DNA of 64,000 bases from Desertivirga arenae (GTDB lineage Bacteria > Bacteroidota > Bacteroidia > Sphingobacteriales > Sphingobacteriaceae). Numbering within the stretch: position 1 is the stretch's first letter; every line of letters starts with the position of its first letter. The notes under the pieces were generated by a model that saw only the letters and a program-made list of their open reading frames with translations, did not search any database and was not told where the DNA came from. Positions 1 through 64,000 of this stretch are shown here, piece after piece. Both the position numbers and the translations under genes were made by a program. The stretch lies in contig NZ_JAFEWE010000006.1 of NCBI RefSeq assembly GCF_017355785.1, positions 248,001 through 312,000 of the forward strand, written 5' to 3'.

Positions 1-1102
1 AACCCAGTGCGGGTTGTCCGTATTTTTTTGACAAAGCCAGAAATGCCAGACGCTTACTGATAATTTCTTTATTTGCCGGATGGATGTTATGTTCCTCTCC
101 CCCATCGATTGATACTGCCATTCCCGAATTCGGAATCTGATCTTCTAGTTTCAACTGAACCTCCCTTAGAAAAGGCAGTAAATGTTTCTGATTCTCCGGA
201 TAGTGCATAGGAGCGATCTGAACATAGAAAAAGGGCCAGGCCCCCTGATTCCAAAGGCTTCTCCATGATTTCACCATTGCCGGTTGCAGCAAACTATAAT
301 CCTGGTAATTGTACCTGTTCTGCTCTCCCTGATACCATAGAGCACCAGCTATATTGTATCCTACAATCGGAGCTATCATACCATTGAATAAATGAGAAGG
401 GATATGATGGATCTTCTGTGAGGTTGCCCCTCCTGTAAGCTTGTTTTCTTTCGATAACTGAGCAAAGGATTTATCCTCCATCCATGCTTCAATAGGAGAT
501 CCGCCCCAGGCAGATTGGATGAGCCCAACAGGAACACTAAGGTTTTTATTCAATAAAACAGCAAATTGGTAAGCTACTGCACTAAATTCACTTACAGATT
601 CCGGAGCGGCTTCCTCCCAAGTGCCTTTCACATCCTGTTGAGGTTCAGCGGCAGCCTTCCTTTCAATACGAAAAAGGCGGATTTTCGAGTTAGGGGATTG
701 TAACAATAAATCATTGGAGTTTAGCACGGGCGAATTATAAAATCCCTTTACCGGCATCTCCATATTTGATTGCCCGGAACATAACCACACTTCCCCAATA
801 AGCACATTTTTGAAAATAATTTTGTTTCGACCTGTTATCTCGATTTCAAATGGGCCACCTGCTGCTGGTGTATTTACCATGATCTGCCAGGAAAGACCGG
901 ATCTTACAGAATACTTTTTATTATCCCAGGAGGTTCTTATCCTGACAGTCTCGTTTTCGGAGGAGGTTCCCCAAATTTTAACCCTGCTTTTTTGTTGCAA
1001 TACCATGTTATCAGCGAAAACGGCAGGTAGTCTAACGTTTGCAAAGACTGTTGAAATATTCAGCAGACAAAGACAAGAAAACAGGAAGCGATATTTATAC
1101 AT
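1..1102 (-). CDS. Sialate O-acetylesterase, partial (C-terminus off the window)
   Basis: Secreted SGNH-type esterase expected to remove acetyl groups from sialic acid or other acetylated glycans. The frame is open from an ATG at 1102 to the window edge, so about 367 residues are present and the C-terminus is missing. A signal peptide (MYKYRFLFSCLCLLN, ending near VFAN) is followed by the GQSNMEMP nucleophile block at about residue 105 and by GALWYQGEQN at about residue 250; both are hallmarks of the sialate O-acetylesterase family. The start overlaps the stop of the upstream symporter gene by 8 bases, so the two are probably translationally coupled and share the promoter of the FAD-oxidoreductase gene. 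The substrate is not fixed by sequence; such esterases also act in pectin or xylan loci. Confidence 0.88.
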   Translation of the reverse strand, partial: MYKYRFLFSCLCLLNISTVFANVRLPAVFADNMVLQQKSRVKIWGTSSENETVRIRTSWDNKKYSVRSGLSWQIMVNTPAAGGPFEIEITGRNKIIFKNVLIGEVWLCSGQSNMEMPVKGFYNSPVLNSNDLLLQSPNSKIRLFRIERKAAAEPQQDVKGTWEEAAPESVSEFSAVAYQFAVLLNKNLSVPVGLIQSAWGGSPIEAWMEDKSFAQLSKENKLTGGATSQKIHHIPSHLFNGMIAPIVGYNIAGALWYQGEQNRYNYQDYSLLQPAMVKSWRSLWNQGAWPFFYVQIAPMHYPENQKHLLPFLREVQLKLEDQIPNSGMAVSIDGGEEHNIHPANKEIISKRLAFLALSKKYGQPALG

Positions 1103-2813
1103 GTTGTAATTGTTGTTTAGGTAGTTCAGAACTCTTCTTCATCTTAACAGTCAGCCTGCCTATAAATACAGCCAGTAGGAGTACCACAATTCCAACCCCC
1201 ATAACAACACCTGAAAAGTTCTCCGCCAGCGCGCCCAGGATAGTGATCCCCGCTCCTACGCAGGCCATTGCTGCAGCGATAACCCTTATTCCAAAGATGT
1301 TTTGTTTCTCGGCATCCGCATGTTGTACCGCTTTGTCTTCCAAGCCTCCTCGCTGGATTTCAAAGACATCTGCTGCCATAAGCACGGCTCTTGAAGATAC
1401 TATTCCGCGAGAGCGATAATAAGTGTCGAACGATGCTAACAGTACTACCGGAATTCCCATTCCCGCTATCGTCTCCATTGTACGGTTTAGCTTAAAATCA
1501 TATAAAGCCGGACATACTATTTTAAGGAACAGATTCAGACCTAAAGAAATTAAAGTTGTGGTGACTACAGAAAAGCCCGTTTGACGTTTTGAGAACAGCG
1601 TCCAAATAATAGGAGCAAACAACGCTCCCCCGGCAATAGAAGCGGTACTTAATACCACCTCAACAATTCCCCCTGCACTAGGTATCCATATAGCAATCAA
1701 AATGGTACCTACACCAAAGAGGAGGGTAAAAAATCGAGCAACCCAAATCACCTCTTTTTCAGGCGCAGAAGGTCTGATCAAATTCTGATAAATATCTTGT
1801 GCAAACACCGTTGCAGCCATATTGATGGTCGTATTCGCTTTACTGGAAGTGGCTGAGACCATCCCGGCGAGTACCAGTCCGATCAGACCCGCTGGCATTA
1901 CCTTTTGAATTAGCATCATGTAAGCATCTTCAGTGTCCAGTCCCTGAAGGTTAGGATTAATGATCCTGTAAACCATGGGGGGAATCATCCAGATCACCGG
2001 ACTAACAAAATAGAGAACGGTAAATATACCCGCCACCTTCTTTGAATTCTTTGCATTGGAAACGCTGGTATATCGCTGCACGTACGACCAGTTACCTCCA
2101 ATATAAAAGGTTTGATAAACGATAAAGGCTAGCATAAAACCAAAAGTATAATCATTGTTAAAGGGCTGAAAGAAGTTCTCAGGAGCTTTATTAATCAGAT
2201 TTTCTGCACCACCAATGTTGGAAAATGCAATTGGAATTACAATAACAACAGCAGCCGAAAGTATTACAAATTGAACAACGTCGGTTACAAGAACAGCCCA
2301 TAAGCCGCCGGCTGCAGTATAAAGCACAATAATTAAGCCGATGATCACAATACTGATGTCCACCGAGACTCCTGTAACTACATGCACCATTTTACCGACT
2401 GGGTACAGTACAGCAGCTGTGGTGAACAAGCTGAGCAGTAAGGTGAGGTAAGTATAAAACTGTTTCTCGGAAGCTCCAAAGCGTTTCCCGATATATTCTG
2501 CAGCAGTTGCCACCCCTGTGCTCTTCCATTTTGCCGCGATAAATAGCGTAACGATAAGTCCGCTGATAGCCATAGTAAGCTGAATAGCATTTGCTACCAG
2601 TCCATGCTTATAAGCTATCGATCCCCAAACCACAAAAGTTCCGGCTGAAAAGTAACTGATGAACAAAGACAAGCCATTAATCCACCAGGGGGTTTCTCCA
2701 CCCGCTTCAAAAAATGCCTGCCCGCTTTTACTTCCAACTCTGGTAAAGGTGAGTCCGATCGCGAAAATGAGCAATGCAAAAACGCCCATTACAATAAAAT
2801 CCAGATTTGCCAT
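1095..2813 (-). CDS. Sodium:solute symporter (SSS/SGLT family)
   Basis: Inner-membrane Na+-coupled solute importer of 572 residues with about 13 hydrophobic helices, the normal size for the SSS family. It starts MANLDFIVMGVFALL and contains the family's typical early GGETPWWINGLSLF stretch and GGLWAVLVTDVVQF in the fifth helix region. It lies 18 bases downstream of the FAD oxidoreductase and overlaps the esterase start, so all three form one operon. Because its partners are an oxidoreductase and a deacetylating esterase, the likely cargo is the monosaccharide or acid released by them, possibly a sialic acid or uronic acid. The cargo is inference; the family assignment is firm. Confidence 0.9.
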   Translation of the reverse strand: MANLDFIVMGVFALLIFAIGLTFTRVGSKSGQAFFEAGGETPWWINGLSLFISYFSAGTFVVWGSIAYKHGLVANAIQLTMAISGLIVTLFIAAKWKSTGVATAAEYIGKRFGASEKQFYTYLTLLLSLFTTAAVLYPVGKMVHVVTGVSVDISIVIIGLIIVLYTAAGGLWAVLVTDVVQFVILSAAVVIVIPIAFSNIGGAENLINKAPENFFQPFNNDYTFGFMLAFIVYQTFYIGGNWSYVQRYTSVSNAKNSKKVAGIFTVLYFVSPVIWMIPPMVYRIINPNLQGLDTEDAYMMLIQKVMPAGLIGLVLAGMVSATSSKANTTINMAATVFAQDIYQNLIRPSAPEKEVIWVARFFTLLFGVGTILIAIWIPSAGGIVEVVLSTASIAGGALFAPIIWTLFSKRQTGFSVVTTTLISLGLNLFLKIVCPALYDFKLNRTMETIAGMGIPVVLLASFDTYYRSRGIVSSRAVLMAADVFEIQRGGLEDKAVQHADAEKQNIFGIRVIAAAMACVGAGITILGALAENFSGVVMGVGIVVLLLAVFIGRLTVKMKKSSELPKQQLQHV

Positions 2814-2831
2814 GATCCTTTCTCCCTGATG

Positions 2832-5114
2832 TTAATTTGAATAGCACCTTACCGCAAATATAGCTGCTGGTACCTTTTCAGAAGGATGCTCCATTTTTAT
2901 GATCAATTTATTTGTTGTAATAGCCGAGGGTAACTCTACAATATTACTTGTTTGAAAGTTACCTGTAACAGTAGCTAGTTCATTACCAAGACCGTCAAGT
3001 ATAGTATAATTTCTTACGCAGAAAGGCATAGCTTTTTCAGGATGGGTCATCAAAACCGATTCCATGGGATGATCAAAATCAGTGTCAAACCAAAGCTCTA
3101 TCCGTTTTATTTCCTGATCTATATCCCACTGAAGTTCGAGCTGCGGGAATGGATCGTTGAAGTCGGCCACCCATGCATTCGGTCGAGTAGTAGGTCGGTC
3201 AACACCATTCTTTATGTTTGAAGCCTGAAAAACATTTAAGGGAACAGGAACTTCCACCGCTAAATTCTGGCCGTGGGGTCTACGCTGAGGACACCAAAAT
3301 TCAAATTCCTCAACTCCGGTATTAGGAGCAGGACTCTGTTTTCCGTAGTTCGACACCGCCTTATTTACCAGATTAAACACCGATAGTATCCCTGTCACCC
3401 GCTTTTCAGAATATCCCAGTTGTACATTGGGGTTTCGTTGAAACATCAGAAATACATATCCATCCATACCTAAAGTAGCATCAAAACCCAATTCCAGCTC
3501 ATGCAGACCTTTGGCCAGTTTGAGCTCCTTCTTCCCAAGATTTACATCAGGAGTATAATTTCCATTTCTTTGGGTACCTCTCAATTCAATTTCCAATACA
3601 GTATCTTCAAGCACGTACACAGAAGTTTTGAACAACGGAATTTTACCAGCAGACAAAGGCCATAGTTGTGCAGAGGATATTTCAAGGGTCTTCCATTCAC
3701 CCTCATGGCTAAAACCATTAAACTTTAATTCGCTTGAAGCACTTATTATGGCCTGTTGCACCAGGTCGCTTATGTCTTCCACTTTTAACCCTGGAATATA
3801 CTGGCCTCTCTTAAGAAGGTTCTGCTGCAATTCGCCTATATATCCATTATTCAATAGTCCTGAAGGCTGCAATTTTTTATCTAAACATAATTTACTAGCC
3901 ATACCGACTGATTGCCCAACATAGGCACTTGTAGCCATTACGCGGGTGGCACCAAAGGCAACGTGGCTCACACTTATGATCCTGCCCGTAAGAAAAAGAT
4001 TTCTGATGTTTTTACTATAGAGACATCTGTAAGGAATATGAAAAACTCCCTTGCTATGCCATTGATTACAGCCAGGCTTTTCACTATAGACTCCATCAGC
4101 AGGATGCAGGTCAATGGACCAGCCACCGTAAGCAACGGCATCGTCATGGTGTCTTTGCTCTATCAAGTCCTGCTGGGTAAGGATATAGTCTCCTTCGAAT
4201 CGGCGGCTCTCTCTCTTTCCCGGAATAGTTCCAACCCACTCCAGCGTTAGATTTTCTGCATCAGGAAAGTCCCCTGAATTTTTAATATGATTCCACACGC
4301 CATAAACCACCTTCCATAACTCCCATTTAATCTTCTCGGTGTCATGAACGGTATCCAGACGGCCACCATACTCCACCCACCACAGCTTACAACCAAATTC
4401 TTTGGAGTTAAAATTCCTGAACCTCGGTATTTCTTTGATATCCTGAAGGGCAAATGTGGGTGGGGTAAATGTAACAGGTTTACCGGTATCCTTACTATAG
4501 AAATAAAGCGAATGTCCGAGCAATTCACCATACTCCTCCGTTGGAGCCATCTTTTCGCCAAACTCCTCTGTACTTTCCGCCCCCATCCTGAATGCAGCTC
4601 CTGAAAGGAATCCTACAATTCCATCTCCGGAAGCATCACAAAACAAGGGAGCCTGAACAGTATAAGTGGTTGAATTTTGACTGCAAAAAGCTTTTAAGGA
4701 TTCAATAGTATCGTTATCCTTTTTAACCAGGTCATACACGGCTGTATTCAAAAGAAGAGTAATGTTCGATTCCTGCTTCACCTTATCCAGAAGGATCATA
4801 TCAAATATTAGTGGGTTTCCCTCAGAATTTTTATAGGTGTTCTCTACCAGTATCTCATCAATCACCCCTCCTTCCCTTGACCAGCGATTGTTATTTCCCA
4901 TATGAGAGGTTGCGCCAAGGATCCATAGCCGCACTTCACTTGATGAATTTCCACCCAGCACAGGCCGATCCTGCAGCAATACCACTTTCACTCCGGCCCT
5001 GGCTGCCGTTATCGCTGTACATACTCCAGAAAGACCTCCTCCAACTATTCCCAGATCAGCCACGAGACTCTCTGCATGCAATTCTCTCTTTATAGTAAAT
5101 GATTCTTGTTTCAT
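2832..5114 (-). CDS. FAD-dependent oxidoreductase (FAD_oxidored family) with C-terminal beta domain
   Basis: A 760-residue flavoprotein. The dinucleotide fold is plain at residues 20-45 (LGIVGGGLSGVCTAI, GxGxxG), followed by the family block VLGGNSSSEVRLW around residue 55. Residues from about 470 onward look like one or two beta-sandwich domains of the kind that bind glycans. There is no clear signal peptide, so the enzyme may be cytoplasmic. It is the first gene of an operon with the SSS symporter and the sialate O-acetylesterase, and is divergent from a LacI regulator. Members are often annotated as xanthan-lyase-related or simply FAD-dependent oxidoreductase in Bacteroidota sugar loci; the true substrate is unknown. 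Confidence 0.85.
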   Translation of the reverse strand: MKQESFTIKRELHAESLVADLGIVGGGLSGVCTAITAARAGVKVVLLQDRPVLGGNSSSEVRLWILGATSHMGNNNRWSREGGVIDEILVENTYKNSEGNPLIFDMILLDKVKQESNITLLLNTAVYDLVKKDNDTIESLKAFCSQNSTTYTVQAPLFCDASGDGIVGFLSGAAFRMGAESTEEFGEKMAPTEEYGELLGHSLYFYSKDTGKPVTFTPPTFALQDIKEIPRFRNFNSKEFGCKLWWVEYGGRLDTVHDTEKIKWELWKVVYGVWNHIKNSGDFPDAENLTLEWVGTIPGKRESRRFEGDYILTQQDLIEQRHHDDAVAYGGWSIDLHPADGVYSEKPGCNQWHSKGVFHIPYRCLYSKNIRNLFLTGRIISVSHVAFGATRVMATSAYVGQSVGMASKLCLDKKLQPSGLLNNGYIGELQQNLLKRGQYIPGLKVEDISDLVQQAIISASSELKFNGFSHEGEWKTLEISSAQLWPLSAGKIPLFKTSVYVLEDTVLEIELRGTQRNGNYTPDVNLGKKELKLAKGLHELELGFDATLGMDGYVFLMFQRNPNVQLGYSEKRVTGILSVFNLVNKAVSNYGKQSPAPNTGVEEFEFWCPQRRPHGQNLAVEVPVPLNVFQASNIKNGVDRPTTRPNAWVADFNDPFPQLELQWDIDQEIKRIELWFDTDFDHPMESVLMTHPEKAMPFCVRNYTILDGLGNELATVTGNFQTSNIVELPSAITTNKLIIKMEHPSEKVPAAIFAVRCYSN

Positions 5115-5228
5115 TATTAATGCTTTAAAAAATGAACCTGCTTATTTTGCAGATAAGTGGTTTATAATCATGTCGAAGATATTGAGCTTTCCCAAAGCGA
5201 TCGGGGTATCTGGCGCAAAAAAGAACAT

Positions 5229-5261
5229 GGGAACGGTTGCAATTATTGGGAACGGTCCCAA
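5229..5261. promoter_or_regulatory. Candidate LacI-family operator pair
   Basis: The divergent intergenic region holds a 16-bp near-palindrome centred on CG, TTGGGAACGGTCCCAA at 5246-5261, with perfect TTGGGA/TCCCAA arms. A second copy of its core, GGGAACGGT, lies at 5229-5237, 19 bp upstream. A CG-centred palindrome beside a divergent LacI-family gene is the expected operator layout. It could control both the regulator and the FAD oxidoreductase operon. Confidence 0.6.
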
Positions 5262-5308
5262 TCCTACCGATTGACACCTGATTCATTTTTTGTTCCTACA
5301 TTAGATTC

Positions 5309-6334
5309 ATGAAAAGTCATCAGACCACAATTATTGATATTGCGCAGAAGCTGAATTTGTCTAAGTCAACAGTTTCCAGGGCTTTAACAGGCCACCCTAA
5401 TGTGAAAGAAGAAACGAGGAAAGCTGTCCTTGCCTTAGCCGAGGAGCTCGACTATCAGCGTAATATTTTTTCAATAAGTCTGATCACCAACAAGACTAAA
5501 ACTATTGGGATAATTGTTCCTGAATTTATTACTTCTTTCTTCCCTCAGGTAATTATCGGTGCTCAGGAAGTTGCCTCTCAACAGGGCTATAACCTTCTGG
5601 TAAGTCAGTCGAACGAAAGCTACGAGACCGAGGTAGCCAATGCCAAGGTAATGCTAACGAATAGAGTGGACGGCCTTTTAGTATCATTAAGTAAAGAGAC
5701 CAGGAACTTCGATCACTTAAAGGCTTTTCATAAAAGAGGGGTACCGGTGGTATTCTTCAACCGTGTTTGTGAAGAAATGATGGTTCCAAAAGTGGTAGTT
5801 GATGATTACGATGCTGCTTTTAAAGCAGTAGAACACCTTATCCAAATTGGTAAGAGGAGGATTGCACACCTTGCTGGACCAGAATCACTGGCAATAAGCA
5901 GAAAGCGACTAAACGGTTATAAGGATGCTTTGAAAAAGCATAATATCAAGATAGATGAAGATCTGATCATCTCCTACGATCTGACACTTAGTAAAGTACG
6001 CATCTATGTAAAGCATTTGCTCGACAATGACAATCCCCCGGATGCCTTATTCGCCATTAATGATCCTACTGCGATCGAAGCAATACAGATCATCAAACAA
6101 ATGGGCCGCCGAATCCCGGAGGATATAGCTGTAGTAGGATTCAGTGACAATTACGCTTCAAGCTTTATTGAACCCAGCTTAACTACCATATCTCAACCAG
6201 TAAAAGAGATGGGTGAAGTAGCGATGCAATTATTATTAGACCAGGTTGATAAGGAGATGTCGAAATGGAAGCCATTAGTAAAAGTTCTAAATACAGAATT
6301 AATAGTAAGGAACTCCACGGTCAAAGCATCTTAA
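5309..6334 (+). CDS. LacI-family transcriptional regulator
   Basis: A 341-residue repressor or activator of the LacI/GalR family. The N-terminal helix-turn-helix is clear (IIDIAQKLNLSKSTVSRAL, residues 8-26, then GHPNVKEETR), followed by a periplasmic-binding-protein-like sensor domain (residues 60-335) with typical blocks such as TIGIIVPEF, VDGLLVS and PEDIAVVGFSD. It is divergent from the FAD-oxidoreductase/symporter/esterase operon and upstream of a SusE-like gene, so it probably responds to the sugar handled by these genes. The CG-centred palindrome upstream is a likely binding site. No effector can be deduced from sequence. Confidence 0.93.
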   Translation: MKSHQTTIIDIAQKLNLSKSTVSRALTGHPNVKEETRKAVLALAEELDYQRNIFSISLITNKTKTIGIIVPEFITSFFPQVIIGAQEVASQQGYNLLVSQSNESYETEVANAKVMLTNRVDGLLVSLSKETRNFDHLKAFHKRGVPVVFFNRVCEEMMVPKVVVDDYDAAFKAVEHLIQIGKRRIAHLAGPESLAISRKRLNGYKDALKKHNIKIDEDLIISYDLTLSKVRIYVKHLLDNDNPPDALFAINDPTAIEAIQIIKQMGRRIPEDIAVVGFSDNYASSFIEPSLTTISQPVKEMGEVAMQLLLDQVDKEMSKWKPLVKVLNTELIVRNSTVKAS

Positions 6335-6391
6335 CTGCCTGTACTATTTAAAAATCAATATCAAATTTTGGTTATAGGTATCTCTAGCTTT

Positions 6392-6434
6392 TCCTGCAGA
6401 GAAATGAGCCCTATTTTGCAGGATTTGCAATCCT
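6392..6434. promoter_or_regulatory. Two overlapping small inverted repeats in the SusE-like leader
   Basis: Between the LacI gene and the SusE-like gene, TCCTGCA (6392-6398) is repeated inverted as TGCAGGA (6417-6423), and AGGATT/AATCCT (6420-6425 and 6429-6434) form a second hairpin with a TGC loop. The two share bases 6420-6423, so they cannot form together. There is no T-tract, so a simple terminator is unlikely; an operator or leader structure is possible. Confidence 0.3.
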
Positions 6435-6489
6435 CCTGTATATGATAATGTTAGGATGTTTGAAAAAACAACCAATTAACAAACATCAT

Positions 6490-7740
6490 ATGTTTAACCT
6501 ATCAAAACTAACCAGAACCAGGTTTGGCAACCTGGCATTAAGTTTATTTTCAGTATCTGCTTTCGGGCTCTGTTTAAGCAGCTGCGAGCAACTCACGGAT
6601 GAAATAGAGAAAATTCACGAACCAATAACATTGAAGGCTTCTTCTATTGAAATTGTTCTGAATGATGAGGACATCAAAAAAGACGTGGTAACATTTTCAT
6701 GGACCCAGACCGATCCTTCTACAAAAGATCATCCTGTATCGTACACTACCAAGTTGGATCTGGCAGGTAACAACTTTGGCCCATCCACCGCAATCTCCAA
6801 TCAGGAAGATGAAGGGATCATAAGCAGGAGCTTTACTTCTGAACAGTTGCAAAACTGGGCAAAGCTGAAATGGGGTATACCCAATAACCGGTCTTTCACC
6901 GTTCAGTTCAGAGTGATTGCTCAATGGGAGGAAGACTCAGGAGCCGAGGCAGAGGAAGTAAGAACCGTTACTGTTGATGTACAGCCAGCAACGCCTCTTG
7001 CTATCGAGGCAGATAAAATCTTCCTGGGTGGAACCGCAGTAACAGGAACAAGCAGGATTGAAATGAGTAGAACTCTGGAGGATGACAATCAATATGCTGC
7101 GCTTGTTGACCTGCAAGCAGGAGATCTACAAATTCCAATTGAACTTAAAGGTGCAACACACTACATCTATGAAACCAATAGCACGGGAGCGTTACAAGAT
7201 GGCGAAGAAGTGAGGATAAAGAAACGAAACACAGCTTTCTCATGGCAAATAACAACTCCCGGGCAATATCGCATTGTTGTTAATCTACAGGCAGCAACAT
7301 CAATCATCTACTCGCCAGCTAAAGCTTTGTTACCAAAAAGCGTTGTATGGAACAACAGCTCAGGAGTAGCAACAACAACGGAAGTGACTGATCTTTGGAT
7401 GCATGGAGCGATCAATGGTTTCGGGACGCCCATAAAAATGGATTGTTCGGTTAGCCTTGCCGATCCTCAGATACTTATATATCGCGGTGGACGCACAGGA
7501 AAAACAAAGTTCATTGTTTACGGAGGCAGTGACAACAACAAGAATATTGCCTACGCCTTTAGCTGCCCATTAACGGCCACAGGTACAGCGCAGGAAATGA
7601 TTCTTAACCTCGGTACTGAAGCTGATCTTTCAGGAGGATTCTCATCGGCACAACGTAATTCCTATTATACCATCCCAAGCGGTACAAATTTCCTTGTGCT
7701 CGACTTAAGGAAGATGAAGATTCTTGCCGATCAACGCTAA
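6490..7740 (+). CDS. SusE/SusF-like outer-membrane lipoprotein
   Basis: A probable surface lipoprotein of 416 residues. The ATG at 6490 is preferred over one at 6442 because it places a normal lipoprotein signal (MFNLSKLTRT then LCLSSCEQL) at the N-terminus. The segment after the lipobox, from ITLKASSIEIVLN to VVTFSWT, resembles the SusE N-terminal immunoglobulin-like domain. The remaining roughly 300 residues are beta-rich, suggesting further glycan-binding domains. In starch-type loci SusE-like proteins bind glycan beside SusC/SusD, but no SusC/SusD pair is adjacent here. It is followed 38 bases later by a DUF4832 lipoprotein, and the two are probably co-transcribed. The family assignment is by motif only. 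Confidence 0.55.
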   Translation: MFNLSKLTRTRFGNLALSLFSVSAFGLCLSSCEQLTDEIEKIHEPITLKASSIEIVLNDEDIKKDVVTFSWTQTDPSTKDHPVSYTTKLDLAGNNFGPSTAISNQEDEGIISRSFTSEQLQNWAKLKWGIPNNRSFTVQFRVIAQWEEDSGAEAEEVRTVTVDVQPATPLAIEADKIFLGGTAVTGTSRIEMSRTLEDDNQYAALVDLQAGDLQIPIELKGATHYIYETNSTGALQDGEEVRIKKRNTAFSWQITTPGQYRIVVNLQAATSIIYSPAKALLPKSVVWNNSSGVATTTEVTDLWMHGAINGFGTPIKMDCSVSLADPQILIYRGGRTGKTKFIVYGGSDNNKNIAYAFSCPLTATGTAQEMILNLGTEADLSGGFSSAQRNSYYTIPSGTNFLVLDLRKMKILADQR

Positions 7741-7778
7741 AGAAACCTTTTATAAAACATTACTATAAAACTAAAGAT

Positions 7779-9323
7779 ATGTTCAGATATTTATTGATGG
7801 CACTTGTGTGCGTGCTTACTACTTCTTGTACCAAGGAAGAGGTCCTTAGTGCAATCACTGAGCCCGGCGACACCACAGTAATCAAACTTAATTACAATAA
7901 AACTAGTCCCCTACGCAATCCTTTAAATGGATGGGTGATGTATGCAGCGCGTGGCGCAACTGATAGCTACTGGGATTCAGAATACTATGTACCTGAACTA
8001 GGCAAAAAGGTGAAGGCACAGGATTATACCGCAGCCTGTTATATTCGCACCAGCTGGGCTAATCTAAACCCCAGTGACGGAGTCTATACCTGGAATGATC
8101 CTAACTCCCAACTTGGAAAATTAATCATGGGAGCTGAGAAGAGGGGTATTCCCATTGCATTTCGAATAGTGGTAGATGGCCGGGACCAGGGACTGAACAC
8201 ACCGCAATTTGTCTTTGATGCAGGTGCCCAATTTTACTTAGAAAATCCCACATATCCCACCTGGAAGACCCCTTATCCGCAGGATCCAATCTTCAGGCAG
8301 TACTATACAAAGTTTATAGAAGCGTTTGGCAAAAGATTTAATGATCCTGCGCGAACTTCGTTTATCGATGGGTATGGTTTAGGCAAATGGGGAGAAGCTC
8401 ATAATGTTATTTACGCCCCCCCAGGTACGTTAACCGCAGCAGAGACTGAAGTCGTTAAAGAAGAGGTAATGGATTGGGTTACGGGGCTATACGCACGTTG
8501 CTTCACAAGGATCCCTTTGGCTATCAATTACCATAGGGTAGTAGGACACCCTACCAGCTGGGGCTCTTTGAACCCTAATACCGAGCGACTTTTAACTAAA
8601 GCAATCAATAAGGGTTACTGCCTTAGGCAGGATGCCTTCGGAATGACCGACTACTATTCGAACTGGGAAAGACAATTTGCAAAAACCTGGAATAACAAGC
8701 GACCCATATTAATGGAAGGCGGCTGGATCACAACCGGTACACATCGCTATTGGATCGACCCAAGCGGAAAGTACAGAGAAGGTCATCCTGAAGATGTGCG
8801 ACTGGGAGAATTTGATGCTTCCGCAGAAGCCAAAGTGAACATGATGGATTTTAGGGTTGGCGAAATAAACTCATGGTTTGAAAAGACCTTTTCATTGGTG
8901 CAGCGCTTCGTTTCTGAGGGTGGATACAGGCTTTATCCAGATCAGGTATCTGTTCCACGGGTAGTTAAAAAAGGCACTCAGACAACCATTACCCACCGCT
9001 GGAGGAATATGGGCTGGGGATATTGCCCAAACAACCTTCCACAATGGAATTATAAATATAAAGTAGCTTTCGCCCTGCTCGACGTACGGAATAATGTGAA
9101 GAAACTATACGTAGACTCCAACAGTGAACCTTCAAACTGGCTGAAAGACAATCCTGTATCATACAACTTTAAAACAGTGATAGATGCTCCTCCGGGAAAG
9201 TATACCTGGGCAGTCGCTATTGTTGATACTTCTGAAGAGAATGAACCAGGTATTAAACTTGCGGTCAATAATGAAACAACCCGAAGCGGATGGGTTAAAC
9301 TTGCTGAATTGCAGGTTCAATAA
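7779..9323 (+). CDS. DUF4832-type TIM-barrel lipoprotein, putative glycoside hydrolase-like
   Basis: A 514-residue predicted lipoprotein (MFRYLLMALVCVLTTSC, lipobox before CTKEE). The early block LRNPLNGWVMYAA and the later IRTSWANLNPSDGVYTW and IDGYGLGKWGEAHN are typical of proteins carrying the DUF4874/DUF4832 pair, which resemble retaining glycoside hydrolases with an (alpha/beta)8 barrel. The C-terminal third is a beta domain (YRLYPDQVSVPRVVKKG and onward). The GKWGEAHN glutamate (about residue 206) sits where an acid/base residue would be expected, but no activity is established. It is downstream of the SusE-like gene, and a strong terminator follows its stop. Confidence 0.7.
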   Translation: MFRYLLMALVCVLTTSCTKEEVLSAITEPGDTTVIKLNYNKTSPLRNPLNGWVMYAARGATDSYWDSEYYVPELGKKVKAQDYTAACYIRTSWANLNPSDGVYTWNDPNSQLGKLIMGAEKRGIPIAFRIVVDGRDQGLNTPQFVFDAGAQFYLENPTYPTWKTPYPQDPIFRQYYTKFIEAFGKRFNDPARTSFIDGYGLGKWGEAHNVIYAPPGTLTAAETEVVKEEVMDWVTGLYARCFTRIPLAINYHRVVGHPTSWGSLNPNTERLLTKAINKGYCLRQDAFGMTDYYSNWERQFAKTWNNKRPILMEGGWITTGTHRYWIDPSGKYREGHPEDVRLGEFDASAEAKVNMMDFRVGEINSWFEKTFSLVQRFVSEGGYRLYPDQVSVPRVVKKGTQTTITHRWRNMGWGYCPNNLPQWNYKYKVAFALLDVRNNVKKLYVDSNSEPSNWLKDNPVSYNFKTVIDAPPGKYTWAVAIVDTSEENEPGIKLAVNNETTRSGWVKLAELQVQ

Positions 9324-9345
9324 CAAGTATCAGTACAGGTTAAAC

Positions 9346-9380
9346 AGGGTCCTGTAAATCAATAGAGTTTACAGGACCCT
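9346..9380. terminator. Bidirectional intrinsic terminator
   Basis: A perfect 13-bp inverted repeat (AGGGTCCTGTAAA at 9346-9358 and its complement at 9368-9380) with a 9-base loop, followed by T residues. It lies between two convergent genes, the DUF4832 protein and the DUF3347 protein, and can terminate both. Confidence 0.88.
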
Positions 9381-9385
9381 TTCCA

Positions 9386-9889
9386 CTAAATACCTTTACG
9401 TTCACCTACTACTTTCCCACAGGTAAGCATATTCTTGGGATAATAAGGGTTTTTAATAGTATTCTCTCTGCTAACCCAGGTAACGCCAGTCATCGGGCAT
9501 TGCTGATAGTATAAACTTTCAGTAGACATCTTTATGATGCCAGACATTCTCCAGAACAACTGACTCATAGGAGAAAAGGACTCTCTTTGTCTGTTCACGT
9601 TCTGGGTTGAAGCCATCTTGCCCGCATAGCTCACCAACTTATCCTTCAATTTGTTAAAGATTTCAACTGAATCTGCAGGAACATTTTTAGGGGAATAACC
9701 CTTTAACTTTTCGTAAAACTCGATGGAAAGTTTTTTAGTACTTACTGAATCGTTTAATACCAATTTGTCTTTAATGGCCAAATACCCATTAGTAAAGGAA
9801 TCATTGTAAGCAGCCTGCTTTTTGCTTTGAGCACGGGCTTTAAATCCTACAATTACTGACAATAGGAATAGAATTGTTAAAAATCTCAT
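9386..9889 (-). CDS. DUF3347-like secreted protein
   Basis: A small exported protein of 167 residues (signal peptide MRFLTILFLLSVIVG to KARAQ). The C-terminal block CPMTG..W.S, then IKNPYYPKNMLTCG, matches the signature of DUF3347, a domain often fused to or next to metal-efflux components and thought to bind metal; the conserved Cys and Met residues are present. The ATG at 9889 is chosen rather than 9916 because it gives a clean signal peptide and begins one base after the metalloprotease stop codon, an arrangement that suggests translational coupling. It is the last gene of the sigma/FecR/SusC/SusD/metalloprotease operon and may help deliver or sense metal for the zinc protease. That link is inference. 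Confidence 0.72.
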   Translation of the reverse strand: MRFLTILFLLSVIVGFKARAQSKKQAAYNDSFTNGYLAIKDKLVLNDSVSTKKLSIEFYEKLKGYSPKNVPADSVEIFNKLKDKLVSYAGKMASTQNVNRQRESFSPMSQLFWRMSGIIKMSTESLYYQQCPMTGVTWVSRENTIKNPYYPKNMLTCGKVVGERKGI

Positions 9890-9890
9890 A

Positions 9891-12308
9891 TTAGTCTGCT
9901 TTGTTATATTTTTCAATGATCTTGTTTAATTGCTTGATGCTATATTCATAATGTAATTCCTCAAGCTCATTTTGGGGACTAGTTGACTTTAAGCGCGTAA
10001 GCAATGTATTACAATGCTCAATAGCATACAGCCGTACATCTGAACGTTGATATATGGAAGTCATAGCCTCAGTTGGATTCACCAATTGATTTAGTTTTTC
10101 CAGATATAAGCGCTGGTTCACTCTCCTGAACTTTGCTGAAGCAGGATCTTTATCCACTTTCCAGATCAGGTTCATCACGTCCGTAAAATAGGCCCGCGGA
10201 TTATAGCCGGTTTTCAGGGCAGTTGAGTCAGTTACATTAAAGACCATACCCGGGCTAAGCAGCATCGTAGTGATCTGTCCCTGAACTTCAGATATCGATT
10301 TGTAGGGATCTGACTCTATTTTACTGGTTATATTTGAGGGATACATCCATAAGGGAGCTTCGTAAAGCTCAGCATCCAGGTAAGCGAACACCTGTTTTAC
10401 TGTTGCTAATGCTATTGGCCTGTTAACATTCCCCGCCTGTTCATAGCTCCTCGCATCTACATAATGATTACCCAGGTTCTTCATTACATGATATAGGTAA
10501 CGACTGTACTGACGCACCAGCGATTTATGCATTTGTTCAAGGTTAGTGTAAAGGTTTCCCTCTTCGTAGGTCCACTCGGGCAGTTCTCTTGCAACCCTTT
10601 TCAGATTCAGGATACCATAGTGACCTGCTTTCATGGCATTGTCGCCAAGGTCCTCAGTTTGGCTTCTAGGGTCTGTATCTTTTCCTTCTCCACCAAACCA
10701 CAAACGAGGATTTCGCGCCAAAGTATCCACAATCATTTTTTTCAATAGGGTACGTTCTTTAGTCTCGGCCATGCCGGGGAAATACCGGTAGCCCCATTCA
10801 ACTGCCCATTTATCGTAGGCGCCGATGCGAGGGAAAATACCTTTCGGACCAATATTATCTTCAGGCTGGGCAACGTAATTGAAACGGGCATAGTCCATAA
10901 TAGAAACTGTATGCCCGTTCTTCTCCACCCATTTTTTATCTCGTAATAATTCTACCGGAGTCTGACTGCTGGCACCCATATTATGGCGCAATCCAAGTGT
11001 GTGTCCAATTTCATGTGAGGAAACGAAACGGATCAATTGCCCCATCAGTTCATCATCCAGCACCATCTTACGCGCCCTTTTATCGAGGGGCCCTACTTGT
11101 ATCATGTACCAGCCATGAACCAGTTTCATCACATCATGATACCAGCCTACGTGGCTTTCCATAATCTCACCGCTGCGGGGATCACTGATACGGGGACCAT
11201 AGGCGTTTGGAGTTTCTGAAGCGTAATAGCGGATCACTGAAAAACGCGCATCCTCTAAACTCATGCTCGTATCTGATGCCGGCCATTCTTTAGCTACAAT
11301 AGCATTTTTAAAACCTGCCTGTTCAAATGCTTTCTGCCAGTCGTTCACACCCTGTATCAGGTAAGGTCTCCATTTTTTAGGAGTCGCAGGATCTATGTAA
11401 TAAACGATCTGCTTTTTAGGCTCAACCAGCTGGCCTATTTTATACCGCTCGATATCCTTTTCCTTAGGTTCAAGTCTGTAACGCTGGATATAATAAGAAG
11501 CTTGACTTCCCTGCCCTGCATCATCAAAATTCAGGACCTTGTTTGAAAAATATCCAACCCGCTCATCGAAATAGCGTTTACGCATCGGTACCTTTGGAAG
11601 CAGCACAAATGAGGTGTTCAGACTCAAAGTTACAGTTCCGGTTAATGCACCTGCAGCAGTTTGAGGCGAGGAAGTTGAATAGGTTTTTACTGTACGCACC
11701 TCGATATTGATCGGGAAAGCGCTTACCTTTTCAATAAAAGAACGGTCATCTGCCAGAGCACCGAGTTTCTTCTCTGTACGCAGTTCCGAATGAACAGAAC
11801 TCACACTGTTATCCTTACGGAAGAAATCTGTCACCTCAATCACTTTCGCCTGGTTTACCGGATTTACCGCTTTGACATCAAAGGCTGCTACAATGGGATT
11901 AACCTGCGAATTCGAAACTGCCTGATAGATCGCCTGGGTAGAATCAGGGGTTTCCTGTCGGTAGATCATGGCCCTGAGGAATATTTTATTACCAAAGCCT
12001 TTCTCAAAGTATACAGTTTGCTCGTTAGCCATTTCACCACCATACTTGCCGAAGCCCTGAGGTGTTGCGGTGAAGCGGGTTATCGTAAGAATAGGTCTCC
12101 TGAATAGAGAATCTGGTATCTCGAAGTAATATTTGTTATCACTATATTTTATAGTGAACAAGCCTTTCTTTGTAGAAGTAGCCTTGGCAAACAGCTTCTC
12201 GTAGCCTTGGGGACCAGCAGCAGTGGTACTATCTTTTTTAGCAGGGGTGATTTGTGCAGCAGCCTTTAAGCTGGCTGCACAGATCATTAATAGAAAAAGA
12301 AAACGCAT
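9891..12308 (-). CDS. Zinc-dependent metalloprotease, DUF5117/DUF4953 type
   Basis: An 805-residue exported protease with signal peptide MRFLFLLMICAASLKAAAQ. The zinc site HEIGHTLGLRH (H432, E433, H436, H442) is a full metzincin-style HExxHxxGxxH motif. The N-terminal half (about residues 35-280) has the layout of the DUF5118/DUF5117 domains and the region around the zinc site that of DUF4953. The normal Met-turn candidate is SIMDYARFNY at about residue 470. It follows SusD by 14 bases and is coupled to the DUF3347 gene, so it belongs to a TonB-dependent uptake operon. This suggests that the SusC/SusD pair imports peptides or glycopeptides rather than a plain glycan. Confidence 0.88.
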   Translation of the reverse strand: MRFLFLLMICAASLKAAAQITPAKKDSTTAAGPQGYEKLFAKATSTKKGLFTIKYSDNKYYFEIPDSLFRRPILTITRFTATPQGFGKYGGEMANEQTVYFEKGFGNKIFLRAMIYRQETPDSTQAIYQAVSNSQVNPIVAAFDVKAVNPVNQAKVIEVTDFFRKDNSVSSVHSELRTEKKLGALADDRSFIEKVSAFPINIEVRTVKTYSTSSPQTAAGALTGTVTLSLNTSFVLLPKVPMRKRYFDERVGYFSNKVLNFDDAGQGSQASYYIQRYRLEPKEKDIERYKIGQLVEPKKQIVYYIDPATPKKWRPYLIQGVNDWQKAFEQAGFKNAIVAKEWPASDTSMSLEDARFSVIRYYASETPNAYGPRISDPRSGEIMESHVGWYHDVMKLVHGWYMIQVGPLDKRARKMVLDDELMGQLIRFVSSHEIGHTLGLRHNMGASSQTPVELLRDKKWVEKNGHTVSIMDYARFNYVAQPEDNIGPKGIFPRIGAYDKWAVEWGYRYFPGMAETKERTLLKKMIVDTLARNPRLWFGGEGKDTDPRSQTEDLGDNAMKAGHYGILNLKRVARELPEWTYEEGNLYTNLEQMHKSLVRQYSRYLYHVMKNLGNHYVDARSYEQAGNVNRPIALATVKQVFAYLDAELYEAPLWMYPSNITSKIESDPYKSISEVQGQITTMLLSPGMVFNVTDSTALKTGYNPRAYFTDVMNLIWKVDKDPASAKFRRVNQRLYLEKLNQLVNPTEAMTSIYQRSDVRLYAIEHCNTLLTRLKSTSPQNELEELHYEYSIKQLNKIIEKYNKAD

Positions 12309-12322
12309 AGATGATTAATGTA

Positions 12323-13753
12323 TTAAAGAGGAATTCTTTCGTCGGTGTTCAAGGTAAGTCCCGGGTTCTTTTTAAGAATATTCATCGGGAACGGGAGTAT
12401 ATACAATCTCGAATTCGGCTGTAGAGTATATGTTTTTTGAGGAACAGTTTTATTGACAAGCGGGAAGGTGCGAACGATCGTCTTGGCATATTCGGGCTCG
12501 GTATTCAGTCGCTTCAAGTCAAAGAAGCGGTTAACCCCGAAGAGCAATTCCTTTCGGCGCTCGTTTATGATCAGCTCCATGGTCTCCTTCCTTGTTGCAG
12601 GAACAGGCAATGTTACAGTGCCGGAAAGAATTCTCTTTTCACGAAGCTTATTTACAATGGTCATAGCAGAAGAAAGATCATTTTCCCGGGCATAACATTC
12701 AGCAAGCATTAAATGCACCTCTGTAGTTCTTAAACCCACTGTTGGGTAGAAAAAGCGTGTGTAAACCACGTTATAATAAGCTGTGTTTGAACCAATATCC
12801 AGGAAACTTGTATTTGTAGTATTGAAAAAAAGATTGAAGCGCGCATCGTTATTTCCAAACAGTGCTCGTAACTCGGGACTAATAATATAGCTCCATGCAA
12901 AATTCATCTCGTTGTACCCCGTCATATACATATAACTCAATACTTCAGGATTATTCGGAGCAGGGAGAGCATTTGCAGCAGTAGGCCCTCCTAATTTGCT
13001 ATAATTAACAAGATCAAAGATCTGGTCGTTATAACTCAGGGATTTCAAACAAGCAGCTTTGGCTTCTGCTACTTCCCTTTTAAAAAGATGAACTTTAGCT
13101 TTCAGTGCCCAGGCAAAAGCCAGTGATGGATGGTATACATCCGAAGGCTTATCCTCCAGGTAAGGCAAAGCTTCATCAATGTCCTTCTGTATAAATTTGT
13201 AGACCTCTTCAACCGATGATTTTTTAGGTTGTGATTCCAGGTCGTATTTATCCATTATACAAATCCCCCCATCTGTAGCAGCAGTTTCAGGATTATAGGC
13301 CCTTGCATAAACATTTACAAGGAGGAAATGATCGAAAGCTCTTAACACTTTTGCTTCTGCCTTTGCCAGTTGTTTTATCCTATCATCTCCTTCGCTAAAA
13401 TCTACCAGAGAGATGATCGAGTTCCAACGATTGATATAGACATAGGCCCTGTCATAAAAGTTAGAGCTGCTCACCATTGATACACGATCAGCGGTTTCAT
13501 CGAAAGTGAAGTGTACTGTATTGATATTAGGGGTAATTCCAATTACGTTCGATTCCTTCATCCACTGATCGTCCATCAAATACTGGAAGTTATTGATCAC
13601 ATAGGCACGATTAGGATAGGATACCAGCTTGTAGTAATCGTCTGCCTTTTCAATTACCATAGCTCCCTTTGGCGCTATATCTATAAATTTTTTGCAGGAG
13701 AAAGTACCCATTAAAAGGCCCGCTGCAAGGATTGCTTTAAAATATCTTTTCAT
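12323..13753 (-). CDS. SusD/RagB-family nutrient-binding outer-membrane lipoprotein
   Basis: A 476-residue lid protein for the adjacent SusC. A lipobox signal (LLMGTFSCKKFIDIAP) is followed by the helical SusD fold, with the usual sequence blocks AEAKVLRAFDHFLLVNVYARAY (about residue 128), EVHLMLAECYARENDLSSAM (about 340) and INERRKELLFGVNRFFDLKRL near the C-terminus. It begins 4 bases after the SusC stop and precedes the metalloprotease by 14 bases. SusD proteins bind substrate at the cell surface and pass it to SusC. The relatively short length and the protease partner are closer to RagB-like peptide-uptake pairs, but this is only suggestive. Confidence 0.93.
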   Translation of the reverse strand: MKRYFKAILAAGLLMGTFSCKKFIDIAPKGAMVIEKADDYYKLVSYPNRAYVINNFQYLMDDQWMKESNVIGITPNINTVHFTFDETADRVSMVSSSNFYDRAYVYINRWNSIISLVDFSEGDDRIKQLAKAEAKVLRAFDHFLLVNVYARAYNPETAATDGGICIMDKYDLESQPKKSSVEEVYKFIQKDIDEALPYLEDKPSDVYHPSLAFAWALKAKVHLFKREVAEAKAACLKSLSYNDQIFDLVNYSKLGGPTAANALPAPNNPEVLSYMYMTGYNEMNFAWSYIISPELRALFGNNDARFNLFFNTTNTSFLDIGSNTAYYNVVYTRFFYPTVGLRTTEVHLMLAECYARENDLSSAMTIVNKLREKRILSGTVTLPVPATRKETMELIINERRKELLFGVNRFFDLKRLNTEPEYAKTIVRTFPLVNKTVPQKTYTLQPNSRLYILPFPMNILKKNPGLTLNTDERIPL

Positions 13754-13757
13754 TGTA

Positions 13758-16700
13758 TCAGAAACTTAAGTTGAAGCCAAACAAGAAGGATTTAGGAAGA
13801 GGAATATTACGGGTACCGCTGTTTGCAGAATAAACCTCAGGGTCTATATCATCGCCGGCAGCACTTTTGTACCATAAATTATTAGCCTGTGCAGTTAATC
13901 TTGCGGAACTTAGGCCTACCCTTTTAGTAAGAGTATTAGGAATGCTGTAAGATAATGAGATGTTGCGAAGCTTTATATAATCACCTTTCAGAATATTCAT
14001 ATTCGACCGCTCCCACATACTCGAAATGGTAGTAGCATAGGTCAGCATATTATCAGCATAATCGACATAAGGACGAATCTGAGTAGTACTATTGGCATCC
14101 GAGTAGCGGTTGATCCTTTCCATATCTGTGGTTACAGCCTGGGCTAGTCCTAAAACATCACCTCTCATTACATTTCCTCCTGAGAACACGAACAACATTC
14201 CCAACTCAAAAGATGAGTACCTGAAACGTTGTGAGAGCGAACCAGTATACGTAGGCACTAAAGAACCCATTCTTTCAAGTGCCTCCAGCTTGTTGATCGA
14301 CTTGACCGTGGTGGGGATAGGCTTTCCATTTGCATCAAATTGAATAGTTGGGTTGCCACTCTCATCTAAGAAATAAGGATAACCATCCTGGATGCCACCA
14401 AATCGGTAAGCATAAAGAGAATTGTAGGTGGTATTAACTTCGAAATAATCAGTAGGAGATACAATATAACTACCTGCCGTTCCCACAGCTCGGGTTACTT
14501 TTTTAACTTCAGTATGATTGAATGCAAGATTTACCTGGGTTGTAATAGCAAACTTTTTGGATCTCAACCAATCGCCACCTATTGCTATGTCAACACCCGT
14601 ATTATCAAGTGCTCCAGCGTTCACTCTTTGAGAACTTGCTCCAACAGTTGGGTCTAAGTCTGTAGTGACGATTAGATCTGAACTTTTCTTTTTATAAAGA
14701 TCGACGCTACCCCGCAAACGATTAGAGAAGACAGCGTAATCAACTCCAAGATTCTTTGTCGTAACCTTCTCCCAACGTAAACTAGGATTAGGAAGTGTTA
14801 TATCAAGATATCGATTACTTGGGAAAAGCACATCTGATTTCCAGGTACCAGTCATAGCCCCAAAAGAGGTTTGATCGATATTTCCATTAGATCCAATGGT
14901 TGCTCTCAGTTTTAAAGAACTCAACCATGCAATATCGCTAAGGAAAGGTTCACTGCTGGCATTCCAGCTTAAACCTGCAGACCAGAGCGGACGGATTTTG
15001 TCTCTGAACGCCACGCCAAGCAGATCAGCCATATCATTCCTGACGCTACCTGTAATGTTATATCTTCCCAGATACGTATAACTACCGTTTGCATACCAGG
15101 AGACATAGCGGTGCTTTATTTCTGATTGCTTAGCATCAACACCATTCGAAAGGGTTTTATTTCCACCGTAGATATAACTTGCGGCCCCCGTCTGACTTAA
15201 GGTAAAATTATCAAGAACCACATAGTTTAGTGTTATTGGATCATATCCGTAACGCAAGCTTTCAACTCTGCGTGGAGTCATGGTCTGACTAAGTTCAAAA
15301 CCACCGATTGCAGCAATAGCATGCTTTTCGCGGAATTCTTTATCAAAGCTTAACTGATTTCTCCAGGTGTAGGAGTTTCTCGAGGTTGCTCTTTGGTAAA
15401 AACGGCCAGCAGCAGGCAGGGCATAAGTATACCTGTTAGTAGATGCAGTATAAGCTGTTAAGGCATTATAAGCATAGCGCATTTTATACGACTGCGGGTC
15501 ATAATAGCTTTCTAATTTTGCCTGCGATGTTTCATACTGGAGCTGCGTATTGAATTTCAAGCTCTTTAATAGGTTTAACTGCACATTCGAAAACGCCCTG
15601 ATCGCTGTACTGATCTGATTCTCCTTTCCTTCATTAAGAGCCTCAAGCATGTTAAAACGAGTTGACCGAAAAGCAGAATTCGCATTGATCTTAGCTGCTG
15701 CTGCCCCGTTCATCGGTCCAGCATTCGTGAAGCTATCGTCGATGTTTACGTAATCTGCATAAACCCAATTTCCCTCTTCATCTACAATTTGTGCATACCG
15801 TGGTTGTAGAGTGTATCTGCCAGTTTCGTATTCGACGTCCACAGCCTCGGTATTGAGGTAATTACCATTTACACCAAAGGTCAGACCCAGCCACTTTTTC
15901 GGATTATAAGTATTCTTAAAATAAAGATTAAGCCTTTTATCGTTATTATTGATCATACGTTGAGCCGTTTGATCATAATTTATCGAAGCGAAGGTATTTG
16001 ACTTTGTGCCACCACTGCTTAGTGATAAATTATAGCGTTGACGAAATTCATTCCTCCACACGTTGTTGGTATAATCACGGATGTAATCATTATTTCTCCA
16101 GGAGTTGACTGTACTTGAAAATTGATCCCCCGTTATTTTACCCGCATCTCTGTCTCTATAGAGTTGGTAAAGCGGACTATAATACTTTATCGTTCCATTA
16201 GCCACATCCCCATATGCTGCAAACATTGTTTCTGTACTAGCGTAACGAGATCGCTCTCTTTCATAAGTAGCCATCTCATAGTCAATGATATCTGAAGTAG
16301 AGGCATAGTGCATAGCATCCAGATCCGGCTTCTGTGTAATGAAGACGTCGGAGTTGAAGTTAAGCTTCACTGCCCCACTCCCCTTTTTTGTAGTTACCAC
16401 AATTACTCCATTTGCTGACTTAGCTCCATATATCGAAGCGGCAGCTGCGTCCCTTAAAACGGTAACAGACTCAACATCATAGGGGTTAATATCTTCCAGG
16501 GAAGTTGTAGTAGGAAGACCATCAATTACAATAAGGGGAGTAACATCCATATTAGGAGAAATTGTACCTACCCCTCTTAATATTGGCTTATCTACTCCCA
16601 TTCCTGTTGGATTCTTCTGATAAAGCAATCCCGGAACTCTTCCCTCCAATGCACTCATCAAATCCACGTTAATATTCTCATTCAGCTTCTGGTTATCTAA

Positions 16701-17366
16701 AACAGTTGCCAGAGCAGATGATCTCTCCCGGCTAATCGTTTGATAACCCGTCACAATCACATCAGACAAGAGCGATTTATTATCTCTCATTTTGATCGTT
16801 ACCACGTTCTTTGCTGCTGACTCATTAAAAGAGCGATACTCGTTCAGGAAGCCTACAAAGCTCACTTCAATGCTATTCTCTACTGAAGTAAGAGGGATCG
16901 AGAAATGTCCGTCGGCATCACTCTTTACAAACTGAGATTTATTACGAACTTTGATTGTTGCCCCGGGAAGCGGCCCTCCTAAACTATCAACAACCATCCC
17001 ATGAATAGTAAACTCAGCGCTTTCCAAAGATTGAAGCGACTTGAGGACAATGGTCTTGCCTTTTATCTGGTATGTAAATGACTGACCTTTAACTACCTGA
17101 TCTAATACTTGTTTTACGCTGGCCGACTTAATACTAAAGGAGATAGGCGAAGCTTTACTTACATAAGCGGCGTCGTAAACGAATTGATGCCCTGTCTGCG
17201 CTGAAATTTGATTAATGACATTGATTAATGATTCGTTTTTAAACGTAAAACTTAAGGATTGTGCTCGTAGTTCTAATGCAGAGGATAAGAACAGCACTAA
17301 CAGGAGAGACAAGCTAATACGAAGCCTGTACCCTGTCCTTGAGGGACAAGTGGAACGGTGGGACAT
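13758..17366 (-). CDS. SusC/RagA TonB-dependent receptor with N-terminal STN signalling domain
   Basis: An outer-membrane importer of 1202 residues. Order of parts: signal peptide (residues 1-36); STN domain (about 38-110, LSFTFKNESLINVINQIS to IKGKTIVLKS); carboxypeptidase-regulatory-like beta domain (about 118-200); plug beginning SDVIVTGYQ at about 203; then a large 22-strand barrel ending FGFNLSF. The STN domain is the part that talks to a FecR anti-sigma factor, and FecR and sigma genes lie directly upstream. Expression is therefore probably induced when substrate is taken up. The gene is 33 bases from FecR and 4 bases from SusD. Confidence 0.95.
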   Translation of the reverse strand: MSHRSTCPSRTGYRLRISLSLLLVLFLSSALELRAQSLSFTFKNESLINVINQISAQTGHQFVYDAAYVSKASPISFSIKSASVKQVLDQVVKGQSFTYQIKGKTIVLKSLQSLESAEFTIHGMVVDSLGGPLPGATIKVRNKSQFVKSDADGHFSIPLTSVENSIEVSFVGFLNEYRSFNESAAKNVVTIKMRDNKSLLSDVIVTGYQTISRERSSALATVLDNQKLNENINVDLMSALEGRVPGLLYQKNPTGMGVDKPILRGVGTISPNMDVTPLIVIDGLPTTTSLEDINPYDVESVTVLRDAAAASIYGAKSANGVIVVTTKKGSGAVKLNFNSDVFITQKPDLDAMHYASTSDIIDYEMATYERERSRYASTETMFAAYGDVANGTIKYYSPLYQLYRDRDAGKITGDQFSSTVNSWRNNDYIRDYTNNVWRNEFRQRYNLSLSSGGTKSNTFASINYDQTAQRMINNNDKRLNLYFKNTYNPKKWLGLTFGVNGNYLNTEAVDVEYETGRYTLQPRYAQIVDEEGNWVYADYVNIDDSFTNAGPMNGAAAAKINANSAFRSTRFNMLEALNEGKENQISTAIRAFSNVQLNLLKSLKFNTQLQYETSQAKLESYYDPQSYKMRYAYNALTAYTASTNRYTYALPAAGRFYQRATSRNSYTWRNQLSFDKEFREKHAIAAIGGFELSQTMTPRRVESLRYGYDPITLNYVVLDNFTLSQTGAASYIYGGNKTLSNGVDAKQSEIKHRYVSWYANGSYTYLGRYNITGSVRNDMADLLGVAFRDKIRPLWSAGLSWNASSEPFLSDIAWLSSLKLRATIGSNGNIDQTSFGAMTGTWKSDVLFPSNRYLDITLPNPSLRWEKVTTKNLGVDYAVFSNRLRGSVDLYKKKSSDLIVTTDLDPTVGASSQRVNAGALDNTGVDIAIGGDWLRSKKFAITTQVNLAFNHTEVKKVTRAVGTAGSYIVSPTDYFEVNTTYNSLYAYRFGGIQDGYPYFLDESGNPTIQFDANGKPIPTTVKSINKLEALERMGSLVPTYTGSLSQRFRYSSFELGMLFVFSGGNVMRGDVLGLAQAVTTDMERINRYSDANSTTQIRPYVDYADNMLTYATTISSMWERSNMNILKGDYIKLRNISLSYSIPNTLTKRVGLSSARLTAQANNLWYKSAAGDDIDPEVYSANSGTRNIPLPKSFLFGFNLSF

Positions 17367-17398
17367 AAACGCTGATTGGATTTAAAAAAATTTATCTA

Positions 17399-18559
17399 CT
17401 ACTTGACGGTGAGCCTGTTGCCCCTCCATCTAAACTCTATATTTGATGTAACGGAAATCATTTCCAAAACCTGCTGTATATCTTGCTGCTTGCTGATATT
17501 CAGATACAAATTCTTGTTGGGCAGCGAGCTGTAATCGACTTCGAACCTATACCAGCGCGAGAGCTTGTGCATCACGTTTGCTATTGCTTCGTCTTTAAAT
17601 ACAAAGCGGTCTTCCGTCCAGGCTGCGAAATCATCTGCTTCAACCTCCTTTATCTTTAATTGATTTCCTGCTTCTATTGCCTGCTGGTCAGGCTTTAATA
17701 ACAGCTGCTGCTTATTTTTAACACTAGTAAGCATCACACTTCCTTCCAGCAAGGTGGTTTTAACCCCTTTATCTTCTTCATAACTACTCACATTAAAGCG
17801 CGTACCTAGTACCCTCACCTTTACATTTCCAACCTCTACCACAAATGGCTTACTTCGATTTTTTGCTACTTCAAAATAAGCTTCCCCCTTCAATTTAACC
17901 TTTCTGATTGTGTCCGAAAAAGCCAGAGGATATTGTATTTCTGATCCTGAGTTAAGTACAACAAGAGTACCATCGCTCAACTTAACTTTATATTGACCTC
18001 CGTCAGGAGTAACCACGGCTTGCTCTATTTTTGCTGCCTCAGCATTTTCACTTTTAACTTTATAAGCAATAATGCCGTCGGCAGCTTTGCTAACCTCCAC
18101 TCCGCTCCTGGTAAATAATACTCCTGTTTTAGAAGCATGAAGATCTTTTGAGGAGGTACTGCCTCTTAATACCGCGTAATTTCCACCAGGATTAATATTT
18201 GAGGGACCAGAGCTCGAATAAATGTATATGGCCGCAGCAATAGAGGAGATAAGGATGAACACCGCGGCAATCCTCGCTACTTGCTGGTATAAGTTTCGAA
18301 CCCTGCCCTTTAGCGGGGTATCAAGGTTAACACCGATGGACTTATTAATTTTTACCAGGATAGTTTCGAGATGATCATCTGAAACCTCGTGTAGGGATAT
18401 TTGTGGAGCATTCTCCATCTCCCGGGAAATCATTTGCCTGAGTTCCTCTTTATCAAACGTTTTAAAGTGACTGAAAAGCTGTTCCAGTTCAGCTGATGTT
18501 GCTGTTCCGGAAAGATACTTTTGGAATATTGAATTAAAGGATTTTATTTCTCTCATCAT
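17399..18559 (-). CDS. FecR-family anti-sigma factor
   Basis: A single-pass inner-membrane protein of 386 residues. The cytoplasmic N-terminal part (1-95) has the sigma-binding helices. A transmembrane helix follows at about 97-115 (IAAVFILISSIAAAIYIY). The periplasmic part has the FecR domain (about 180-290, including VVTPDGGQYKVKLSDGT and GEAYFEVAKNRSKPFVVEVG) and a C-terminal STN-like DUF4974 domain (about 310-386). It holds the adjacent ECF sigma factor inactive until SusC signals. It sits between the sigma gene and SusC in a single operon. Confidence 0.95.
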   Translation of the reverse strand: MMREIKSFNSIFQKYLSGTATSAELEQLFSHFKTFDKEELRQMISREMENAPQISLHEVSDDHLETILVKINKSIGVNLDTPLKGRVRNLYQQVARIAAVFILISSIAAAIYIYSSSGPSNINPGGNYAVLRGSTSSKDLHASKTGVLFTRSGVEVSKAADGIIAYKVKSENAEAAKIEQAVVTPDGGQYKVKLSDGTLVVLNSGSEIQYPLAFSDTIRKVKLKGEAYFEVAKNRSKPFVVEVGNVKVRVLGTRFNVSSYEEDKGVKTTLLEGSVMLTSVKNKQQLLLKPDQQAIEAGNQLKIKEVEADDFAAWTEDRFVFKDEAIANVMHKLSRWYRFEVDYSSLPNKNLYLNISKQQDIQQVLEMISVTSNIEFRWRGNRLTVK

Positions 18560-18654
18560 TACTTATAACACAGATACGGTTGAAATAAAGATTCACACTA
18601 CTCCATTTGAACTTTTTTTTTAAAATAATATTAAAAAAACAGGAAAGTAGGCCA

Positions 18655-19254
18655 TTAAGACATAAAAATTGCAGCTAAATAAAGCATAAACAGATCTCCG
18701 GAGTGAAAAAAAACATAATCTTTTACAGTTTTTGTGGCACTTACTAGCTGATTACTTACTGTAGAAGGACTAATGGATAACATTTCCGCAACTTCCTTAT
18801 AACTTCTACCCTCAATTTTGCACATTTTAAAGATCTCTTTCCTTTGAGGTGTTAATTTGTCCATTGCTTTGGTCAAAACAGCCTGTCTTTCCTTGTTCAA
18901 TAAATAATCTTCTGTTTGATTATAAAATTCAGAGAAGGTCTCAATGAGGTGTTGCTGCATCTTGTTGTCAAGGGCTAATTTGCGAAAGTAATCGTAAACG
19001 AGGTTCTGCGCGATAGTTAGCGCCCAGTTCCTAAACGAGCGGTTCTCGTCCAAGTCCTCTTTTTTAAGCCAGACCTTTACAAAAACATCCTGCAGCATTT
19101 CTTCTGAAAGCTCAGGAGATTTGACCATATAATTAAGCTTCTGATAAATACCCTTACTGTATTTCCGGTAAAAGAAATCGAATGCAGTTTTATCACCCTT
19201 TTTAAGAGAAATCAGGAGATCCCCTTCATCGCCCGTTAAATTTTCATTCTGCAT
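18655..19254 (-). CDS. ECF RNA polymerase sigma factor
   Basis: A 199-residue sigma-70 family factor of the Bacteroidota FecI-like type. Region 2 is recognisable (AFDFFYRKYSKGIYQKL, then SEEMLQDVFVKVWLKK and NWALTIAQNLVYDYFRK), and region 4 contains the helix-turn-helix GRSYKEVAEMLSISPSTVSNQL. The C-terminus ends in a hydrophobic stretch (FMLYLAAIFMS), common in this group. It is the first gene of the operon and presumably activates the downstream FecR-SusC-SusD-protease genes. A TAGCTTTG match to the Bacteroidota -7 box lies only 5 bases upstream of the ATG, so the mRNA may be almost leaderless. Confidence 0.95.
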   Translation of the reverse strand: MQNENLTGDEGDLLISLKKGDKTAFDFFYRKYSKGIYQKLNYMVKSPELSEEMLQDVFVKVWLKKEDLDENRSFRNWALTIAQNLVYDYFRKLALDNKMQQHLIETFSEFYNQTEDYLLNKERQAVLTKAMDKLTPQRKEIFKMCKIEGRSYKEVAEMLSISPSTVSNQLVSATKTVKDYVFFHSGDLFMLYLAAIFMS

Positions 19255-19376
19255 GTACTCAAAGCTAGGTTTTTTTTGGGAATTCTAACACTAGTGCAGA
19301 TGAGGTACAGGGAATATCGGAAAGAATATTCGGCTTCACAACCAGGGCTATTACTGCGTTTATATATAAAGCTTAA

Positions 19377-21215
19377 TCAAATATAGCTCTGCTTTCCCTT
19401 GCCCTGGGCCGAACCCTCAGGAGGATAATCTAAAGAACCTTTTAGTTCATCAATCTTATCGGGATCAAACTTCGGGATTTGCATTTCCTTCTTTTCCCGC
19501 CATTTCTGAACCGTCGCTTCCGCCTCTGCCCTCTTTTCTTCAGATAAACCTGAATCCCTGTTAATGTATAATCGTTGGGTGGGCAACGCCAGCCCCGTAC
19601 CACTTTTATCGATCACATCCATCATACGCAACAAGATGTCTTCCTGTATTTCCAGAAAGTCGTCAAAATCAATTCCTTTTATATAAGAAAAAACCTCTAA
19701 TTTCAGGGCATCTGCGCCTATTTCGACAAACCTTATTCTTGCTGGGGAAGGATCCACCTTAGGATGTGAGTAAAGGATAGAACGAAGTTCGACAAGAAGG
19801 TACCGGATCTGTTCTGGTGTGGTCTCAAACCGGAGTTTAAATACCGGGTTGAACAGGAATTGATCACGGGTGGCAAAAGTCTCGATTTTCTGAGAGGAAA
19901 AATCGCCGTTAGGTATAGTTACTATGGTGCGGTTTGTAGTTCGTATACGCGTTGAACGCATTCCGATTTGTTCAACAGTTCCTGAAATATCTCCAACTTT
20001 ACAATAGTCGCCCACTCGAATAGGCTGATCTGCAATAAGCGTCACACTTCCTACAAAGTTTTCTACTGTTTTCTGCGCTCCAAGGGCAAGGGCGATACCA
20101 CCTATTCCCAGAGCAGCTAAACCTGTGGTTACATCAAATCCTAAAGTGTCGAGAATCAGAATGATTCCCAGAACTATCAACGCTACCTTCGCAGTGCGGC
20201 GTAAGAAGAGAATAGCCGATACTCCAGCCTGATTTCTGTGATGTGTTAATCGCTTTTCAAAGAATCCTGTGGTGACCACCAGAAGTTGCCAGAGCAGTAA
20301 CATTATGGCAATTATGGCAACAATAATCATTAAGTTGCTTGCCCCCTGCCTTAGGATGATAGAAATACCGGCCTCCTGCATAGCCAGAGAAAACAACCAT
20401 ATAGTAATATATAAGCGAATGGGTAGAGCAAAGGCTCTCAGAATACTAACGGTTGGTTCAGTCTTCGCCTTTTTATAAAAAAGGGGAACCACAAATAAAA
20501 TCAGGTATGCTATGCACCAGGCTATCAGGTAAACAATTACAAGCAGTAAAAATGAGCCTATCCAATGAGCCACAGGTACGCCGCCCCATTTTATTCTTTC
20601 AAATACTGCAGGTGAAACCCGGTCGATAAATGGAGCGATAGGAGCTTCTTCTACCAAAAGCGGTACTCGCTGAATAGTTTCTGAAGAAAACAACCAAACA
20701 GGTGCTCCGTCTGAATCCAGGGTACTTTCAAGAAGGAGATCAAATTCTTCATTATTAATTGAGGCAGTACCAAGCTTTTCAAGATTAGGTCCGAGATTAT
20801 CTTCAAGCGAACCTGTAGGCTTATCACTTATCAGGGAATAAGGAAGAATATCCCCACTATGGTCAAGTAATTGCTGCAGTGAGCGGGCAAGGGCCACTTT
20901 ATCCTGCTTTTTCTTCAACATAGGATCAAGGCGAAGATATAGCCCCGCGCGGGCATAATTTTCGGCGGCAACAGCAGAAATAAAACCTTCAACAGCTCCA
21001 CGAGGTGTACGGCGACCAAGAGAATCCGGCGAATAGACAGGTTCATTACCCCCGGCTGAACTACTATCTTTTGGCAGTAAATCAACCTGTGCTGCCAAGT
21101 TTGAAAAGGGGCTTAAACTAAAGGCAAAGAACAATATATATATTGAAAGTTTAGCACCGAAATTGTAAGACCTTATCGAAATGGATGTAACTAAATTCAT
21201 TGCCCATTGAACCAT
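19377..21215 (-). CDS. MscS-family mechanosensitive channel with periplasmic N-terminal domain
   Basis: An inner-membrane channel of about 612 residues that would release solutes on osmotic downshock. An N-terminal signal or anchor is followed by a soluble region of about 150 residues, then four to five transmembrane helices (about 210-385). Next comes the conserved pore helix and beta domain (GLAALGIGGIALALGAQ, then FVGSVTLIADQPIRVGDYCKV and VTIPNGDFSSQ), and a charged C-terminus. The ATG at 21215 is used; an ATG at 21200 is equally possible, while the TTG at 21227 is less likely. It is not obviously linked to its neighbours. The long N-terminal domain makes it larger than E. coli MscS, like other Bacteroidota members. 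Confidence 0.92.
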   Translation of the reverse strand: MVQWAMNLVTSISIRSYNFGAKLSIYILFFAFSLSPFSNLAAQVDLLPKDSSSAGGNEPVYSPDSLGRRTPRGAVEGFISAVAAENYARAGLYLRLDPMLKKKQDKVALARSLQQLLDHSGDILPYSLISDKPTGSLEDNLGPNLEKLGTASINNEEFDLLLESTLDSDGAPVWLFSSETIQRVPLLVEEAPIAPFIDRVSPAVFERIKWGGVPVAHWIGSFLLLVIVYLIAWCIAYLILFVVPLFYKKAKTEPTVSILRAFALPIRLYITIWLFSLAMQEAGISIILRQGASNLMIIVAIIAIMLLLWQLLVVTTGFFEKRLTHHRNQAGVSAILFLRRTAKVALIVLGIILILDTLGFDVTTGLAALGIGGIALALGAQKTVENFVGSVTLIADQPIRVGDYCKVGDISGTVEQIGMRSTRIRTTNRTIVTIPNGDFSSQKIETFATRDQFLFNPVFKLRFETTPEQIRYLLVELRSILYSHPKVDPSPARIRFVEIGADALKLEVFSYIKGIDFDDFLEIQEDILLRMMDVIDKSGTGLALPTQRLYINRDSGLSEEKRAEAEATVQKWREKKEMQIPKFDPDKIDELKGSLDYPPEGSAQGKGKQSYI

Positions 21216-21302
21216 CTCATTCGGCAATGGTTTGTTAAATTTTTGTGAAGGTAACTGTTAGCAATTTGTTCCTAATGTCATAACCCCGCCTAAGAAGGAT
21301 TT

Positions 21303-22196
21303 TCAACTCGTTTTCCTGGTTTGTAATCGATACTTCTCTGGCGAGCTTCCCATGCACTTCCTAAAAATCCTCGAGAAGTAATAAGGATCTTCATATCCTA
21401 GTTGCATAGCAAGGTCTTTAATTTTAAACTCATTTTTATATAATAGTTGACATGCCCTCTGCATTTTTAAATGAATAAAATAATCCATTGGTGGCATTCC
21501 TGTTCTTTTTCGAAAAAGGTTTGAAAAATGAGAGTTCGAAAAATTATTAAGCTTTGCCATCTCCTCCACATTCAGTTTCTTTCCCAGATTTTCCTTCATA
21601 TACAGGATTGTATTTTTTACAAAATCTTTTTCATTTTCATAAGGAGTTGAACTATGTTTATCCGGAAAAATAAATGAAGCAATTAAATGGTACAGGCAGA
21701 AAGAAGAGTTACATAAGTTATCTTTACTATAACCCATTTCAAGACACTGGTAAATACTTTGCCAAATTTCAATTGCTTTTAGGTTTAGAGGAATGGACAT
21801 CGGGCCTCTCAAAATATCTAAATCGAGTGAGTTATTCATACCCTCGATATCAGGCCCTGTATAATGTACCCAGTAAATTGTCCAGGGATCCTCCTTATCA
21901 GCCCAATATCGCATATACCTTGTACTGGCAGGTAGTAATATGAATTGATTAGCAGCAACTTCAAATCGCCTGTCGCCAATAATATAATGGCCTTTTCCCT
22001 TTACGCAATAGATAAGGATATTGTCCTCACATCCTTTCCTTCGTTCCCGGTAATGGAACTTTGCCTGGGGAAAGTATCCGATGTGGGTTATATATAGCTG
22101 AAACAAAGAATTATTTTGGTTCAATGTATCTTTCCAAACCTTGGGTGGGATACTTATCAATTTTTCTCCTTGAAAGCCATCTCTCCTTTTCATCAT
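21303..22196 (-). CDS. AraC-family transcriptional regulator
   Basis: A 297-residue regulator with an N-terminal cupin-like sensing domain (about 40-180, including KGKGHYIIGDRRFEVAANQFILLPA) and a C-terminal double helix-turn-helix (about 200-295: LNVEEMAKLNNFSNSHFSNLF and KIKDLAMQLGYEDPYYFSRIF). The ending FRKCMGSSPEKYR is the usual AraC tail. It is divergent from the SDR / fuconate dehydratase / symporter genes, separated by 257 bases, so it likely activates them in response to the sugar. The Trp/Tyr-rich N-terminal domain is typical of sugar-binding AraC members, but the ligand is not known. Confidence 0.92.
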   Translation of the reverse strand: MMKRRDGFQGEKLISIPPKVWKDTLNQNNSLFQLYITHIGYFPQAKFHYRERRKGCEDNILIYCVKGKGHYIIGDRRFEVAANQFILLPASTRYMRYWADKEDPWTIYWVHYTGPDIEGMNNSLDLDILRGPMSIPLNLKAIEIWQSIYQCLEMGYSKDNLCNSSFCLYHLIASFIFPDKHSSTPYENEKDFVKNTILYMKENLGKKLNVEEMAKLNNFSNSHFSNLFRKRTGMPPMDYFIHLKMQRACQLLYKNEFKIKDLAMQLGYEDPYYFSRIFRKCMGSSPEKYRLQTRKTS

Positions 22197-22386
22197 AATA
22201 CTTCAACTAATTAGCAGAATATTCCATTACCTATACTAACCCATAGACTAGCCGGCTTAATAATACTGTCTTTCGGGGAAGAATACAACCCAACAGTACA
22301 AATCAGAACACATAAGAATTCTAAAGACCTCAGGATTATCCATTAAAATAAAAGAATTACCCATTCCAATGGTATAAGCCGAAAAA

Positions 22387-22394
22387 TACTTTTG
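22387..22394 (+). promoter_or_regulatory. Candidate Bacteroidota -7 box for the SDR operon
   Basis: TACTTTTG fits the TAnnTTTG -7 consensus and lies 59 bases before the SDR start codon in the AraC-divergent region. No TTTG -33 box is seen at the proper distance, which agrees with a promoter that needs an activator such as the divergent AraC protein. CCATT/AATGG, a short inverted repeat, lies just upstream. Confidence 0.4.
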
Positions 22395-22453
22395 TTTCAG
22401 CAAGGTGAATTAACAAACAAACTAACAAGGGCTCTCCGGCCCAATTATTATTT

Positions 22454-23239
22454 ATGCTTCAATTAAAACACAAAGTCATTTTTCTAACAGGAGGAACTGA
22501 AGGGATCGGTTTGGAATGTGCCAAAGCCTACCTGAATGCAGGAGCCCAGCTTGCTATCGTTTCAAACTCAGCAAAGAGCATAAGCGAAGCGGCTTTATCA
22601 CTCAACGGCCAACCTGTTATTTTCCTGGAAACAGACATTGCCAAATCCTCAAAGGTCGAGGAAGCTATTACTGAGACTATTTTCAGGTTTGGAAAGCTGG
22701 ATGTGATTCACAATAACGCAGGAATTTCAAATCCCTCAAAACCACTCCATGAAACTACTGAGGAAGAGTGGGAGCGGCTTTTTGAAGTTAATGTTAAAGG
22801 TATTTACAACACTACAAGGTTCGGAATTGAAGAACTGAAGAAAAGCAAGGGAAACATTCTTAACACTAGCAGTCTCGTGGGTCAGATCGGCCAGGAAATA
22901 CACGCGGCCTACAGCGCAACGAAAGGCGCCATTAATGCGCTTACCAAATCAATGGCACTTGACTACGCCAGTTTCGGAGTAAGGGTAAACGCAGTTGCTC
23001 CGGCTGGAGTATGGACTCCAATGTTAAGAAATTGGAGCAAGGAGCAACCTGATGTTTCATCAATTGAAAGCTATCTGAACGATATACACCCGCTTGGTTA
23101 TTGTCCCGAGGCTGATGTCATAGCAGATGCATGCCTCTTTTTAATTTCACAACAAGCCCGATTCATAACAGGTTGTATTCTCCCGGTAAGCGGAGGAGCA
23201 GAACTAGGCTATCGGAAAATATCTTCTTCATCAAACTAA
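22454..23239 (+). CDS. Short-chain dehydrogenase/reductase, probable sugar or sugar-acid dehydrogenase
   Basis: A 261-residue cytoplasmic NAD(P)-dependent classical SDR. The cofactor motif TGGTEGIG (residues 12-19), NNAG (about 89-92), the catalytic Ser in NTSSLVGQIG and the YSATK Tyr-Lys pair (about 156-160) are all present. It starts an operon with a fuconate dehydratase-like enolase and an SSS symporter. In oxidative L-fucose catabolism an SDR acts either as L-fucose dehydrogenase or as the 2-keto-3-deoxy-L-fuconate dehydrogenase; either role would fit here. The gap to the next gene is 7 bases. Confidence 0.88.
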   Translation: MLQLKHKVIFLTGGTEGIGLECAKAYLNAGAQLAIVSNSAKSISEAALSLNGQPVIFLETDIAKSSKVEEAITETIFRFGKLDVIHNNAGISNPSKPLHETTEEEWERLFEVNVKGIYNTTRFGIEELKKSKGNILNTSSLVGQIGQEIHAAYSATKGAINALTKSMALDYASFGVRVNAVAPAGVWTPMLRNWSKEQPDVSSIESYLNDIHPLGYCPEADVIADACLFLISQQARFITGCILPVSGGAELGYRKISSSSN

Positions 23240-23246
23240 ATCAACT

Positions 23247-24473
23247 ATGATATCTAAGATCAAAATAAGTGATGCTCGCTATAAACTGGATGGTAATGCG
23301 GGGAGTGATGCCGTCCATCGCGATCCAATCTATTCCTATACAGTAACACAGCTGGTAGACGACTCAGGACTAATTGGAACTGGCCTTGCCTTTACTTTGG
23401 GTGAAGGGAACGACCTCGTATGCAAAGCTGCCAGTTATTACGCAGAAAAGCTAAAAGGGAAAGATATTGAGGAAATAATGTTCAGTTTCGGAGCCCTTTT
23501 CAACCAGATGTCTAATGACCAGCAGTTCCGCTGGCTCGGACCACATAAGGGAGTAGTTCATTTAGCCCTCGCATCAGTAACAAATGCATGTTATGACCTT
23601 TGGGCAAAAAAAAGAGGAGTTCCTTTATGGAAACTTCTTACCGACCTCTCTTCAGAGCAAATTGTAAACACGCTGGATTTATCTTATTTAGAAGACGTAT
23701 TAACCAGAGAACAAGCATTAGATGTGATTTCGGGACAGCAGCAAAGCCAGAAGGAAAGATCGGATATCCTGAAGTCGGGCTACCCAGGTTACGATACGTC
23801 TATCGGGTGGTTTAATTATCCGGATGAAAAGGTTCGTGAAAATTGCCGGAAAGCATTAGACGAAGGCTTTACAGCAATGAAGTTGAAAGTTGGATCTGCT
23901 GATCCAGAGAGAGATATCAGAAGAGCTAAGCTGGTTCGAGAAGTAGCTGGTGATAAGGTAAAGGTAATGCTTGACGCTAACCAGCAGTGGACATTACCGC
24001 AGGCATTAATTATTTGCGACAAATTAAAGGAAATGAATCCTTATTGGATCGAGGAGCCGACCCATCCGGATGATGTTCTCGCTCATCAGACTTTGACAAA
24101 GGCAATCAACCCAATTAAGCTGGCCCTTGGAGAACATGTGCCCAACCGTATCGTCTTTAAAAATTATTTACAGGCAGGAGCTGCAGCTTTTATACAGGTG
24201 GATGCAGTGCGTGTTTGTGGGGTTAGCGAGTTTATAACCATTAGTCTTTTAGCAAGGAAATATGGAATTCCAGTAGTCCCTCACGTGGGAGATATGGGTC
24301 AGTTACATCAACATCTAGTACTCTTCAATCATATTTCCCTGGGCCATGAAGCTCTGTTCCTGGAACATATACCGCATCTTCAAAAGCACTTTGTCCAACC
24401 GGTAAAGATTGAAAATGGAGTATATAAAACGCCTCAGGAAGCAGGAAGCAGCTGCGATCTCCTCGGGTTTTAA
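23247..24473 (+). CDS. Enolase-superfamily sugar-acid dehydratase, L-fuconate dehydratase-like
   Basis: A 408-residue member of the mandelate racemase/muconate lactonizing enzyme group. Visible features are the KxK catalytic block (FTAMKLKVGSADPERD), the first metal ligand in DANQQW, the second in YWIEEPTHPDD, the third in ALGEHVPNR, and the catalytic His in VPHVGDMGQ. The combination WIEEPT.PDD / GEH..NR..FKNYLQA is characteristic of L-fuconate dehydratase, which makes 2-keto-3-deoxy-L-fuconate. The protein is slightly shorter than the usual 430-440 residues. Its SDR and symporter neighbours strengthen a fucose or related 6-deoxy-sugar pathway; related substrates such as L-galactonate remain possible. 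Confidence 0.82.
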   Translation: MISKIKISDARYKLDGNAGSDAVHRDPIYSYTVTQLVDDSGLIGTGLAFTLGEGNDLVCKAASYYAEKLKGKDIEEIMFSFGALFNQMSNDQQFRWLGPHKGVVHLALASVTNACYDLWAKKRGVPLWKLLTDLSSEQIVNTLDLSYLEDVLTREQALDVISGQQQSQKERSDILKSGYPGYDTSIGWFNYPDEKVRENCRKALDEGFTAMKLKVGSADPERDIRRAKLVREVAGDKVKVMLDANQQWTLPQALIICDKLKEMNPYWIEEPTHPDDVLAHQTLTKAINPIKLALGEHVPNRIVFKNYLQAGAAAFIQVDAVRVCGVSEFITISLLARKYGIPVVPHVGDMGQLHQHLVLFNHISLGHEALFLEHIPHLQKHFVQPVKIENGVYKTPQEAGSSCDLLGF

Positions 24474-24529
24474 AAAGACCAAAACTAACTAGCCAATTAA
24501 CTCATTTGCTCAAGTTTCCATTAAACGAA

Positions 24530-26185
24530 ATGATACATTCTGTTGATATCACTATCAGTATCGTATATATTGCAGCCATTTTCCTCATCGGTCTCTGGGC
24601 TGGTATTAGTCACCGCAAAAAGAACACTCAAAACGATAATACTGCGGGAGAATACTTCCTGGCGGGAAAGACCCTTCGATGGCCAACAATAGGGCTAGCT
24701 CTTTTTGCCACTAATATCTCTTGCGTCCATCTCGTCAGCCTTGCCCAAAGTGGTTTTGACACCGGACTCTTAAACGGAAATTTTGAATGGATGGCTGCTA
24801 TAACCCTTATCATGTTGGCTCTGTTCTTTGCACCTTTTTATATTAGATCAGGAGTGTCTACCCTTCCCGACTTTTTAGAAAAGCGATATGACCGGGCGAG
24901 TCGCGATTGGCTCGCAATTGTTTCAGTCGCCTCTGCCATTATCATTCACATTGCTTTTTCACTCCTGGCAGGAGGCATAGTTCTGGAAACCCTTTTTGGA
25001 GTGGATATGTATACCAGCATTATAGCTATTTCTATAGTTACCGCTATTTATACTATCATCGGAGGTCTCACCGCAGTAGTGGTCACAGAATCAATTCAAA
25101 CTATTGTTTTATTAGCCGGTGCAATAATAATCAGTATTGCAGCATACAATAAAATGGGTGGTTGGGAGCCAATGATGAATACACTCCAGGCCAACAATCA
25201 ATTGGAACGCCTATCAATGATGCGACCACATGGTGACAAAAGTGGGATGCCCTGGTATTCCATCTTTCTCGGTTATCCCATACTCGGTATCTGGTACTGG
25301 TGTGCAGATCAAACTATCGTGCAGCGGGTGTTAGGAGCAAAAGATGAAAATCATGCACGAGTGGGCCCTTTATTTTGTGGCTTCATAAAAATATTACCGG
25401 TATTCATTTTCGTATTGCCGGGCTTGTTTGCTTATACACTTGCGCAAACCGGGAAGATGGACATTTCTTCATTACAGGTACTGGAAGGTGGGACAGAGAA
25501 AGTTAACAGTAAGGGTATCTATACCCTGATGATCACCCAACTGCTTCCAACCGGTCTGGTAGGAATCCTGGTAGCGGCCCTGCTCTCGGGATTAATGAGT
25601 CAGATTTCAGGAGCTCTAAACTCCATCTCTACCGTTATTAGTTACGACATTTATCAGCGTTACAATCCTCAGGCTTCTGATCAGGCGCTTGTAAAAACCG
25701 GCAAAATTGCTGCAGCGGTTTCACTGGTAATATCACTGGCTCTTCTCCCCTTACTCAATCGTTACGAAAGTATTTTTAATGGATTAAATGATATTATTGC
25801 ACATATAGCTCCTCCCATAACCTGTGTGTTCTTATTGGGCATATTCTGGAGTAAAGCTTCCGCTATCTCTGCAAAGTTAACTCTGTGGATTGGCTCATCT
25901 TTGGGAGTAGGGGTATATGCCACTAACAAACTCTTTCCCTCTTCAATCCTTGCTGAGATTCCTTTTATGATGATGGCATTTTATCTCTTTAGTATTTGTG
26001 TTTTGATGCAACTAATTTTCTCCCTTATATGCCCTGTTCAACATTCGGAAGAAAGCCGTGTGCTCTATTGGAAGTCTCCTGTGGAACCCCTTCAATCAAG
26101 CGGATGGAAAGGTCTTGGCAATTTTAAAGTTCTGTCGGCTGTTCTGTTTTTAATTATGGCATTACTGTTCTACACGTTTCGCTAA
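24530..26185 (+). CDS. Sodium:solute symporter (SSS family), probable sugar importer
   Basis: An inner-membrane sugar-type SSS carrier of 551 residues. The ATG at 24530 is preferred over a TTG at 24506 because it begins directly before the first helix (VDITISIVYIAAIFLIGLWAG). The family blocks EYFLAGKTLRWPTIGLALFATNISCVHLVS and YWCADQTIVQRVLGAKDENHAR are clear and resemble the SGLT/glucose-galactose group. About 13-14 helices are present. It lies 56 bases after the fuconate dehydratase-like gene, and its likely cargo is L-fucose or a related sugar. Confidence 0.9.
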   Translation: MIHSVDITISIVYIAAIFLIGLWAGISHRKKNTQNDNTAGEYFLAGKTLRWPTIGLALFATNISCVHLVSLAQSGFDTGLLNGNFEWMAAITLIMLALFFAPFYIRSGVSTLPDFLEKRYDRASRDWLAIVSVASAIIIHIAFSLLAGGIVLETLFGVDMYTSIIAISIVTAIYTIIGGLTAVVVTESIQTIVLLAGAIIISIAAYNKMGGWEPMMNTLQANNQLERLSMMRPHGDKSGMPWYSIFLGYPILGIWYWCADQTIVQRVLGAKDENHARVGPLFCGFIKILPVFIFVLPGLFAYTLAQTGKMDISSLQVLEGGTEKVNSKGIYTLMITQLLPTGLVGILVAALLSGLMSQISGALNSISTVISYDIYQRYNPQASDQALVKTGKIAAAVSLVISLALLPLLNRYESIFNGLNDIIAHIAPPITCVFLLGIFWSKASAISAKLTLWIGSSLGVGVYATNKLFPSSILAEIPFMMMAFYLFSICVLMQLIFSLICPVQHSEESRVLYWKSPVEPLQSSGWKGLGNFKVLSAVLFLIMALLFYTFR

Positions 26186-26235
26186 TTGAATAGGTCTTCT
26201 ATTATTTCCGGTAGAGTTTTTTGCATCTCGAAAAA

Positions 26236-26246
26236 CTATATTTACC
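26236..26246 (+). promoter_or_regulatory. Promoter-like element CTATATTTACC upstream of the NYN gene
   Basis: CTATATTTACC, preceded by an A-run, lies 18 bases before the NYN start codon. The identical 11-mer lies at the same kind of position before the WGR gene (27067-27077). It resembles the -7 half of a Bacteroidota promoter (TAnnTTTG) but no well-spaced -33 box is seen. Confidence 0.4.
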
Positions 26247-26264
26247 GAAACGTTTAGCTTCCTT

Positions 26265-27041
26265 ATGCGAACATCTCATGATCTCCGATTAGCTGTCTTA
26301 ATTGATGCCGACAATGTTCCATATGCCAACATCAAGGGTATTATGGAGGAAATAGCAAAATATGGCAATCCAACCACGAAAAGGATTTACGCTGATTGGA
26401 CGAAACCAACGGTATCTGGATGGAAGAACGTTTTGCTGGAAAATGCCATAACCCCTATCCAGCAATACAGCTACTCCACCGGTAAAAACGCTACAGATTC
26501 TGCAATGATCATCGACGCTATGGATATTCTTTATTCCGGAAAGGTTGATGGATTTTGCATCATTTCGAGTGACAGTGATTTTACCCGGCTAGCCACACGT
26601 TTAAGGGAAGCCGGAATGATGGTCATTGGAATAGGCGAGAAAAAAACGCTTAATCCCTTTATTGTTGCCTGTGACAGGTTCATCTATATTGAGATCTTGG
26701 GAAATAATAGTGATAAAGAAAGCGAAGAAGTCAAAACCAACGAGCCCGCAGCTAAAAAGGATACCAAAAGAAAGGTACCCTCCAGGGAACCTAAGTTAAA
26801 TAAGGCGACTATTAAATTAATATCAACCACGATTAATGATGTGGCCGATGAGAGTGGCTGGGCTTATCTTGCAGATGTAGGAAGCTTAATTATGAAAAAG
26901 CAACCCGACTTTGATCCTCGCAATTTTGGGTTCTTTAAACTCACTCCTTTAATTCGCTCCATTCCATCCATTGAGATTGACGAAAGGGAAACAGGAAACA
27001 GAGCTGTCAAACACATCTATATCAGGAATAAGCATAGTTGA
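26265..27041 (+). CDS. NYN (PIN-like) domain protein with C-terminal OST-HTH/LOTUS domain
   Basis: A 258-residue protein of the LabA/MARF1-like type, likely an RNA-binding ribonuclease. The NYN domain covers residues 8-145. The acidic residues of the PIN-like active site are visible in AVLIDADNVPY (D12, D14), in KNATDSAMIIDAMD and in ISSDSDFTRLA. A lysine-rich linker (about 155-180) leads to an OST-HTH domain (about 182-258). It lies 60 bases upstream of the WGR-HEAT gene, has the same orientation as the retron genes, and shares a CTATATTTACC promoter-like element with it. Similar genes also occur singly in many bacteria, so membership in the retron unit is unproven. Confidence 0.85.
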   Translation: MRTSHDLRLAVLIDADNVPYANIKGIMEEIAKYGNPTTKRIYADWTKPTVSGWKNVLLENAITPIQQYSYSTGKNATDSAMIIDAMDILYSGKVDGFCIISSDSDFTRLATRLREAGMMVIGIGEKKTLNPFIVACDRFIYIEILGNNSDKESEEVKTNEPAAKKDTKRKVPSREPKLNKATIKLISTTINDVADESGWAYLADVGSLIMKKQPDFDPRNFGFFKLTPLIRSIPSIEIDERETGNRAVKHIYIRNKHS

Positions 27042-27066
27042 ATCCCGCTGTAATTCGTTAAAAAAT

Positions 27067-27077
27067 CTATATTTACC
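27067..27077 (+). promoter_or_regulatory. Promoter-like element CTATATTTACC upstream of the WGR gene
   Basis: This second exact copy of the 11-mer found upstream of the NYN gene lies 24 bases before the TTG start of the WGR gene and is also preceded by an A-run. The duplication suggests that the two genes are read from similar, separate promoters. The element alone is short and a chance match in AT-rich DNA cannot be excluded. Confidence 0.4.
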
Positions 27078-27101
27078 CTCAAGAATCTTAAACCGTAATT
27101 C

Positions 27102-30100
27102 TTGAAATTAATTAAGCAAGTCAGTTTATATTACCAGGAGGGTACATCTGATAAAGTATATGAAATAGATCTTCTTCAAACCGGGCAAGATTATGTAGTA
27201 AACTTCAGGTATGGTAAGCGGGGAAGCACTTTAAAAGAAGGCACCAAAACTATTTTTCCGGTTGTCCTGTCAGAGGCAGAGAAAGTTTTTGACAGCCTTG
27301 AGCAGGAGAAAAGAAAGAAGGGCTACGTAGCAGTTGGCGAAGCAATGGGACTTGTATCTGAATCAAGTTCAGATAGTGTCAGAAAACCCTCAAAGAAGGA
27401 AAAGTTAATTCTTAAATACCTGAAAGCTGCGTTGGCTGGAGAGGAACCAGAGAACTGGCGTATTTCAAGGATTATTTGGCGAGCTGCAGAACTAAAGATC
27501 ACAGAAGCTGTACCATCTATACTCAAACTAGCTGACGAGGAGGATGATTTCAACCTCTATTCGGTGGTTTGGGCATTGGGAAGGATGAAGGCAGAAAAAG
27601 GTTTGTCGTTTTTAAAAGAGCTGATCAGTGATCATAGGACTGCTGAACATGTTGCAGAGTTAGCGAAAGATGCTCTACTCGAACTGAGCACAGATAAAGA
27701 CCGCGAAATACTGTTGGAGACGTATATTAAATCGCTTCCAGACAATTTCTATCAGCCCATTGCCAATAACTATTATCAAGAGTTGGAGAAGCAGATAGAG
27801 GAGTTCTTGTTTAATTTGCAAACAACTTCTAATCAGTACATTGTTACCCTTTACAGATTATCACGCTACAATCACAGAGTAAGGAAGATTTTCCTTGAAG
27901 TATTACCAAAAATTCCTTTCAAGCCGAACTACTTTAAACATATACGTAAAGTATTTAAAGCGGCAGAAATGCTGGAAGATTATGAGGTATTTGGAATACT
28001 GGCGAAAGAAATAGAAAGACAAAACCCTTCGTACGGTAGTTTCAGCGCTAAAACTAAGGATTACCTGAGCCGGAGAGTGTTTCGCTCGTTGAGGAGATCA
28101 GGGAACGACCAGTCGGAAAGCTATACTGAACTCGCAACAGGTATCCTTCTTGCCTTTAGTGATGCCGTGGATAATTCTGCTCCATTTGAGAACACCAGGT
28201 ATATAAGTAACTATAACGAACAAACAAGAAGATACAGTTACGACACAGTGGTAAGCCACTACGATTCTTATGCGCGATTCAAGTCTTTCTACTATATATT
28301 ATATGCAAATAGTTCTCGCTATGAGTTGGCTGATATAGCCTGGAAATGCATTCCCCCCTACCTTCCAGGAGCTACGGCTCCGGAACAGCGGGAAGAGGCT
28401 TTTCCTTCTTTATGGAACAGATCTCCTGAGCAGGTCATTAAACTTTTAAAGGAAACTAAAGCTCGTCGTGTACAGGAATTCGCTTTAAAAGTATTCAACG
28501 CAAATTCATCATTTGAATCAGAACTTAGCAAGGAGGATGTAATCGCATTTTTAAATGCATTCTTTAGCGAGACTCAGCAGCTCGGCTTAACACTGGTCAG
28601 GAAGATATTTAATCCACGTGATCCGGACAAGAATTTGCTCTTAGCCGTACTTCAATCACGTTTGAACGAAGCCAGGGAGCAAGGATACCAATGGATTTCG
28701 GCTGACCGGCTTAACCTGCTTTCTGATACTAATTTCGTTGCTGATCTTATTAAGATCAATAACCCTGACACACATCTCTGGCTTCGTGGATTATTAACGG
28801 GTAATGCCTTCCAAAAAGAAGAGGCTGATGTTATTATCGCACGACTAATCTCCTGGCTCGTACAGCGGGCAGACCTGGAAGACCAGACGGAGTACTACGA
28901 TCTGGTAACCGATACGCTGGTTATTGCCTTCCAGGAAAACCTGAAATACATTAGCCTTTCTGTCATTACAGAGCTTCTAAATCATAAGAGTGTAACTCTT
29001 CACGAACTCGCCGGAAAGATCCTTATAAAGCACGAAATAAAACCGGAAGAGCTTCCCGAAGATCTTCTGCTTACACTACTAAGCTCTCAGGAAGAGGGAC
29101 CAAGAACATTGGGCATTCAGTTACTCTCTAAATTCCCCTTAGACATTCTGCTGGAGAAGAAGAATTTACTGGTAAGCTTTTGCCTCTCTCCTCTACAGGA
29201 CGTACGCAATGCTGTTAAACCGCTGATAGCACGGGTAAATGGAGCATATCCTGATTTTGGTAAGGATCTTATCCGACTTTTTGTACCTGCATTTACTTTG
29301 AAGGAGTCTTATGAAGGCTTGCATGAAGATCTGCTGAGTTTATTGACCAGCGAATTGAAGGATAATTTGCAGATACTGGATAAAGATCAGACCCTACAAT
29401 TATTAAACGCGAGGTACCGTACTGCACAAAAACTTGGAGCTTTCGTCCTTTTAAATTACATCGATAAAGAAGGGTTAACCATACCAGAAGTAGTTAAATT
29501 GGCCGACAATCCACTGGAGGAAGTGCGGATGCTTGCCTGGAACTGGTATTCCGAACATCTGCAATTGGTGAAAGCGGATAAGAATGATAGCATTCGTATT
29601 ACCGATTCGGAATGGAAAGACACTAAGGCATTTGCCTTCGACTATTTCAGGAAGCAATGCAATGAAGACGATTGGACAGTTGAAATACTGGTAAGTATTT
29701 GCGATAGTATTCAGGAGGATGTACAAGCCTTTGGCAGGGAAATGATCACCCGCTGTTTCAAAACAGAGCAAGGACAGGAGTACCTTCTTAAGCTAAGTCA
29801 GCACCCCGATACCAAAATTCAGCTCTTCACTACCACTTACCTTGAGGTGTTTGCGAAAGACAATCTGGAAGTTATCAGTTCACTGCAGCTATACTTTCTT
29901 ACCATCTTATCCCAGGTGAATAAAGGAAAAGCAGCAAAAGCCAGGGTACTTGAATTCCTTCGGAAGGAGGCATTGAAATCAGAAGAGGCAGCGCAGTTGA
30001 TCGTTGAAATTTTTAACCGGATTTCTGCTTCGGTAGCAATAACAGAAAAAGCAGCCTGTATTCAGGCATTGAGAGAAATTCAAAAAGCTTATCCGCAGGT

Positions 30101-30149
30101 AGGATCAGCTACAGTTGTAAACCAATACCCTGATTATATAAGGAACTAA
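27102..30149 (+). CDS. WGR-domain HEAT/ARM-repeat protein, probable retron partner
   Basis: A large 1015-residue cytoplasmic protein. The N-terminal 75 residues form a WGR domain (YYQEGTSDKVYEIDL, then FRYGKRGSTLKEGTKT; the signature Trp is replaced by Tyr here). From about residue 95 to the end the sequence is almost all paired helices with HEAT/armadillo character, such as YSVVWALGRMKAEKGLSFLKEL. The start is a TTG at 27102: no in-frame ATG lies upstream and the next one would delete the WGR domain. It ends three bases before the SWIM gene. WGR domains are known from PARP proteins, where they bind nucleic acid. An ARM-repeat plus SWIM pair beside a reverse transcriptase matches, from memory, the type XIII retron layout. 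Confidence 0.82.
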   Translation: MKLIKQVSLYYQEGTSDKVYEIDLLQTGQDYVVNFRYGKRGSTLKEGTKTIFPVVLSEAEKVFDSLEQEKRKKGYVAVGEAMGLVSESSSDSVRKPSKKEKLILKYLKAALAGEEPENWRISRIIWRAAELKITEAVPSILKLADEEDDFNLYSVVWALGRMKAEKGLSFLKELISDHRTAEHVAELAKDALLELSTDKDREILLETYIKSLPDNFYQPIANNYYQELEKQIEEFLFNLQTTSNQYIVTLYRLSRYNHRVRKIFLEVLPKIPFKPNYFKHIRKVFKAAEMLEDYEVFGILAKEIERQNPSYGSFSAKTKDYLSRRVFRSLRRSGNDQSESYTELATGILLAFSDAVDNSAPFENTRYISNYNEQTRRYSYDTVVSHYDSYARFKSFYYILYANSSRYELADIAWKCIPPYLPGATAPEQREEAFPSLWNRSPEQVIKLLKETKARRVQEFALKVFNANSSFESELSKEDVIAFLNAFFSETQQLGLTLVRKIFNPRDPDKNLLLAVLQSRLNEAREQGYQWISADRLNLLSDTNFVADLIKINNPDTHLWLRGLLTGNAFQKEEADVIIARLISWLVQRADLEDQTEYYDLVTDTLVIAFQENLKYISLSVITELLNHKSVTLHELAGKILIKHEIKPEELPEDLLLTLLSSQEEGPRTLGIQLLSKFPLDILLEKKNLLVSFCLSPLQDVRNAVKPLIARVNGAYPDFGKDLIRLFVPAFTLKESYEGLHEDLLSLLTSELKDNLQILDKDQTLQLLNARYRTAQKLGAFVLLNYIDKEGLTIPEVVKLADNPLEEVRMLAWNWYSEHLQLVKADKNDSIRITDSEWKDTKAFAFDYFRKQCNEDDWTVEILVSICDSIQEDVQAFGREMITRCFKTEQGQEYLLKLSQHPDTKIQLFTTTYLEVFAKDNLEVISSLQLYFLTILSQVNKGKAAKARVLEFLRKEALKSEEAAQLIVEIFNRISASVAITEKAACIQALREIQKAYPQVGSATVVNQYPDYIRN

Positions 30150-30152
30150 CAG

Positions 30153-31787
30153 ATGGAGTTTAATTATAAATTTAAGGGAGAGAGCTCCATACAAAGTTCC
30201 GCAGGTAAAGTGGACATGTCCTTTGCCCCCGATCTCCTCCGGGAACCCACCTATTTTTCAGGTTTGTTGAATAGCAAAGTTCCTTTCAGGGAAGCAATTT
30301 CTGTACTTCATGATATCGTGGTATCCGACTTCAGGTTCAAGCCTAAAGATAAAAGCGATTATAAAGAATGGGCCAAACAACAGGAGGATATTTGGCTTGC
30401 AGAGTACCTTGAAGGTAGTGCTGATGTTGAAGCCAAGCTTAAGGTGGTAAGAAAAGAGCTGGAAGACGTAAGGAGGCAGAAAGGTGAAATCATGAGTCCT
30501 TTCTATAAAGCTCAGCGGGAGTATTTCAACTACATTTATAAACATAACCGCGAAGCCTGGATTGTACTGGATCCAGTGATTACTGTTCACCCAGACGAAC
30601 TCTTCTTTGAATGCTTCAGTCAGGATGAATCATCTTACGGTAAACTGGGCTGTAACTATAATGTATTTAAAGACCTGAAAGACTTTAAGTGCGGAACAAC
30701 AAATGTGGATTACTCTGCAGACCTCTATAATGAATTTCAGAAAGTCCGCAACTATAAAGAGACCCATTTCAATATAGATCCCAGTGGTTTTGAAGTTCAT
30801 ACCACGGCAGAAGAATCATATAAAGAGGTAAAAATAGATGTTCCGGAAAGTTGGGTGCGAGGCTTTCTGCAAGTAAGTTCGGCAATGACTTTGCCTGCCC
30901 ATGTCTTTCATCTTCACCCTACCGACCTGTATAATATCTGCTTTATACTTCGCAGAAATAAGGAAAAAGAAGGTCCTCGCTCTATTCGCTTCGTTTTAAA
31001 ACCTGGGAAACCTGTAACCTTGATATTTGAACCCTGGAATCTGGAATTAAAGTGCTCTCGTTCAGTTTATGAAGGAAATTCAGCAACCGAAATCCGCATC
31101 TGGGGCCGAAGAAGATTGCTTTTATTGGAAAGGCTTATTCCACTTGCTAAAGGATTTAAGGTGGTGTTACTGGGATCAGGCCTTCCCTCTTTCTTCGTTG
31201 CCGATTTAGGAGATATGAACTTCACCTTAGGCTTATCAGGTTGGACAGCAAATGACTGGTCGCAGTTAGGTAACTTCGATTTACTTGCCCCAAGAACGCA
31301 GGTAGACAGTTTAACGATGCAAAAAGTATATACTGGATTGAAAGAAACCTGGACTGAGCCTGCTCCTGCTTTAGCTAAGCGACTCGGTTTGGATCAACAT
31401 ATTGTTCTTGGAGCCTTGTCTGCTTTCACGCAGGCAGGAAGAGTCATCTTCGATATCCATAAGGGCACTTACCGCATCCGTGAATTGTCTCGCGAGTCAT
31501 TACCCCTTGATAAACTCCGCTTTGCGAATGAACGAGAAGAGCGGGCTAGAAACCTGATGGAAGCTGGCAATGTAAGGAACGTACACACGGAGGCAAAAGA
31601 CAACTTAAAGCAAATAAAGGCTACCGTTAAAGAAAAAGATAAGGTTTATCAGCCGGTTTTATTAATCGATAAAGATGAGCGATTGGTGAAAGCAAGTTGT
31701 ACCTGTAATTTTTACACCCAGAATAAATTAATGCAGGGTCCATGTGAACATATTCTCGCCGCCAGGATAGCGGAAAACGTGAATTAA
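30153..31787 (+). CDS. Winged-helix and SWIM zinc-finger protein, probable retron partner
   Basis: A 544-residue protein that starts three bases after the WGR gene, so the two are translationally linked. The C-terminus carries a SWIM zinc finger, CxC(12)CxH, with C516, C518, C531 and H533 (SCTCNFY...GPCEH). Before it, at about residues 395-455, the stretch KRLGLDQHIVLGALSAFTQAGRVIFDIHKGTYRI reads as a winged helix. The first 390 residues are of unknown fold with a charged helical region at about 90-120. SWIM fingers bind DNA, RNA or proteins, and the fused winged helix suggests nucleic-acid recognition. Directly downstream lie the retron RNA and reverse transcriptase. The protein is a candidate effector or sensor; no catalytic motif was found. 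Confidence 0.85.
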   Translation: MEFNYKFKGESSIQSSAGKVDMSFAPDLLREPTYFSGLLNSKVPFREAISVLHDIVVSDFRFKPKDKSDYKEWAKQQEDIWLAEYLEGSADVEAKLKVVRKELEDVRRQKGEIMSPFYKAQREYFNYIYKHNREAWIVLDPVITVHPDELFFECFSQDESSYGKLGCNYNVFKDLKDFKCGTTNVDYSADLYNEFQKVRNYKETHFNIDPSGFEVHTTAEESYKEVKIDVPESWVRGFLQVSSAMTLPAHVFHLHPTDLYNICFILRRNKEKEGPRSIRFVLKPGKPVTLIFEPWNLELKCSRSVYEGNSATEIRIWGRRRLLLLERLIPLAKGFKVVLLGSGLPSFFVADLGDMNFTLGLSGWTANDWSQLGNFDLLAPRTQVDSLTMQKVYTGLKETWTEPAPALAKRLGLDQHIVLGALSAFTQAGRVIFDIHKGTYRIRELSRESLPLDKLRFANEREERARNLMEAGNVRNVHTEAKDNLKQIKATVKEKDKVYQPVLLIDKDERLVKASCTCNFYTQNKLMQGPCEHILAARIAENVN

Positions 31788-31799
31788 ACAGAAATTGAG

Positions 31800-31829
31800 T
31801 TTGTAATAATAAAAATAAAATTAGTTTTG
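31800..31829 (+). promoter_or_regulatory. Consensus Bacteroidota promoter of the retron RNA
   Basis: TTTG (31800-31803) and TAGTTTTG (31822-31829) are separated by 18 bases and match the Bacteroidota TTTG / TAnnTTTG promoter exactly. Transcription should begin about 5 bases further on, near 31834, which is precisely the first base of the retron a1 arm. The promoter begins 12 bases after the SWIM stop codon and gives the retron RNA and RT gene their own transcript. Confidence 0.75.
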
Positions 31830-31833
31830 TAAA

Positions 31834-32053
31834 GGTAGTGAGGCAGGCCGAAAGACCTTGCACTCCGGGCGGTGGATCACCGTCCTTGCATACAGCTTAG
31901 TAACGCGCCACCGGCCTGTTCTTAACTGTACGATCCTGGTACCATAGTGATATTTCCGGTGCAAATCCGGAGGATTGAAATATCACTATGGTACCGTCTC
32001 GCTTGAGTTGACCAATCCGGTCCTCAGAATGACGAAGGTGCCTCCTCACTACC
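31834..32053 (+). ncRNA. Retron msr-msd non-coding RNA
   Basis: The 220-base interval just upstream of the reverse transcriptase has all parts of a retron RNA. The arm a1, GGTAGTGAGG at 31834-31843, is the perfect complement of a2, CCTCACTACC, at 32044-32053. The msr part shows a stem-loop GGGCGGTG-GAT-CACCGTCC (31867-31885, one G-T pair) and a second bulged stem (31891-31904 with 31918-31930). The msd part is a long hairpin with a perfect 19-bp stem, 31938-31956 with 31977-31995, and a 20-base loop. A further small stem (32004-32026) lies before a2. No protein frame is needed to explain this region. The branching guanosine and exact msDNA ends cannot be fixed by reading alone. Confidence 0.88.
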
Positions 32054-32067
32054 ATTTTTCCTCCACT

Positions 32068-33573
32068 ATGAGCAATCAACCAAACCGCCAGCAGCTTTAC
32101 GACAGGATAAAAGCATCCACCAGAGACGCAGTGATCCTGGAGGAAATGAAACGTTTTGGCTTCTGGAAAAAAGACGAAGCACAAAGTATTGTCCCGGAAA
32201 CGCTGATCGAGAAAGAAGCAGCTTTAACCAGGGAACTCCGCGATCTCCTGGAGAAACAACAGCGTTTTCAGAACAGGGAACAAGCATTAATAGAGGTCCG
32301 GAGAGCCCGGCTCGAGGCTTCAAAAAAGAAACGTGCGGAAAACAAGCTTTTAAGAAAGCAGCAGAAAGAGCAAAAAGCGGCAAGGTGGAAGGAGAAGAAA
32401 GAAAAGGAGATCATTTACCTCGGGGAAGATGTTTCCCCCGGATTAAATAACGTCTCTGCTAATCCCGATAACCTTAACAAACAAAAGCTTCCGGTTATTG
32501 CCAATGCAGAGGAACTGGCAAAAGCAATGAAAACCACTGTTGCAGAGCTTCGTTTCCTGGCCTATCATCGTACAGTTAGCAAAACTACCCATTACCAGCG
32601 CTTTTATATCCCAAAGAAAACAGGAGGAAAAAGGTTGATCTCTACCCCAATGCCACGTTTAAAGTCGGCTCAGCACTGGGTGTTGGAAAATATCCTCGAG
32701 CTTCCTGAAATAAAAGATACGGCACACGGTTTTGTTAAAAAAAGATCTATTGTCAGCAACGCCGTCCCTCACTTAAAAGCAGAGGTGGTCATCAATGTTG
32801 ATTTGAAAGACTTCTTCCCTTCTATTGATTATAAAAGGGTAAAGGGTTTATTTATATCCTTAGGTTACTCAGAGCAAATTGCTATTATTTTAGGCTTGCT
32901 GTGTACAGAACCAGAAAGCGATCAGATCGAATTGGATGGTCAGAAATATTATGTGGCCGGAACAGAAAGATTCCTCCCTCAGGGAGCACCTACCAGTCCC
33001 GCCATCACCAACCTTATTTGCCGTAAGCTCGATGCACGGTTAATAGGGATTTCAAAAAAGCTGGGATTTACTTACACCCGATACGCAGATGACCTTACCT
33101 TTTCGGCATCGGGGGAAGCTGTTAAAAGTGTGAAAACGCTGATGGGCTTTATCCGCAAAATAGTAAAAGATGAGAACCTCAATATTCATCCAGACAAGCT
33201 CCGCATCCTTAGAAAAGGAAGTCGCAAAGAAGTAACCGGGATTGTGGTGAATGATAAACCTGCGATTAATTCAAAAGAGCTAGATCGGTTCCGCGCCCTG
33301 CTGTTTCAAATTGAGAAAGACGGCATTGCAGGCAAGCACTGGAAGAACAGTCCCCACCTGCTTCCTTCAATAAAGGGTTACGTCAACTTCATTTCGATGG
33401 TGGATCAAGAGAAAGGCAAAGCCTTGAAAGTAAGAGTTGATGCCATCCTGCAAAAACACGGCTATAAGCACGAGATCAGACATAAATCGAAACAACAAAT
33501 AGCTAAAGAGCAGGAAAGAATTGAAGCCGAGGCGGTGCATCAGAAAAAGAAGCCGTGGTGGAAGTTTTGGTAA
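32068..33573 (+). CDS. Retron reverse transcriptase with long N-terminal extension
   Basis: A 501-residue retron-type reverse transcriptase. The retron-specific motifs are present: NAVPH (NAxxH, residues 231-235) and VTG (389-391), together with the catalytic YADD (339-342) and the preceding INVDLKDFFPSI and PQGAPTSPAITN blocks. The first 150 residues or so precede the polymerase fold and are strongly charged and coiled-coil-like (about 45-115, many Lys, Arg and Glu). Such long extensions are known from myxobacterial retron RTs. The ATG at 32068 is chosen because the upstream TTG at 31975 lies inside the msd hairpin and would give a meaningless leader. The start lies 14 bases after a2. The gene is convergent with the DUF4291 gene. 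Confidence 0.93.
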   Translation: MSNQPNRQQLYDRIKASTRDAVILEEMKRFGFWKKDEAQSIVPETLIEKEAALTRELRDLLEKQQRFQNREQALIEVRRARLEASKKKRAENKLLRKQQKEQKAARWKEKKEKEIIYLGEDVSPGLNNVSANPDNLNKQKLPVIANAEELAKAMKTTVAELRFLAYHRTVSKTTHYQRFYIPKKTGGKRLISTPMPRLKSAQHWVLENILELPEIKDTAHGFVKKRSIVSNAVPHLKAEVVINVDLKDFFPSIDYKRVKGLFISLGYSEQIAIILGLLCTEPESDQIELDGQKYYVAGTERFLPQGAPTSPAITNLICRKLDARLIGISKKLGFTYTRYADDLTFSASGEAVKSVKTLMGFIRKIVKDENLNIHPDKLRILRKGSRKEVTGIVVNDKPAINSKELDRFRALLFQIEKDGIAGKHWKNSPHLLPSIKGYVNFISMVDQEKGKALKVRVDAILQKHGYKHEIRHKSKQQIAKEQERIEAEAVHQKKKPWWKFW

Positions 33574-33590
33574 AATTCGCCTTTTCAACT

Positions 33591-34181
33591 TTAAGAATGA
33601 CCTATAAGCTTCTTGATTAAGTGAGGTAAAGGATAAATCTCCTCTATTGGTAATAACTTCTTTGCCTCATCTATCTCCCCCTTCTGTATCAGGGATCGGA
33701 TATTTTTACAATCTTCGGTTATATCTGTAATGCTCTCGGTCCACTCATTCACATACTTGCTTACGGCAATACCTGAAAGTCCAATTTGAATGCTTCTGTA
33801 ATTCAGATTCTCCAAGTACATATCTTTCTCAGGATCCCATTGTATGCGGACGGGTGAGCTGCTTAATATGCTTTTCCAGCTTTCGTAATTTTCATAAATA
33901 GAGCTATTAAAATGAGACAAACAACTATTTTGCAAAGCCCATTCAAAACCTGACCGTTTTATTTTAATAGCTAACACATGCTCCTGCCCCTCTTTACTGC
34001 CCCATCCTGACCGGTACATCATCCATAGAAAGGATGGCTTTATCCAGGTCATTCGTTCAATTTTAAATGGAGATACAATTTTTTGACTTCTAACCGCAGC
34101 TTCTGCAATTTCTTTTCGATAGGCCTGATAAACGGTTATCGTTTGTTCATCATATGCCGCTCTTATTTCTTTTTCTAACAT
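33591..34181 (-). CDS. DUF4291-family protein
   Basis: A 196-residue cytoplasmic protein of the DUF4291 family, recognised from RMTWIKPSFLWMMYRSGWG (about 43-61), the block RIQWDPEKDMYLENLNYRSIQIGL (about 111-134) and the late YVNEWTESITDIT. The role of the family is unknown to me. It is the last gene of the minus-strand NAD operon, 9 bases beyond the NADAR gene, and its end faces the end of the retron RT gene. Repeated association with NADAR or NAD genes would suggest a role in ADP-ribose or nucleotide repair, which is only a guess. Confidence 0.82.
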   Translation of the reverse strand: MLEKEIRAAYDEQTITVYQAYRKEIAEAAVRSQKIVSPFKIERMTWIKPSFLWMMYRSGWGSKEGQEHVLAIKIKRSGFEWALQNSCLSHFNSSIYENYESWKSILSSSPVRIQWDPEKDMYLENLNYRSIQIGLSGIAVSKYVNEWTESITDITEDCKNIRSLIQKGEIDEAKKLLPIEEIYPLPHLIKKLIGHS

Positions 34182-34190
34182 CTTTAGTTC

Positions 34191-34736
34191 TCACATTAAC
34201 ATATCCCGAACTTCCATAAGAGCAAAGCCTAAGAGATTTAAACCTTGCCATGAATTAGGATCATTTACTCTTTCATCATCTGCAGCTAATCCAACTCCCC
34301 AGATAGAATCGAGGGGACTGGCTTCTACAATTACACGATCACCGGTTTTAATAAGAAATTCTTTTAATTCAGGATTCTGAGCAAACTTGTAAAAGTTACC
34401 TTTTAGCACTATTTCGTACCTCTTTTCCTCCCAGAGCTCATTCTCAAAATTTTTCACCTGGCGACCAAGTGCTTTTACAGCCCCTGGGGATTGAGCTTCT
34501 AGGATAGTTTTAAAATTTTCTTTATCGTCGAACAATAAAGCCTTTTGCGCCATCATCCAATGTTCTGCAGTAGGATAAACAAAGCCATTTACCTTAAATG
34601 ACGATTTCCACCACTGACTGAAACAGGAAGCTATTATCTCTCCACTTTTGCTGGGTTGGTGGCCCCAGAAATAAATGTACTTAAAGTTCTCTCCCCTGTT
34701 CAGGCTATCAATAAGCCACGCTGTTGTATATTTCAT
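34191..34736 (-). CDS. NADAR-family protein (YbiA-like)
   Basis: A 181-residue member of the NADAR family (formerly DUF1768). Signature stretches are IYFWGHQPSK, CFSQWWKSSFKVNGFVYPTAEHWMMAQKAL, and the C-terminal IWGVGLAADD...NSWQGLNLLGFALMEVRD. Family members are N-glycosidases that act on riboflavin intermediates or remove ADP-ribose from guanine bases in nucleic acid, so they belong to nucleotide or ADP-ribosylation repair. The ATG at 34736 is chosen since a longer frame would overlap the NAMPT gene by 116 bases; the real overlap is 29 bases and suggests coupling. Its place in an NAD salvage operon supports an ADP-ribose-linked role. Confidence 0.88.
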   Translation of the reverse strand: MKYTTAWLIDSLNRGENFKYIYFWGHQPSKSGEIIASCFSQWWKSSFKVNGFVYPTAEHWMMAQKALLFDDKENFKTILEAQSPGAVKALGRQVKNFENELWEEKRYEIVLKGNFYKFAQNPELKEFLIKTGDRVIVEASPLDSIWGVGLAADDERVNDPNSWQGLNLLGFALMEVRDMLM

Positions 34737-36156
34737 TTTTATAATTCTTTGCCAGCTCACGAATAGCTTCGAAGCTGTGCTCTTTCTTAATTTCACCGTT
34801 CTCAAAAACAGTACGTAGTTCATCTTCCAGTTCAGGGTATTCTTCAGTTTGAACAGTTTGATATGCCCCTTCTAACTTCACCAACTTCAGTTTCCCGCCT
34901 TTACTTTTCTTAAAGCTTTCGCTGATCTGCCCGTTTTCATCCATCTCCACCGGACTTTTCTCAACCCGTACATCCTTACCATTGATGGTGGCATAACTAC
35001 ATTTGATAGCAAACTTCTGCGTATCCCGGTCAACCTTTTGAAGCAGGGCTCCTCCCATTCCCAACACCAGGTTCTCGGCACTGATTCCCTTAGCCTTTAA
35101 GGCTTCGTAAATTTCGATAATACTGTTATAATTTACACCATCTCCCTGGATGACGCGCAATTGCGGAGGCAAAACCCGGTATCCTTTTTCATTAACCATA
35201 TACCCAAACTTGTCAAACAGGATTTCGAAGATCTTCAATAAGGTCATAATCGGATCCCCGCTGTCTGGACGGATAACCAACACTCCTTCACGGTTCAGGA
35301 TCTCTTCGCGAAGCTCTTTGCCCCAGTAATTCTCACAAGCTCTAAAGATATTATAACTATCAGATACACAAGCAACGATACCCGTTGGGAAAGTTTTCAG
35401 AATGTGTCTGAATACCTCCAGTTCCCCTTCCTTTCCTAACAGCGTACAGATACTATGCTCTGTAGCAGGGATGCTTACTCCATGAACCTTCTGCGCACCA
35501 TAGTACTGCTTGGCCAGAACAGAAGCTGCAAGATTATCACTGCCAGCAAAATTTATTAGGTGAGCACAGCCTCCCAGAGCGGCACTTTCTACACTGCTGG
35601 CCCCTCTGAAACCGAAATCGTTTAATACAAAATCTATTCCTGCTTCCGCCCCAGAAGTTGCTGTTTCCGCATAATATTCCGTTACCGCTTTTTTAACCTT
35701 AAAACTTAAAGTTGCAACTGTAGTTGGGTACCAGATCTGCATCAAAACTGTTTCCAGGAAATTCGTTAACCAGAAGCACTCAGGATCAGTATTCTCAATG
35801 GTCATCAACACATTGCCTACAGGTACAACAGCTCCTTCGGCTACGGCCTTAATCTTTACAGGAAGTTTCCCCTGATGCTTGTCGAGGATATACTGGAACT
35901 TGCTCTTATCGAACACATCAGCTCGGTTGAACACTTGCAGAAGAAAATCCTCCGCTTCATTCAGATCTGCCTGAGTAAAGGCTACTCCCTCAATATATTC
36001 TTTCAAAAAGTATTGAAGGCCGAAGAAAACTGTCTCGTCAAACATCCCTCCCCTGCTCTCTAGGTAGCTGTATATTTTACTAGTTCCAGGATAGTATAGT
36101 TTATGGTGAGAATATTTATAAGCGTCAGCGAGTAGGATAAAATTTGGTTTTTTCAT
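34708..36156 (-). CDS. nadV: Nicotinamide phosphoribosyltransferase (NAMPT)
   Basis: A 482-residue enzyme that joins nicotinamide and PRPP to form NMN. It begins with the typical LLADAYKYSHHKLYYPGTSKIYSYLESRGG and contains FGFRGASSVESAALGG, VSIPATEHS, SDSYNIF, IRPDSGDP and IQGDGVN, blocks of the NAMPT phosphoribosyltransferase fold. It follows the NMN adenylyltransferase-Nudix gene by 6 bases, so the two consecutive steps of nicotinamide to NAD+ are encoded together. The 3' end overlaps the NADAR start by 29 bases. The same NAMPT plus adenylyltransferase-Nudix pair is known from phages such as KVP40, but the chromosomal regulator NrtR upstream points to a host salvage operon. Confidence 0.95.
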   Translation of the reverse strand: MKKPNFILLADAYKYSHHKLYYPGTSKIYSYLESRGGMFDETVFFGLQYFLKEYIEGVAFTQADLNEAEDFLLQVFNRADVFDKSKFQYILDKHQGKLPVKIKAVAEGAVVPVGNVLMTIENTDPECFWLTNFLETVLMQIWYPTTVATLSFKVKKAVTEYYAETATSGAEAGIDFVLNDFGFRGASSVESAALGGCAHLINFAGSDNLAASVLAKQYYGAQKVHGVSIPATEHSICTLLGKEGELEVFRHILKTFPTGIVACVSDSYNIFRACENYWGKELREEILNREGVLVIRPDSGDPIMTLLKIFEILFDKFGYMVNEKGYRVLPPQLRVIQGDGVNYNSIIEIYEALKAKGISAENLVLGMGGALLQKVDRDTQKFAIKCSYATINGKDVRVEKSPVEMDENGQISESFKKSKGGKLKLVKLEGAYQTVQTEEYPELEDELRTVFENGEIKKEHSFEAIRELAKNYKNEIYNSVAY

Positions 36157-36162
36157 GATGTA

Positions 36163-37056
36163 TTAGTTTAAGTATTTGGTTAAGATGAAATTAAATAATT
36201 CAAGGTGCTCTTCGTTAACCTGTTCAGTCTCGATCATTTCGGGAATATCGGTCAGTTTAAACCATTGCAGCTCGGCTATATCGTCGCTCGCTATAACCTC
36301 TCCTGAAACATAATCAGTACTGAAAAGCAGGGTTATAATTTTATCCACTTCCGAGCGATATCTCCAGTCGTTGATTTTTGCTGATCCTTCATAAGTCATT
36401 GAGGTTACTTCAAGCTGTCCACACTCTTCCATTAGCTCCCTTTTGGCAGCGCTTTCGTAGTTAGCATCCTCAGGATCTGCAAAGCCTCCTACTAATCTCC
36501 ATCTGTTATGGATTGCCTTTTTTCCGAGCAATAGTTCATTCTTATCATTCCGGAACAAGGCTATATCAACTGTTGGATATACTTTGGTGTATTGGTTGTA
36601 ATAAGCGTACAGGATGCCCGCCCTGAAATCTCTTGAATCGAATACCTTATCAGCATACTGCTTTCTTAATTCAGTTGCATTGTAGTCACCGTGAACAGGT
36701 AATTCAGAAGTATTGAACTTTCCTGAATAATAGGGAATAAAACTATCCCGGCTTCCATACAATAAGAACTGTTCGGTGGGGAAAACGCTTGCAAGAAGCA
36801 TATCCAGGTTTTGAGACCAGCTCTTATCGCTAGGATGATCGCTGATGGGAAGAACTACCACTTCCGGATATTCCTTCTTAATCATCTTTTCGCGGGTGTA
36901 ATAATCAAAGGGATTCCTTCTGCTTCCCGAAATCGGACTGGCACCCAATACAATGATCAATTTATTATGCTTGGTCCTTACATTTTCGATCAGATTTCTG
37001 TGCCCTTCGTGAAGGTAGGGAGTTTGAAATCTCGCTATGATTACTCCTGTTTTCAT
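36163..37056 (-). CDS. nadM: Bifunctional NMN adenylyltransferase / Nudix hydrolase
   Basis: A two-domain enzyme of 297 residues. The N-terminal nucleotidyltransferase (about 1-170) starts MKTGVIIARFQTPYLHEGHRNLIE; the HEGH motif corresponds to the HxGH signature of NMN adenylyltransferases, and the ISGSRRNPFDYYTRE block is the usual substrate loop. The C-terminal Nudix domain (about 180-297) has GGFADPEDANYESAAKRELM followed by EECG, a full Nudix box. The ATG at 37056 places the first domain correctly; the longer frame from 37122 is rejected. Two repeated operator-like boxes precede the start. Product NAD+ or related dinucleotides may be trimmed by the Nudix part. Confidence 0.93.
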   Translation of the reverse strand: MKTGVIIARFQTPYLHEGHRNLIENVRTKHNKLIIVLGASPISGSRRNPFDYYTREKMIKKEYPEVVVLPISDHPSDKSWSQNLDMLLASVFPTEQFLLYGSRDSFIPYYSGKFNTSELPVHGDYNATELRKQYADKVFDSRDFRAGILYAYYNQYTKVYPTVDIALFRNDKNELLLGKKAIHNRWRLVGGFADPEDANYESAAKRELMEECGQLEVTSMTYEGSAKINDWRYRSEVDKIITLLFSTDYVSGEVIASDDIAELQWFKLTDIPEMIETEQVNEEHLELFNFILTKYLN

Positions 37057-37061
37057 TTCTA

Positions 37062-37107
37062 TTTGCGTTATTCTTACACAAATATAAATATGCGTAATTA
37101 ATACACA
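37062..37107 (-). promoter_or_regulatory. Two direct-repeat boxes, candidate NrtR operators
   Basis: Reading the minus strand, TGTGTATTAATTACGCATA (37107-37089) and TGTGTAAGAATAACGCAAA (37080-37062) match at 15 of 19 positions and lie 27 bp apart, directly upstream of the adenylyltransferase-Nudix start codon. The preceding gene encodes an NrtR-type NAD regulator, so these are natural candidate binding sites. The spacing would place both on one face of the DNA only approximately. Confidence 0.6.
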
Positions 37108-37152
37108 AATACAAAAGCACACAAAACAGACAAGAGACTTATTTACAGAAAT

Positions 37153-37839
37153 TTAAATTTCAAAGTTTATACCTGAGCGCTTTAGTTCGAAGTACTTCTC
37201 TTCATTAAAACAGAAAAGATTGCCTGGTCGACCGGCACTTTCGAGTGACTGTTTTTCTGAGGTTTCTTCCAGAAAACCGAATTTGGTGATCTTTTTTTTG
37301 AAGTTCCTGCGGTCTATAGGGCGGCCGAGAACCGCGCTATAAAGTTTCTCGAGCTCAGAAAAGGGAAATCTTTGATCGAGCAGTTCAAAACCGATAGGCT
37401 CATACGACATCTTGGCCTGAAGTCGCTTAAGGGCCCGCTCGATGATCTCCTTATGATCGAAGGCAAGGACAGGCATTTTCTTGATATTGAACCATGCAGC
37501 ATCTGAAGCATCGGTGCTCGCGTGAAGCTGAAATGCGTTTGGTTTAACCAGACCGTAGTAAGCGATAGATACCACTCTATTTCGTGGATCCCGTGCAGGA
37601 TCACCAAAACTATATAGCTGTTCCAGGTAATTAATGCCTACCCCGGTTTCTTCCTGCAACTCTCGTTGAATAGCCTCTTCTAAGGATTCTTCATTTTTCA
37701 CCAGACCACCCGGTAGTGCCCAGGTATCTTTAAAAGGGGCAATATTCCGTTTAATAAGCAATATAGAAAGACCGTCTTTAGAGGTGTATCCAAAAACAAC
37801 AGCATCTACAGCGAGTTTAATTTTCTGATTGACAGCCAT
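37153..37839 (-). CDS. nrtR: NrtR-type Nudix-related transcriptional regulator of NAD metabolism
   Basis: A 228-residue regulator with an N-terminal Nudix-like domain (about 8-140, WALPGGLVKNEESLEEAI then QRELQEETGV) fused to a C-terminal winged helix (about 150-228, FPFSELEKLYSAVLGRPIDRRNFKKKI). This fusion is the hallmark of NrtR, which senses ADP-ribose-type products and represses NAD salvage genes. It is followed at 97 bases by the adenylyltransferase and NAMPT genes, the expected targets. A TAAATTTG -7 match lies upstream at 37892-37885. The Nudix box looks intact, so residual hydrolase activity cannot be excluded. Confidence 0.9.
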   Translation of the reverse strand: MAVNQKIKLAVDAVVFGYTSKDGLSILLIKRNIAPFKDTWALPGGLVKNEESLEEAIQRELQEETGVGINYLEQLYSFGDPARDPRNRVVSIAYYGLVKPNAFQLHASTDASDAAWFNIKKMPVLAFDHKEIIERALKRLQAKMSYEPIGFELLDQRFPFSELEKLYSAVLGRPIDRRNFKKKITKFGFLEETSEKQSLESAGRPGNLFCFNEEKYFELKRSGINFEI

Positions 37840-38023
37840 ACTTTTAACAATTAATACCGGAAGATGTTAAAACTTTAGAGTCGGCAAATTTAGGCATATA
37901 AAACAAAACCGAGTCATTTTCATATTAGAGTGCCCAAAACCAATAGTTCAATGAAAATAACAAAGCCCAACCTTTATCGGGATTGAGCTGTGCTTCTTTT
38001 AAAAGAATCTTTATTTCCTGACC

Positions 38024-39553
38024 TTAGCTGATCGTATCAACGTTATTTGCTAAGTTACGGTAGTTAAGTTTCTCATTAGGATTAGTACCATTAAGAAATT
38101 CTTCCACATTGGTATACCCGTCAGCATCAGAATCGATAACACCATCTTTAGGATCTTTTGGATTCAGTTTGTTTTGGATCTCCCATTTATCTGGCATTCC
38201 ATCACCATCTGTATCTACCGGCACGTCAGAAGGTTTGAAAGTCAGGTTTGGATAGCCACCCACTTCGGCAACGTCCCTGATAATACCCGTTTGAGTCATG
38301 GGCTTTCCGGAGCGCACCATAGCAGTAACGCGGGTGTCAACGGCATCACGTTTTGGTAAAGTTGCCCCTACTTTAGAAAGTACAGTTTCGAAAGTAACTT
38401 CCGCCGGTTGGTGAGGCATTACCGGCCATCCTTCAAATGGAGTATTTACACGAGCAAGGTTCTCTGGTCCGCGCATTCCCGCCCAATTGTTATTGATCAC
38501 TTCTTTGTTACCATCCATAACATTACCAGCTACGTACCATTTACCGGGACGAACGGCTGCTTTAGGATACCATCCACCTTCTGCCCAGGCACTCCCAGGA
38601 GAATACTGACTGCGTTGTTCTATACGGGCAAATACGGAGCGCATATTTTCATTCGTAGCCGGTCCTGGCTTGAAATAGTTATTGATAAGGTTAACGGTAG
38701 AGGTTTCATCGCCCCCGTCTATTGAACGATGCTTCCAGTTGAAGACCACATTATACCTAAAGTCAAAAGGACCAGACATACCGATCGAAGGATTCCTCGC
38801 AGTATTACATGCAAACAGATTGTGGTGGAATGTTGACGGATTTCCTCCCCAGGTACCTCCGAAGGCATGACCTTTGGCGTCGAGCGCCTCACTTGAAATA
38901 CTCCACTGAACAGTGATATGTTCAGCAGGATCTTTTATTTGCGTTTTTCCATCTAATGATGGTCTCATATGTCTGTAGAGGGAAAGGTTTTCATCCATTC
39001 CCCAGCTGGCAGAACAATGGTCGATGATAATATGATGGTATGGATTACCTCCGATATTATCATCCCCCTGACCTCCCATAGGAACGCCGCGGCGCACTCG
39101 TAGATGACGAATGATCACATTATAGGTATTGATATTTAAGGTCCCGGCAACACATACACCATCACCAGGAGCCGATTGTCCTGCAATCGTGATATCTGGA
39201 TCATTGATATTAAGGTCGTCGCTTACCTTAATGGTACCAGCAACACGGAACACCACGATGCGCGGACCTTTTGCTTCCAGCGCAGCTCTTAAACTACCAG
39301 GACCTTTATCGTTCAAATTGGTCACAGGAATAACTTTACCTCCACGTCCTCCGGTGGTGAACATACCAGCTCCCCAGGCTCCTGGAAATGCAGGAATAGC
39401 ACCTTCTGGTAATCTCGGTGGATGTGGTGGAATTTGTCCGGGTTCAGGCTGCCCTGCAGCAGGACTTGCATTCTGAGCATTTGCACCCGGGATAGCGTTG
39501 AGGGAAGCCAGAAAAAGCAAACCCGCGGCCACAAATTGATTTGATCTCTTCAT
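38024..39553 (-). CDS. Secreted pectate lyase-like protein with C-terminal calcium-binding repeats
   Basis: A 509-residue exported parallel-beta-helix protein. The signal peptide (MKRSNQFVAAGLLFLASLNAIPGANAQ) is followed by a Pro-rich stretch, then AFPGAWGAGMFTTGGRGGKVIPVTNL, which is the typical entry of bacterial pectate lyases of this type. Further blocks are IAGQSAPGDGVCVAG, IIRHLRVRRG and HHIIIDHCSASWGMDE. The C-terminus has two acidic loops, DTDGDGMPDKWE and DSDADGYTNVEE, resembling thrombospondin type 3 calcium sites. It should cleave pectate or a related uronate polymer outside the cytoplasm. It has its own upstream region and no close operon partner, although the split TonB system lies just beyond. 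Confidence 0.87.
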   Translation of the reverse strand: MKRSNQFVAAGLLFLASLNAIPGANAQNASPAAGQPEPGQIPPHPPRLPEGAIPAFPGAWGAGMFTTGGRGGKVIPVTNLNDKGPGSLRAALEAKGPRIVVFRVAGTIKVSDDLNINDPDITIAGQSAPGDGVCVAGTLNINTYNVIIRHLRVRRGVPMGGQGDDNIGGNPYHHIIIDHCSASWGMDENLSLYRHMRPSLDGKTQIKDPAEHITVQWSISSEALDAKGHAFGGTWGGNPSTFHHNLFACNTARNPSIGMSGPFDFRYNVVFNWKHRSIDGGDETSTVNLINNYFKPGPATNENMRSVFARIEQRSQYSPGSAWAEGGWYPKAAVRPGKWYVAGNVMDGNKEVINNNWAGMRGPENLARVNTPFEGWPVMPHQPAEVTFETVLSKVGATLPKRDAVDTRVTAMVRSGKPMTQTGIIRDVAEVGGYPNLTFKPSDVPVDTDGDGMPDKWEIQNKLNPKDPKDGVIDSDADGYTNVEEFLNGTNPNEKLNYRNLANNVDTIS

Positions 39554-39597
39554 TTTGTTTAATTCGTATTAAGTATATAGCTAGTTTTTAACAATAG

Positions 39598-39622
39598 AGG
39601 TCTTCAACCCATCACAAGACCT
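39598..39622. promoter_or_regulatory. Inverted repeat upstream of the pectate lyase gene
   Basis: AGGTCTT (39598-39604) and AAGACCT (39616-39622) form a perfect 7-bp inverted repeat with an 11-base spacer, 45 bases before the pectate lyase start. The rest of the 285-base gap (39554-39838) holds only AT-rich DNA and the terminator at 39772-39801. It could be a regulator site; no protein is assigned. Confidence 0.3.
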
Positions 39623-39771
39623 TAACCCTATTATAAGACTAAGTTAAAGCTATAATCAAAAGGCGCCTAGGAAAGCTAACCCAAGATGGATTTTTTGTTG
39701 CTGTACAAGGATATTTTATTACCGGAAAGTCGAAGTACTTAATGGAACAAGATAAATCCTGTATTAAAAGC

Positions 39772-39801
39772 AAAACCCCTTACTGAAACAGCAGGGGTTT
39801 T
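39772..39801 (-). terminator. Intrinsic terminator of the barrel/A2M/lipoprotein operon
   Basis: AAAACCCCT (39772-39780) and AGGGGTTTT (39793-39801) form a 9-bp stem with a 12-base loop that itself can pair CTG with CAG. On the minus strand the stem ends in TTTT followed by GCTTTT, and it lies 38 bases beyond the lipoprotein stop codon, as expected for the end of that operon. Confidence 0.8.
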
Positions 39802-39838
39802 AAGGTTAACTAATATTCGCTTTATCGCTTTCCGTGTA

Positions 39839-40411
39839 CTATTTGATCACCAGGTTTTCAAAGTTGCCGATCACCACAATTGTTGTTGTTTTAAAATTCG
39901 TCACAGAAGTAGTTGGATCGCTTTGGGCATTTATTGTAAAGGAAAATTGTCCGGTAAGCGTTTTGTGAGCAGCATCGTACTTATCAATTTTAAGAGTACC
40001 TATAGCGGCTCCGGGCAATAATTTATTAGCAGAAGTCGCGGTAAGCTGGTACTGATAATTTATCAGGGTCTCGGGTGAAGTGGGTTGTGAAATATACTCT
40101 CCCGTATAACCTGCTTTAATCTTTGCCTGTGGAATAACAAAAGCAACATTATCATGTCCCTCAGGAAAAGGAGTTTCAATGGAAATCACCAGGCTCTTAT
40201 CATCAGCAATGCTGGCTTTACCTGAAACAGAATTCCCTGCATAGGCTTTAGGTGCAGTTGTATTATCAGTGGGATAAATAAAGTTCCTGGTTAAACTAAC
40301 AACAGGAGGAGGAGTTACAACATCTGACTCTTCTTGCTTATCCTTCTTACAGGAAGTTAAAGCTGCAATTGCAAAAAATAAAAAAAAGGCTTTTCTCATT
40401 ATCATACTCAT
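39839..40411 (-). CDS. Small lipoprotein of unknown function
   Basis: A 190-residue predicted lipoprotein; the ATG at 40399 (MRKAFFLFFAIAALTSC) may be the true start and gives 186 residues. After the lipobox Cys come Lys-rich and Pro-rich linkers and a mostly beta domain of about 150 residues with no family I recognise (ending TTTIVVIGNFENLVIK). It is 46 bases downstream of the A2M-plug gene and just before a terminator, so it is the third gene of that operon. It might be a surface or periplasmic partner of the split receptor. Confidence 0.75.
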   Translation of the reverse strand: MSMIMRKAFFLFFAIAALTSCKKDKQEESDVVTPPPVVSLTRNFIYPTDNTTAPKAYAGNSVSGKASIADDKSLVISIETPFPEGHDNVAFVIPQAKIKAGYTGEYISQPTSPETLINYQYQLTATSANKLLPGAAIGTLKIDKYDAAHKTLTGQFSFTINAQSDPTTSVTNFKTTTIVVIGNFENLVIK

Positions 40412-40457
40412 ATTTACCTTGACGAGAAATCACATCAATTTGTTACACTTATAAAAA

Positions 40458-43400
40458 CTATTTCAATTCCACCTCGGCTCCATCATTCCAGTACTTATAT
40501 TCGGGCGTATAATACAAGTAAACATTGCTTGCTTTGCCTTTATACCTGCCCGGAACTTCAGCCTTTAGATCCAGATTAATGGTTTTCGCTTCTTTTGCAG
40601 CAAAACCCATCCAGTATAACACCAGGTAATTATCGAAGATCTCGTAATAAGCCACCTGTCCCTTTTCCATCAGTTCCTTCAATTGCCAGGGCTGTGTGGA
40701 AAGACCTGCTGGTATACCAATTTTAGTCGTTGTCATAGCCTGAAGATTGCTTTCCTTGTTAGTTATTACGGCAGTCATCCTTACTGTTTCACCAATGCTC
40801 GCGCTGCTTTTATTTAAGCTGGTGGATATACTTATGCTTGCCTTGGAGGAAGTTGGAGGGGTATAAGTCTGATAAGCAACCTCGAGATTGTAAGGAATTC
40901 CTTCCTGTCCATCTTTATAAGAAACTTCAAAGCTATTCTTACCTTCCAGAATGTACTTAGCCAGCTCGTCATTCTCTTTTACCTGATGCCCGTTCAAAAC
41001 AAAATTGACGTCGTTATTTACCAATTGCTTCTGACTTAGCTTAGCATATTCCACAACGGCTTCCAATGCCATAACAGTTGCCTGTGTAGAGCCGTAACCA
41101 TAATAGGATTTCTCATTCAACACTTTGGATATAAGTTCCGCCACCAAAGCTATGTCTGGATTTTTTTGACGCATCAGGGCTAAGGCGTAGAGCGACAGGG
41201 TTTCGACACGCAGAGAGGCATCCCTTGAGTTAACAACACTTGTTTCAGAACTCAGCTTACGTTTGGTATAACTTATTTTCAAAGCCTGCATCAATTCGTT
41301 ATAATCAGAAACCTTTTTTAGATTATCTGCGGATAGTGCCATTAATGCCAGCTTATAGGCATCTTCACTATTAAAAGCCTGAGTCAAGGCTGCCTGATAT
41401 TCCGGCTCAATGTCTTTTCCGAAGCCGGCGGTTGTCATTGCATAAACAATGTAAATGTTGGCAATAGCATTAGGAACCGACGCAAACCTGTCATAACCAC
41501 CTGAAGCCAGACGAAAACCTCCTTTTCCATCTCTACGTGCTAAAAGGAAGTTTTTTGTACGTTTCAGCATTGCTTCATCCACTTCCAGAAACTCCTTCAT
41601 TGCCGTAAATTCAAGCAATCCATAAGCCGTGAGCGCTTCATGTGCCGGAGCTTTTCCGAACCATTCAAATCCGTTCTCACTGGTCTCGTACCCTACCAGT
41701 CTCTTGTAACCATTTTTTAGATAACCCAATGCTTTGGTTTCAATCTCTCGATTGGCTTTTCCAACCTGTTTCAAATACTTAAGGATGAAAACATTGGGAT
41801 AAGTAGTGGAAGAAGTTTGTTCAAAACAACCGTAAGGTTCTCGCAGCATTGATTCAATGCCATTTACCAACTGGCCCTCCACATCTTTATAGAGCATAAG
41901 CTTAGGTGTAGAGGTTCCATTGATCATTTTGCTGACAGTAAACTCATGTCTTGCCGACTTGTTGCCCGAAAATGTTTCAATAACCGGAAAGCCTTTTGCT
42001 TGCACGGCAATTGGAAATGAAAGCGTTTCCTTTTCGCCCGGACCTGCCACACCAAATTTAATTTCACCACTCGTATTTCTTATTGCTTCGATAGGCAAAA
42101 GAATTTGTAAGGAACTATCACGAGCTATCGAGATGGTACTTTTATAATCTCCTACCTTAATTCCTTCAGGTACCTGTACAGCTATTGTTGCATCCAATTT
42201 CTTCTGTCCGTTATTTTTTATCACTAAAGGAAGCAAAGCCTTGTCCCCTACAGTAAGATAAGGTGGTATTTTAACATCCAGGTTAAGCGTATTGGTAGTA
42301 GTATAGGTGGTATCGGCCCGGCCAAGCAAGCCATTATATCCTATTCCTTCTGTAATTGCGCGAAATGTGGTGGTAGCATCAGAATTATAAAACTCTAGCT
42401 TGGCGACCCCCTCTCTATTCGTTTGCACCACAGGATTCCAGTAAATGGTCTCCCTGAAATCGGTACGTTCTTCAGTCTCCGTGCTTTTATAAGCAGGGAC
42501 GTAGAATTTCTTTGCAATGGTAAACTGGGGCCCAGTTACATTGACGTACTCCGACTCAAAACTTGCCTTATCGGTCACCTTTATCTTGAGTTTTCCGGCA
42601 ATATTCCTTTTCGAGGTGATCAGGATAACGCCATTGGCTCCCCGGCTTCCATAAATAGCCGTTGCACCAGCATCTTTAAGAACCGTAATACTTTGAATAT
42701 CGTTAGGATCTAACTGATTTAGTCCGCTATTACCTACAGGGATACCGTCCACAATAATCAGTGGTTCGCCATTCGCGGCTAATGTGTTTGCACCTCGTAT
42801 GCGCACGACAGGAGCAGCACCTGGGTTAGCTACTTCCGTTACCACCAATCCGGGGATTTTCCCTTGTAGTAAATTCCCAAGCCCGAAATCCCCGACCGAC
42901 AAATCCTCTCGCCTAACAGTTACCACCGAGCCTGTAACATTTTGTTTCAACATAGCGCCATACCCTACCACTACCACTTCATTTAAAGCGTTATTTCCTG
43001 CCCCCAGTAGAATATCAAAGGCTTCCTTTTTCGGAGCATTTGCTTCTGCCGGTTCCTTCTTCAGAACGTCTGTTTGTTCAGCAAATGCGTCAGAAATAAT
43101 TTTGAGCTGTGCCTGGGCGAAAGAATAATTTAGTCCCGATTGTAGCAATCTGATCTTTATTTTCTGCTTTTTGTCGCCTCCCTGTGCTAAGATCAAATAG
43201 TTACCTGGCTTATCCAGGGAGGGGAAGTAAAATATGCCGTCGTTCTTTGTTTTCAATTGCAGCACCTTCCCATTGGTAATATTCTCGATCAGGTAAACTG
43301 TCCCCTGCACTGGCTTTCCATCTTCCGCAGTGATAATTCCAAGAACACTGATGTTCTCGCCTAATCCAAACCTGAGCTGTTTTGTCTGCTTAACAGGTTC

Positions 43401-44960
43401 AATAAAATCAAAATATCTATAGCCCTGCGTTAGCGTTAACAGATCGAGGGCTTCAGCTGCTTTGGGTTCATTTTTTTTGAAATAGAACTGAGGTTCTTCA
43501 ATTTTGCCTTCCAGTTCCGAGCTGAGTAATAGCCAGGAGAAAATATGATCCTGTTTATCATCCGCGTAAGACCATAACTTATCGTCAACTACTGCAAGGG
43601 AAAAATTAGAGGGAACCGGCTTTCCGCTTTGATCTTTACTGGTGATCATCAACTCTACTTTCTCGCGGGGTTTGTAACGGGTCTTGTCGGTAGCAATACT
43701 CACCGTTAATTTCTTATGCTTGTTCAGAAACACAATTCGCTCCGCCAGTGGAATACCGGTAGAAGAAAAAAGGGTAAATTGAGTAATACCAACCGGAAAA
43801 ATGTTCTCATTTACCTCCAGCTCATTCCGTCCCTCTTTCAGGTTCAGCTGTTTCGTATAATAGTTAATCTCCTTACTCTTTCCGGTAAGCACTATTTTGG
43901 TCGTTGAAGTACTGTTTATGCTTACTACTACCTTTCCCTCTTGCCTATTAAGCTGAAGTGCTACGCCTTCATCCATAACTTTTGGCAGAGGATACCGGGT
44001 TTTATTTCCGCTGGCTGAGAGAATCAAAGCCTTATAAACCATGCCCGACTTAGGTGCTATTTCAACTTTACCCATTCCAAACTTATAACTTTCAAAATGG
44101 GCGACCGTATTTCCCTCACCATCTTCAATTATTCCCTTTACATCTACCGGCTTTCCAAATTCATTGATTGCTTTAAAGGCCAGCCTTGATTTTACACCAG
44201 CAACAAAAGTTCCGCCCTCCGGCATAAATTGAAGGTCGATCTTATCCAGCGTGATCGGAATACTACGTGAAATAGATTCGACGAAAGCGTCGTGACTGAG
44301 CGTAACGGTCAATAGGCCATCAGTAGTTGCCAGGTCTTTCGGCAGATCAAAGCTGATACTTGCTTTACCAGTCGCATCTGTTTTCAAAGCCTGCGCTTCA
44401 CCTGTTTTCCCGCCGATAGACACTTTGAAATGTCCATTCAGGTTCGCCAGAGGTTTGTCGGCTAATGTTCTTGCTGAGAAATCGGCTTTTACCCTGCTTC
44501 CTGGGCCATATCCCTTCTCCGGAAAATCCAATTTCATCAACAATCTTGGAGAGATCACTTTTTGCACGTTGAACTCCTTGCTGAAGAACTTCGAGTCGTT
44601 CTCGTTCCTCATCCAGGAGGTATAGGCTTTCAGTTTATATACTCCACCTACTGCATTTTCCTGGATAGCGAAAGCACCTTCTGCATATCCGTTTTCAATC
44701 TTATAGCTTTGCTTTTCAACAACAGTACCCGATGGGCCAACAATTTCAACATAAGCTATTTTGCTTGGTGCAACTGGCTTTTGATCCTTGCCGTCTACCA
44801 GGTATAATTTATAGAACAACACCTCGCCCTGCTTGAAGAACACGTGGTTAGTGTGGATATAGATCTTTTCCTTTTGATATTGAGATACGTTTTGCGCTTT
44901 TGCATTCAATGCAGCAGCAATCATGGAAATAAAGAATATAAAGAGAGATAATGTTTTCAT
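40458..44960 (-). CDS. Alpha-2-macroglobulin-like protein carrying an inserted SusC-type plug domain
   Basis: A 1500-residue exported protein (signal peptide [23 protein letters not shown]). The N-terminal 600 residues are macroglobulin-like beta domains ([38 protein letters not shown]). At about residues 655-785 there is a complete TonB-receptor plug: [75 protein letters not shown]. The A2M core follows, with the thioester motif GCFEQ (C1045, Q1048) and an alpha-helical thioester domain. Bacterial A2M proteins trap proteases. The plug has no barrel of its own, whereas the gene 5 bases upstream encodes a barrel without a plug, so the two probably assemble into one outer-membrane complex. Confidence 0.9.
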   Translation of the reverse strand: [1500 protein letters not shown]

Positions 44961-44965
44961 GTGGT

Positions 44966-47509
44966 TTAGAATTGAAGGGATACGTTTACACCGAAGTTTT
45001 TTGTAGAGGGAAGGTTAAAGAAATCCAGCCCTTGTCCATTTGCCTGATCGTACATCAACTGATCAGGATCAACACCTTGATAAGCTGTCCAGATAATGAT
45101 GTTCTTTGCATAGGCGGTAAATAGAACTCTCTGCGCTAATTTCTTTATAGGAAGCGTGTAGGTGACCGATACATTCCTCAGCCTCAGGGCATCTGCTTTT
45201 TCAATATAATCGCTTGCCACACCTCCTGCTCCATACCTCAGGAATTTAGACTGCTCCAAGGGGCGGGCGAGGTCGTAGAAACTCACCGGCTTCGTATTCA
45301 CATTTCCGTCGGCAGTAAGGCCTTCAAACACATAATTGGAAATTGTCCTTTCTTCTGCTGAGCTTTTACTTCGTCCGTAGTAATCAAGGAAAGCTTTTGT
45401 GCCGTTCCAAACATCACCTCCTTTCTTATATTCCCAGTCCAGGTTCAGGTCCCACTGCTTCAAATTAAGGTTTTGTGAGAGCTTAAGGGTAAAGTCGGGT
45501 ATTGGGTTACCTATTTCCGAAGTCGATGTATTGGCAATGGGAAAACCTTCATTATCTATAACAAGATTTCCCTTGGTGTCTCTCAGGTAGGTTGTTCCGA
45601 CCAGTACACCTAAGGGTTTGCCTTCTACCAGGGCTTTATTAACTGTTGAGAATCCGGCAACAGGAGCATAGTTATAACCATTAGCAACTTTGGTCACCTT
45701 ATTGGTCCATTTGTAGAAAGATAAAGTTTGACTAAGCCTGAATCTGTTGGACCAAGGTGTACGATGGGTGAATTCAACTTCTCCTCCATCAGAACGTATC
45801 TCGGCCAGATTTTTAAGCACGATCTCTCCCCTCTCCACTGTGGGAAGCACCTCATCTTTAGACTTTCTGGTGAAGAAAGAAGCTGTAAACTGGAAAAGGT
45901 GACTATCAAACAGTTCAATCCTGGATGTGAATTCAAAATTCTTCACTGGTTTAACTTGATAAAATCCTGAGGCTTCTTTGAAGGGCAGGAATAAAAATGA
46001 ACTCTCAGGCCTAAGTGAGGTTGACTCATACCAGGAATAAGATGTTGAAGGAGACACCTCCGTATAAAACCTATTATAGGTAGCTGCTATTTTGAGTGGC
46101 AACCTGCGGTTATTAAAAAGGTTCTCAAACCGGATAAACCCGTCAACTTTAGGAAGGAAATAAGCGCCATTTGTAAAAGTGGAAGAGCGATAGGTTTTAT
46201 TTCCCAGGTTTAAAGCTCCGTCTATATTCTGACCATCGTAATTGGTCTCGTATAATCCTACAAATTCGTCAACCTTACGTTTATACTGATAATTTCTGAC
46301 AAGAGGCTTATAATCAATTTCCGTTTGCAGATCCGCTCTGGTATAGGCAAGCTTAGCAGTCGACTTATACTTCGGGTTATTGTATTTAATTACCAATTCC
46401 GCAAAACCATCCAGGGTAAACCGCCTGTCGTCTTTCTCCCTTTTCAGATGGAAGCCCGTCTCATAAAAAGCCGAGCCGGATTTTAGTGATTCATCAGAAT
46501 TGAGAGCTAGTCCTTCCAGAGTAGTACCAGCTCCCAGAGTAAACCTGCCTGTTTTAAATCTTGCAGACAGGTTACCTGTCTGCTGAAAATTACGAGAATA
46601 GTGCCCGTTATTGTGCAATAGATAAAAGGGGTTATCACTTCTACCCGAATAGGTACGTTGAACCCCGTCCCCCTGCTCATCGCCATAGCTGTTATTAAAG
46701 CTTACAGGTGTTAGCAGACTATTCTGGTACACCCTATTCAAGAAACCTCCCCGGTTATCATTGCTGAAGCGGGTTCTATAGGCCGAGTAAGCTCCGATAA
46801 AATTAAATTTCCAAACTGCGGCATCAAAGTTGGCAGAAACGTTTTCGGAGGAATTCGAGTTAGCTCGCATGATCATCCCTTCCCTGCCTGTTCCCGCCTT
46901 CAGTTGAAGATTCCATTTTTTAGTATAGCCCAACCCTTGTGATAACCTAAAGGAAAGTGCCTGATTCTGCAGCAAGCCATTTCGGAGAATTCCGTTATCA
47001 AAAGCCTGAGCTGATAAGCCATTGCCCGATCCTGCAGGAACCAGCCGACCGTTAGGATCATAAGCATTGTGACTACCGTCGTATTCCAGTTCAGTAATCG
47101 CAGGTCCAAAGCTGAAAGTCTCCCCAGTCTCTGGTCCCCGGAATTCTGTTTTTCCTTGAAAAGTATTGTTCCTTCCCTGTGCATACATGGATTGTGTAGC
47201 CGGAGAATTATTGGGCGAGCTAAAGGCAAAGGCAGAACTAAAGACTCCTCCAAACTCGATGTATTCTGTGGTTACCGGCTCAATCGTTAACTGCTTATTT
47301 TTAAACCTAAGGCCAGATACCGGTTGTCTATACCAGTAAGTTTGCTTTAGTCGACCTGTCTTTATAGAATCAGTCTTTATCGCAATACTTTTATTTAAAG
47401 AATCGCTCCTAATTAAAGATAAATAGTCCTCTGATATAACAGGTTTTACGGGCTCCTGTGCAAAAAGACCTTTTGTGGTTAGTAGTAAAAGGAATAGATA
47501 TTTATTCAT
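44966..47509 (-). CDS. TonB-receptor-like outer-membrane beta-barrel lacking a plug domain
   Basis: An 847-residue outer-membrane protein with signal peptide MNKYLFLLLLTTKGLFAQ. Nearly all of it from residue 85 on has the alternating pattern and aromatic turns of a SusC-type barrel, including NKTYRSSTFTNGAYFLPKVDG, the C-terminal block ADALRLRNVSVTYTLP and the terminal NFGVNVSLQF. The carboxypeptidase-like domain and the plug motifs (VVVGYG, GVILITTK) seen in the two complete SusC proteins of this window are absent; only about 80 unassigned residues precede the barrel. The next gene, 5 bases away, supplies a plug fused to an alpha-2-macroglobulin. This gene heads a three-gene operon. Confidence 0.85.
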   Translation of the reverse strand: MNKYLFLLLLTTKGLFAQEPVKPVISEDYLSLIRSDSLNKSIAIKTDSIKTGRLKQTYWYRQPVSGLRFKNKQLTIEPVTTEYIEFGGVFSSAFAFSSPNNSPATQSMYAQGRNNTFQGKTEFRGPETGETFSFGPAITELEYDGSHNAYDPNGRLVPAGSGNGLSAQAFDNGILRNGLLQNQALSFRLSQGLGYTKKWNLQLKAGTGREGMIMRANSNSSENVSANFDAAVWKFNFIGAYSAYRTRFSNDNRGGFLNRVYQNSLLTPVSFNNSYGDEQGDGVQRTYSGRSDNPFYLLHNNGHYSRNFQQTGNLSARFKTGRFTLGAGTTLEGLALNSDESLKSGSAFYETGFHLKREKDDRRFTLDGFAELVIKYNNPKYKSTAKLAYTRADLQTEIDYKPLVRNYQYKRKVDEFVGLYETNYDGQNIDGALNLGNKTYRSSTFTNGAYFLPKVDGFIRFENLFNNRRLPLKIAATYNRFYTEVSPSTSYSWYESTSLRPESSFLFLPFKEASGFYQVKPVKNFEFTSRIELFDSHLFQFTASFFTRKSKDEVLPTVERGEIVLKNLAEIRSDGGEVEFTHRTPWSNRFRLSQTLSFYKWTNKVTKVANGYNYAPVAGFSTVNKALVEGKPLGVLVGTTYLRDTKGNLVIDNEGFPIANTSTSEIGNPIPDFTLKLSQNLNLKQWDLNLDWEYKKGGDVWNGTKAFLDYYGRSKSSAEERTISNYVFEGLTADGNVNTKPVSFYDLARPLEQSKFLRYGAGGVASDYIEKADALRLRNVSVTYTLPIKKLAQRVLFTAYAKNIIIWTAYQGVDPDQLMYDQANGQGLDFFNLPSTKNFGVNVSLQF

Positions 47510-47884
47510 ACGGTGAATAAGGGTTTTGGCAAGGCATCGACCATCGCTGCTGCGAGTTACCAGATGCTGAATCTACAAAATTCCATAAAGTATTTTCAGA
47601 ATTGTGTGAAAGGACTAGTTAGGCAATCCAACAACCTTCAAAAAAAGGAAAATCTTTTACTAAAAGCTTCCGTTTTTAGCAATAGTCGCCCGGAAACGCT
47701 TAGATTTTTTTATAAAATGAACGCTTTAGTAATTCTCAAACACCTCACTATGAGCAACTTTAAAAAAATACAATTTAGATTTATTGTAGATCCGGGTAAA
47801 ATCAAGCGGTATCACTTCACATTGTCTATACCTTAGCAAATACTGCGGGATAATTCCAAATCTATTATCCCTGTTAAAAAAATT
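47510..47884. other. 375-base divergent intergenic region without a credible gene
   Basis: This gap separates the divergent barrel gene and the GH31 gene. It is AT-rich, and a 107-codon open frame within it has no recognisable domain, no homology-like motifs and overlaps the expected promoters, so it is not called. The only clear structure is the inverted repeat at 47847-47871, listed separately. No consensus -33/-7 promoter pair was found on either strand. Confidence 0.6.
47847..47871. promoter_or_regulatory. Inverted repeat just upstream of the GH31 start
   Basis: GGGATAAT (47847-47854) and ATTATCCC (47864-47871) are perfect 8-bp inverted arms with a 9-base spacer, ending 13 bases before the GH31 start codon. 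The position suits an operator or an RNA hairpin that covers the ribosome-binding region. There is no gene for a dedicated regulator adjacent. Confidence 0.4.
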
Positions 47885-50050
47885 ATGAACTTAAATAGAC
47901 TAACCTTTTTTACAGCACTGCTGTTATCCTCTACTGTTTTTGCCAAGGAAGTACCTGTTCAGAAAGTAGCCCTGGTCGGTGACCGGATAGTGGAATTTAT
48001 CCCCGCCGGATTTGATAAAAGTAAAACACCTTCCCTCATCCTAAAGGCAGAACCTATTTCTAAAGGAACTGTCCCTCGCAATTGGAGATTGCGGCCCAGC
48101 TTTAGCCTTACCGACGATAAAGCAGAGGCGGTTCTTAACCTCCCTGCTGGGGTAAGTCTTTATGGCGGAGGTGAAGTTACAGGTCCCCTCCTGAGGAATG
48201 GGAAGACGATTAAATTATGGAATACAGATACAGGCGCCTATGGCGTCGAAGAGGGTAAAAGGTTATATCAAAGCCATCCTTGGGTGATGGGGGTAAGACA
48301 AGATGGTACCGCTTTCGGGATCATTTTCGACAGCAGCTGGAAAGCCGAATTGCAAACGGAATCGAACCAGATCAGGTACAAATCTGAAGGTGCATTGTTC
48401 CGTACCTATATCATCGACCGTGAATCTCCACAAGCTGTTCTGAAAGGACTGGCAGAATTAACAGGGACTATTGAAATGCCTCCCTTATGGTCATTGGGTT
48501 ACCACCAATGCCGTTTCTCTTACGGCTCAGAACAAAAAGTCAGAGAAATTGCCACAACCTTCCGCGACAAGAAGATCCCATGCGATGTGATCTGGATGGA
48601 TATTGATTATATGGACGGGTACCGAGTATTTACTTTTCACCCTAAAAACTTCCCGAATCCTACAGCCTTGAATGATGAGCTGCATCAGAAAGGTTTTCGC
48701 GCTGTTTATATGATCGACCCGGGAGTAAAACAAGATAAGGATTACAACATTTATAAATCCGGCTCGGCTAATAACGTTTGGGTAAGGAACAATGATGGAA
48801 CGGACTATATTGGCAAAGTATGGCCAGGAGATTGTACCTTCCCTGACTTTACCAATCCTCAGGCCCGCAACTGGTGGTCTGGGCTATATAAAGACTTCCT
48901 GGCAACTGGCATAGACGGTGTGTGGAACGATATGAACGAGCCGGCCATTAATGATAATCATCTTCCTGATGGCCAAAGAACAGGCACTATGCCAACTACC
49001 ATTATGCATAAAGGCGGAGGAGATCTGCCTGCCGGGCCCCATCTTCTATATCATAACGCCTACGGTCGCCTGATGGTCGAAGCAAGCCGCAAGGGGATTA
49101 TGGATGCAAATCCCAACAAACGTCCCTTCCTTTTAACCCGTGCTAACCTTCTGGGCGGACAACGATACGCCGCTACCTGGACGGGCGATAACATGGCCAG
49201 CTGGGACCATTTGAAATTATCAGTGCCCATGTCAATCACTTTAGGACTCTCAGGGCAACCTTTTAACGGGCCAGATATTGGTGGATTTCTGGAAAACACT
49301 TCAGGAGAACTTTGGGCTAACTGGTTAGGATTTGGAGCCTTGATGCCATTCGCAAGAGGGCATGCTTGTGCAGGCACTAACGATAAAGAGCCATGGGCTT
49401 ATGGAGAAGCCATTGAAAAAACTTCCCGTATAGCTTTAGAGCGTCGTTACCGCCTCCTTCCTTACCTCTATACCCAATTCTATAACGCAGCAAAAACCGG
49501 ATTACCTGTAATGGCTCCGGTATTCTTCGCCAATCCGGCTGATATGCGATTACGAAAAGAAGAACAAGCTTTCTTATTGGGAGAAGACCTTTTAGTGATC
49601 CCTGCTTTTGCGAAAGATCCGGAACTTCCTTCAGGCATCTGGGAAGAGCTGAGTATCGTGGAGGGCGACATGAGCGATAAGTACCAGGCGAAACTAAAAA
49701 TTAAAGGAGGTTCGATCATACCTGCAGGAAAAATCATTCAGAATACTACTGAGAAATCTTTTGATCCTCTTACCCTGATTGTTTGCCCTGATAAAATGGG
49801 TACGGCCACGGGTCAGTTATATTTAGATGCAGGAGAGGGATGGGGTTTCAAAAAAGGCGATTACTCATTGTTAAGCTTTACAGCTAAAAAGACCGGAAAT
49901 AGCCTAAATATCAAACTTGCCTCTAAAAAGGGAAGCCGGAACCCGGAAACAGAAATACAAAAGATCAATGCAGAAGTACTAATTAATGGAAAGGTTTACA
50001 AAGGTAGCGGTAGTTTGAAAAGTGGGATCCAGGTTGCTTTAGTGAATTAA
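47885..50050 (+). CDS. Secreted glycoside hydrolase family 31 alpha-glucosidase
   Basis: A 721-residue exported alpha-glucosidase (signal peptide MNLNRLTFFTALLLSSTVFA). A beta-sandwich N-domain (about 40-190) leads into the catalytic barrel, with the GH31 markers PPLWSLGYHQCRFSY, VIWMDIDYMDGYRVFTFHP, the nucleophile in GVWNDMNEPA (D349) and the acid/base in TWTGDNMASW (D435), then GADIGGF-like GPDIGGF and RRYRLLPYLYTQF. These are canonical for retaining alpha-glucosidases of family 31. A strong terminator follows. It is a single-gene unit beside two other glycan loci and probably trims alpha-gluco-oligosaccharides in the periplasm. Confidence 0.94.
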   Translation: MNLNRLTFFTALLLSSTVFAKEVPVQKVALVGDRIVEFIPAGFDKSKTPSLILKAEPISKGTVPRNWRLRPSFSLTDDKAEAVLNLPAGVSLYGGGEVTGPLLRNGKTIKLWNTDTGAYGVEEGKRLYQSHPWVMGVRQDGTAFGIIFDSSWKAELQTESNQIRYKSEGALFRTYIIDRESPQAVLKGLAELTGTIEMPPLWSLGYHQCRFSYGSEQKVREIATTFRDKKIPCDVIWMDIDYMDGYRVFTFHPKNFPNPTALNDELHQKGFRAVYMIDPGVKQDKDYNIYKSGSANNVWVRNNDGTDYIGKVWPGDCTFPDFTNPQARNWWSGLYKDFLATGIDGVWNDMNEPAINDNHLPDGQRTGTMPTTIMHKGGGDLPAGPHLLYHNAYGRLMVEASRKGIMDANPNKRPFLLTRANLLGGQRYAATWTGDNMASWDHLKLSVPMSITLGLSGQPFNGPDIGGFLENTSGELWANWLGFGALMPFARGHACAGTNDKEPWAYGEAIEKTSRIALERRYRLLPYLYTQFYNAAKTGLPVMAPVFFANPADMRLRKEEQAFLLGEDLLVIPAFAKDPELPSGIWEELSIVEGDMSDKYQAKLKIKGGSIIPAGKIIQNTTEKSFDPLTLIVCPDKMGTATGQLYLDAGEGWGFKKGDYSLLSFTAKKTGNSLNIKLASKKGSRNPETEIQKINAEVLINGKVYKGSGSLKSGIQVALVN

Positions 50051-50083
50051 GATCACTTCACTCCTACCAGCAAGATGGCAGTC

Positions 50084-50118
50084 GAGGCAGAACTTCTTTG
50101 ATAAATAAGTTCTGCCTC
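50084..50118 (+). terminator. Intrinsic terminator after the GH31 gene
   Basis: A perfect 12-bp inverted repeat (GAGGCAGAACTT at 50084-50095 and AAGTTCTGCCTC at 50107-50118) with an 11-base loop, followed directly by TTTT. It lies 34 bases after the GH31 stop codon. Confidence 0.9.
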
Positions 50119-50225
50119 TTTTAATGTCAAGGCTTCCCGATCGGGCCCAGATGAGCATTCACCATCTCTTAAGCTATTTCTGGTTCAGCGTTTTTCGGGA
50201 ATTGTACTGACAGACACAGATTCGT

Positions 50226-50255
50226 TTTGTAAGCTCAGACTGAATTTTAACTTTG
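50226..50255 (+). promoter_or_regulatory. Consensus Bacteroidota promoter of the DUF6377 gene
   Basis: TTTG (50226-50229) and TAACTTTG (50248-50255) are 18 bases apart, matching the TTTG / TAnnTTTG consensus with the same spacing as the retron RNA promoter. The start codon lies 47 bases downstream. Confidence 0.65.
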
Positions 50256-50302
50256 AACAAGAATTAATACTCCGGGATTTGAGGAGCTTCAAGGTGTTAA
50301 CT

Positions 50303-51916
50303 ATGTTCTATCGCAAACTTATCTTCACGCTATTCCTTCTGCTTTTAGCGGCAGCTGGTAATAGTGTTTTTTGTTCATCAAGTAAAGACAGTTTACTCCG
50401 TGTCCTGGAATCCGAGTTGAAGAATAAAAGCTACGATAGGCAGAAGGAGACTAAGCTAAATAGGATCAAAGCTTCCCTGGCTCACTCTGCCAGTCATAGC
50501 TATGAACGAAAGTACCACTTATATAACCTCATCTTTGAAGAGTATTTACCCTATCAATTCGATTCGTCTTATGTGTATTTGAAGAAAATGATCGAGGCAA
50601 GTGAGGAAGATCACGACAGCTTCAGGATACAGGAGAGTCAACTCAAACTCCTTCATATCCTTACCACCGCAGGTCTTTTCACAGAAGCTCGGGAGCTCCT
50701 AACCTCCCTATCAGAAGAGAAGATCCTCCCAGAGCTCAAAGGTACGTACTACGATCATAAAGCTCGCTTTTTCGAGAACCTGGCCAACTACATTAACGAT
50801 GGCTTTTATGCAGCGAAATATCGCAAAGAATCTGAGCTGAACTTCAGGAAGATGTCAAAAGCATCTCCTCCTAATACCTTTGAGCGAGTTCTGAACCAGG
50901 CAGAATTTGGATATGACAAGGCCAAAAGCAAGAAGCCTGCCGCCGATTTTTATTTGCAGTATATCACGCACAGCGGTCTAACGAAACATGGTATCGCCAT
51001 GGCTGCCATGCGGTTGAGCCACCACTATTCTGGTGACGATAAAATAGCTTTGCTAAGCCTTTCTGCTATTAATGATATAAAAGCATCTACAAAACATACC
51101 CAGGCCATCCTGCGATTAGGAGAAGAATTGTATAAAGCAGGAGATCTGAAAATGGCTTATGAATGTATCAACAAAGCTGTTTCTGATGCTGCTTTTTACA
51201 ATGCCCGCAGCCATAAAATAGACATCCAGAATATTCTGCCGATGATAGCCGGTAAGACGATTATGGAAACGGAACGGCAGCGCGACAAGTCGATCATTTA
51301 CTCTTTAATTTTTGCCATAATCGGACTTATTGCAGTGGCTATCATCATCATAGTCTACCTTCAGTTAAAAAAGATAAAAGAGAACGAGCGACTGATACAG
51401 AAACAGAATCAACAGCTTGCTGCAATCAATTCCAGCTTGATGGAACATACACGGATCAATGAGGAGTATATCGGCTTTTTCTTCAAGAAATCATTCTCAT
51501 ACATCAGTTTGCTGGAGAAACTAAAACGCACTGTGGAACGGAAGATCAAGATGAAGAAATTCGAGGATGCTCTGGAAAGCATTTCCTCCCTTCAGATCAA
51601 TCGCGAGCGGGAAGAACTCTATAATACGCTCGACCAGATCTTCCTTAAATTACTACCTGATTTTATCCCTGCATTCAACAAATTACTAAAGCCAGAGGAC
51701 CAGATATGGCCACAAAAAGAGGAGTCGCTGAACCCCGTCCTGAGAATATTTGCACTGATACGCCTTGGCATCAAAGACGATGAAACCATTGCCGGCATAT
51801 TAGACTATTCCATCAGTACCATCTATACCTATAAGATGCGTATAAAAGCTAAATCGATTATAAAAGGGGAAGAATTTGATAAAAGAATTATGGATATAAA
51901 ATTTATTGATCATTAA
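50303..51916 (+). CDS. DUF6377-type membrane-spanning transcriptional regulator with TPR-like sensor
   Basis: A 537-residue protein. The ATG at 50303 is used because it begins a signal peptide (MFYRKLIFTLFLLLLAAAG); the TTG at 50279 is rejected. Residues 30-330 are helical repeats of TPR type in the periplasm. A transmembrane helix lies at about 340-362 (IIYSLIFAIIGLIAVAIIIIVYL). It is followed by a coiled coil and a cytoplasmic LuxR-like helix-turn-helix at the end (DETIAGILDYSISTIYTYKMRIKAKS). This is the layout of the Bacteroidota DUF6377 proteins, thought to be regulators of adjacent SusC/SusD loci. It is followed by an ECF sigma gene 81 bases later. Confidence 0.82.
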   Translation: MFYRKLIFTLFLLLLAAAGNSVFCSSSKDSLLRVLESELKNKSYDRQKETKLNRIKASLAHSASHSYERKYHLYNLIFEEYLPYQFDSSYVYLKKMIEASEEDHDSFRIQESQLKLLHILTTAGLFTEARELLTSLSEEKILPELKGTYYDHKARFFENLANYINDGFYAAKYRKESELNFRKMSKASPPNTFERVLNQAEFGYDKAKSKKPAADFYLQYITHSGLTKHGIAMAAMRLSHHYSGDDKIALLSLSAINDIKASTKHTQAILRLGEELYKAGDLKMAYECINKAVSDAAFYNARSHKIDIQNILPMIAGKTIMETERQRDKSIIYSLIFAIIGLIAVAIIIIVYLQLKKIKENERLIQKQNQQLAAINSSLMEHTRINEEYIGFFFKKSFSYISLLEKLKRTVERKIKMKKFEDALESISSLQINREREELYNTLDQIFLKLLPDFIPAFNKLLKPEDQIWPQKEESLNPVLRIFALIRLGIKDDETIAGILDYSISTIYTYKMRIKAKSIIKGEEFDKRIMDIKFIDH

Positions 51917-51997
51917 TCACCAATAAAAGAGAATTATTGTCATTGTTTTTATTCTATATTAGCGTTACTAACCAATACTAAAGACGATTCTAAATTT

Positions 51998-52579
51998 ATG
52001 CAGTGGGGAAATTTATCCGGAATAGCTGAGGGAGATTTAATCAGGGGCTTGCAAGAGGGGGACGTTCTATGTTTCGAGAAAATTTACGGGAAGTATTCTT
52101 CAAGGCTTTATAGCGCTGCTTATAATATACTCCGCGATAAGCAGGTTTGCGAAGATATCGTTCAGGAGCTGTTTATCGATCTCTGGACAAAAAGGGAAAA
52201 GCTGGATATCCAAAACCTTAGCTCCTACCTGTATATCTCCGTACGGAATAAAGTACTAATGGTTATCCGTTCAGGCAAAGTAGTTTTAGAACTTGAAGTG
52301 GTAGAAATGCTGGTTAGCGAGTACGATGCTGACAACGGCGTGCTTCAGAAAGAGCTGCAGGCAAATCTTGAAAAAGGAATTTCAGAACTCCCTGAGAAAT
52401 GCAGAGAGGTTTTTGTACTAAGTCGTAAAGAGCAATTGAGCCATAAAGAGATTGCTAGCCTGCTGAATATATCCGTAAAAACAGTTGAAAACCAGCTCAC
52501 TATTGCTTTAAGGCGATTAAGAGCTTCCATGGCAGATTTTCTGCTACTGGTAGTTTCACTGCTTCCGCTATTTATGTAA
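51998..52579 (+). CDS. ECF RNA polymerase sigma factor
   Basis: A 193-residue FecI-like sigma factor. Region 2 shows CFEKIYGKYSSRLYSAAYNIL and EDIVQELFIDLWTKRE; region 4 has the helix-turn-helix QLSHKEIASLLNISVKTVENQL. A hydrophobic tail (FLLLVVSLLPLFM) is typical of the Bacteroidota group. Downstream are FecR, SusC with an STN domain, SusD and a GH31 enzyme, so it likely drives that locus when the receptor is occupied. The region-2 DNA-contacting part is shorter than in the first sigma factor of this window. Confidence 0.95.
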   Translation: MQWGNLSGIAEGDLIRGLQEGDVLCFEKIYGKYSSRLYSAAYNILRDKQVCEDIVQELFIDLWTKREKLDIQNLSSYLYISVRNKVLMVIRSGKVVLELEVVEMLVSEYDADNGVLQKELQANLEKGISELPEKCREVFVLSRKEQLSHKEIASLLNISVKTVENQLTIALRRLRASMADFLLLVVSLLPLFM

Positions 52580-52684
52580 ATAATACAAATATTGGCCGAT
52601 ACCGATAGGCTAATATAAATCCTCTTTAGCGTGGAAAAATCTCCTGAACTGAAAAACTAAACTGTTTACTGGCTCCATTCCTCA

Positions 52685-52701
52685 CAATGGTCCAACCATT
52701 G
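52685..52701. repeat. Short hairpin between sigma and FecR genes
   Basis: CAATGGT-CCA-ACCATTG is a perfect 7-bp stem with a 3-base loop in the 213-base gap between the sigma and FecR genes. No T-tract follows. A second inverted repeat, TACCC (52748-52752) with GGGTA (52759-52763), lies 30 bases before the FecR start and may be a regulatory site. Confidence 0.4.
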
Positions 52702-52792
52702 GAACAGGGTTCTCCTCACTCTCAAAAATAATTTCAAAAAAAATCATTACCCTTTAGGGGGTAGGTCAATTTTCTGCATCATACATATAACA

Positions 52793-53773
52793 ATGGAAAG
52801 GAAACCATCAAAACCAAACTCCAATAAACCATCAGATGAAAAAGGAATAGCCTTTTTAGAAGGTCTTATTACTAAATATTTTAACCGTCAACGTGAAAAA
52901 CATACTGATTATCAAATTGAGGATCCTGCTTTCAATAAAACAGAGGTTTATACTAAAATTCTAAAGGGGATTGGCGAAAGAGAAAGAAGATCGAAACGGC
53001 TTTCTTATAGTCTGCGCATTGCGGCCTCTATAGTGCTTATTTCCGGTTTGGCTTCAGTCTTGTACTTTCAGAAAGACGATATACGAAACTGGGCAGATCC
53101 CGTAAAAATGGTCGAAACGAGATCAGCAAAAGGACAAACTATCCTTGTAAAGCTGGAGGACGGCAGCCGGGTATGGTTGAACTCTGATAGTAAATTAAGC
53201 TATCCAGAACACTTCGAGGGTAAAAAAAGAGAACTTCAACTAATTGGAGAGGCTTATTTTGAGGTGGTCCATCTGGAGAAACAGCCCTTTATCATACGTT
53301 CCGGAGATGTAAAGACGGTAGTACTGGGAACTACATTCAATATCAACGCCTATCCTGAACATAAAAAAGTAGAAGTTACCGTGCTATCAGGAAAAGTGGC
53401 GGTAGTTAGCCCTTCCCGGAAAAAAGAAAGTCCAACCACAGTTTTCGTCACCTCCAATCAAAAAGCATCCTATTTAAGGGATGTTGTCAGGATCCAAACC
53501 AGTTCAGTAAAAGCGATTGAAACCATCAGCTGGAAAGAAGGAAAAATGGTTTTCCATAACACTCCAATAGCTGAGGCTGTAACAGAAGTTGAAAGGAAAT
53601 ATAATATCAGGCTAAACTGCAGCGACAAGATCAGGGAATGCACAGTTACCACTACGGCCGACCTGAATAATGAGGGTCTGGACAAAGTGCTTAAGGTGAT
53701 GGCAACCATTGTTAATGGATCTGTTTCCTACCAGAACGGTGTCTATTATCTCGAAGGAAAAGGCTGCGACTAG
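52793..53773 (+). CDS. FecR-family anti-sigma factor
   Basis: A 326-residue single-pass membrane protein. The cytoplasmic segment (1-80) is rich in Lys and Arg and should bind the sigma factor. A transmembrane helix (about 78-96, IAASIVLISGLASVLYF) is followed by the FecR domain (about 110-225, KGQTILVKLEDGSRVWLNSDS, GEAYFEVVHLEKQPFIIRSG) and a C-terminal STN-like DUF4974 domain (about 245-326, MVFHNTPIAEAVTEVERKYN). It links SusC occupancy to sigma release. A terminator separates it from SusC, so the two are probably not on one simple transcript. Confidence 0.95.
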   Translation: MERKPSKPNSNKPSDEKGIAFLEGLITKYFNRQREKHTDYQIEDPAFNKTEVYTKILKGIGERERRSKRLSYSLRIAASIVLISGLASVLYFQKDDIRNWADPVKMVETRSAKGQTILVKLEDGSRVWLNSDSKLSYPEHFEGKKRELQLIGEAYFEVVHLEKQPFIIRSGDVKTVVLGTTFNINAYPEHKKVEVTVLSGKVAVVSPSRKKESPTTVFVTSNQKASYLRDVVRIQTSSVKAIETISWKEGKMVFHNTPIAEAVTEVERKYNIRLNCSDKIRECTVTTTADLNNEGLDKVLKVMATIVNGSVSYQNGVYYLEGKGCD

Positions 53774-53826
53774 CAGCATTTCAATAAACTAAACAATTCA
53801 TTAACCAATTAAACAAACTTTCCAGC

Positions 53827-53847
53827 ATGAAGAAGACAGATACTTAA
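53827..53847 (+). other. Possible six-codon leader ORF (MKKTDT)
   Basis: An ATG at 53827 opens a frame of six codons that stops at 53845-53847, seven bases before the terminator stem at 53854. It may be a leader peptide of an attenuator or the decayed start of a lost gene. No codon bias for any amino acid is seen, so a classic amino-acid attenuator is unlikely. Confidence 0.25.
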
Positions 53848-53853
53848 AAAAAT

Positions 53854-53884
53854 AAACCCGGTCCATTTGAAGGAACGGGTTTTT
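53854..53884 (+). terminator. Intrinsic terminator or attenuator between FecR and SusC
   Basis: AAACCCG (53854-53860) and CGGGTTT (53876-53882) pair, extended inward by TCC/GGA after one mismatch, with a 7-base loop and a run of T after the stem. It lies 80 bases after FecR and 89 bases before SusC, so it should end the sigma/FecR message or attenuate read-through into SusC. Confidence 0.75.
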
Positions 53885-53972
53885 AAAATGTGACTAGAAA
53901 TCAGAGATGTACCAGCCGACCTGAGAAATCACAGGTGCATTTCCTATCCGTACACTTTAACGAATTAAAATT

Positions 53973-56900
53973 ATGAAAAAATCTCTATTACTTTCTGATA
54001 GAGCCAGTGATTATTTATGGATAATTATGAGATACAGCGTTGTTACAAGTTGTATTATTTTTTGCTTCTGTACGTTTGCCTTTGCTAATTCTTCCTTCAG
54101 CCAAAAAGTACTTACTCATAAAGTTACGGCTGACCTGAACAATGTAACCCTTGAAAATGCCCTCGAAATGATCTCTTCATCAGCGGGTGTAAAGATTGCT
54201 TACAGCAACCAGATACTGAAGAAAACCAATGTTGTAAACAAAGAACTAAAGAATGAGAGTTTAGGTGAAGTGCTCACAAAACTTCTTGCACCTGCCGGTC
54301 TATCCTACTCGGTAGTGGAAGATGTGGTAGTTATTGTAAAATCAAGTGAGATCAACAACAACTTAATGCTGAAAGAATTGGCCGCCGAACACGAGATTCG
54401 CGGTATAGTTACTGACAGTACGGGTGTCGGTCTTCCCGGAGTATCTGTAATGGTAAAAGGAAAGCCAGGAACCGGAGTGGCTACCGACCAGAACGGAAAC
54501 TTCAAGATCAGGGTGGATGACAGAGCTGTTCTCGTATTAAGAATGGTGGGCTTTATTACTCAGGAAGTCCAGATTGACGATCGCTCCTTTTTTAGCATAA
54601 GACTTAGGGAAGATGTTGCAGCGCTTAGAGAAGTAGTTGTTGTTGGTTATGGAACTCAAAAGAAAACTAACATTACCGGAGCCTTGAACTCCGTGTCAAC
54701 AGCAGAACTTATTCGTACACCAACAGCAAGTTTGACCAATACCCTTGCAGGAAGACTTCCGGGACTAGTTTCTATTCAGGGAAGTGGTGAACCGGGAGCT
54801 GATGGATCCGCACTTTATATCAGAGGATTTGGATCGTATAATGGCCAGAGCCCGCTAGTATTGGTAGACGGAATTGAAAATGCGATCGACAGGATCGACG
54901 CTAACGAAGTTGAAACAGTAACTGTGCTTAAGGACGCCGCAGCAACCGCAGTGTATGGGATGAAAGGAGCCAACGGGGTTATTCTTGTAACCACCAAACG
55001 TGGAAAAGTAAGCAAGCCTGCAGTTTCACTAACTTCTCAACTATCTGTGCAAACGCCTACCAGGATTCCTGAATACCTGGATTCGTATAACGCATTAAGT
55101 CTTTATCGGGAAGGCTTGATCAATGATGGCTTGAATGCCAACTTGTACACAGATGAGTACCTGAATAAATTCAGAGACCGCAGTAATCCAACCTACCAAT
55201 ATTTGTACCCAAATACAAATTGGCAGGATGAGCTATTGAAGCCAAACTCCCTGATGTATCAAACCAACCTGAACGTTAGTGGTGGTACCCCTAATACCAG
55301 GTACTTTGTTTCCATGACTTACCTGAATCAGGACGGCCTTTATAAGTTTGAAGATCTGAGCGACTATAACATTCAGGCAAAACTGAATAAGTATAACTTC
55401 AGAAGTAACGTAGATATAGACGTTACAAAACACCTTGCATTAGAGCTTAACCTCTCTAACGTGGTAAGAGATCGTAACTATCCAAATGAGAGTGCAAACG
55501 ACTTTTGGAATCAGTTAAGGGTAACTCCACCCTGGTTATACCCGGTTACCAATCCTGATGGTTCTATCCCACAGAAACGTGATGCTCCGGTAAACCCCTA
55601 TGGCCGTTTAACCCAATACGGGTATAAAAGGCTTTTCGAAAATACGATGGGAGCAATAGTAGGTTTCAATCTGAAACTACCTTTTGTTACTCCAGGATTA
55701 AGTGCGAGGGCTCGCTTCGCCTTCGACGCTCAGAACTACCGCGACATTACCAGGAAGAGAAATTACTCAACTTACCGTTTTACTATTGACGAGAACCAGA
55801 CTGACCTGAGCAAAGGTGTGTATGAGGAAATGAGCACCGGCGACCAGCAGCTGGAGTTTGATCTTGCAGCGAATGGAAGCCGCAAGTCAACCTTCGAAGG
55901 TTACCTTAACTATGATCGCACCTTTGGCGGAAAGCACTCTGTCCTCGGAATGCTTCGTTATAACCAGTCACAAGATTTCAGAGGTACCAGTAGAGACGAT
56001 GGCGGTGTTGCTGCCCTGGCTTATAAGCAAATGGGGATTGTTGGGCGGATCAACTATACTTACGACAGACGTTATGTGGCTGAGTTCGATGCCGGTTACA
56101 ATGGTTCAGAGAACTTCAGAACCGGAAGACGAATGGGCTTCTTCCCTGCCGGATCCTTAGCATGGGTTGCATCCAACGAAGGCTTCCTGAAAAATTCACG
56201 CACGTTAAGCCTGTTAAAATTCAGAGGGTCTTTTGGTACTGTTGGTGTGGATAACAGCTCCAACCGTTTTCCTTATATCAGTACCTGGACCACTGGAGGA
56301 AACAGCGGTTACCGCTTCGGTGTAGATGCAGATGGCAATGGCTATAGCAGTGCCCAGGAAAGAATTGTGGGTAATCAGTTCCTTACCTGGGAACGCGCCC
56401 GAAAAACAAACGTGGGTATTGATCTTGGCTTCTTTAAAGGCTCACTAACCCTCACCGGAGATGTGTTCCAGGAGCATCGTACCAAGATCCTTACCGATGC
56501 CCGCACTATTCCTGATGTATTAGGGATTGAAACCCTACCGAAAGTAAATGCCGGAGTGGTAGATAACAAAGGTTTTGAGTTAGAACTTGGATGGCGCAAA
56601 ATGATCAGACAGCATCAATTGTTCATGAGAGCGAACTACTCTTATGCGAAGAATGAAATCAAGTATGCTGCAGAACCAGAATACGCTTACCCCTATCAGG
56701 CTCTTAAAGGAACCCAGATCTATGAAGCACAAGGCCTGATCGCCCTTGGTTTGTTTAAAGACCAGGCAGACATTGACAATAGTCCTTCACAAGCCGGCTA
56801 TGGTAGAATCCAGCCTGGAGATATTAAGTATCTTGACCGTAACCAAGATGGTATTATCAACTCGCAGGACGGCGGTTATATTGGCGAAACCTTAAGACCA

Positions 56901-57368
56901 AAATCGATGATGGGATTAACCCTTGGTTATGGCTATAAATGGTTTGATGTGAACGTACTTTTTCAGGGAGCTCTTGGAGGGTACAATTGGTTAACTGGTA
57001 CTTCTGCCTGGGCATTCTCAAGAAATAGTGCTATTCTGGCCGACTACAAGGATAATCATTGGACGCCGGGCAACCTCGATGCTACCTATCCAAGGATCTC
57101 TTCAGCAGATAACGTAAACAATAATCAGAACTCGACCTTTTGGCTGCGCTCATCTGATTATCTCCGACTAAAGAATGTTGAAATTGGATACACCCTTCCA
57201 AAATCGGTTTTGAGAAGGCTTAGTCTGAAAAATGTAAGAGTATTTGCTACAGGAGTGAATCTCTATACATGGGATAAATTCAAGATCTACGATCCTGAGA
57301 TCCCTGATGGTTTCGGCAGCTACCCTCAGCAGAAAGTTGTAAACCTAGGTTTTAATGTTACCCTATAA
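53973..57368 (+). CDS. SusC/RagA TonB-dependent receptor with N-terminal STN signalling domain
   Basis: An outer-membrane importer of 1131 residues. Order of parts: extended signal region (1-45, RYSVVTSCIIFCFCTFAFA); STN domain (about 48-125, KVLTHKVTADLNNVTLENALEMI); carboxypeptidase-like domain (about 143-215, IRGIVTDSTGVGLPGVSVMVKG); plug (about 218-345, REVVVVGYGTQKKTNITGAL to GANGVILVTTKRG); and a large barrel ending NLGFNVTL. The STN domain and the upstream FecR and sigma genes make it a signalling receptor. It is followed by SusD (10 bases) and a GH31 enzyme, so it probably imports an alpha-glucan or related oligosaccharide. Confidence 0.95.
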   Translation: MKKSLLLSDRASDYLWIIMRYSVVTSCIIFCFCTFAFANSSFSQKVLTHKVTADLNNVTLENALEMISSSAGVKIAYSNQILKKTNVVNKELKNESLGEVLTKLLAPAGLSYSVVEDVVVIVKSSEINNNLMLKELAAEHEIRGIVTDSTGVGLPGVSVMVKGKPGTGVATDQNGNFKIRVDDRAVLVLRMVGFITQEVQIDDRSFFSIRLREDVAALREVVVVGYGTQKKTNITGALNSVSTAELIRTPTASLTNTLAGRLPGLVSIQGSGEPGADGSALYIRGFGSYNGQSPLVLVDGIENAIDRIDANEVETVTVLKDAAATAVYGMKGANGVILVTTKRGKVSKPAVSLTSQLSVQTPTRIPEYLDSYNALSLYREGLINDGLNANLYTDEYLNKFRDRSNPTYQYLYPNTNWQDELLKPNSLMYQTNLNVSGGTPNTRYFVSMTYLNQDGLYKFEDLSDYNIQAKLNKYNFRSNVDIDVTKHLALELNLSNVVRDRNYPNESANDFWNQLRVTPPWLYPVTNPDGSIPQKRDAPVNPYGRLTQYGYKRLFENTMGAIVGFNLKLPFVTPGLSARARFAFDAQNYRDITRKRNYSTYRFTIDENQTDLSKGVYEEMSTGDQQLEFDLAANGSRKSTFEGYLNYDRTFGGKHSVLGMLRYNQSQDFRGTSRDDGGVAALAYKQMGIVGRINYTYDRRYVAEFDAGYNGSENFRTGRRMGFFPAGSLAWVASNEGFLKNSRTLSLLKFRGSFGTVGVDNSSNRFPYISTWTTGGNSGYRFGVDADGNGYSSAQERIVGNQFLTWERARKTNVGIDLGFFKGSLTLTGDVFQEHRTKILTDARTIPDVLGIETLPKVNAGVVDNKGFELELGWRKMIRQHQLFMRANYSYAKNEIKYAAEPEYAYPYQALKGTQIYEAQGLIALGLFKDQADIDNSPSQAGYGRIQPGDIKYLDRNQDGIINSQDGGYIGETLRPKSMMGLTLGYGYKWFDVNVLFQGALGGYNWLTGTSAWAFSRNSAILADYKDNHWTPGNLDATYPRISSADNVNNNQNSTFWLRSSDYLRLKNVEIGYTLPKSVLRRLSLKNVRVFATGVNLYTWDKFKIYDPEIPDGFGSYPQQKVVNLGFNVTL

Positions 57369-57378
57369 TAAAAAGGAA

Positions 57379-59235
57379 ATGAAAAGATTATCTATACTTC
57401 TGTTGTCCGTTTTCTTATTGGCAACAATGTCGTGCAACAAATACCTGGATGTGGTACCGGATGAGTACGTAACAGATGACGATGTATTTAAAAATATAAA
57501 TCTTGCAGAACAAGGTCTGGCCCGGTTGTATAATGCTTTTCCAGACGAAACAGGAAGTACAATTACCGCCTATACGGATGAAAGCTATCATCACTGGACA
57601 GATAATGGTGGTGCTTTGGATGCTTATAAGTTCAATTTAGGAACCTGGAGTACGGTAGATAACCCTCAGGGCAACTGGGGAGGCCGGTACAGGGATATCC
57701 GCAGGGCGAATATCTTTATCGAAAGGATTGAAAGCGTACCTATTCCACTTGACCGCAGCGAGTATTATCAAACATGGGTACCACGCTACAAAGCAGAAGC
57801 ACGATTTCTTCGTGCCATGTACTATTTCGAATTGTTTAAACGATACGGTGCAGTTCCATTGCTTACTTCGGCTGCAAGTATCGACTTAAATGAGGCAGCA
57901 AGTTCTAATATAGAGCGTAATTCTACAGATGAGATCGTTGACTTTATCGTTTCAGAATGTGATGCCATCGCCCCTTCCTTGCCTGCAACACAGGAGCCTT
58001 CCCAGGTTGGCCGTGCTACAAAGGGTGCAGCTTTAGCCTTGAAAGCAAGAACATTGGTATATGCTGCTAGTCCCCTATTCAACGGAAATCCTCTATACAA
58101 GAATATTAGCAATAAAGACGGTAAGCATCTTTTCTCTCAATCTTATGATAAGGAGAGATGGAAAAAAGCGGCAGATGCAGCAATGGATGTGATCAATATG
58201 AGCATCTATTCACTGTATTCACCTTTTCCTAACAACCCAATTCAGAACTATGCGGCACAGTTCCATAACCGTGATTATACCGAATCGATCTTCCAAAGGA
58301 TAAAAGGGAATGATACCGGATTAGACGGCAACTGGCTGCCAAATGGCCCGCCGTTTAAAGGGAACGGACAATTCACTCCACTACAGGAGTTAGTAGATGC
58401 CTACGAAATGAATAATGGTTATCCCATTAACGAGCCGGGCTCGAACTATCAAAGTAACGGCTTTTGGAGCGGACAACTATGGGATGGTCTTAAGTGGCAG
58501 AATGTATCCAACATCTCTAACATGTACAAGGACAGGGATCCGCGTTTCTATGCAAGTATATTCTTCCAGTACGATGTTTGGCGCTTTGATGCCACCAAAC
58601 GGGGAATGAAGTTTGCCTTCTGGGGTAACGGTAACGGAAAAACAGACGGATGGGCAAATGGAAAAGCCGGAACAAACCCATGGGGATATAACATCCGTAA
58701 ATTCCTCTCTCCGGAATACGACCGTAACGCTAATACAGGAACAGCAAAAAGGAACTGGCCGGTTTTCCGCCTGGCAGAAATGTACCTGATCTATTCAGAA
58801 GCGATGAACGAATACCTTGACGCTCCCGACAACCGCGTTTATGAATATATTAACCGGGTGAGAGCAAGGGTTAGTATGCCGGCATTGCCTATCCTGGCAT
58901 CAGACAGGACTAAAGATGGCATGAGAGCCCGCATCCAAAACGAAAATCGCATCGAATTCGCTTTCGAAGCTCACCGTTTCTGGGATGTAAGAAGATGGAT
59001 GATCGGCACAACAGTCGACAATAAACCGGCACACGTACTAAACGCAAAACCATCTGCAGCGGAGCTTACTGCTACCGGTATTCCCGATATCAACAGTGAA
59101 GAGGCAGGTGTAGCAGTTTTCTACAAACCTGTAGTGATTCAAAACCGGGTCTTCCAACCCAAACATTACCTGATGCCAATTCCTCAGTCTGAGATTGACA
59201 AAGACCCTGGTCTGGTACAGAATTATGGATGGTAA
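57379..59235 (+). CDS. SusD/RagB-family glycan-binding outer-membrane lipoprotein
   Basis: A 618-residue lipoprotein. The ATG at 57379 is preceded by AAAAGGAA, 10 bases after the SusC stop, and gives a clear lipobox (LLATMSCNKYLDVVP); an in-frame ATG at 57355 inside the SusC gene is rejected. Typical SusD parts are KAEARFLRAMYYFELFKRYGAVPLL (about 140-165), the SusD C-terminal blocks VFRLAEMYLIYSEAMNEYL (about 468) and RIEFAFEAHRFWDVRRWM (about 530), and the ending LMPIPQSEIDKDPGLVQNYGW. It should bind glycan over the SusC pore and works with the GH31 enzyme encoded next. Confidence 0.95.
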   Translation: MKRLSILLLSVFLLATMSCNKYLDVVPDEYVTDDDVFKNINLAEQGLARLYNAFPDETGSTITAYTDESYHHWTDNGGALDAYKFNLGTWSTVDNPQGNWGGRYRDIRRANIFIERIESVPIPLDRSEYYQTWVPRYKAEARFLRAMYYFELFKRYGAVPLLTSAASIDLNEAASSNIERNSTDEIVDFIVSECDAIAPSLPATQEPSQVGRATKGAALALKARTLVYAASPLFNGNPLYKNISNKDGKHLFSQSYDKERWKKAADAAMDVINMSIYSLYSPFPNNPIQNYAAQFHNRDYTESIFQRIKGNDTGLDGNWLPNGPPFKGNGQFTPLQELVDAYEMNNGYPINEPGSNYQSNGFWSGQLWDGLKWQNVSNISNMYKDRDPRFYASIFFQYDVWRFDATKRGMKFAFWGNGNGKTDGWANGKAGTNPWGYNIRKFLSPEYDRNANTGTAKRNWPVFRLAEMYLIYSEAMNEYLDAPDNRVYEYINRVRARVSMPALPILASDRTKDGMRARIQNENRIEFAFEAHRFWDVRRWMIGTTVDNKPAHVLNAKPSAAELTATGIPDINSEEAGVAVFYKPVVIQNRVFQPKHYLMPIPQSEIDKDPGLVQNYGW

Positions 59236-59243
59236 TTGGGTTT

Positions 59244-59297
59244 AAGATCTAAAAGACCAGATCTTGTTGCAAATAAATGCAGACAGATCTGGTCTTT
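59244..59297 (+). promoter_or_regulatory. Mutually exclusive hairpins between SusD and GH31
   Basis: AAGATCT (59244-59250) can pair with AGATCTT (59259-59265), while AAAGACCAGATCT (59252-59264) can pair with AGATCTGGTCTTT (59285-59297) in a 13-bp perfect stem. Because both use bases 59259-59264, only one hairpin can form at a time. There is no strong T-tract. The 177-base gap otherwise holds no gene; the structure may set relative SusD and GH31 expression by RNA stability or read-through. Confidence 0.55.
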
Positions 59298-59412
59298 GAA
59301 AAATTCTCAATCCACTTATAATCAATATGCTAAAACGTTTTACAAATATTTATTATATTGGCCCTTTAACCAATTCGCTGAACGGAATAATAACACACAA
59401 ACAAACCAGATA

Positions 59413-62007
59413 ATGAATTCTTTCCTTTTTAGCAAGGTAGGCCTCAAAATCGCTCTTACAAGTGCATTAGCCTCCCTCCTTCTCCTGCCTGCAAAACTAC
59501 AGGCGCAGGACCAGAAAAATCTACAAGCCGACCCGAAAGCTATCATTCCGGCAGACAACGCAAGGTTCACCGTCCTTACGCCACGTCTGGTCAGAATGGA
59601 ATGGGAGGCCGGTAAAGACTTTGATGATCATGCCTCCTTTGTAGTGGTGAACCGTCGACTTCCGGTGCCCAGCTTTTCACAAAAGCGCGAAAACGGCTGG
59701 CTGGTGATCAATACCAGCGAAATTGAACTCTCTTATAAGCTGGGTTCAGGCGAGTTCAATGCGCAAAACCTGAAAGTAAGATACCTGAAGGCCGACTCGG
59801 TCAACTGGACTCCGGGGAAAAAACAGAAGTATAACCTTGGAGGAACTACCCGTACCCTGGATGGAGTGGATGGCGATTTTAGCAGGCACTCGAACCATAA
59901 GCTGGAACTTGAGGATGGACTACTGGCTCGAGATGGCTGGTATTTCCTGAACGATTCTTCTTCCCTTAGGCTGGATAACAGCGATTGGCCCTGGGTATTC
60001 AATAAAGAAAGAAAAGGTCAGGACTGGTACTTCATGGCCTACGGGAATGACTTCAAATCTGCCCTGCACGACTTCTCCTTAATTGCAGGGAAAGTGCCGA
60101 TGATCCCCCGATATGCCTTTGGCTATTGGTGGTCCAGATACTGGAGCTATTCAGACAATGAGTTGCGTACCTTGGTAGGATACATGAAACGGATGCAGAT
60201 TCCACTAGATGTATTAGTAGTGGATATGGACTGGCACCGCCAGGGCTGGACCGGTTGGTCATGGAACAAAAGCCTATTCCCGGATCCGGGTGCATTCCTT
60301 GACTGGACCAACAAATCCAACCTTAAAACTACACTAAACCTGCACCCGGCAGACGGAGTAGCCGGTTATGAAGACGATTATATCCCCTTTGCAACAGCTA
60401 TGGGAGTAGACACAGCAGGACGAAAAACAGTACCTTTTATGGTATCTGATAAGAAGTACATGAGCTCGCTGTTCAATAAGATCCTTCGCCCTATGGAGAA
60501 CAAAGGCGTCGACTTCTGGTGGCTCGACTGGCAGCAGTGGCCAAATGATAAAAAGATCACCAATCTGAGTAATACCTGGTGGTTGAACTATGTGTTCTAT
60601 ACCGAGATGGAGAAGAACAGGAACACCAGACCCATGCTTTACCATCGTTGGGGCGGACTAGGTAATCACCGGTACCAGATCGGTTTCTCCGGAGATACCT
60701 TCATCTCCTGGAACTCACTGGAATATCAGCCCTATTTTACTAATACTGCATCTAATGTATTGTACAGTTACTGGAGTCACGATATCGGGGGACACCAGTT
60801 CCGCTCCGGCGAACGTACGATGGACCCCGAATTGTATACGCGTTGGGTGCAATACGGTGTTTTCAGTCCCATTCTGCGCACGCACTCTACTAAGAACGGG
60901 GATATCAAGAAAGAGCTGTGGAACTACAGTCAGACTTACCTGAACGCGCAGGTAGAAGCAATCCGTTTAAGATACAACCTGGTACCCTACATCTATACCA
61001 TGTCTCGCGAGACCTATAATGATGCCATCGCACTTTGTCGTCCAATGTATTACGATTACCCATCGAACAATGAATCGTATACCTTCAGCAGACAATATAT
61101 GTTCGGCGACAATATGCTGATCTCTCCTATCGGAACCCCTTCTCAAGAAGGCTACTCGAAGGTTAAAGTATGGCTTCCTTCCGGAAACGACTGGTACGAG
61201 TGGCATACCGGCACCTTATTAAAAGGCGGTCAGGTTTACGAGCGTTCTTTTAGCATTGACGAGTATCCAATTTATATTAAAGCAGGGTCGGTTATTCCAA
61301 TGTATAATGATAAGGTAGACAATCTCGACAAGAACCCAGGGGATATCATCCTGGGTGTTTATCCGGGTGGTTCGGGCAAGTTCGACCTCTATGAAGACAA
61401 CGGGAACGACAAGAAGTTCGACAAAGAGCATACGATTACCAGCATTACCTCGAACGTAAGCAACAACCAGACTATCATTAACATCAGCGGCGCCAGGGGA
61501 ACATACCAGGATATGCCAGCTAAACGTAACTATCACTTGAAGCTCTACGGATCAGAAGCACCGCAGAAAGTGCTGGTCAACGGCAAAGCAGTAGCATTCA
61601 ATCAAAATGCAAGATCTGATAATTGGATGTACAATGGAAAAGACCTTAGTCTTAATATTTACCTTCCCGAAGTAAGCAGCAAAAAGGCTATGCAGGTAAC
61701 AGTAGTTTATGATAATAAGCCAGACCTGAATATCCACAACGGTACGGTAGAGAAGTTTAAGAGACTCTCTGAGATCACGTCCGAGATCAAGAACCTTGAC
61801 AACGGCATTTACCTGCCAGAAATACTGGGGGAAACAGAAGAAACCAACCGCATGCTGGAATACCACCCAGATCAGTTCGAACAATTGATCCGCAAGTTCA
61901 ACCAGAATTACGGGAAATTACCAGGAGTTATTCAGGGAATCAAAAGCTTAGGACCGGATAACCAAAAGAAACTGATCAAAAAACTTCAGTACAATCAGGG
62001 CAATTAA
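59413..62007 (+). CDS. Secreted glycoside hydrolase family 31 enzyme, divergent
   Basis: An 864-residue exported enzyme. The ATG at 59413 starts a signal peptide (FLFSKVGLKIALTSALASLLLLPAKLQAQ); the frame upstream of it is untranslated leader. A beta N-domain (about 40-210) leads to the GH31 barrel: IPRYAFGYWWSRYWSY, LDVLVVDMDWHRQGWTGWSW, the nucleophile position in DFWWLDWQQWP (D372) and the acid/base position in GFSGDTFISWNS (D428), then RLRYNLVPYIYTMS. The WLDWQQ motif differs from the canonical WNDMNE, so the specificity may differ from ordinary alpha-glucosidase. The C-terminal 150 residues are an extra helical tail. It is the last gene of the SusC/SusD locus. Confidence 0.9.
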   Translation: MNSFLFSKVGLKIALTSALASLLLLPAKLQAQDQKNLQADPKAIIPADNARFTVLTPRLVRMEWEAGKDFDDHASFVVVNRRLPVPSFSQKRENGWLVINTSEIELSYKLGSGEFNAQNLKVRYLKADSVNWTPGKKQKYNLGGTTRTLDGVDGDFSRHSNHKLELEDGLLARDGWYFLNDSSSLRLDNSDWPWVFNKERKGQDWYFMAYGNDFKSALHDFSLIAGKVPMIPRYAFGYWWSRYWSYSDNELRTLVGYMKRMQIPLDVLVVDMDWHRQGWTGWSWNKSLFPDPGAFLDWTNKSNLKTTLNLHPADGVAGYEDDYIPFATAMGVDTAGRKTVPFMVSDKKYMSSLFNKILRPMENKGVDFWWLDWQQWPNDKKITNLSNTWWLNYVFYTEMEKNRNTRPMLYHRWGGLGNHRYQIGFSGDTFISWNSLEYQPYFTNTASNVLYSYWSHDIGGHQFRSGERTMDPELYTRWVQYGVFSPILRTHSTKNGDIKKELWNYSQTYLNAQVEAIRLRYNLVPYIYTMSRETYNDAIALCRPMYYDYPSNNESYTFSRQYMFGDNMLISPIGTPSQEGYSKVKVWLPSGNDWYEWHTGTLLKGGQVYERSFSIDEYPIYIKAGSVIPMYNDKVDNLDKNPGDIILGVYPGGSGKFDLYEDNGNDKKFDKEHTITSITSNVSNNQTIINISGARGTYQDMPAKRNYHLKLYGSEAPQKVLVNGKAVAFNQNARSDNWMYNGKDLSLNIYLPEVSSKKAMQVTVVYDNKPDLNIHNGTVEKFKRLSEITSEIKNLDNGIYLPEILGETEETNRMLEYHPDQFEQLIRKFNQNYGKLPGVIQGIKSLGPDNQKKLIKKLQYNQGN

Positions 62008-62033
62008 CCCCCTTTACAATTTTAAGGTTGAAA

Positions 62034-62073
62034 TGAGTAGAGGCTGGCTGTAAAAGGCCAGCCTTTTCACTCA
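62034..62073. terminator. Bidirectional intrinsic terminator
   Basis: AGGCTGGC (62041-62048) and GCCAGCCT (62057-62064) form an 8-bp GC-rich stem with an 8-base loop and TTTT after it. Outer arms TGAGT (62034-62038) and ACTCA (62069-62073) can extend it. It lies between the convergent GH31 and esterase genes. Confidence 0.88.
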
Positions 62074-62077
62074 GTCC

Positions 62078-63025
62078 TCACTTATTAGTTTTGGCTGTTA
62101 AGAAGTGATTTACTTCCAGCCAGTACATGAAAGCATCAAACCAACGATTACTTGTTTTTCCGGGATTGCCTAATCCAAAACCATGACCTCCGTTTTGGTA
62201 GAGATGGAACTCTACAGGAATACCAGCTTTATACCAGGAGTCGATCACGCCAAACTGCCCGCGGAAAAGAAAATCATCTGTGGCAATTACGTTAAACATC
62301 GGAGGAGCATTCTTTGGTACTTCCACCGGTCCCATTCCTCCGTAGATTGGACCAATGAAAGCCAGTTTCATCGTCTTAGAGTTTAAGGTTGAATGCATCG
62401 TAAGGCCTGCTCCGGCCGAGAAACCAATCATTCCAATTCTGGCTGTATCCACGCCCCACTCTTTAGCACGTTTAACAATCATTGCGTATGCAGCCTCGGC
62501 ATCCTCAAGCTGGTTAGAAAGATCAGGTTGCGCAGGTCTTGCCGGAGCGCCGCCAGGAGAAGCACTGGAAGTAGCAGGTGCAGGACTGGGACCACTCATA
62601 AACTTTTTAAAATCATCAAGTGATACCGGAGTGGGATGCAACCTGTATTTAAGCACAAAAGCTGTGATCCCTTTTTCAGCAAGTGCCTTTGCAACTTCCC
62701 AACCTTCATTATCCAGGGAAAGCCATCTAAATCCGCCACCAGGTGCAACGATAACCGCTGTACCATTTGCCTTTCCAGCCTCTGGTAAAAATGGAGTTAA
62801 GGTTGCCTTGGTAATATTCCTGGCCATGGGATCGCCCCATTGGCGGAACCAGGTTTCTTTGGCCGGCTGGTTTTCAACACCGCCGGTATTTAATGGAATA
62901 GCATTAGGCTCTGCAGGTGCATCGAGAGCATAGATAGTTCCGTCCTGTGCTATCGAGGATAAAGAAAGTGCCATCAGAACGGCCAGAGCCGAGCTTTTAG
63001 CAATAATTTTTGATTTTAGAGTCAT
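62078..63025 (-). CDS. Secreted alpha/beta-hydrolase, probable carbohydrate esterase
   Basis: A 315-residue exported serine hydrolase (signal peptide to LSLSSIAQ). The oxyanion block VIVAPGGGFRWLSLDNEGWEVA (about 92-113), the nucleophile elbow GFSAG (about 198-202) and the late His in QNGGHGFGLG (about 282) give a catalytic triad typical of acetyl-xylan or feruloyl-type esterases. An unusual Pro/Ala/Ser-rich insertion (about 142-172, GPSPAPATSSASPGGAPARP) interrupts the region between the oxyanion loop and the nucleophile. It is downstream of the GH9 gene with the same orientation, separated by 76 bases, suggesting the two act on the same acetylated beta-glycan. Confidence 0.85.
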   Translation of the reverse strand: MTLKSKIIAKSSALAVLMALSLSSIAQDGTIYALDAPAEPNAIPLNTGGVENQPAKETWFRQWGDPMARNITKATLTPFLPEAGKANGTAVIVAPGGGFRWLSLDNEGWEVAKALAEKGITAFVLKYRLHPTPVSLDDFKKFMSGPSPAPATSSASPGGAPARPAQPDLSNQLEDAEAAYAMIVKRAKEWGVDTARIGMIGFSAGAGLTMHSTLNSKTMKLAFIGPIYGGMGPVEVPKNAPPMFNVIATDDFLFRGQFGVIDSWYKAGIPVEFHLYQNGGHGFGLGNPGKTSNRWFDAFMYWLEVNHFLTAKTNK

Positions 63026-63101
63026 AGGGTTAATAGTATATTGATTAGTATTCTACGCTATTGTCATTTTCAATCTATGCAGCCATCAGCATGAGCCATG
63101 T

Positions 63102-64000
63102 TTACTTTACCATATTTTTAAAGGCTGATCCAAATATCAGATAGCTTGTATTCCCTGCAATCGTACCCTCATTCTGTCCCCAGAAAAATGGCCAATCATC
63201 GTAATTTTCAAAATGATCGGGCTTTCTGAATAATACTCCCGGAGCAACATTCCCAGGTATAGCTGAAAAGTCGGCCCTGTTATTTCCATAAAAAACAGCT
63301 TTAGGACGAGTGGCACCCACAGTTGCCACAAACGAATAATTGTGATATGGATGACAACCAAATAGCCAGTTGGTAACCTTATAAGCGTGACTGGCATCTA
63401 TCAGGTCGGGAAAGTACTGATTAGCAAAACAAAGGGTAGTACCAAAATTGGTTACTCCTCCATTACCTGCCCAATTTCCAAGACCAATAGGTACTCCATA
63501 AGGGTTATCCTTTTCAAGTCCCTTGATGTAATCCTTGTATTTTACCACATACGGACGAAGCTTTTCTTTGTAAGAAGCGTCCATATGGGGTATAGCATTT
63601 AAAGCGGTAAGCAATACAAAGTTGAGATTACGATCCATTGCCGGCCATAATAGCTGCTGGAACTTATCCAGGTATTGTTTCTCACCCGTAGCAATAAACA
63701 GCTGAAGGTTCGTCGAAATGTCTCCTACCCTGCCTCCTCCCCTGCCCGAGGTGTCTTGCTTAGCATTGGCTAGCAATTCTGTTGCCTCCTTCAGCAGCCT
63801 TTTCGACTGCTGCAAAGCTCTGACTGAAAGATCGTCATTATACCCTTTCAAAGCGCGGCTTGCTGCTGCAAACATCGTTGCTGCGCTAAGGTCCAGGTTT
63901 GGATTGCGACTTGTGAAAGCCCATAGATCATCCTTCACACCACTGGATCTTCCGTCAGCCGCTACTTCATACGGGCCTAACTTTGCATTATAAGGCAACC
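63102..64000 (-). CDS. Glycoside hydrolase family 9 enzyme, partial (N-terminus off the window)
   Basis: The C-terminal 298 residues or so of a GH9 endoglucanase-type enzyme; the frame is open to the right edge, so the start and the N-terminal catalytic Asp residues are outside. Helical (alpha/alpha)6-barrel segments are followed by GVPIGLGNWAGNGG, the strand NWLFGCHPYHNYSFVATVG and the family C-terminal block PGVLFRKPDHFENYDDWPFFWGQNEGTI, whose final Glu is the position of the general acid. It would cut beta-1,4-glucan or a related polymer. It precedes the esterase in the same direction. No GH9-specific carbohydrate-binding module is seen in the visible part. Confidence 0.85.
   Translation of the reverse strand, partial: LPYNAKLGPYEVAADGRSSGVKDDLWAFTSRNPNLDLSAATMFAAASRALKGYNDDLSVRALQQSKRLLKEATELLANAKQDTSGRGGGRVGDISTNLQLFIATGEKQYLDKFQQLLWPAMDRNLNFVLLTALNAIPHMDASYKEKLRPYVVKYKDYIKGLEKDNPYGVPIGLGNWAGNGGVTNFGTTLCFANQYFPDLIDASHAYKVTNWLFGCHPYHNYSFVATVGATRPKAVFYGNNRADFSAIPGNVAPGVLFRKPDHFENYDDWPFFWGQNEGTIAGNTSYLIFGSAFKNMVK

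Follow-up and report, generated by a model that had tools for sequence, protein, structure and literature searches.

The locus examined here raises the question of whether a reverse transcriptase (RT) gene and the structured RNA directly ahead of it constitute a complete retron, as the original prediction held for positions 31834–33573 of the window (the whole 64,000-nt stretch of DNA that was analysed), or whether further genes belong to the system. The retron assignment stood; the completeness did not, as the genes for a SWIM protein and a WGR/HEAT protein at 27102–31787 belong to the system and had been missed. With a probability of roughly 0.78, we consider the locus to be a type XIII retron, in which WGR_XIII, SWIM_XIII, a structured RNA and a retron RT lie on one strand (Table 1), with a putative anti-phage role. 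Judged by its sequence, this is a three-gene anti-virus candidate of a known, little-studied class; a known type gains a member, and the addition made here is mainly the RNA.

Reverse transcriptase and type assignment

We compared the three proteins with the PADLOC models, and the top model of each was one of retron type XIII. The RT_XIII model scored the RT at 618.8 bits, compared with 308.5 bits for the next PADLOC model. Type XIII is reportedly contained in the retron classification of Mestre et al. from 2020. Searches with the window's RT yielded 29 further loci, which together with the window make up a set of 30 that is not a random sample; five of its RTs were scanned against PADLOC (window, L002, L003, L007 and L045), and RT_XIII was the best model for all five.

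The locus is a retron on the basis of RT sequence, RT fold and covarying RNA. The open reading frame ending at 33573, with its likely start at ATG 32068 (501 aa), contains NAVPH, YADD and VTG, in agreement with the predicted NAxxH, YADD and VTG motifs; the accessible part of PMC6868368 defines retron RTs by NAxxH (region X), YxDD and VTG (region Y), and all three are present here. Among PDB sequences, the closest solved relatives were retron RTs, with Ec86 first (E 7.3e-46). The AlphaFold2 model of the RT (pLDDT 85.4, 24 sequences) gave the same picture in a Foldseek search, in which ranks 1–18 were all retron RTs with Ec86 on top. The RT was nearer to retron RTs than to DRT2, both by sequence and by fold, and it is present as a single copy in its own genome (E up to 0.001).

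Table 1 Features of the retron locus, in window coordinates.
Feature	Position	Strand	Description
WGR_XIII	27102–30149	+	1015 aa; N-terminal WGR, then HEAT-like repeats; TTG start; PADLOC E 0, 1109.6 bits
SWIM_XIII	30153–31787	+	544 aa; C-terminal SWIM zinc finger; candidate effector; PADLOC 2.5e-235
Promoter-like site	31800–31829	+	TTTG-18-TAGTTTTG; consensus match only
a1 arm	31834–31843	+	Pairs with 32044–32053; 0/100 shuffles as strong
P1 5' side, CCTTGC	31856–31861	+	CTTGC identical in 27/27; G31860 bulged, likely priming guanosine (inferred)
P2 msr stem-loop	31867–31885	+	8 bp, 3-nt loop; 99.5% of cells paired; 5/8 pairs changed on both sides
P3a/P3b 5' sides	31910–31914 / 31918–31921	+	Pair msr with 3' part of msd; covariation, e.g. 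GC/AU/UA
msd hairpin P4	31938–31995	+	19-bp perfect stem; apical small hairpin 31964–31976; helix covaries
Apical motif TTnCnGT	31954–31960	+	Here TTTCCGGT from 31953; partly in 5'-side bulge
P3b/P3a 3' sides	32010–32013 / 32017–32021	+	
P1 3' side, GAAGG	32034–32038	+	ACGAAG identical in 27/27 (letters also locus search key)
a2 arm	32044–32053	+	T run 32055–32059 after
RT_XIII	32068–33573	+	Retron RT, 501 aa; long N-terminal helix; C-terminal PWWKFW tail; PADLOC RT_XIII 1.7e-186
RT C-terminal tail	33520–33573		

We then examined the C-termini of the RTs. Most end, after a variable linker, in an aromatic and often basic tail (PWWKFW, WWNIL/F, FFKK). At least two aromatic residues were present among the last 12 in 25 of 29 complete RTs, a count that includes L045 only by the end of its RT domain, compared with 1/16 SWIM and 3/26 WGR proteins. 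In the Methylobacterium RT (L007), the tail is replaced by a hydrophobic stretch of 19 residues (mean hydropathy 2.70) followed by arginines, a likely transmembrane segment. That these C-termini dock to a membrane or to an effector is a guess.

The statement of the original prediction that retrons with this RT type are anti-phage in established cases found no support for type XIII in the literature searched, where the one paper naming the type reports a PADLOC annotation of a Variovorax strain. The literature searches returned nothing on type XIII SWIM or WGR partners and no phage-defence experiment on type XIII.

Partner genes, gene orders and distribution

The 29 further loci comprise two from genome contigs, one on a Methylobacterium bullatum plasmid record (2.8 Mb) and 26 in genomes of the window's phylum, taken to be Bacteroidota. 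By tblastn, SWIM was found near the RT in 28/30 loci and WGR in 26/30, window included; L002 and L003 had neither by this search, and L010 is cut by a contig end. In the window, the SWIM and WGR genes are adjacent on the same strand. The loci show two gene orders, WGR-SWIM-RNA-RT (the window and others) and RNA-RT-WGR-SWIM, the latter represented by 13 loci that form one clade in the RT tree (support 100/99). These results show that the SWIM and WGR genes travel with the RT. They also bear on the possibility that RT and RNA are a working retron and that SWIM and WGR form a separate, older module merely adjoining it, for which the difference in gene order between clades and the occurrence of SWIM family members without an annotated RT nearby could be cited. 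The association of SWIM (28/30) and WGR (26/30) with the RT in distant bacteria and in two gene orders argues against a mere neighbour, as does PADLOC, which names both as type XIII partners, and we regard this explanation as very unlikely.

In the two partner proteins, Pfam detected nothing beyond HEAT repeats (HEAT_2 in WGR_XIII) and the short domains SWIM and WGR, and neither partner has a known catalytic domain. A single-sequence structure model of SWIM (pLDDT 36.5) contained one stretch of note, a possible winged-helix-like region at residues 386–442, predicted with low confidence. The WGR gene starts with TTG or GTG in 12/13 loci in which it comes first, and with ATG in 13/13 loci in which the RT comes first. 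A poor start codon in the first gene would fit a need for a low effector level; the pattern is confounded by ancestry, as the RT-first loci are one clade, and ancestry alone could produce it.

SWIM_XIII was homologous over its full length to SWIM proteins without an annotated RT (hhalign 99.9%, E 6.8e-34, 435 columns, in a single comparison), from which it differs by some 65 additional residues near positions 72–136; the best match to such a protein by tblastn had E 2e-15. The profiles were built on 11/28 SWIM proteins, 11/26 WGR proteins, 14/30 RTs and 3/8 non-retron SWIM plasmid records. No RT was annotated within 7–9 kb of the related SWIM gene in 5/5 annotated plasmid loci inspected, an absence that rests on annotation, with the PLSDB gene tables incomplete, and none of these five records was among the nine plasmid records with an RT match at E 1e-40. 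A sixth SWIM plasmid record has no annotation at the SWIM site. The existence of the SWIM family without an RT makes SWIM the likelier harmful part, and the full-length homologues without an RT fit a scenario in which a retron acquired a module that already existed. These sequence comparisons suggest that a toxic SWIM module was captured by a retron.

A DUF6493 gene directly follows SWIM in three of the five plasmid loci; of the other two, one has a hypothetical gene after SWIM and one has no such partner. The SWIM-DUF6493 pairs without a nearby annotated RT lie on plasmids at L148 8752–15085, L149 7782–12070 and L150 7770–12009, and the pair is a candidate stand-alone toxin or conflict module. 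Literature searches found no paper naming DUF6493. DUF6493 was not supported as a homologue of WGR_XIII, with no detectable similarity between them; HEAT matches occurred in one of four DUF6493 proteins, at sub-threshold level only. The E. coli Yeh (MoxR/VWA/SWIM) operon was rejected as the parent of SWIM beyond the zinc finger: hhalign aligned YehQ through the SWIM finger only, with a probability of 1.8% (a weak test, YehQ being a single sequence), SWIM_XIII against YehM gave 0.05%, and WGR_XIII gave 0.2% against YehI, the one Yeh protein compared with it from a region that also encodes the WGR proteins YehF and YehH/MolR.

We tallied the distribution of the RT at E up to 1e-60, counting the own genome where it was in the set. 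The RT was found in 8/399 genomes of the window's own family, 2/13 genomes of one other family, 4/395 genomes of the class and 6/395 genomes of the phylum, and in 7/145, 5/199 and 8/146 genomes of three other genera.

Several divergent relatives were observed. In a Gemmataceae MAG (L003, 23–3220), an RT_XIII-like RT (536.7 bits) directly follows the gene for a WGR protein with a PQQ/WD40-like beta-propeller; there is a long inverted repeat between the WGR and RT genes, neither SWIM nor the RNA is present, and the locus is possibly a further type XIII variant. In L045 (3949–9720), a divergent locus of the same phylum, 10 bp separate the RT_XIII and SWIM_XIII genes, which leaves no space for the RNA, and the large protein has only a weak WGR_XIII match (30.6 bits). 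In L056 (8729–10813, minus strand), the WGR gene matches in two frames, with the open reading frame cut to 695 aa, which represents a frameshift or a sequencing error.

The flanks of the system in the window were characterized as well. Just upstream, 26265–27041 (plus strand) encodes an NYN nuclease-like protein with a LOTUS (OST-HTH) domain, of which an 84% identical copy occurs at an unrelated place in one of two same-genus genomes. Directly downstream, 33591–37839 (minus strand) encodes DUF4291, NADAR, a NAMPT-type NAD salvage enzyme, an NMN adenylyltransferase/Nudix protein and an NrtR-like regulator; it is an NAD salvage cluster with a NADAR protein and is also the PADLOC candidate PDC-M42C. 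The NYN-LOTUS, DUF4291 and NADAR genes were rejected as parts of the system, with no match of at least 60 aa in the 29 other loci, several of which have short flanks. Empty-site comparison with a same-genus genome showed NYN as the only gene in common over 36 kb, and a search for NAMPT in two same-genus genomes gave no match.

We also searched phage and viral collections. SWIM_XIII had no relative in 50,697 phage records (E up to 1e-3) and none in a pattern scan of viral contigs; these pattern scans used two short peptides and have limited depth. WGR was searched in viral contigs alone and gave one match, to the WGR domain only. RT relatives in viral contigs were at most 38% identical (best 80 of 278), a single-sequence RT scan of viral contigs gave no match, and of the RT matches in 36 phage records none covered 80% of the query. 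Such results could indicate a working retron whose host function is something other than phage defence: SWIM was not found in the phage records or viral contigs searched, the WGR match in a viral contig is confined to the WGR domain, the viral RT matches either reach no more than 38% identity (among the best 80 of 278) or fall short of 80% query coverage, and the literature searches yielded no defence test of type XIII. Both the patchy presence of the RT (8/399 in the own family and 6/395 in the phylum, own genome counted) and the lack of the window's neighbouring genes at the other loci are typical of defence cassettes, and make a non-defence function improbable.

Structure and conservation of the RNA

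The RNA lies directly upstream of the RT in 27/30 loci, window included. Its core extends from CCTTGC or TCTTGC to ACGAAG, 176–192 nt apart, a sequence key that is descriptive. In the window, the two main pairings proposed by the original prediction were confirmed: the 10-bp arms pair perfectly (GGTAGTGAGG at 31834–31843 with CCTCACTACC at 32044–32053), as do the strands of the 19-bp hairpin (GGTACCATAGTGATATTTC at 31938–31956 with GAAATATCACTATGGTACC at 31977–31995). Folding of the RNA (31832–32055) gave −99.8 kcal/mol, compared with −64.2 ± 4.5 for shuffles (z −7.9, 0/200 as low), and the predicted msDNA stretch as DNA (31926–32034, minus strand) adopted the same hairpin fold (z −6.3).

Other elements were revised. 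The msr was described as having stem-loops; one is clear (P2), and the other conserved msr element pairs instead with the msd side as P3, in which P3b has one mismatch in the window. The msDNA template was said to end at 32043 and probably ends near 32034, because 32035–32038 can pair with 31856–31859. At the RNA start, where a promoter was predicted, a pattern of what we take to be the Bacteroidota promoter type is present, its end lying 4 nt upstream of a1; by itself this match is weak evidence, with TTTG-18-TAGTTTTG matching four times in the window against 2.15 expected. TANNTTTG occurs near the RNA start in 7/27 loci, and the full two-part promoter pattern in the window alone.

We then evaluated covariation in a 42-pair structure among the relatives. 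The covariation score was 0.449, compared with 0.178 ± 0.010 for shuffles; 25 of the 42 pairs had changed on both sides (shuffles 17.1 ± 1.8), and 94.7% of cells were paired (shuffles 79.3 ± 0.7), a percentage biased in favour of the structure, which was partly derived from the same alignment. For each of the three measures, 0/500 shuffles were as high, the shuffles not keeping the relatedness of the rows. The number of further pair types was not above that of shuffles (46 and 50.1, respectively). When the partners were slid by 1–3 columns, the covariation score was 0.07–0.13, and several pair types persisted in P2 and P3 when each of the 8 clusters at 80% identity was represented by a single row. 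The P1 pairs (31856–31861 with 32034–32038) hardly vary, and covariation speaks neither for nor against them. These results show a conserved RNA whose structure covaries and which is tied to this RT.

Covariation had been proposed as a check on the a1/a2 arms and the msd stem. The msd stem and other helices covaried strongly; pairing of the arms was strong in one gene order only. In 14/14 loci of the window's order the arms were strong, with 0/100 shuffles as good in 13 loci and 1/100 in L051; in the 13 RT-first loci they were weak, with 1–5/100 shuffles as strong in five and 9–37/100 in eight. The two gene orders also differed beyond a2: a run of at least five T residues lies close after a2 in 13/14 loci of the window's order, and a terminator-like hairpin between a2 and the RT was found in 13/13 RT-first and 0/14 SWIM-first loci, by a pattern that was written post hoc and is descriptive. 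Together, the hairpins and T runs suggest termination of the RNA ahead of the RT gene, or restricted read-through.

The length of the hairpin segment is more constant than its letters. From P3b to P3b' it measures 87–91 nt in 27/27 loci while its sequence turns over; in the motif TTnCnGT, five of seven positions are identical in 27/27, compared with an average majority of 0.74 for the columns of the lower stem.

We searched for the RNA beyond these loci. It is a single copy in its own genome. In L003, L045 and L002, the last of which is truncated by the start of its contig, an unfiltered model search gave at best 10.6 bits (E 0.19), compared with 122–189 bits for the listed members, and none of the three genomes had a model match at E up to 1. 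For L003 and L045, no Rfam family reached its gathering score. Among 277 genomes of the phylum, the model with strict filters gave two matches, both at RT loci and both among its 27 building RNAs, which shows only that there are no strong stray copies. In the window, Rfam gave nothing at gathering score, and on the RNA region alone it gave chance matches only, such as mir-36.

The candidate priming G is invariant in 27/27 loci, at the expected place, in the context UUGC. This RNA might serve a different product, in that the RT would make something other than msDNA (compare DRT2, which makes a repeated gene from its RNA) or would work without a copy. P3, which links msr and msd, could be read in this way, and we know of no such link in described retrons. 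UUGC, rather than the AGC given in the accessible part of PMC6868368, at the presumed priming site points in the same direction. Weighing more heavily, the RT carries NAxxH and VTG and has retron RTs, above DRT2, as its nearest relatives by sequence and fold, and P1 and the arms show the retron layout; a non-msDNA product is accordingly a long shot.

Proposed mechanism and relation to known systems

Taking the locus as a retron of type XIII, we infer msDNA production, the priming G and phage defence by analogy with studied systems. According to the accessible part of PMC6868368, a G terminating the a1 stem provides the 2'-OH from which the RTs of studied retrons prime. By this analogy, the RT would start DNA synthesis at the 2'-OH of the invariant bulged G31860. 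Reverse transcription would begin at about 32033–32034 and, passing P3 and then the long hairpin, run leftwards as far as about 31926–31910; the predicted product is an msDNA hairpin bearing the complement of the TTnCnGT motif at its tip. The complex of RT, RNA and msDNA would hold the SWIM and WGR/HEAT pair inactive; phage damage to the complex, or binding of it, would free the pair, and the infected cell would be stopped or killed.

A more specific proposal is tentative, and we consider it doubtful as a whole. According to it, a captured SWIM toxin module is kept in check by the retron, and the msDNA is read by its shape, with fixed length, free sequence and a fixed tip motif bound by SWIM or WGR. 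The RT would be tethered to the membrane or the effector by its C-terminal tail, or by the likely transmembrane segment in Methylobacterium, so that the poison would be released at a defined place. To our knowledge, SWIM toxin chemistry and shape-sensing, if true, would both be new for retrons.

Retron types differ mainly by their effectors, and the partners of type XIII have no recognizable enzyme. The RNA model with covariation, the predicted msDNA, the two gene orders and the RT-less SWIM module make the type directly testable as to the toxic component, the component that holds it back and the signal sensed by the hairpin. In addition, the RNA may offer a new template scaffold for DNA making in Bacteroidota.

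We finally compared the system with its nearest known counterparts. It shares with the SWIM-DUF6493 pair of Diaphorobacter, Asticcacaulis and Streptomyces plasmids a SWIM protein homologous over its full length and a large second protein adjoining it; the pair has no RT annotated nearby, unlike this system. Ec86 (Retron-Eco1) is the closest solved RT by sequence and by fold, and presumably differs from the present system in its effector genes, in an N-terminal extension of about 130 aa in the RT described here and in the msr-msd helix P3 found here. In common with Ec86, following the layout in the accessible part of PMC6868368, the RNA has the a1/a2 arms, an msr stem-loop, an msd hairpin and a G ending the a1 stem; this presumed priming G stands in UUGC and not in the AGC-like contexts which that part of the source gives for validated retrons and Ec86. 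No excluding difference was found from retron type XIII, whose models are matched by all three proteins across nearly their whole length.
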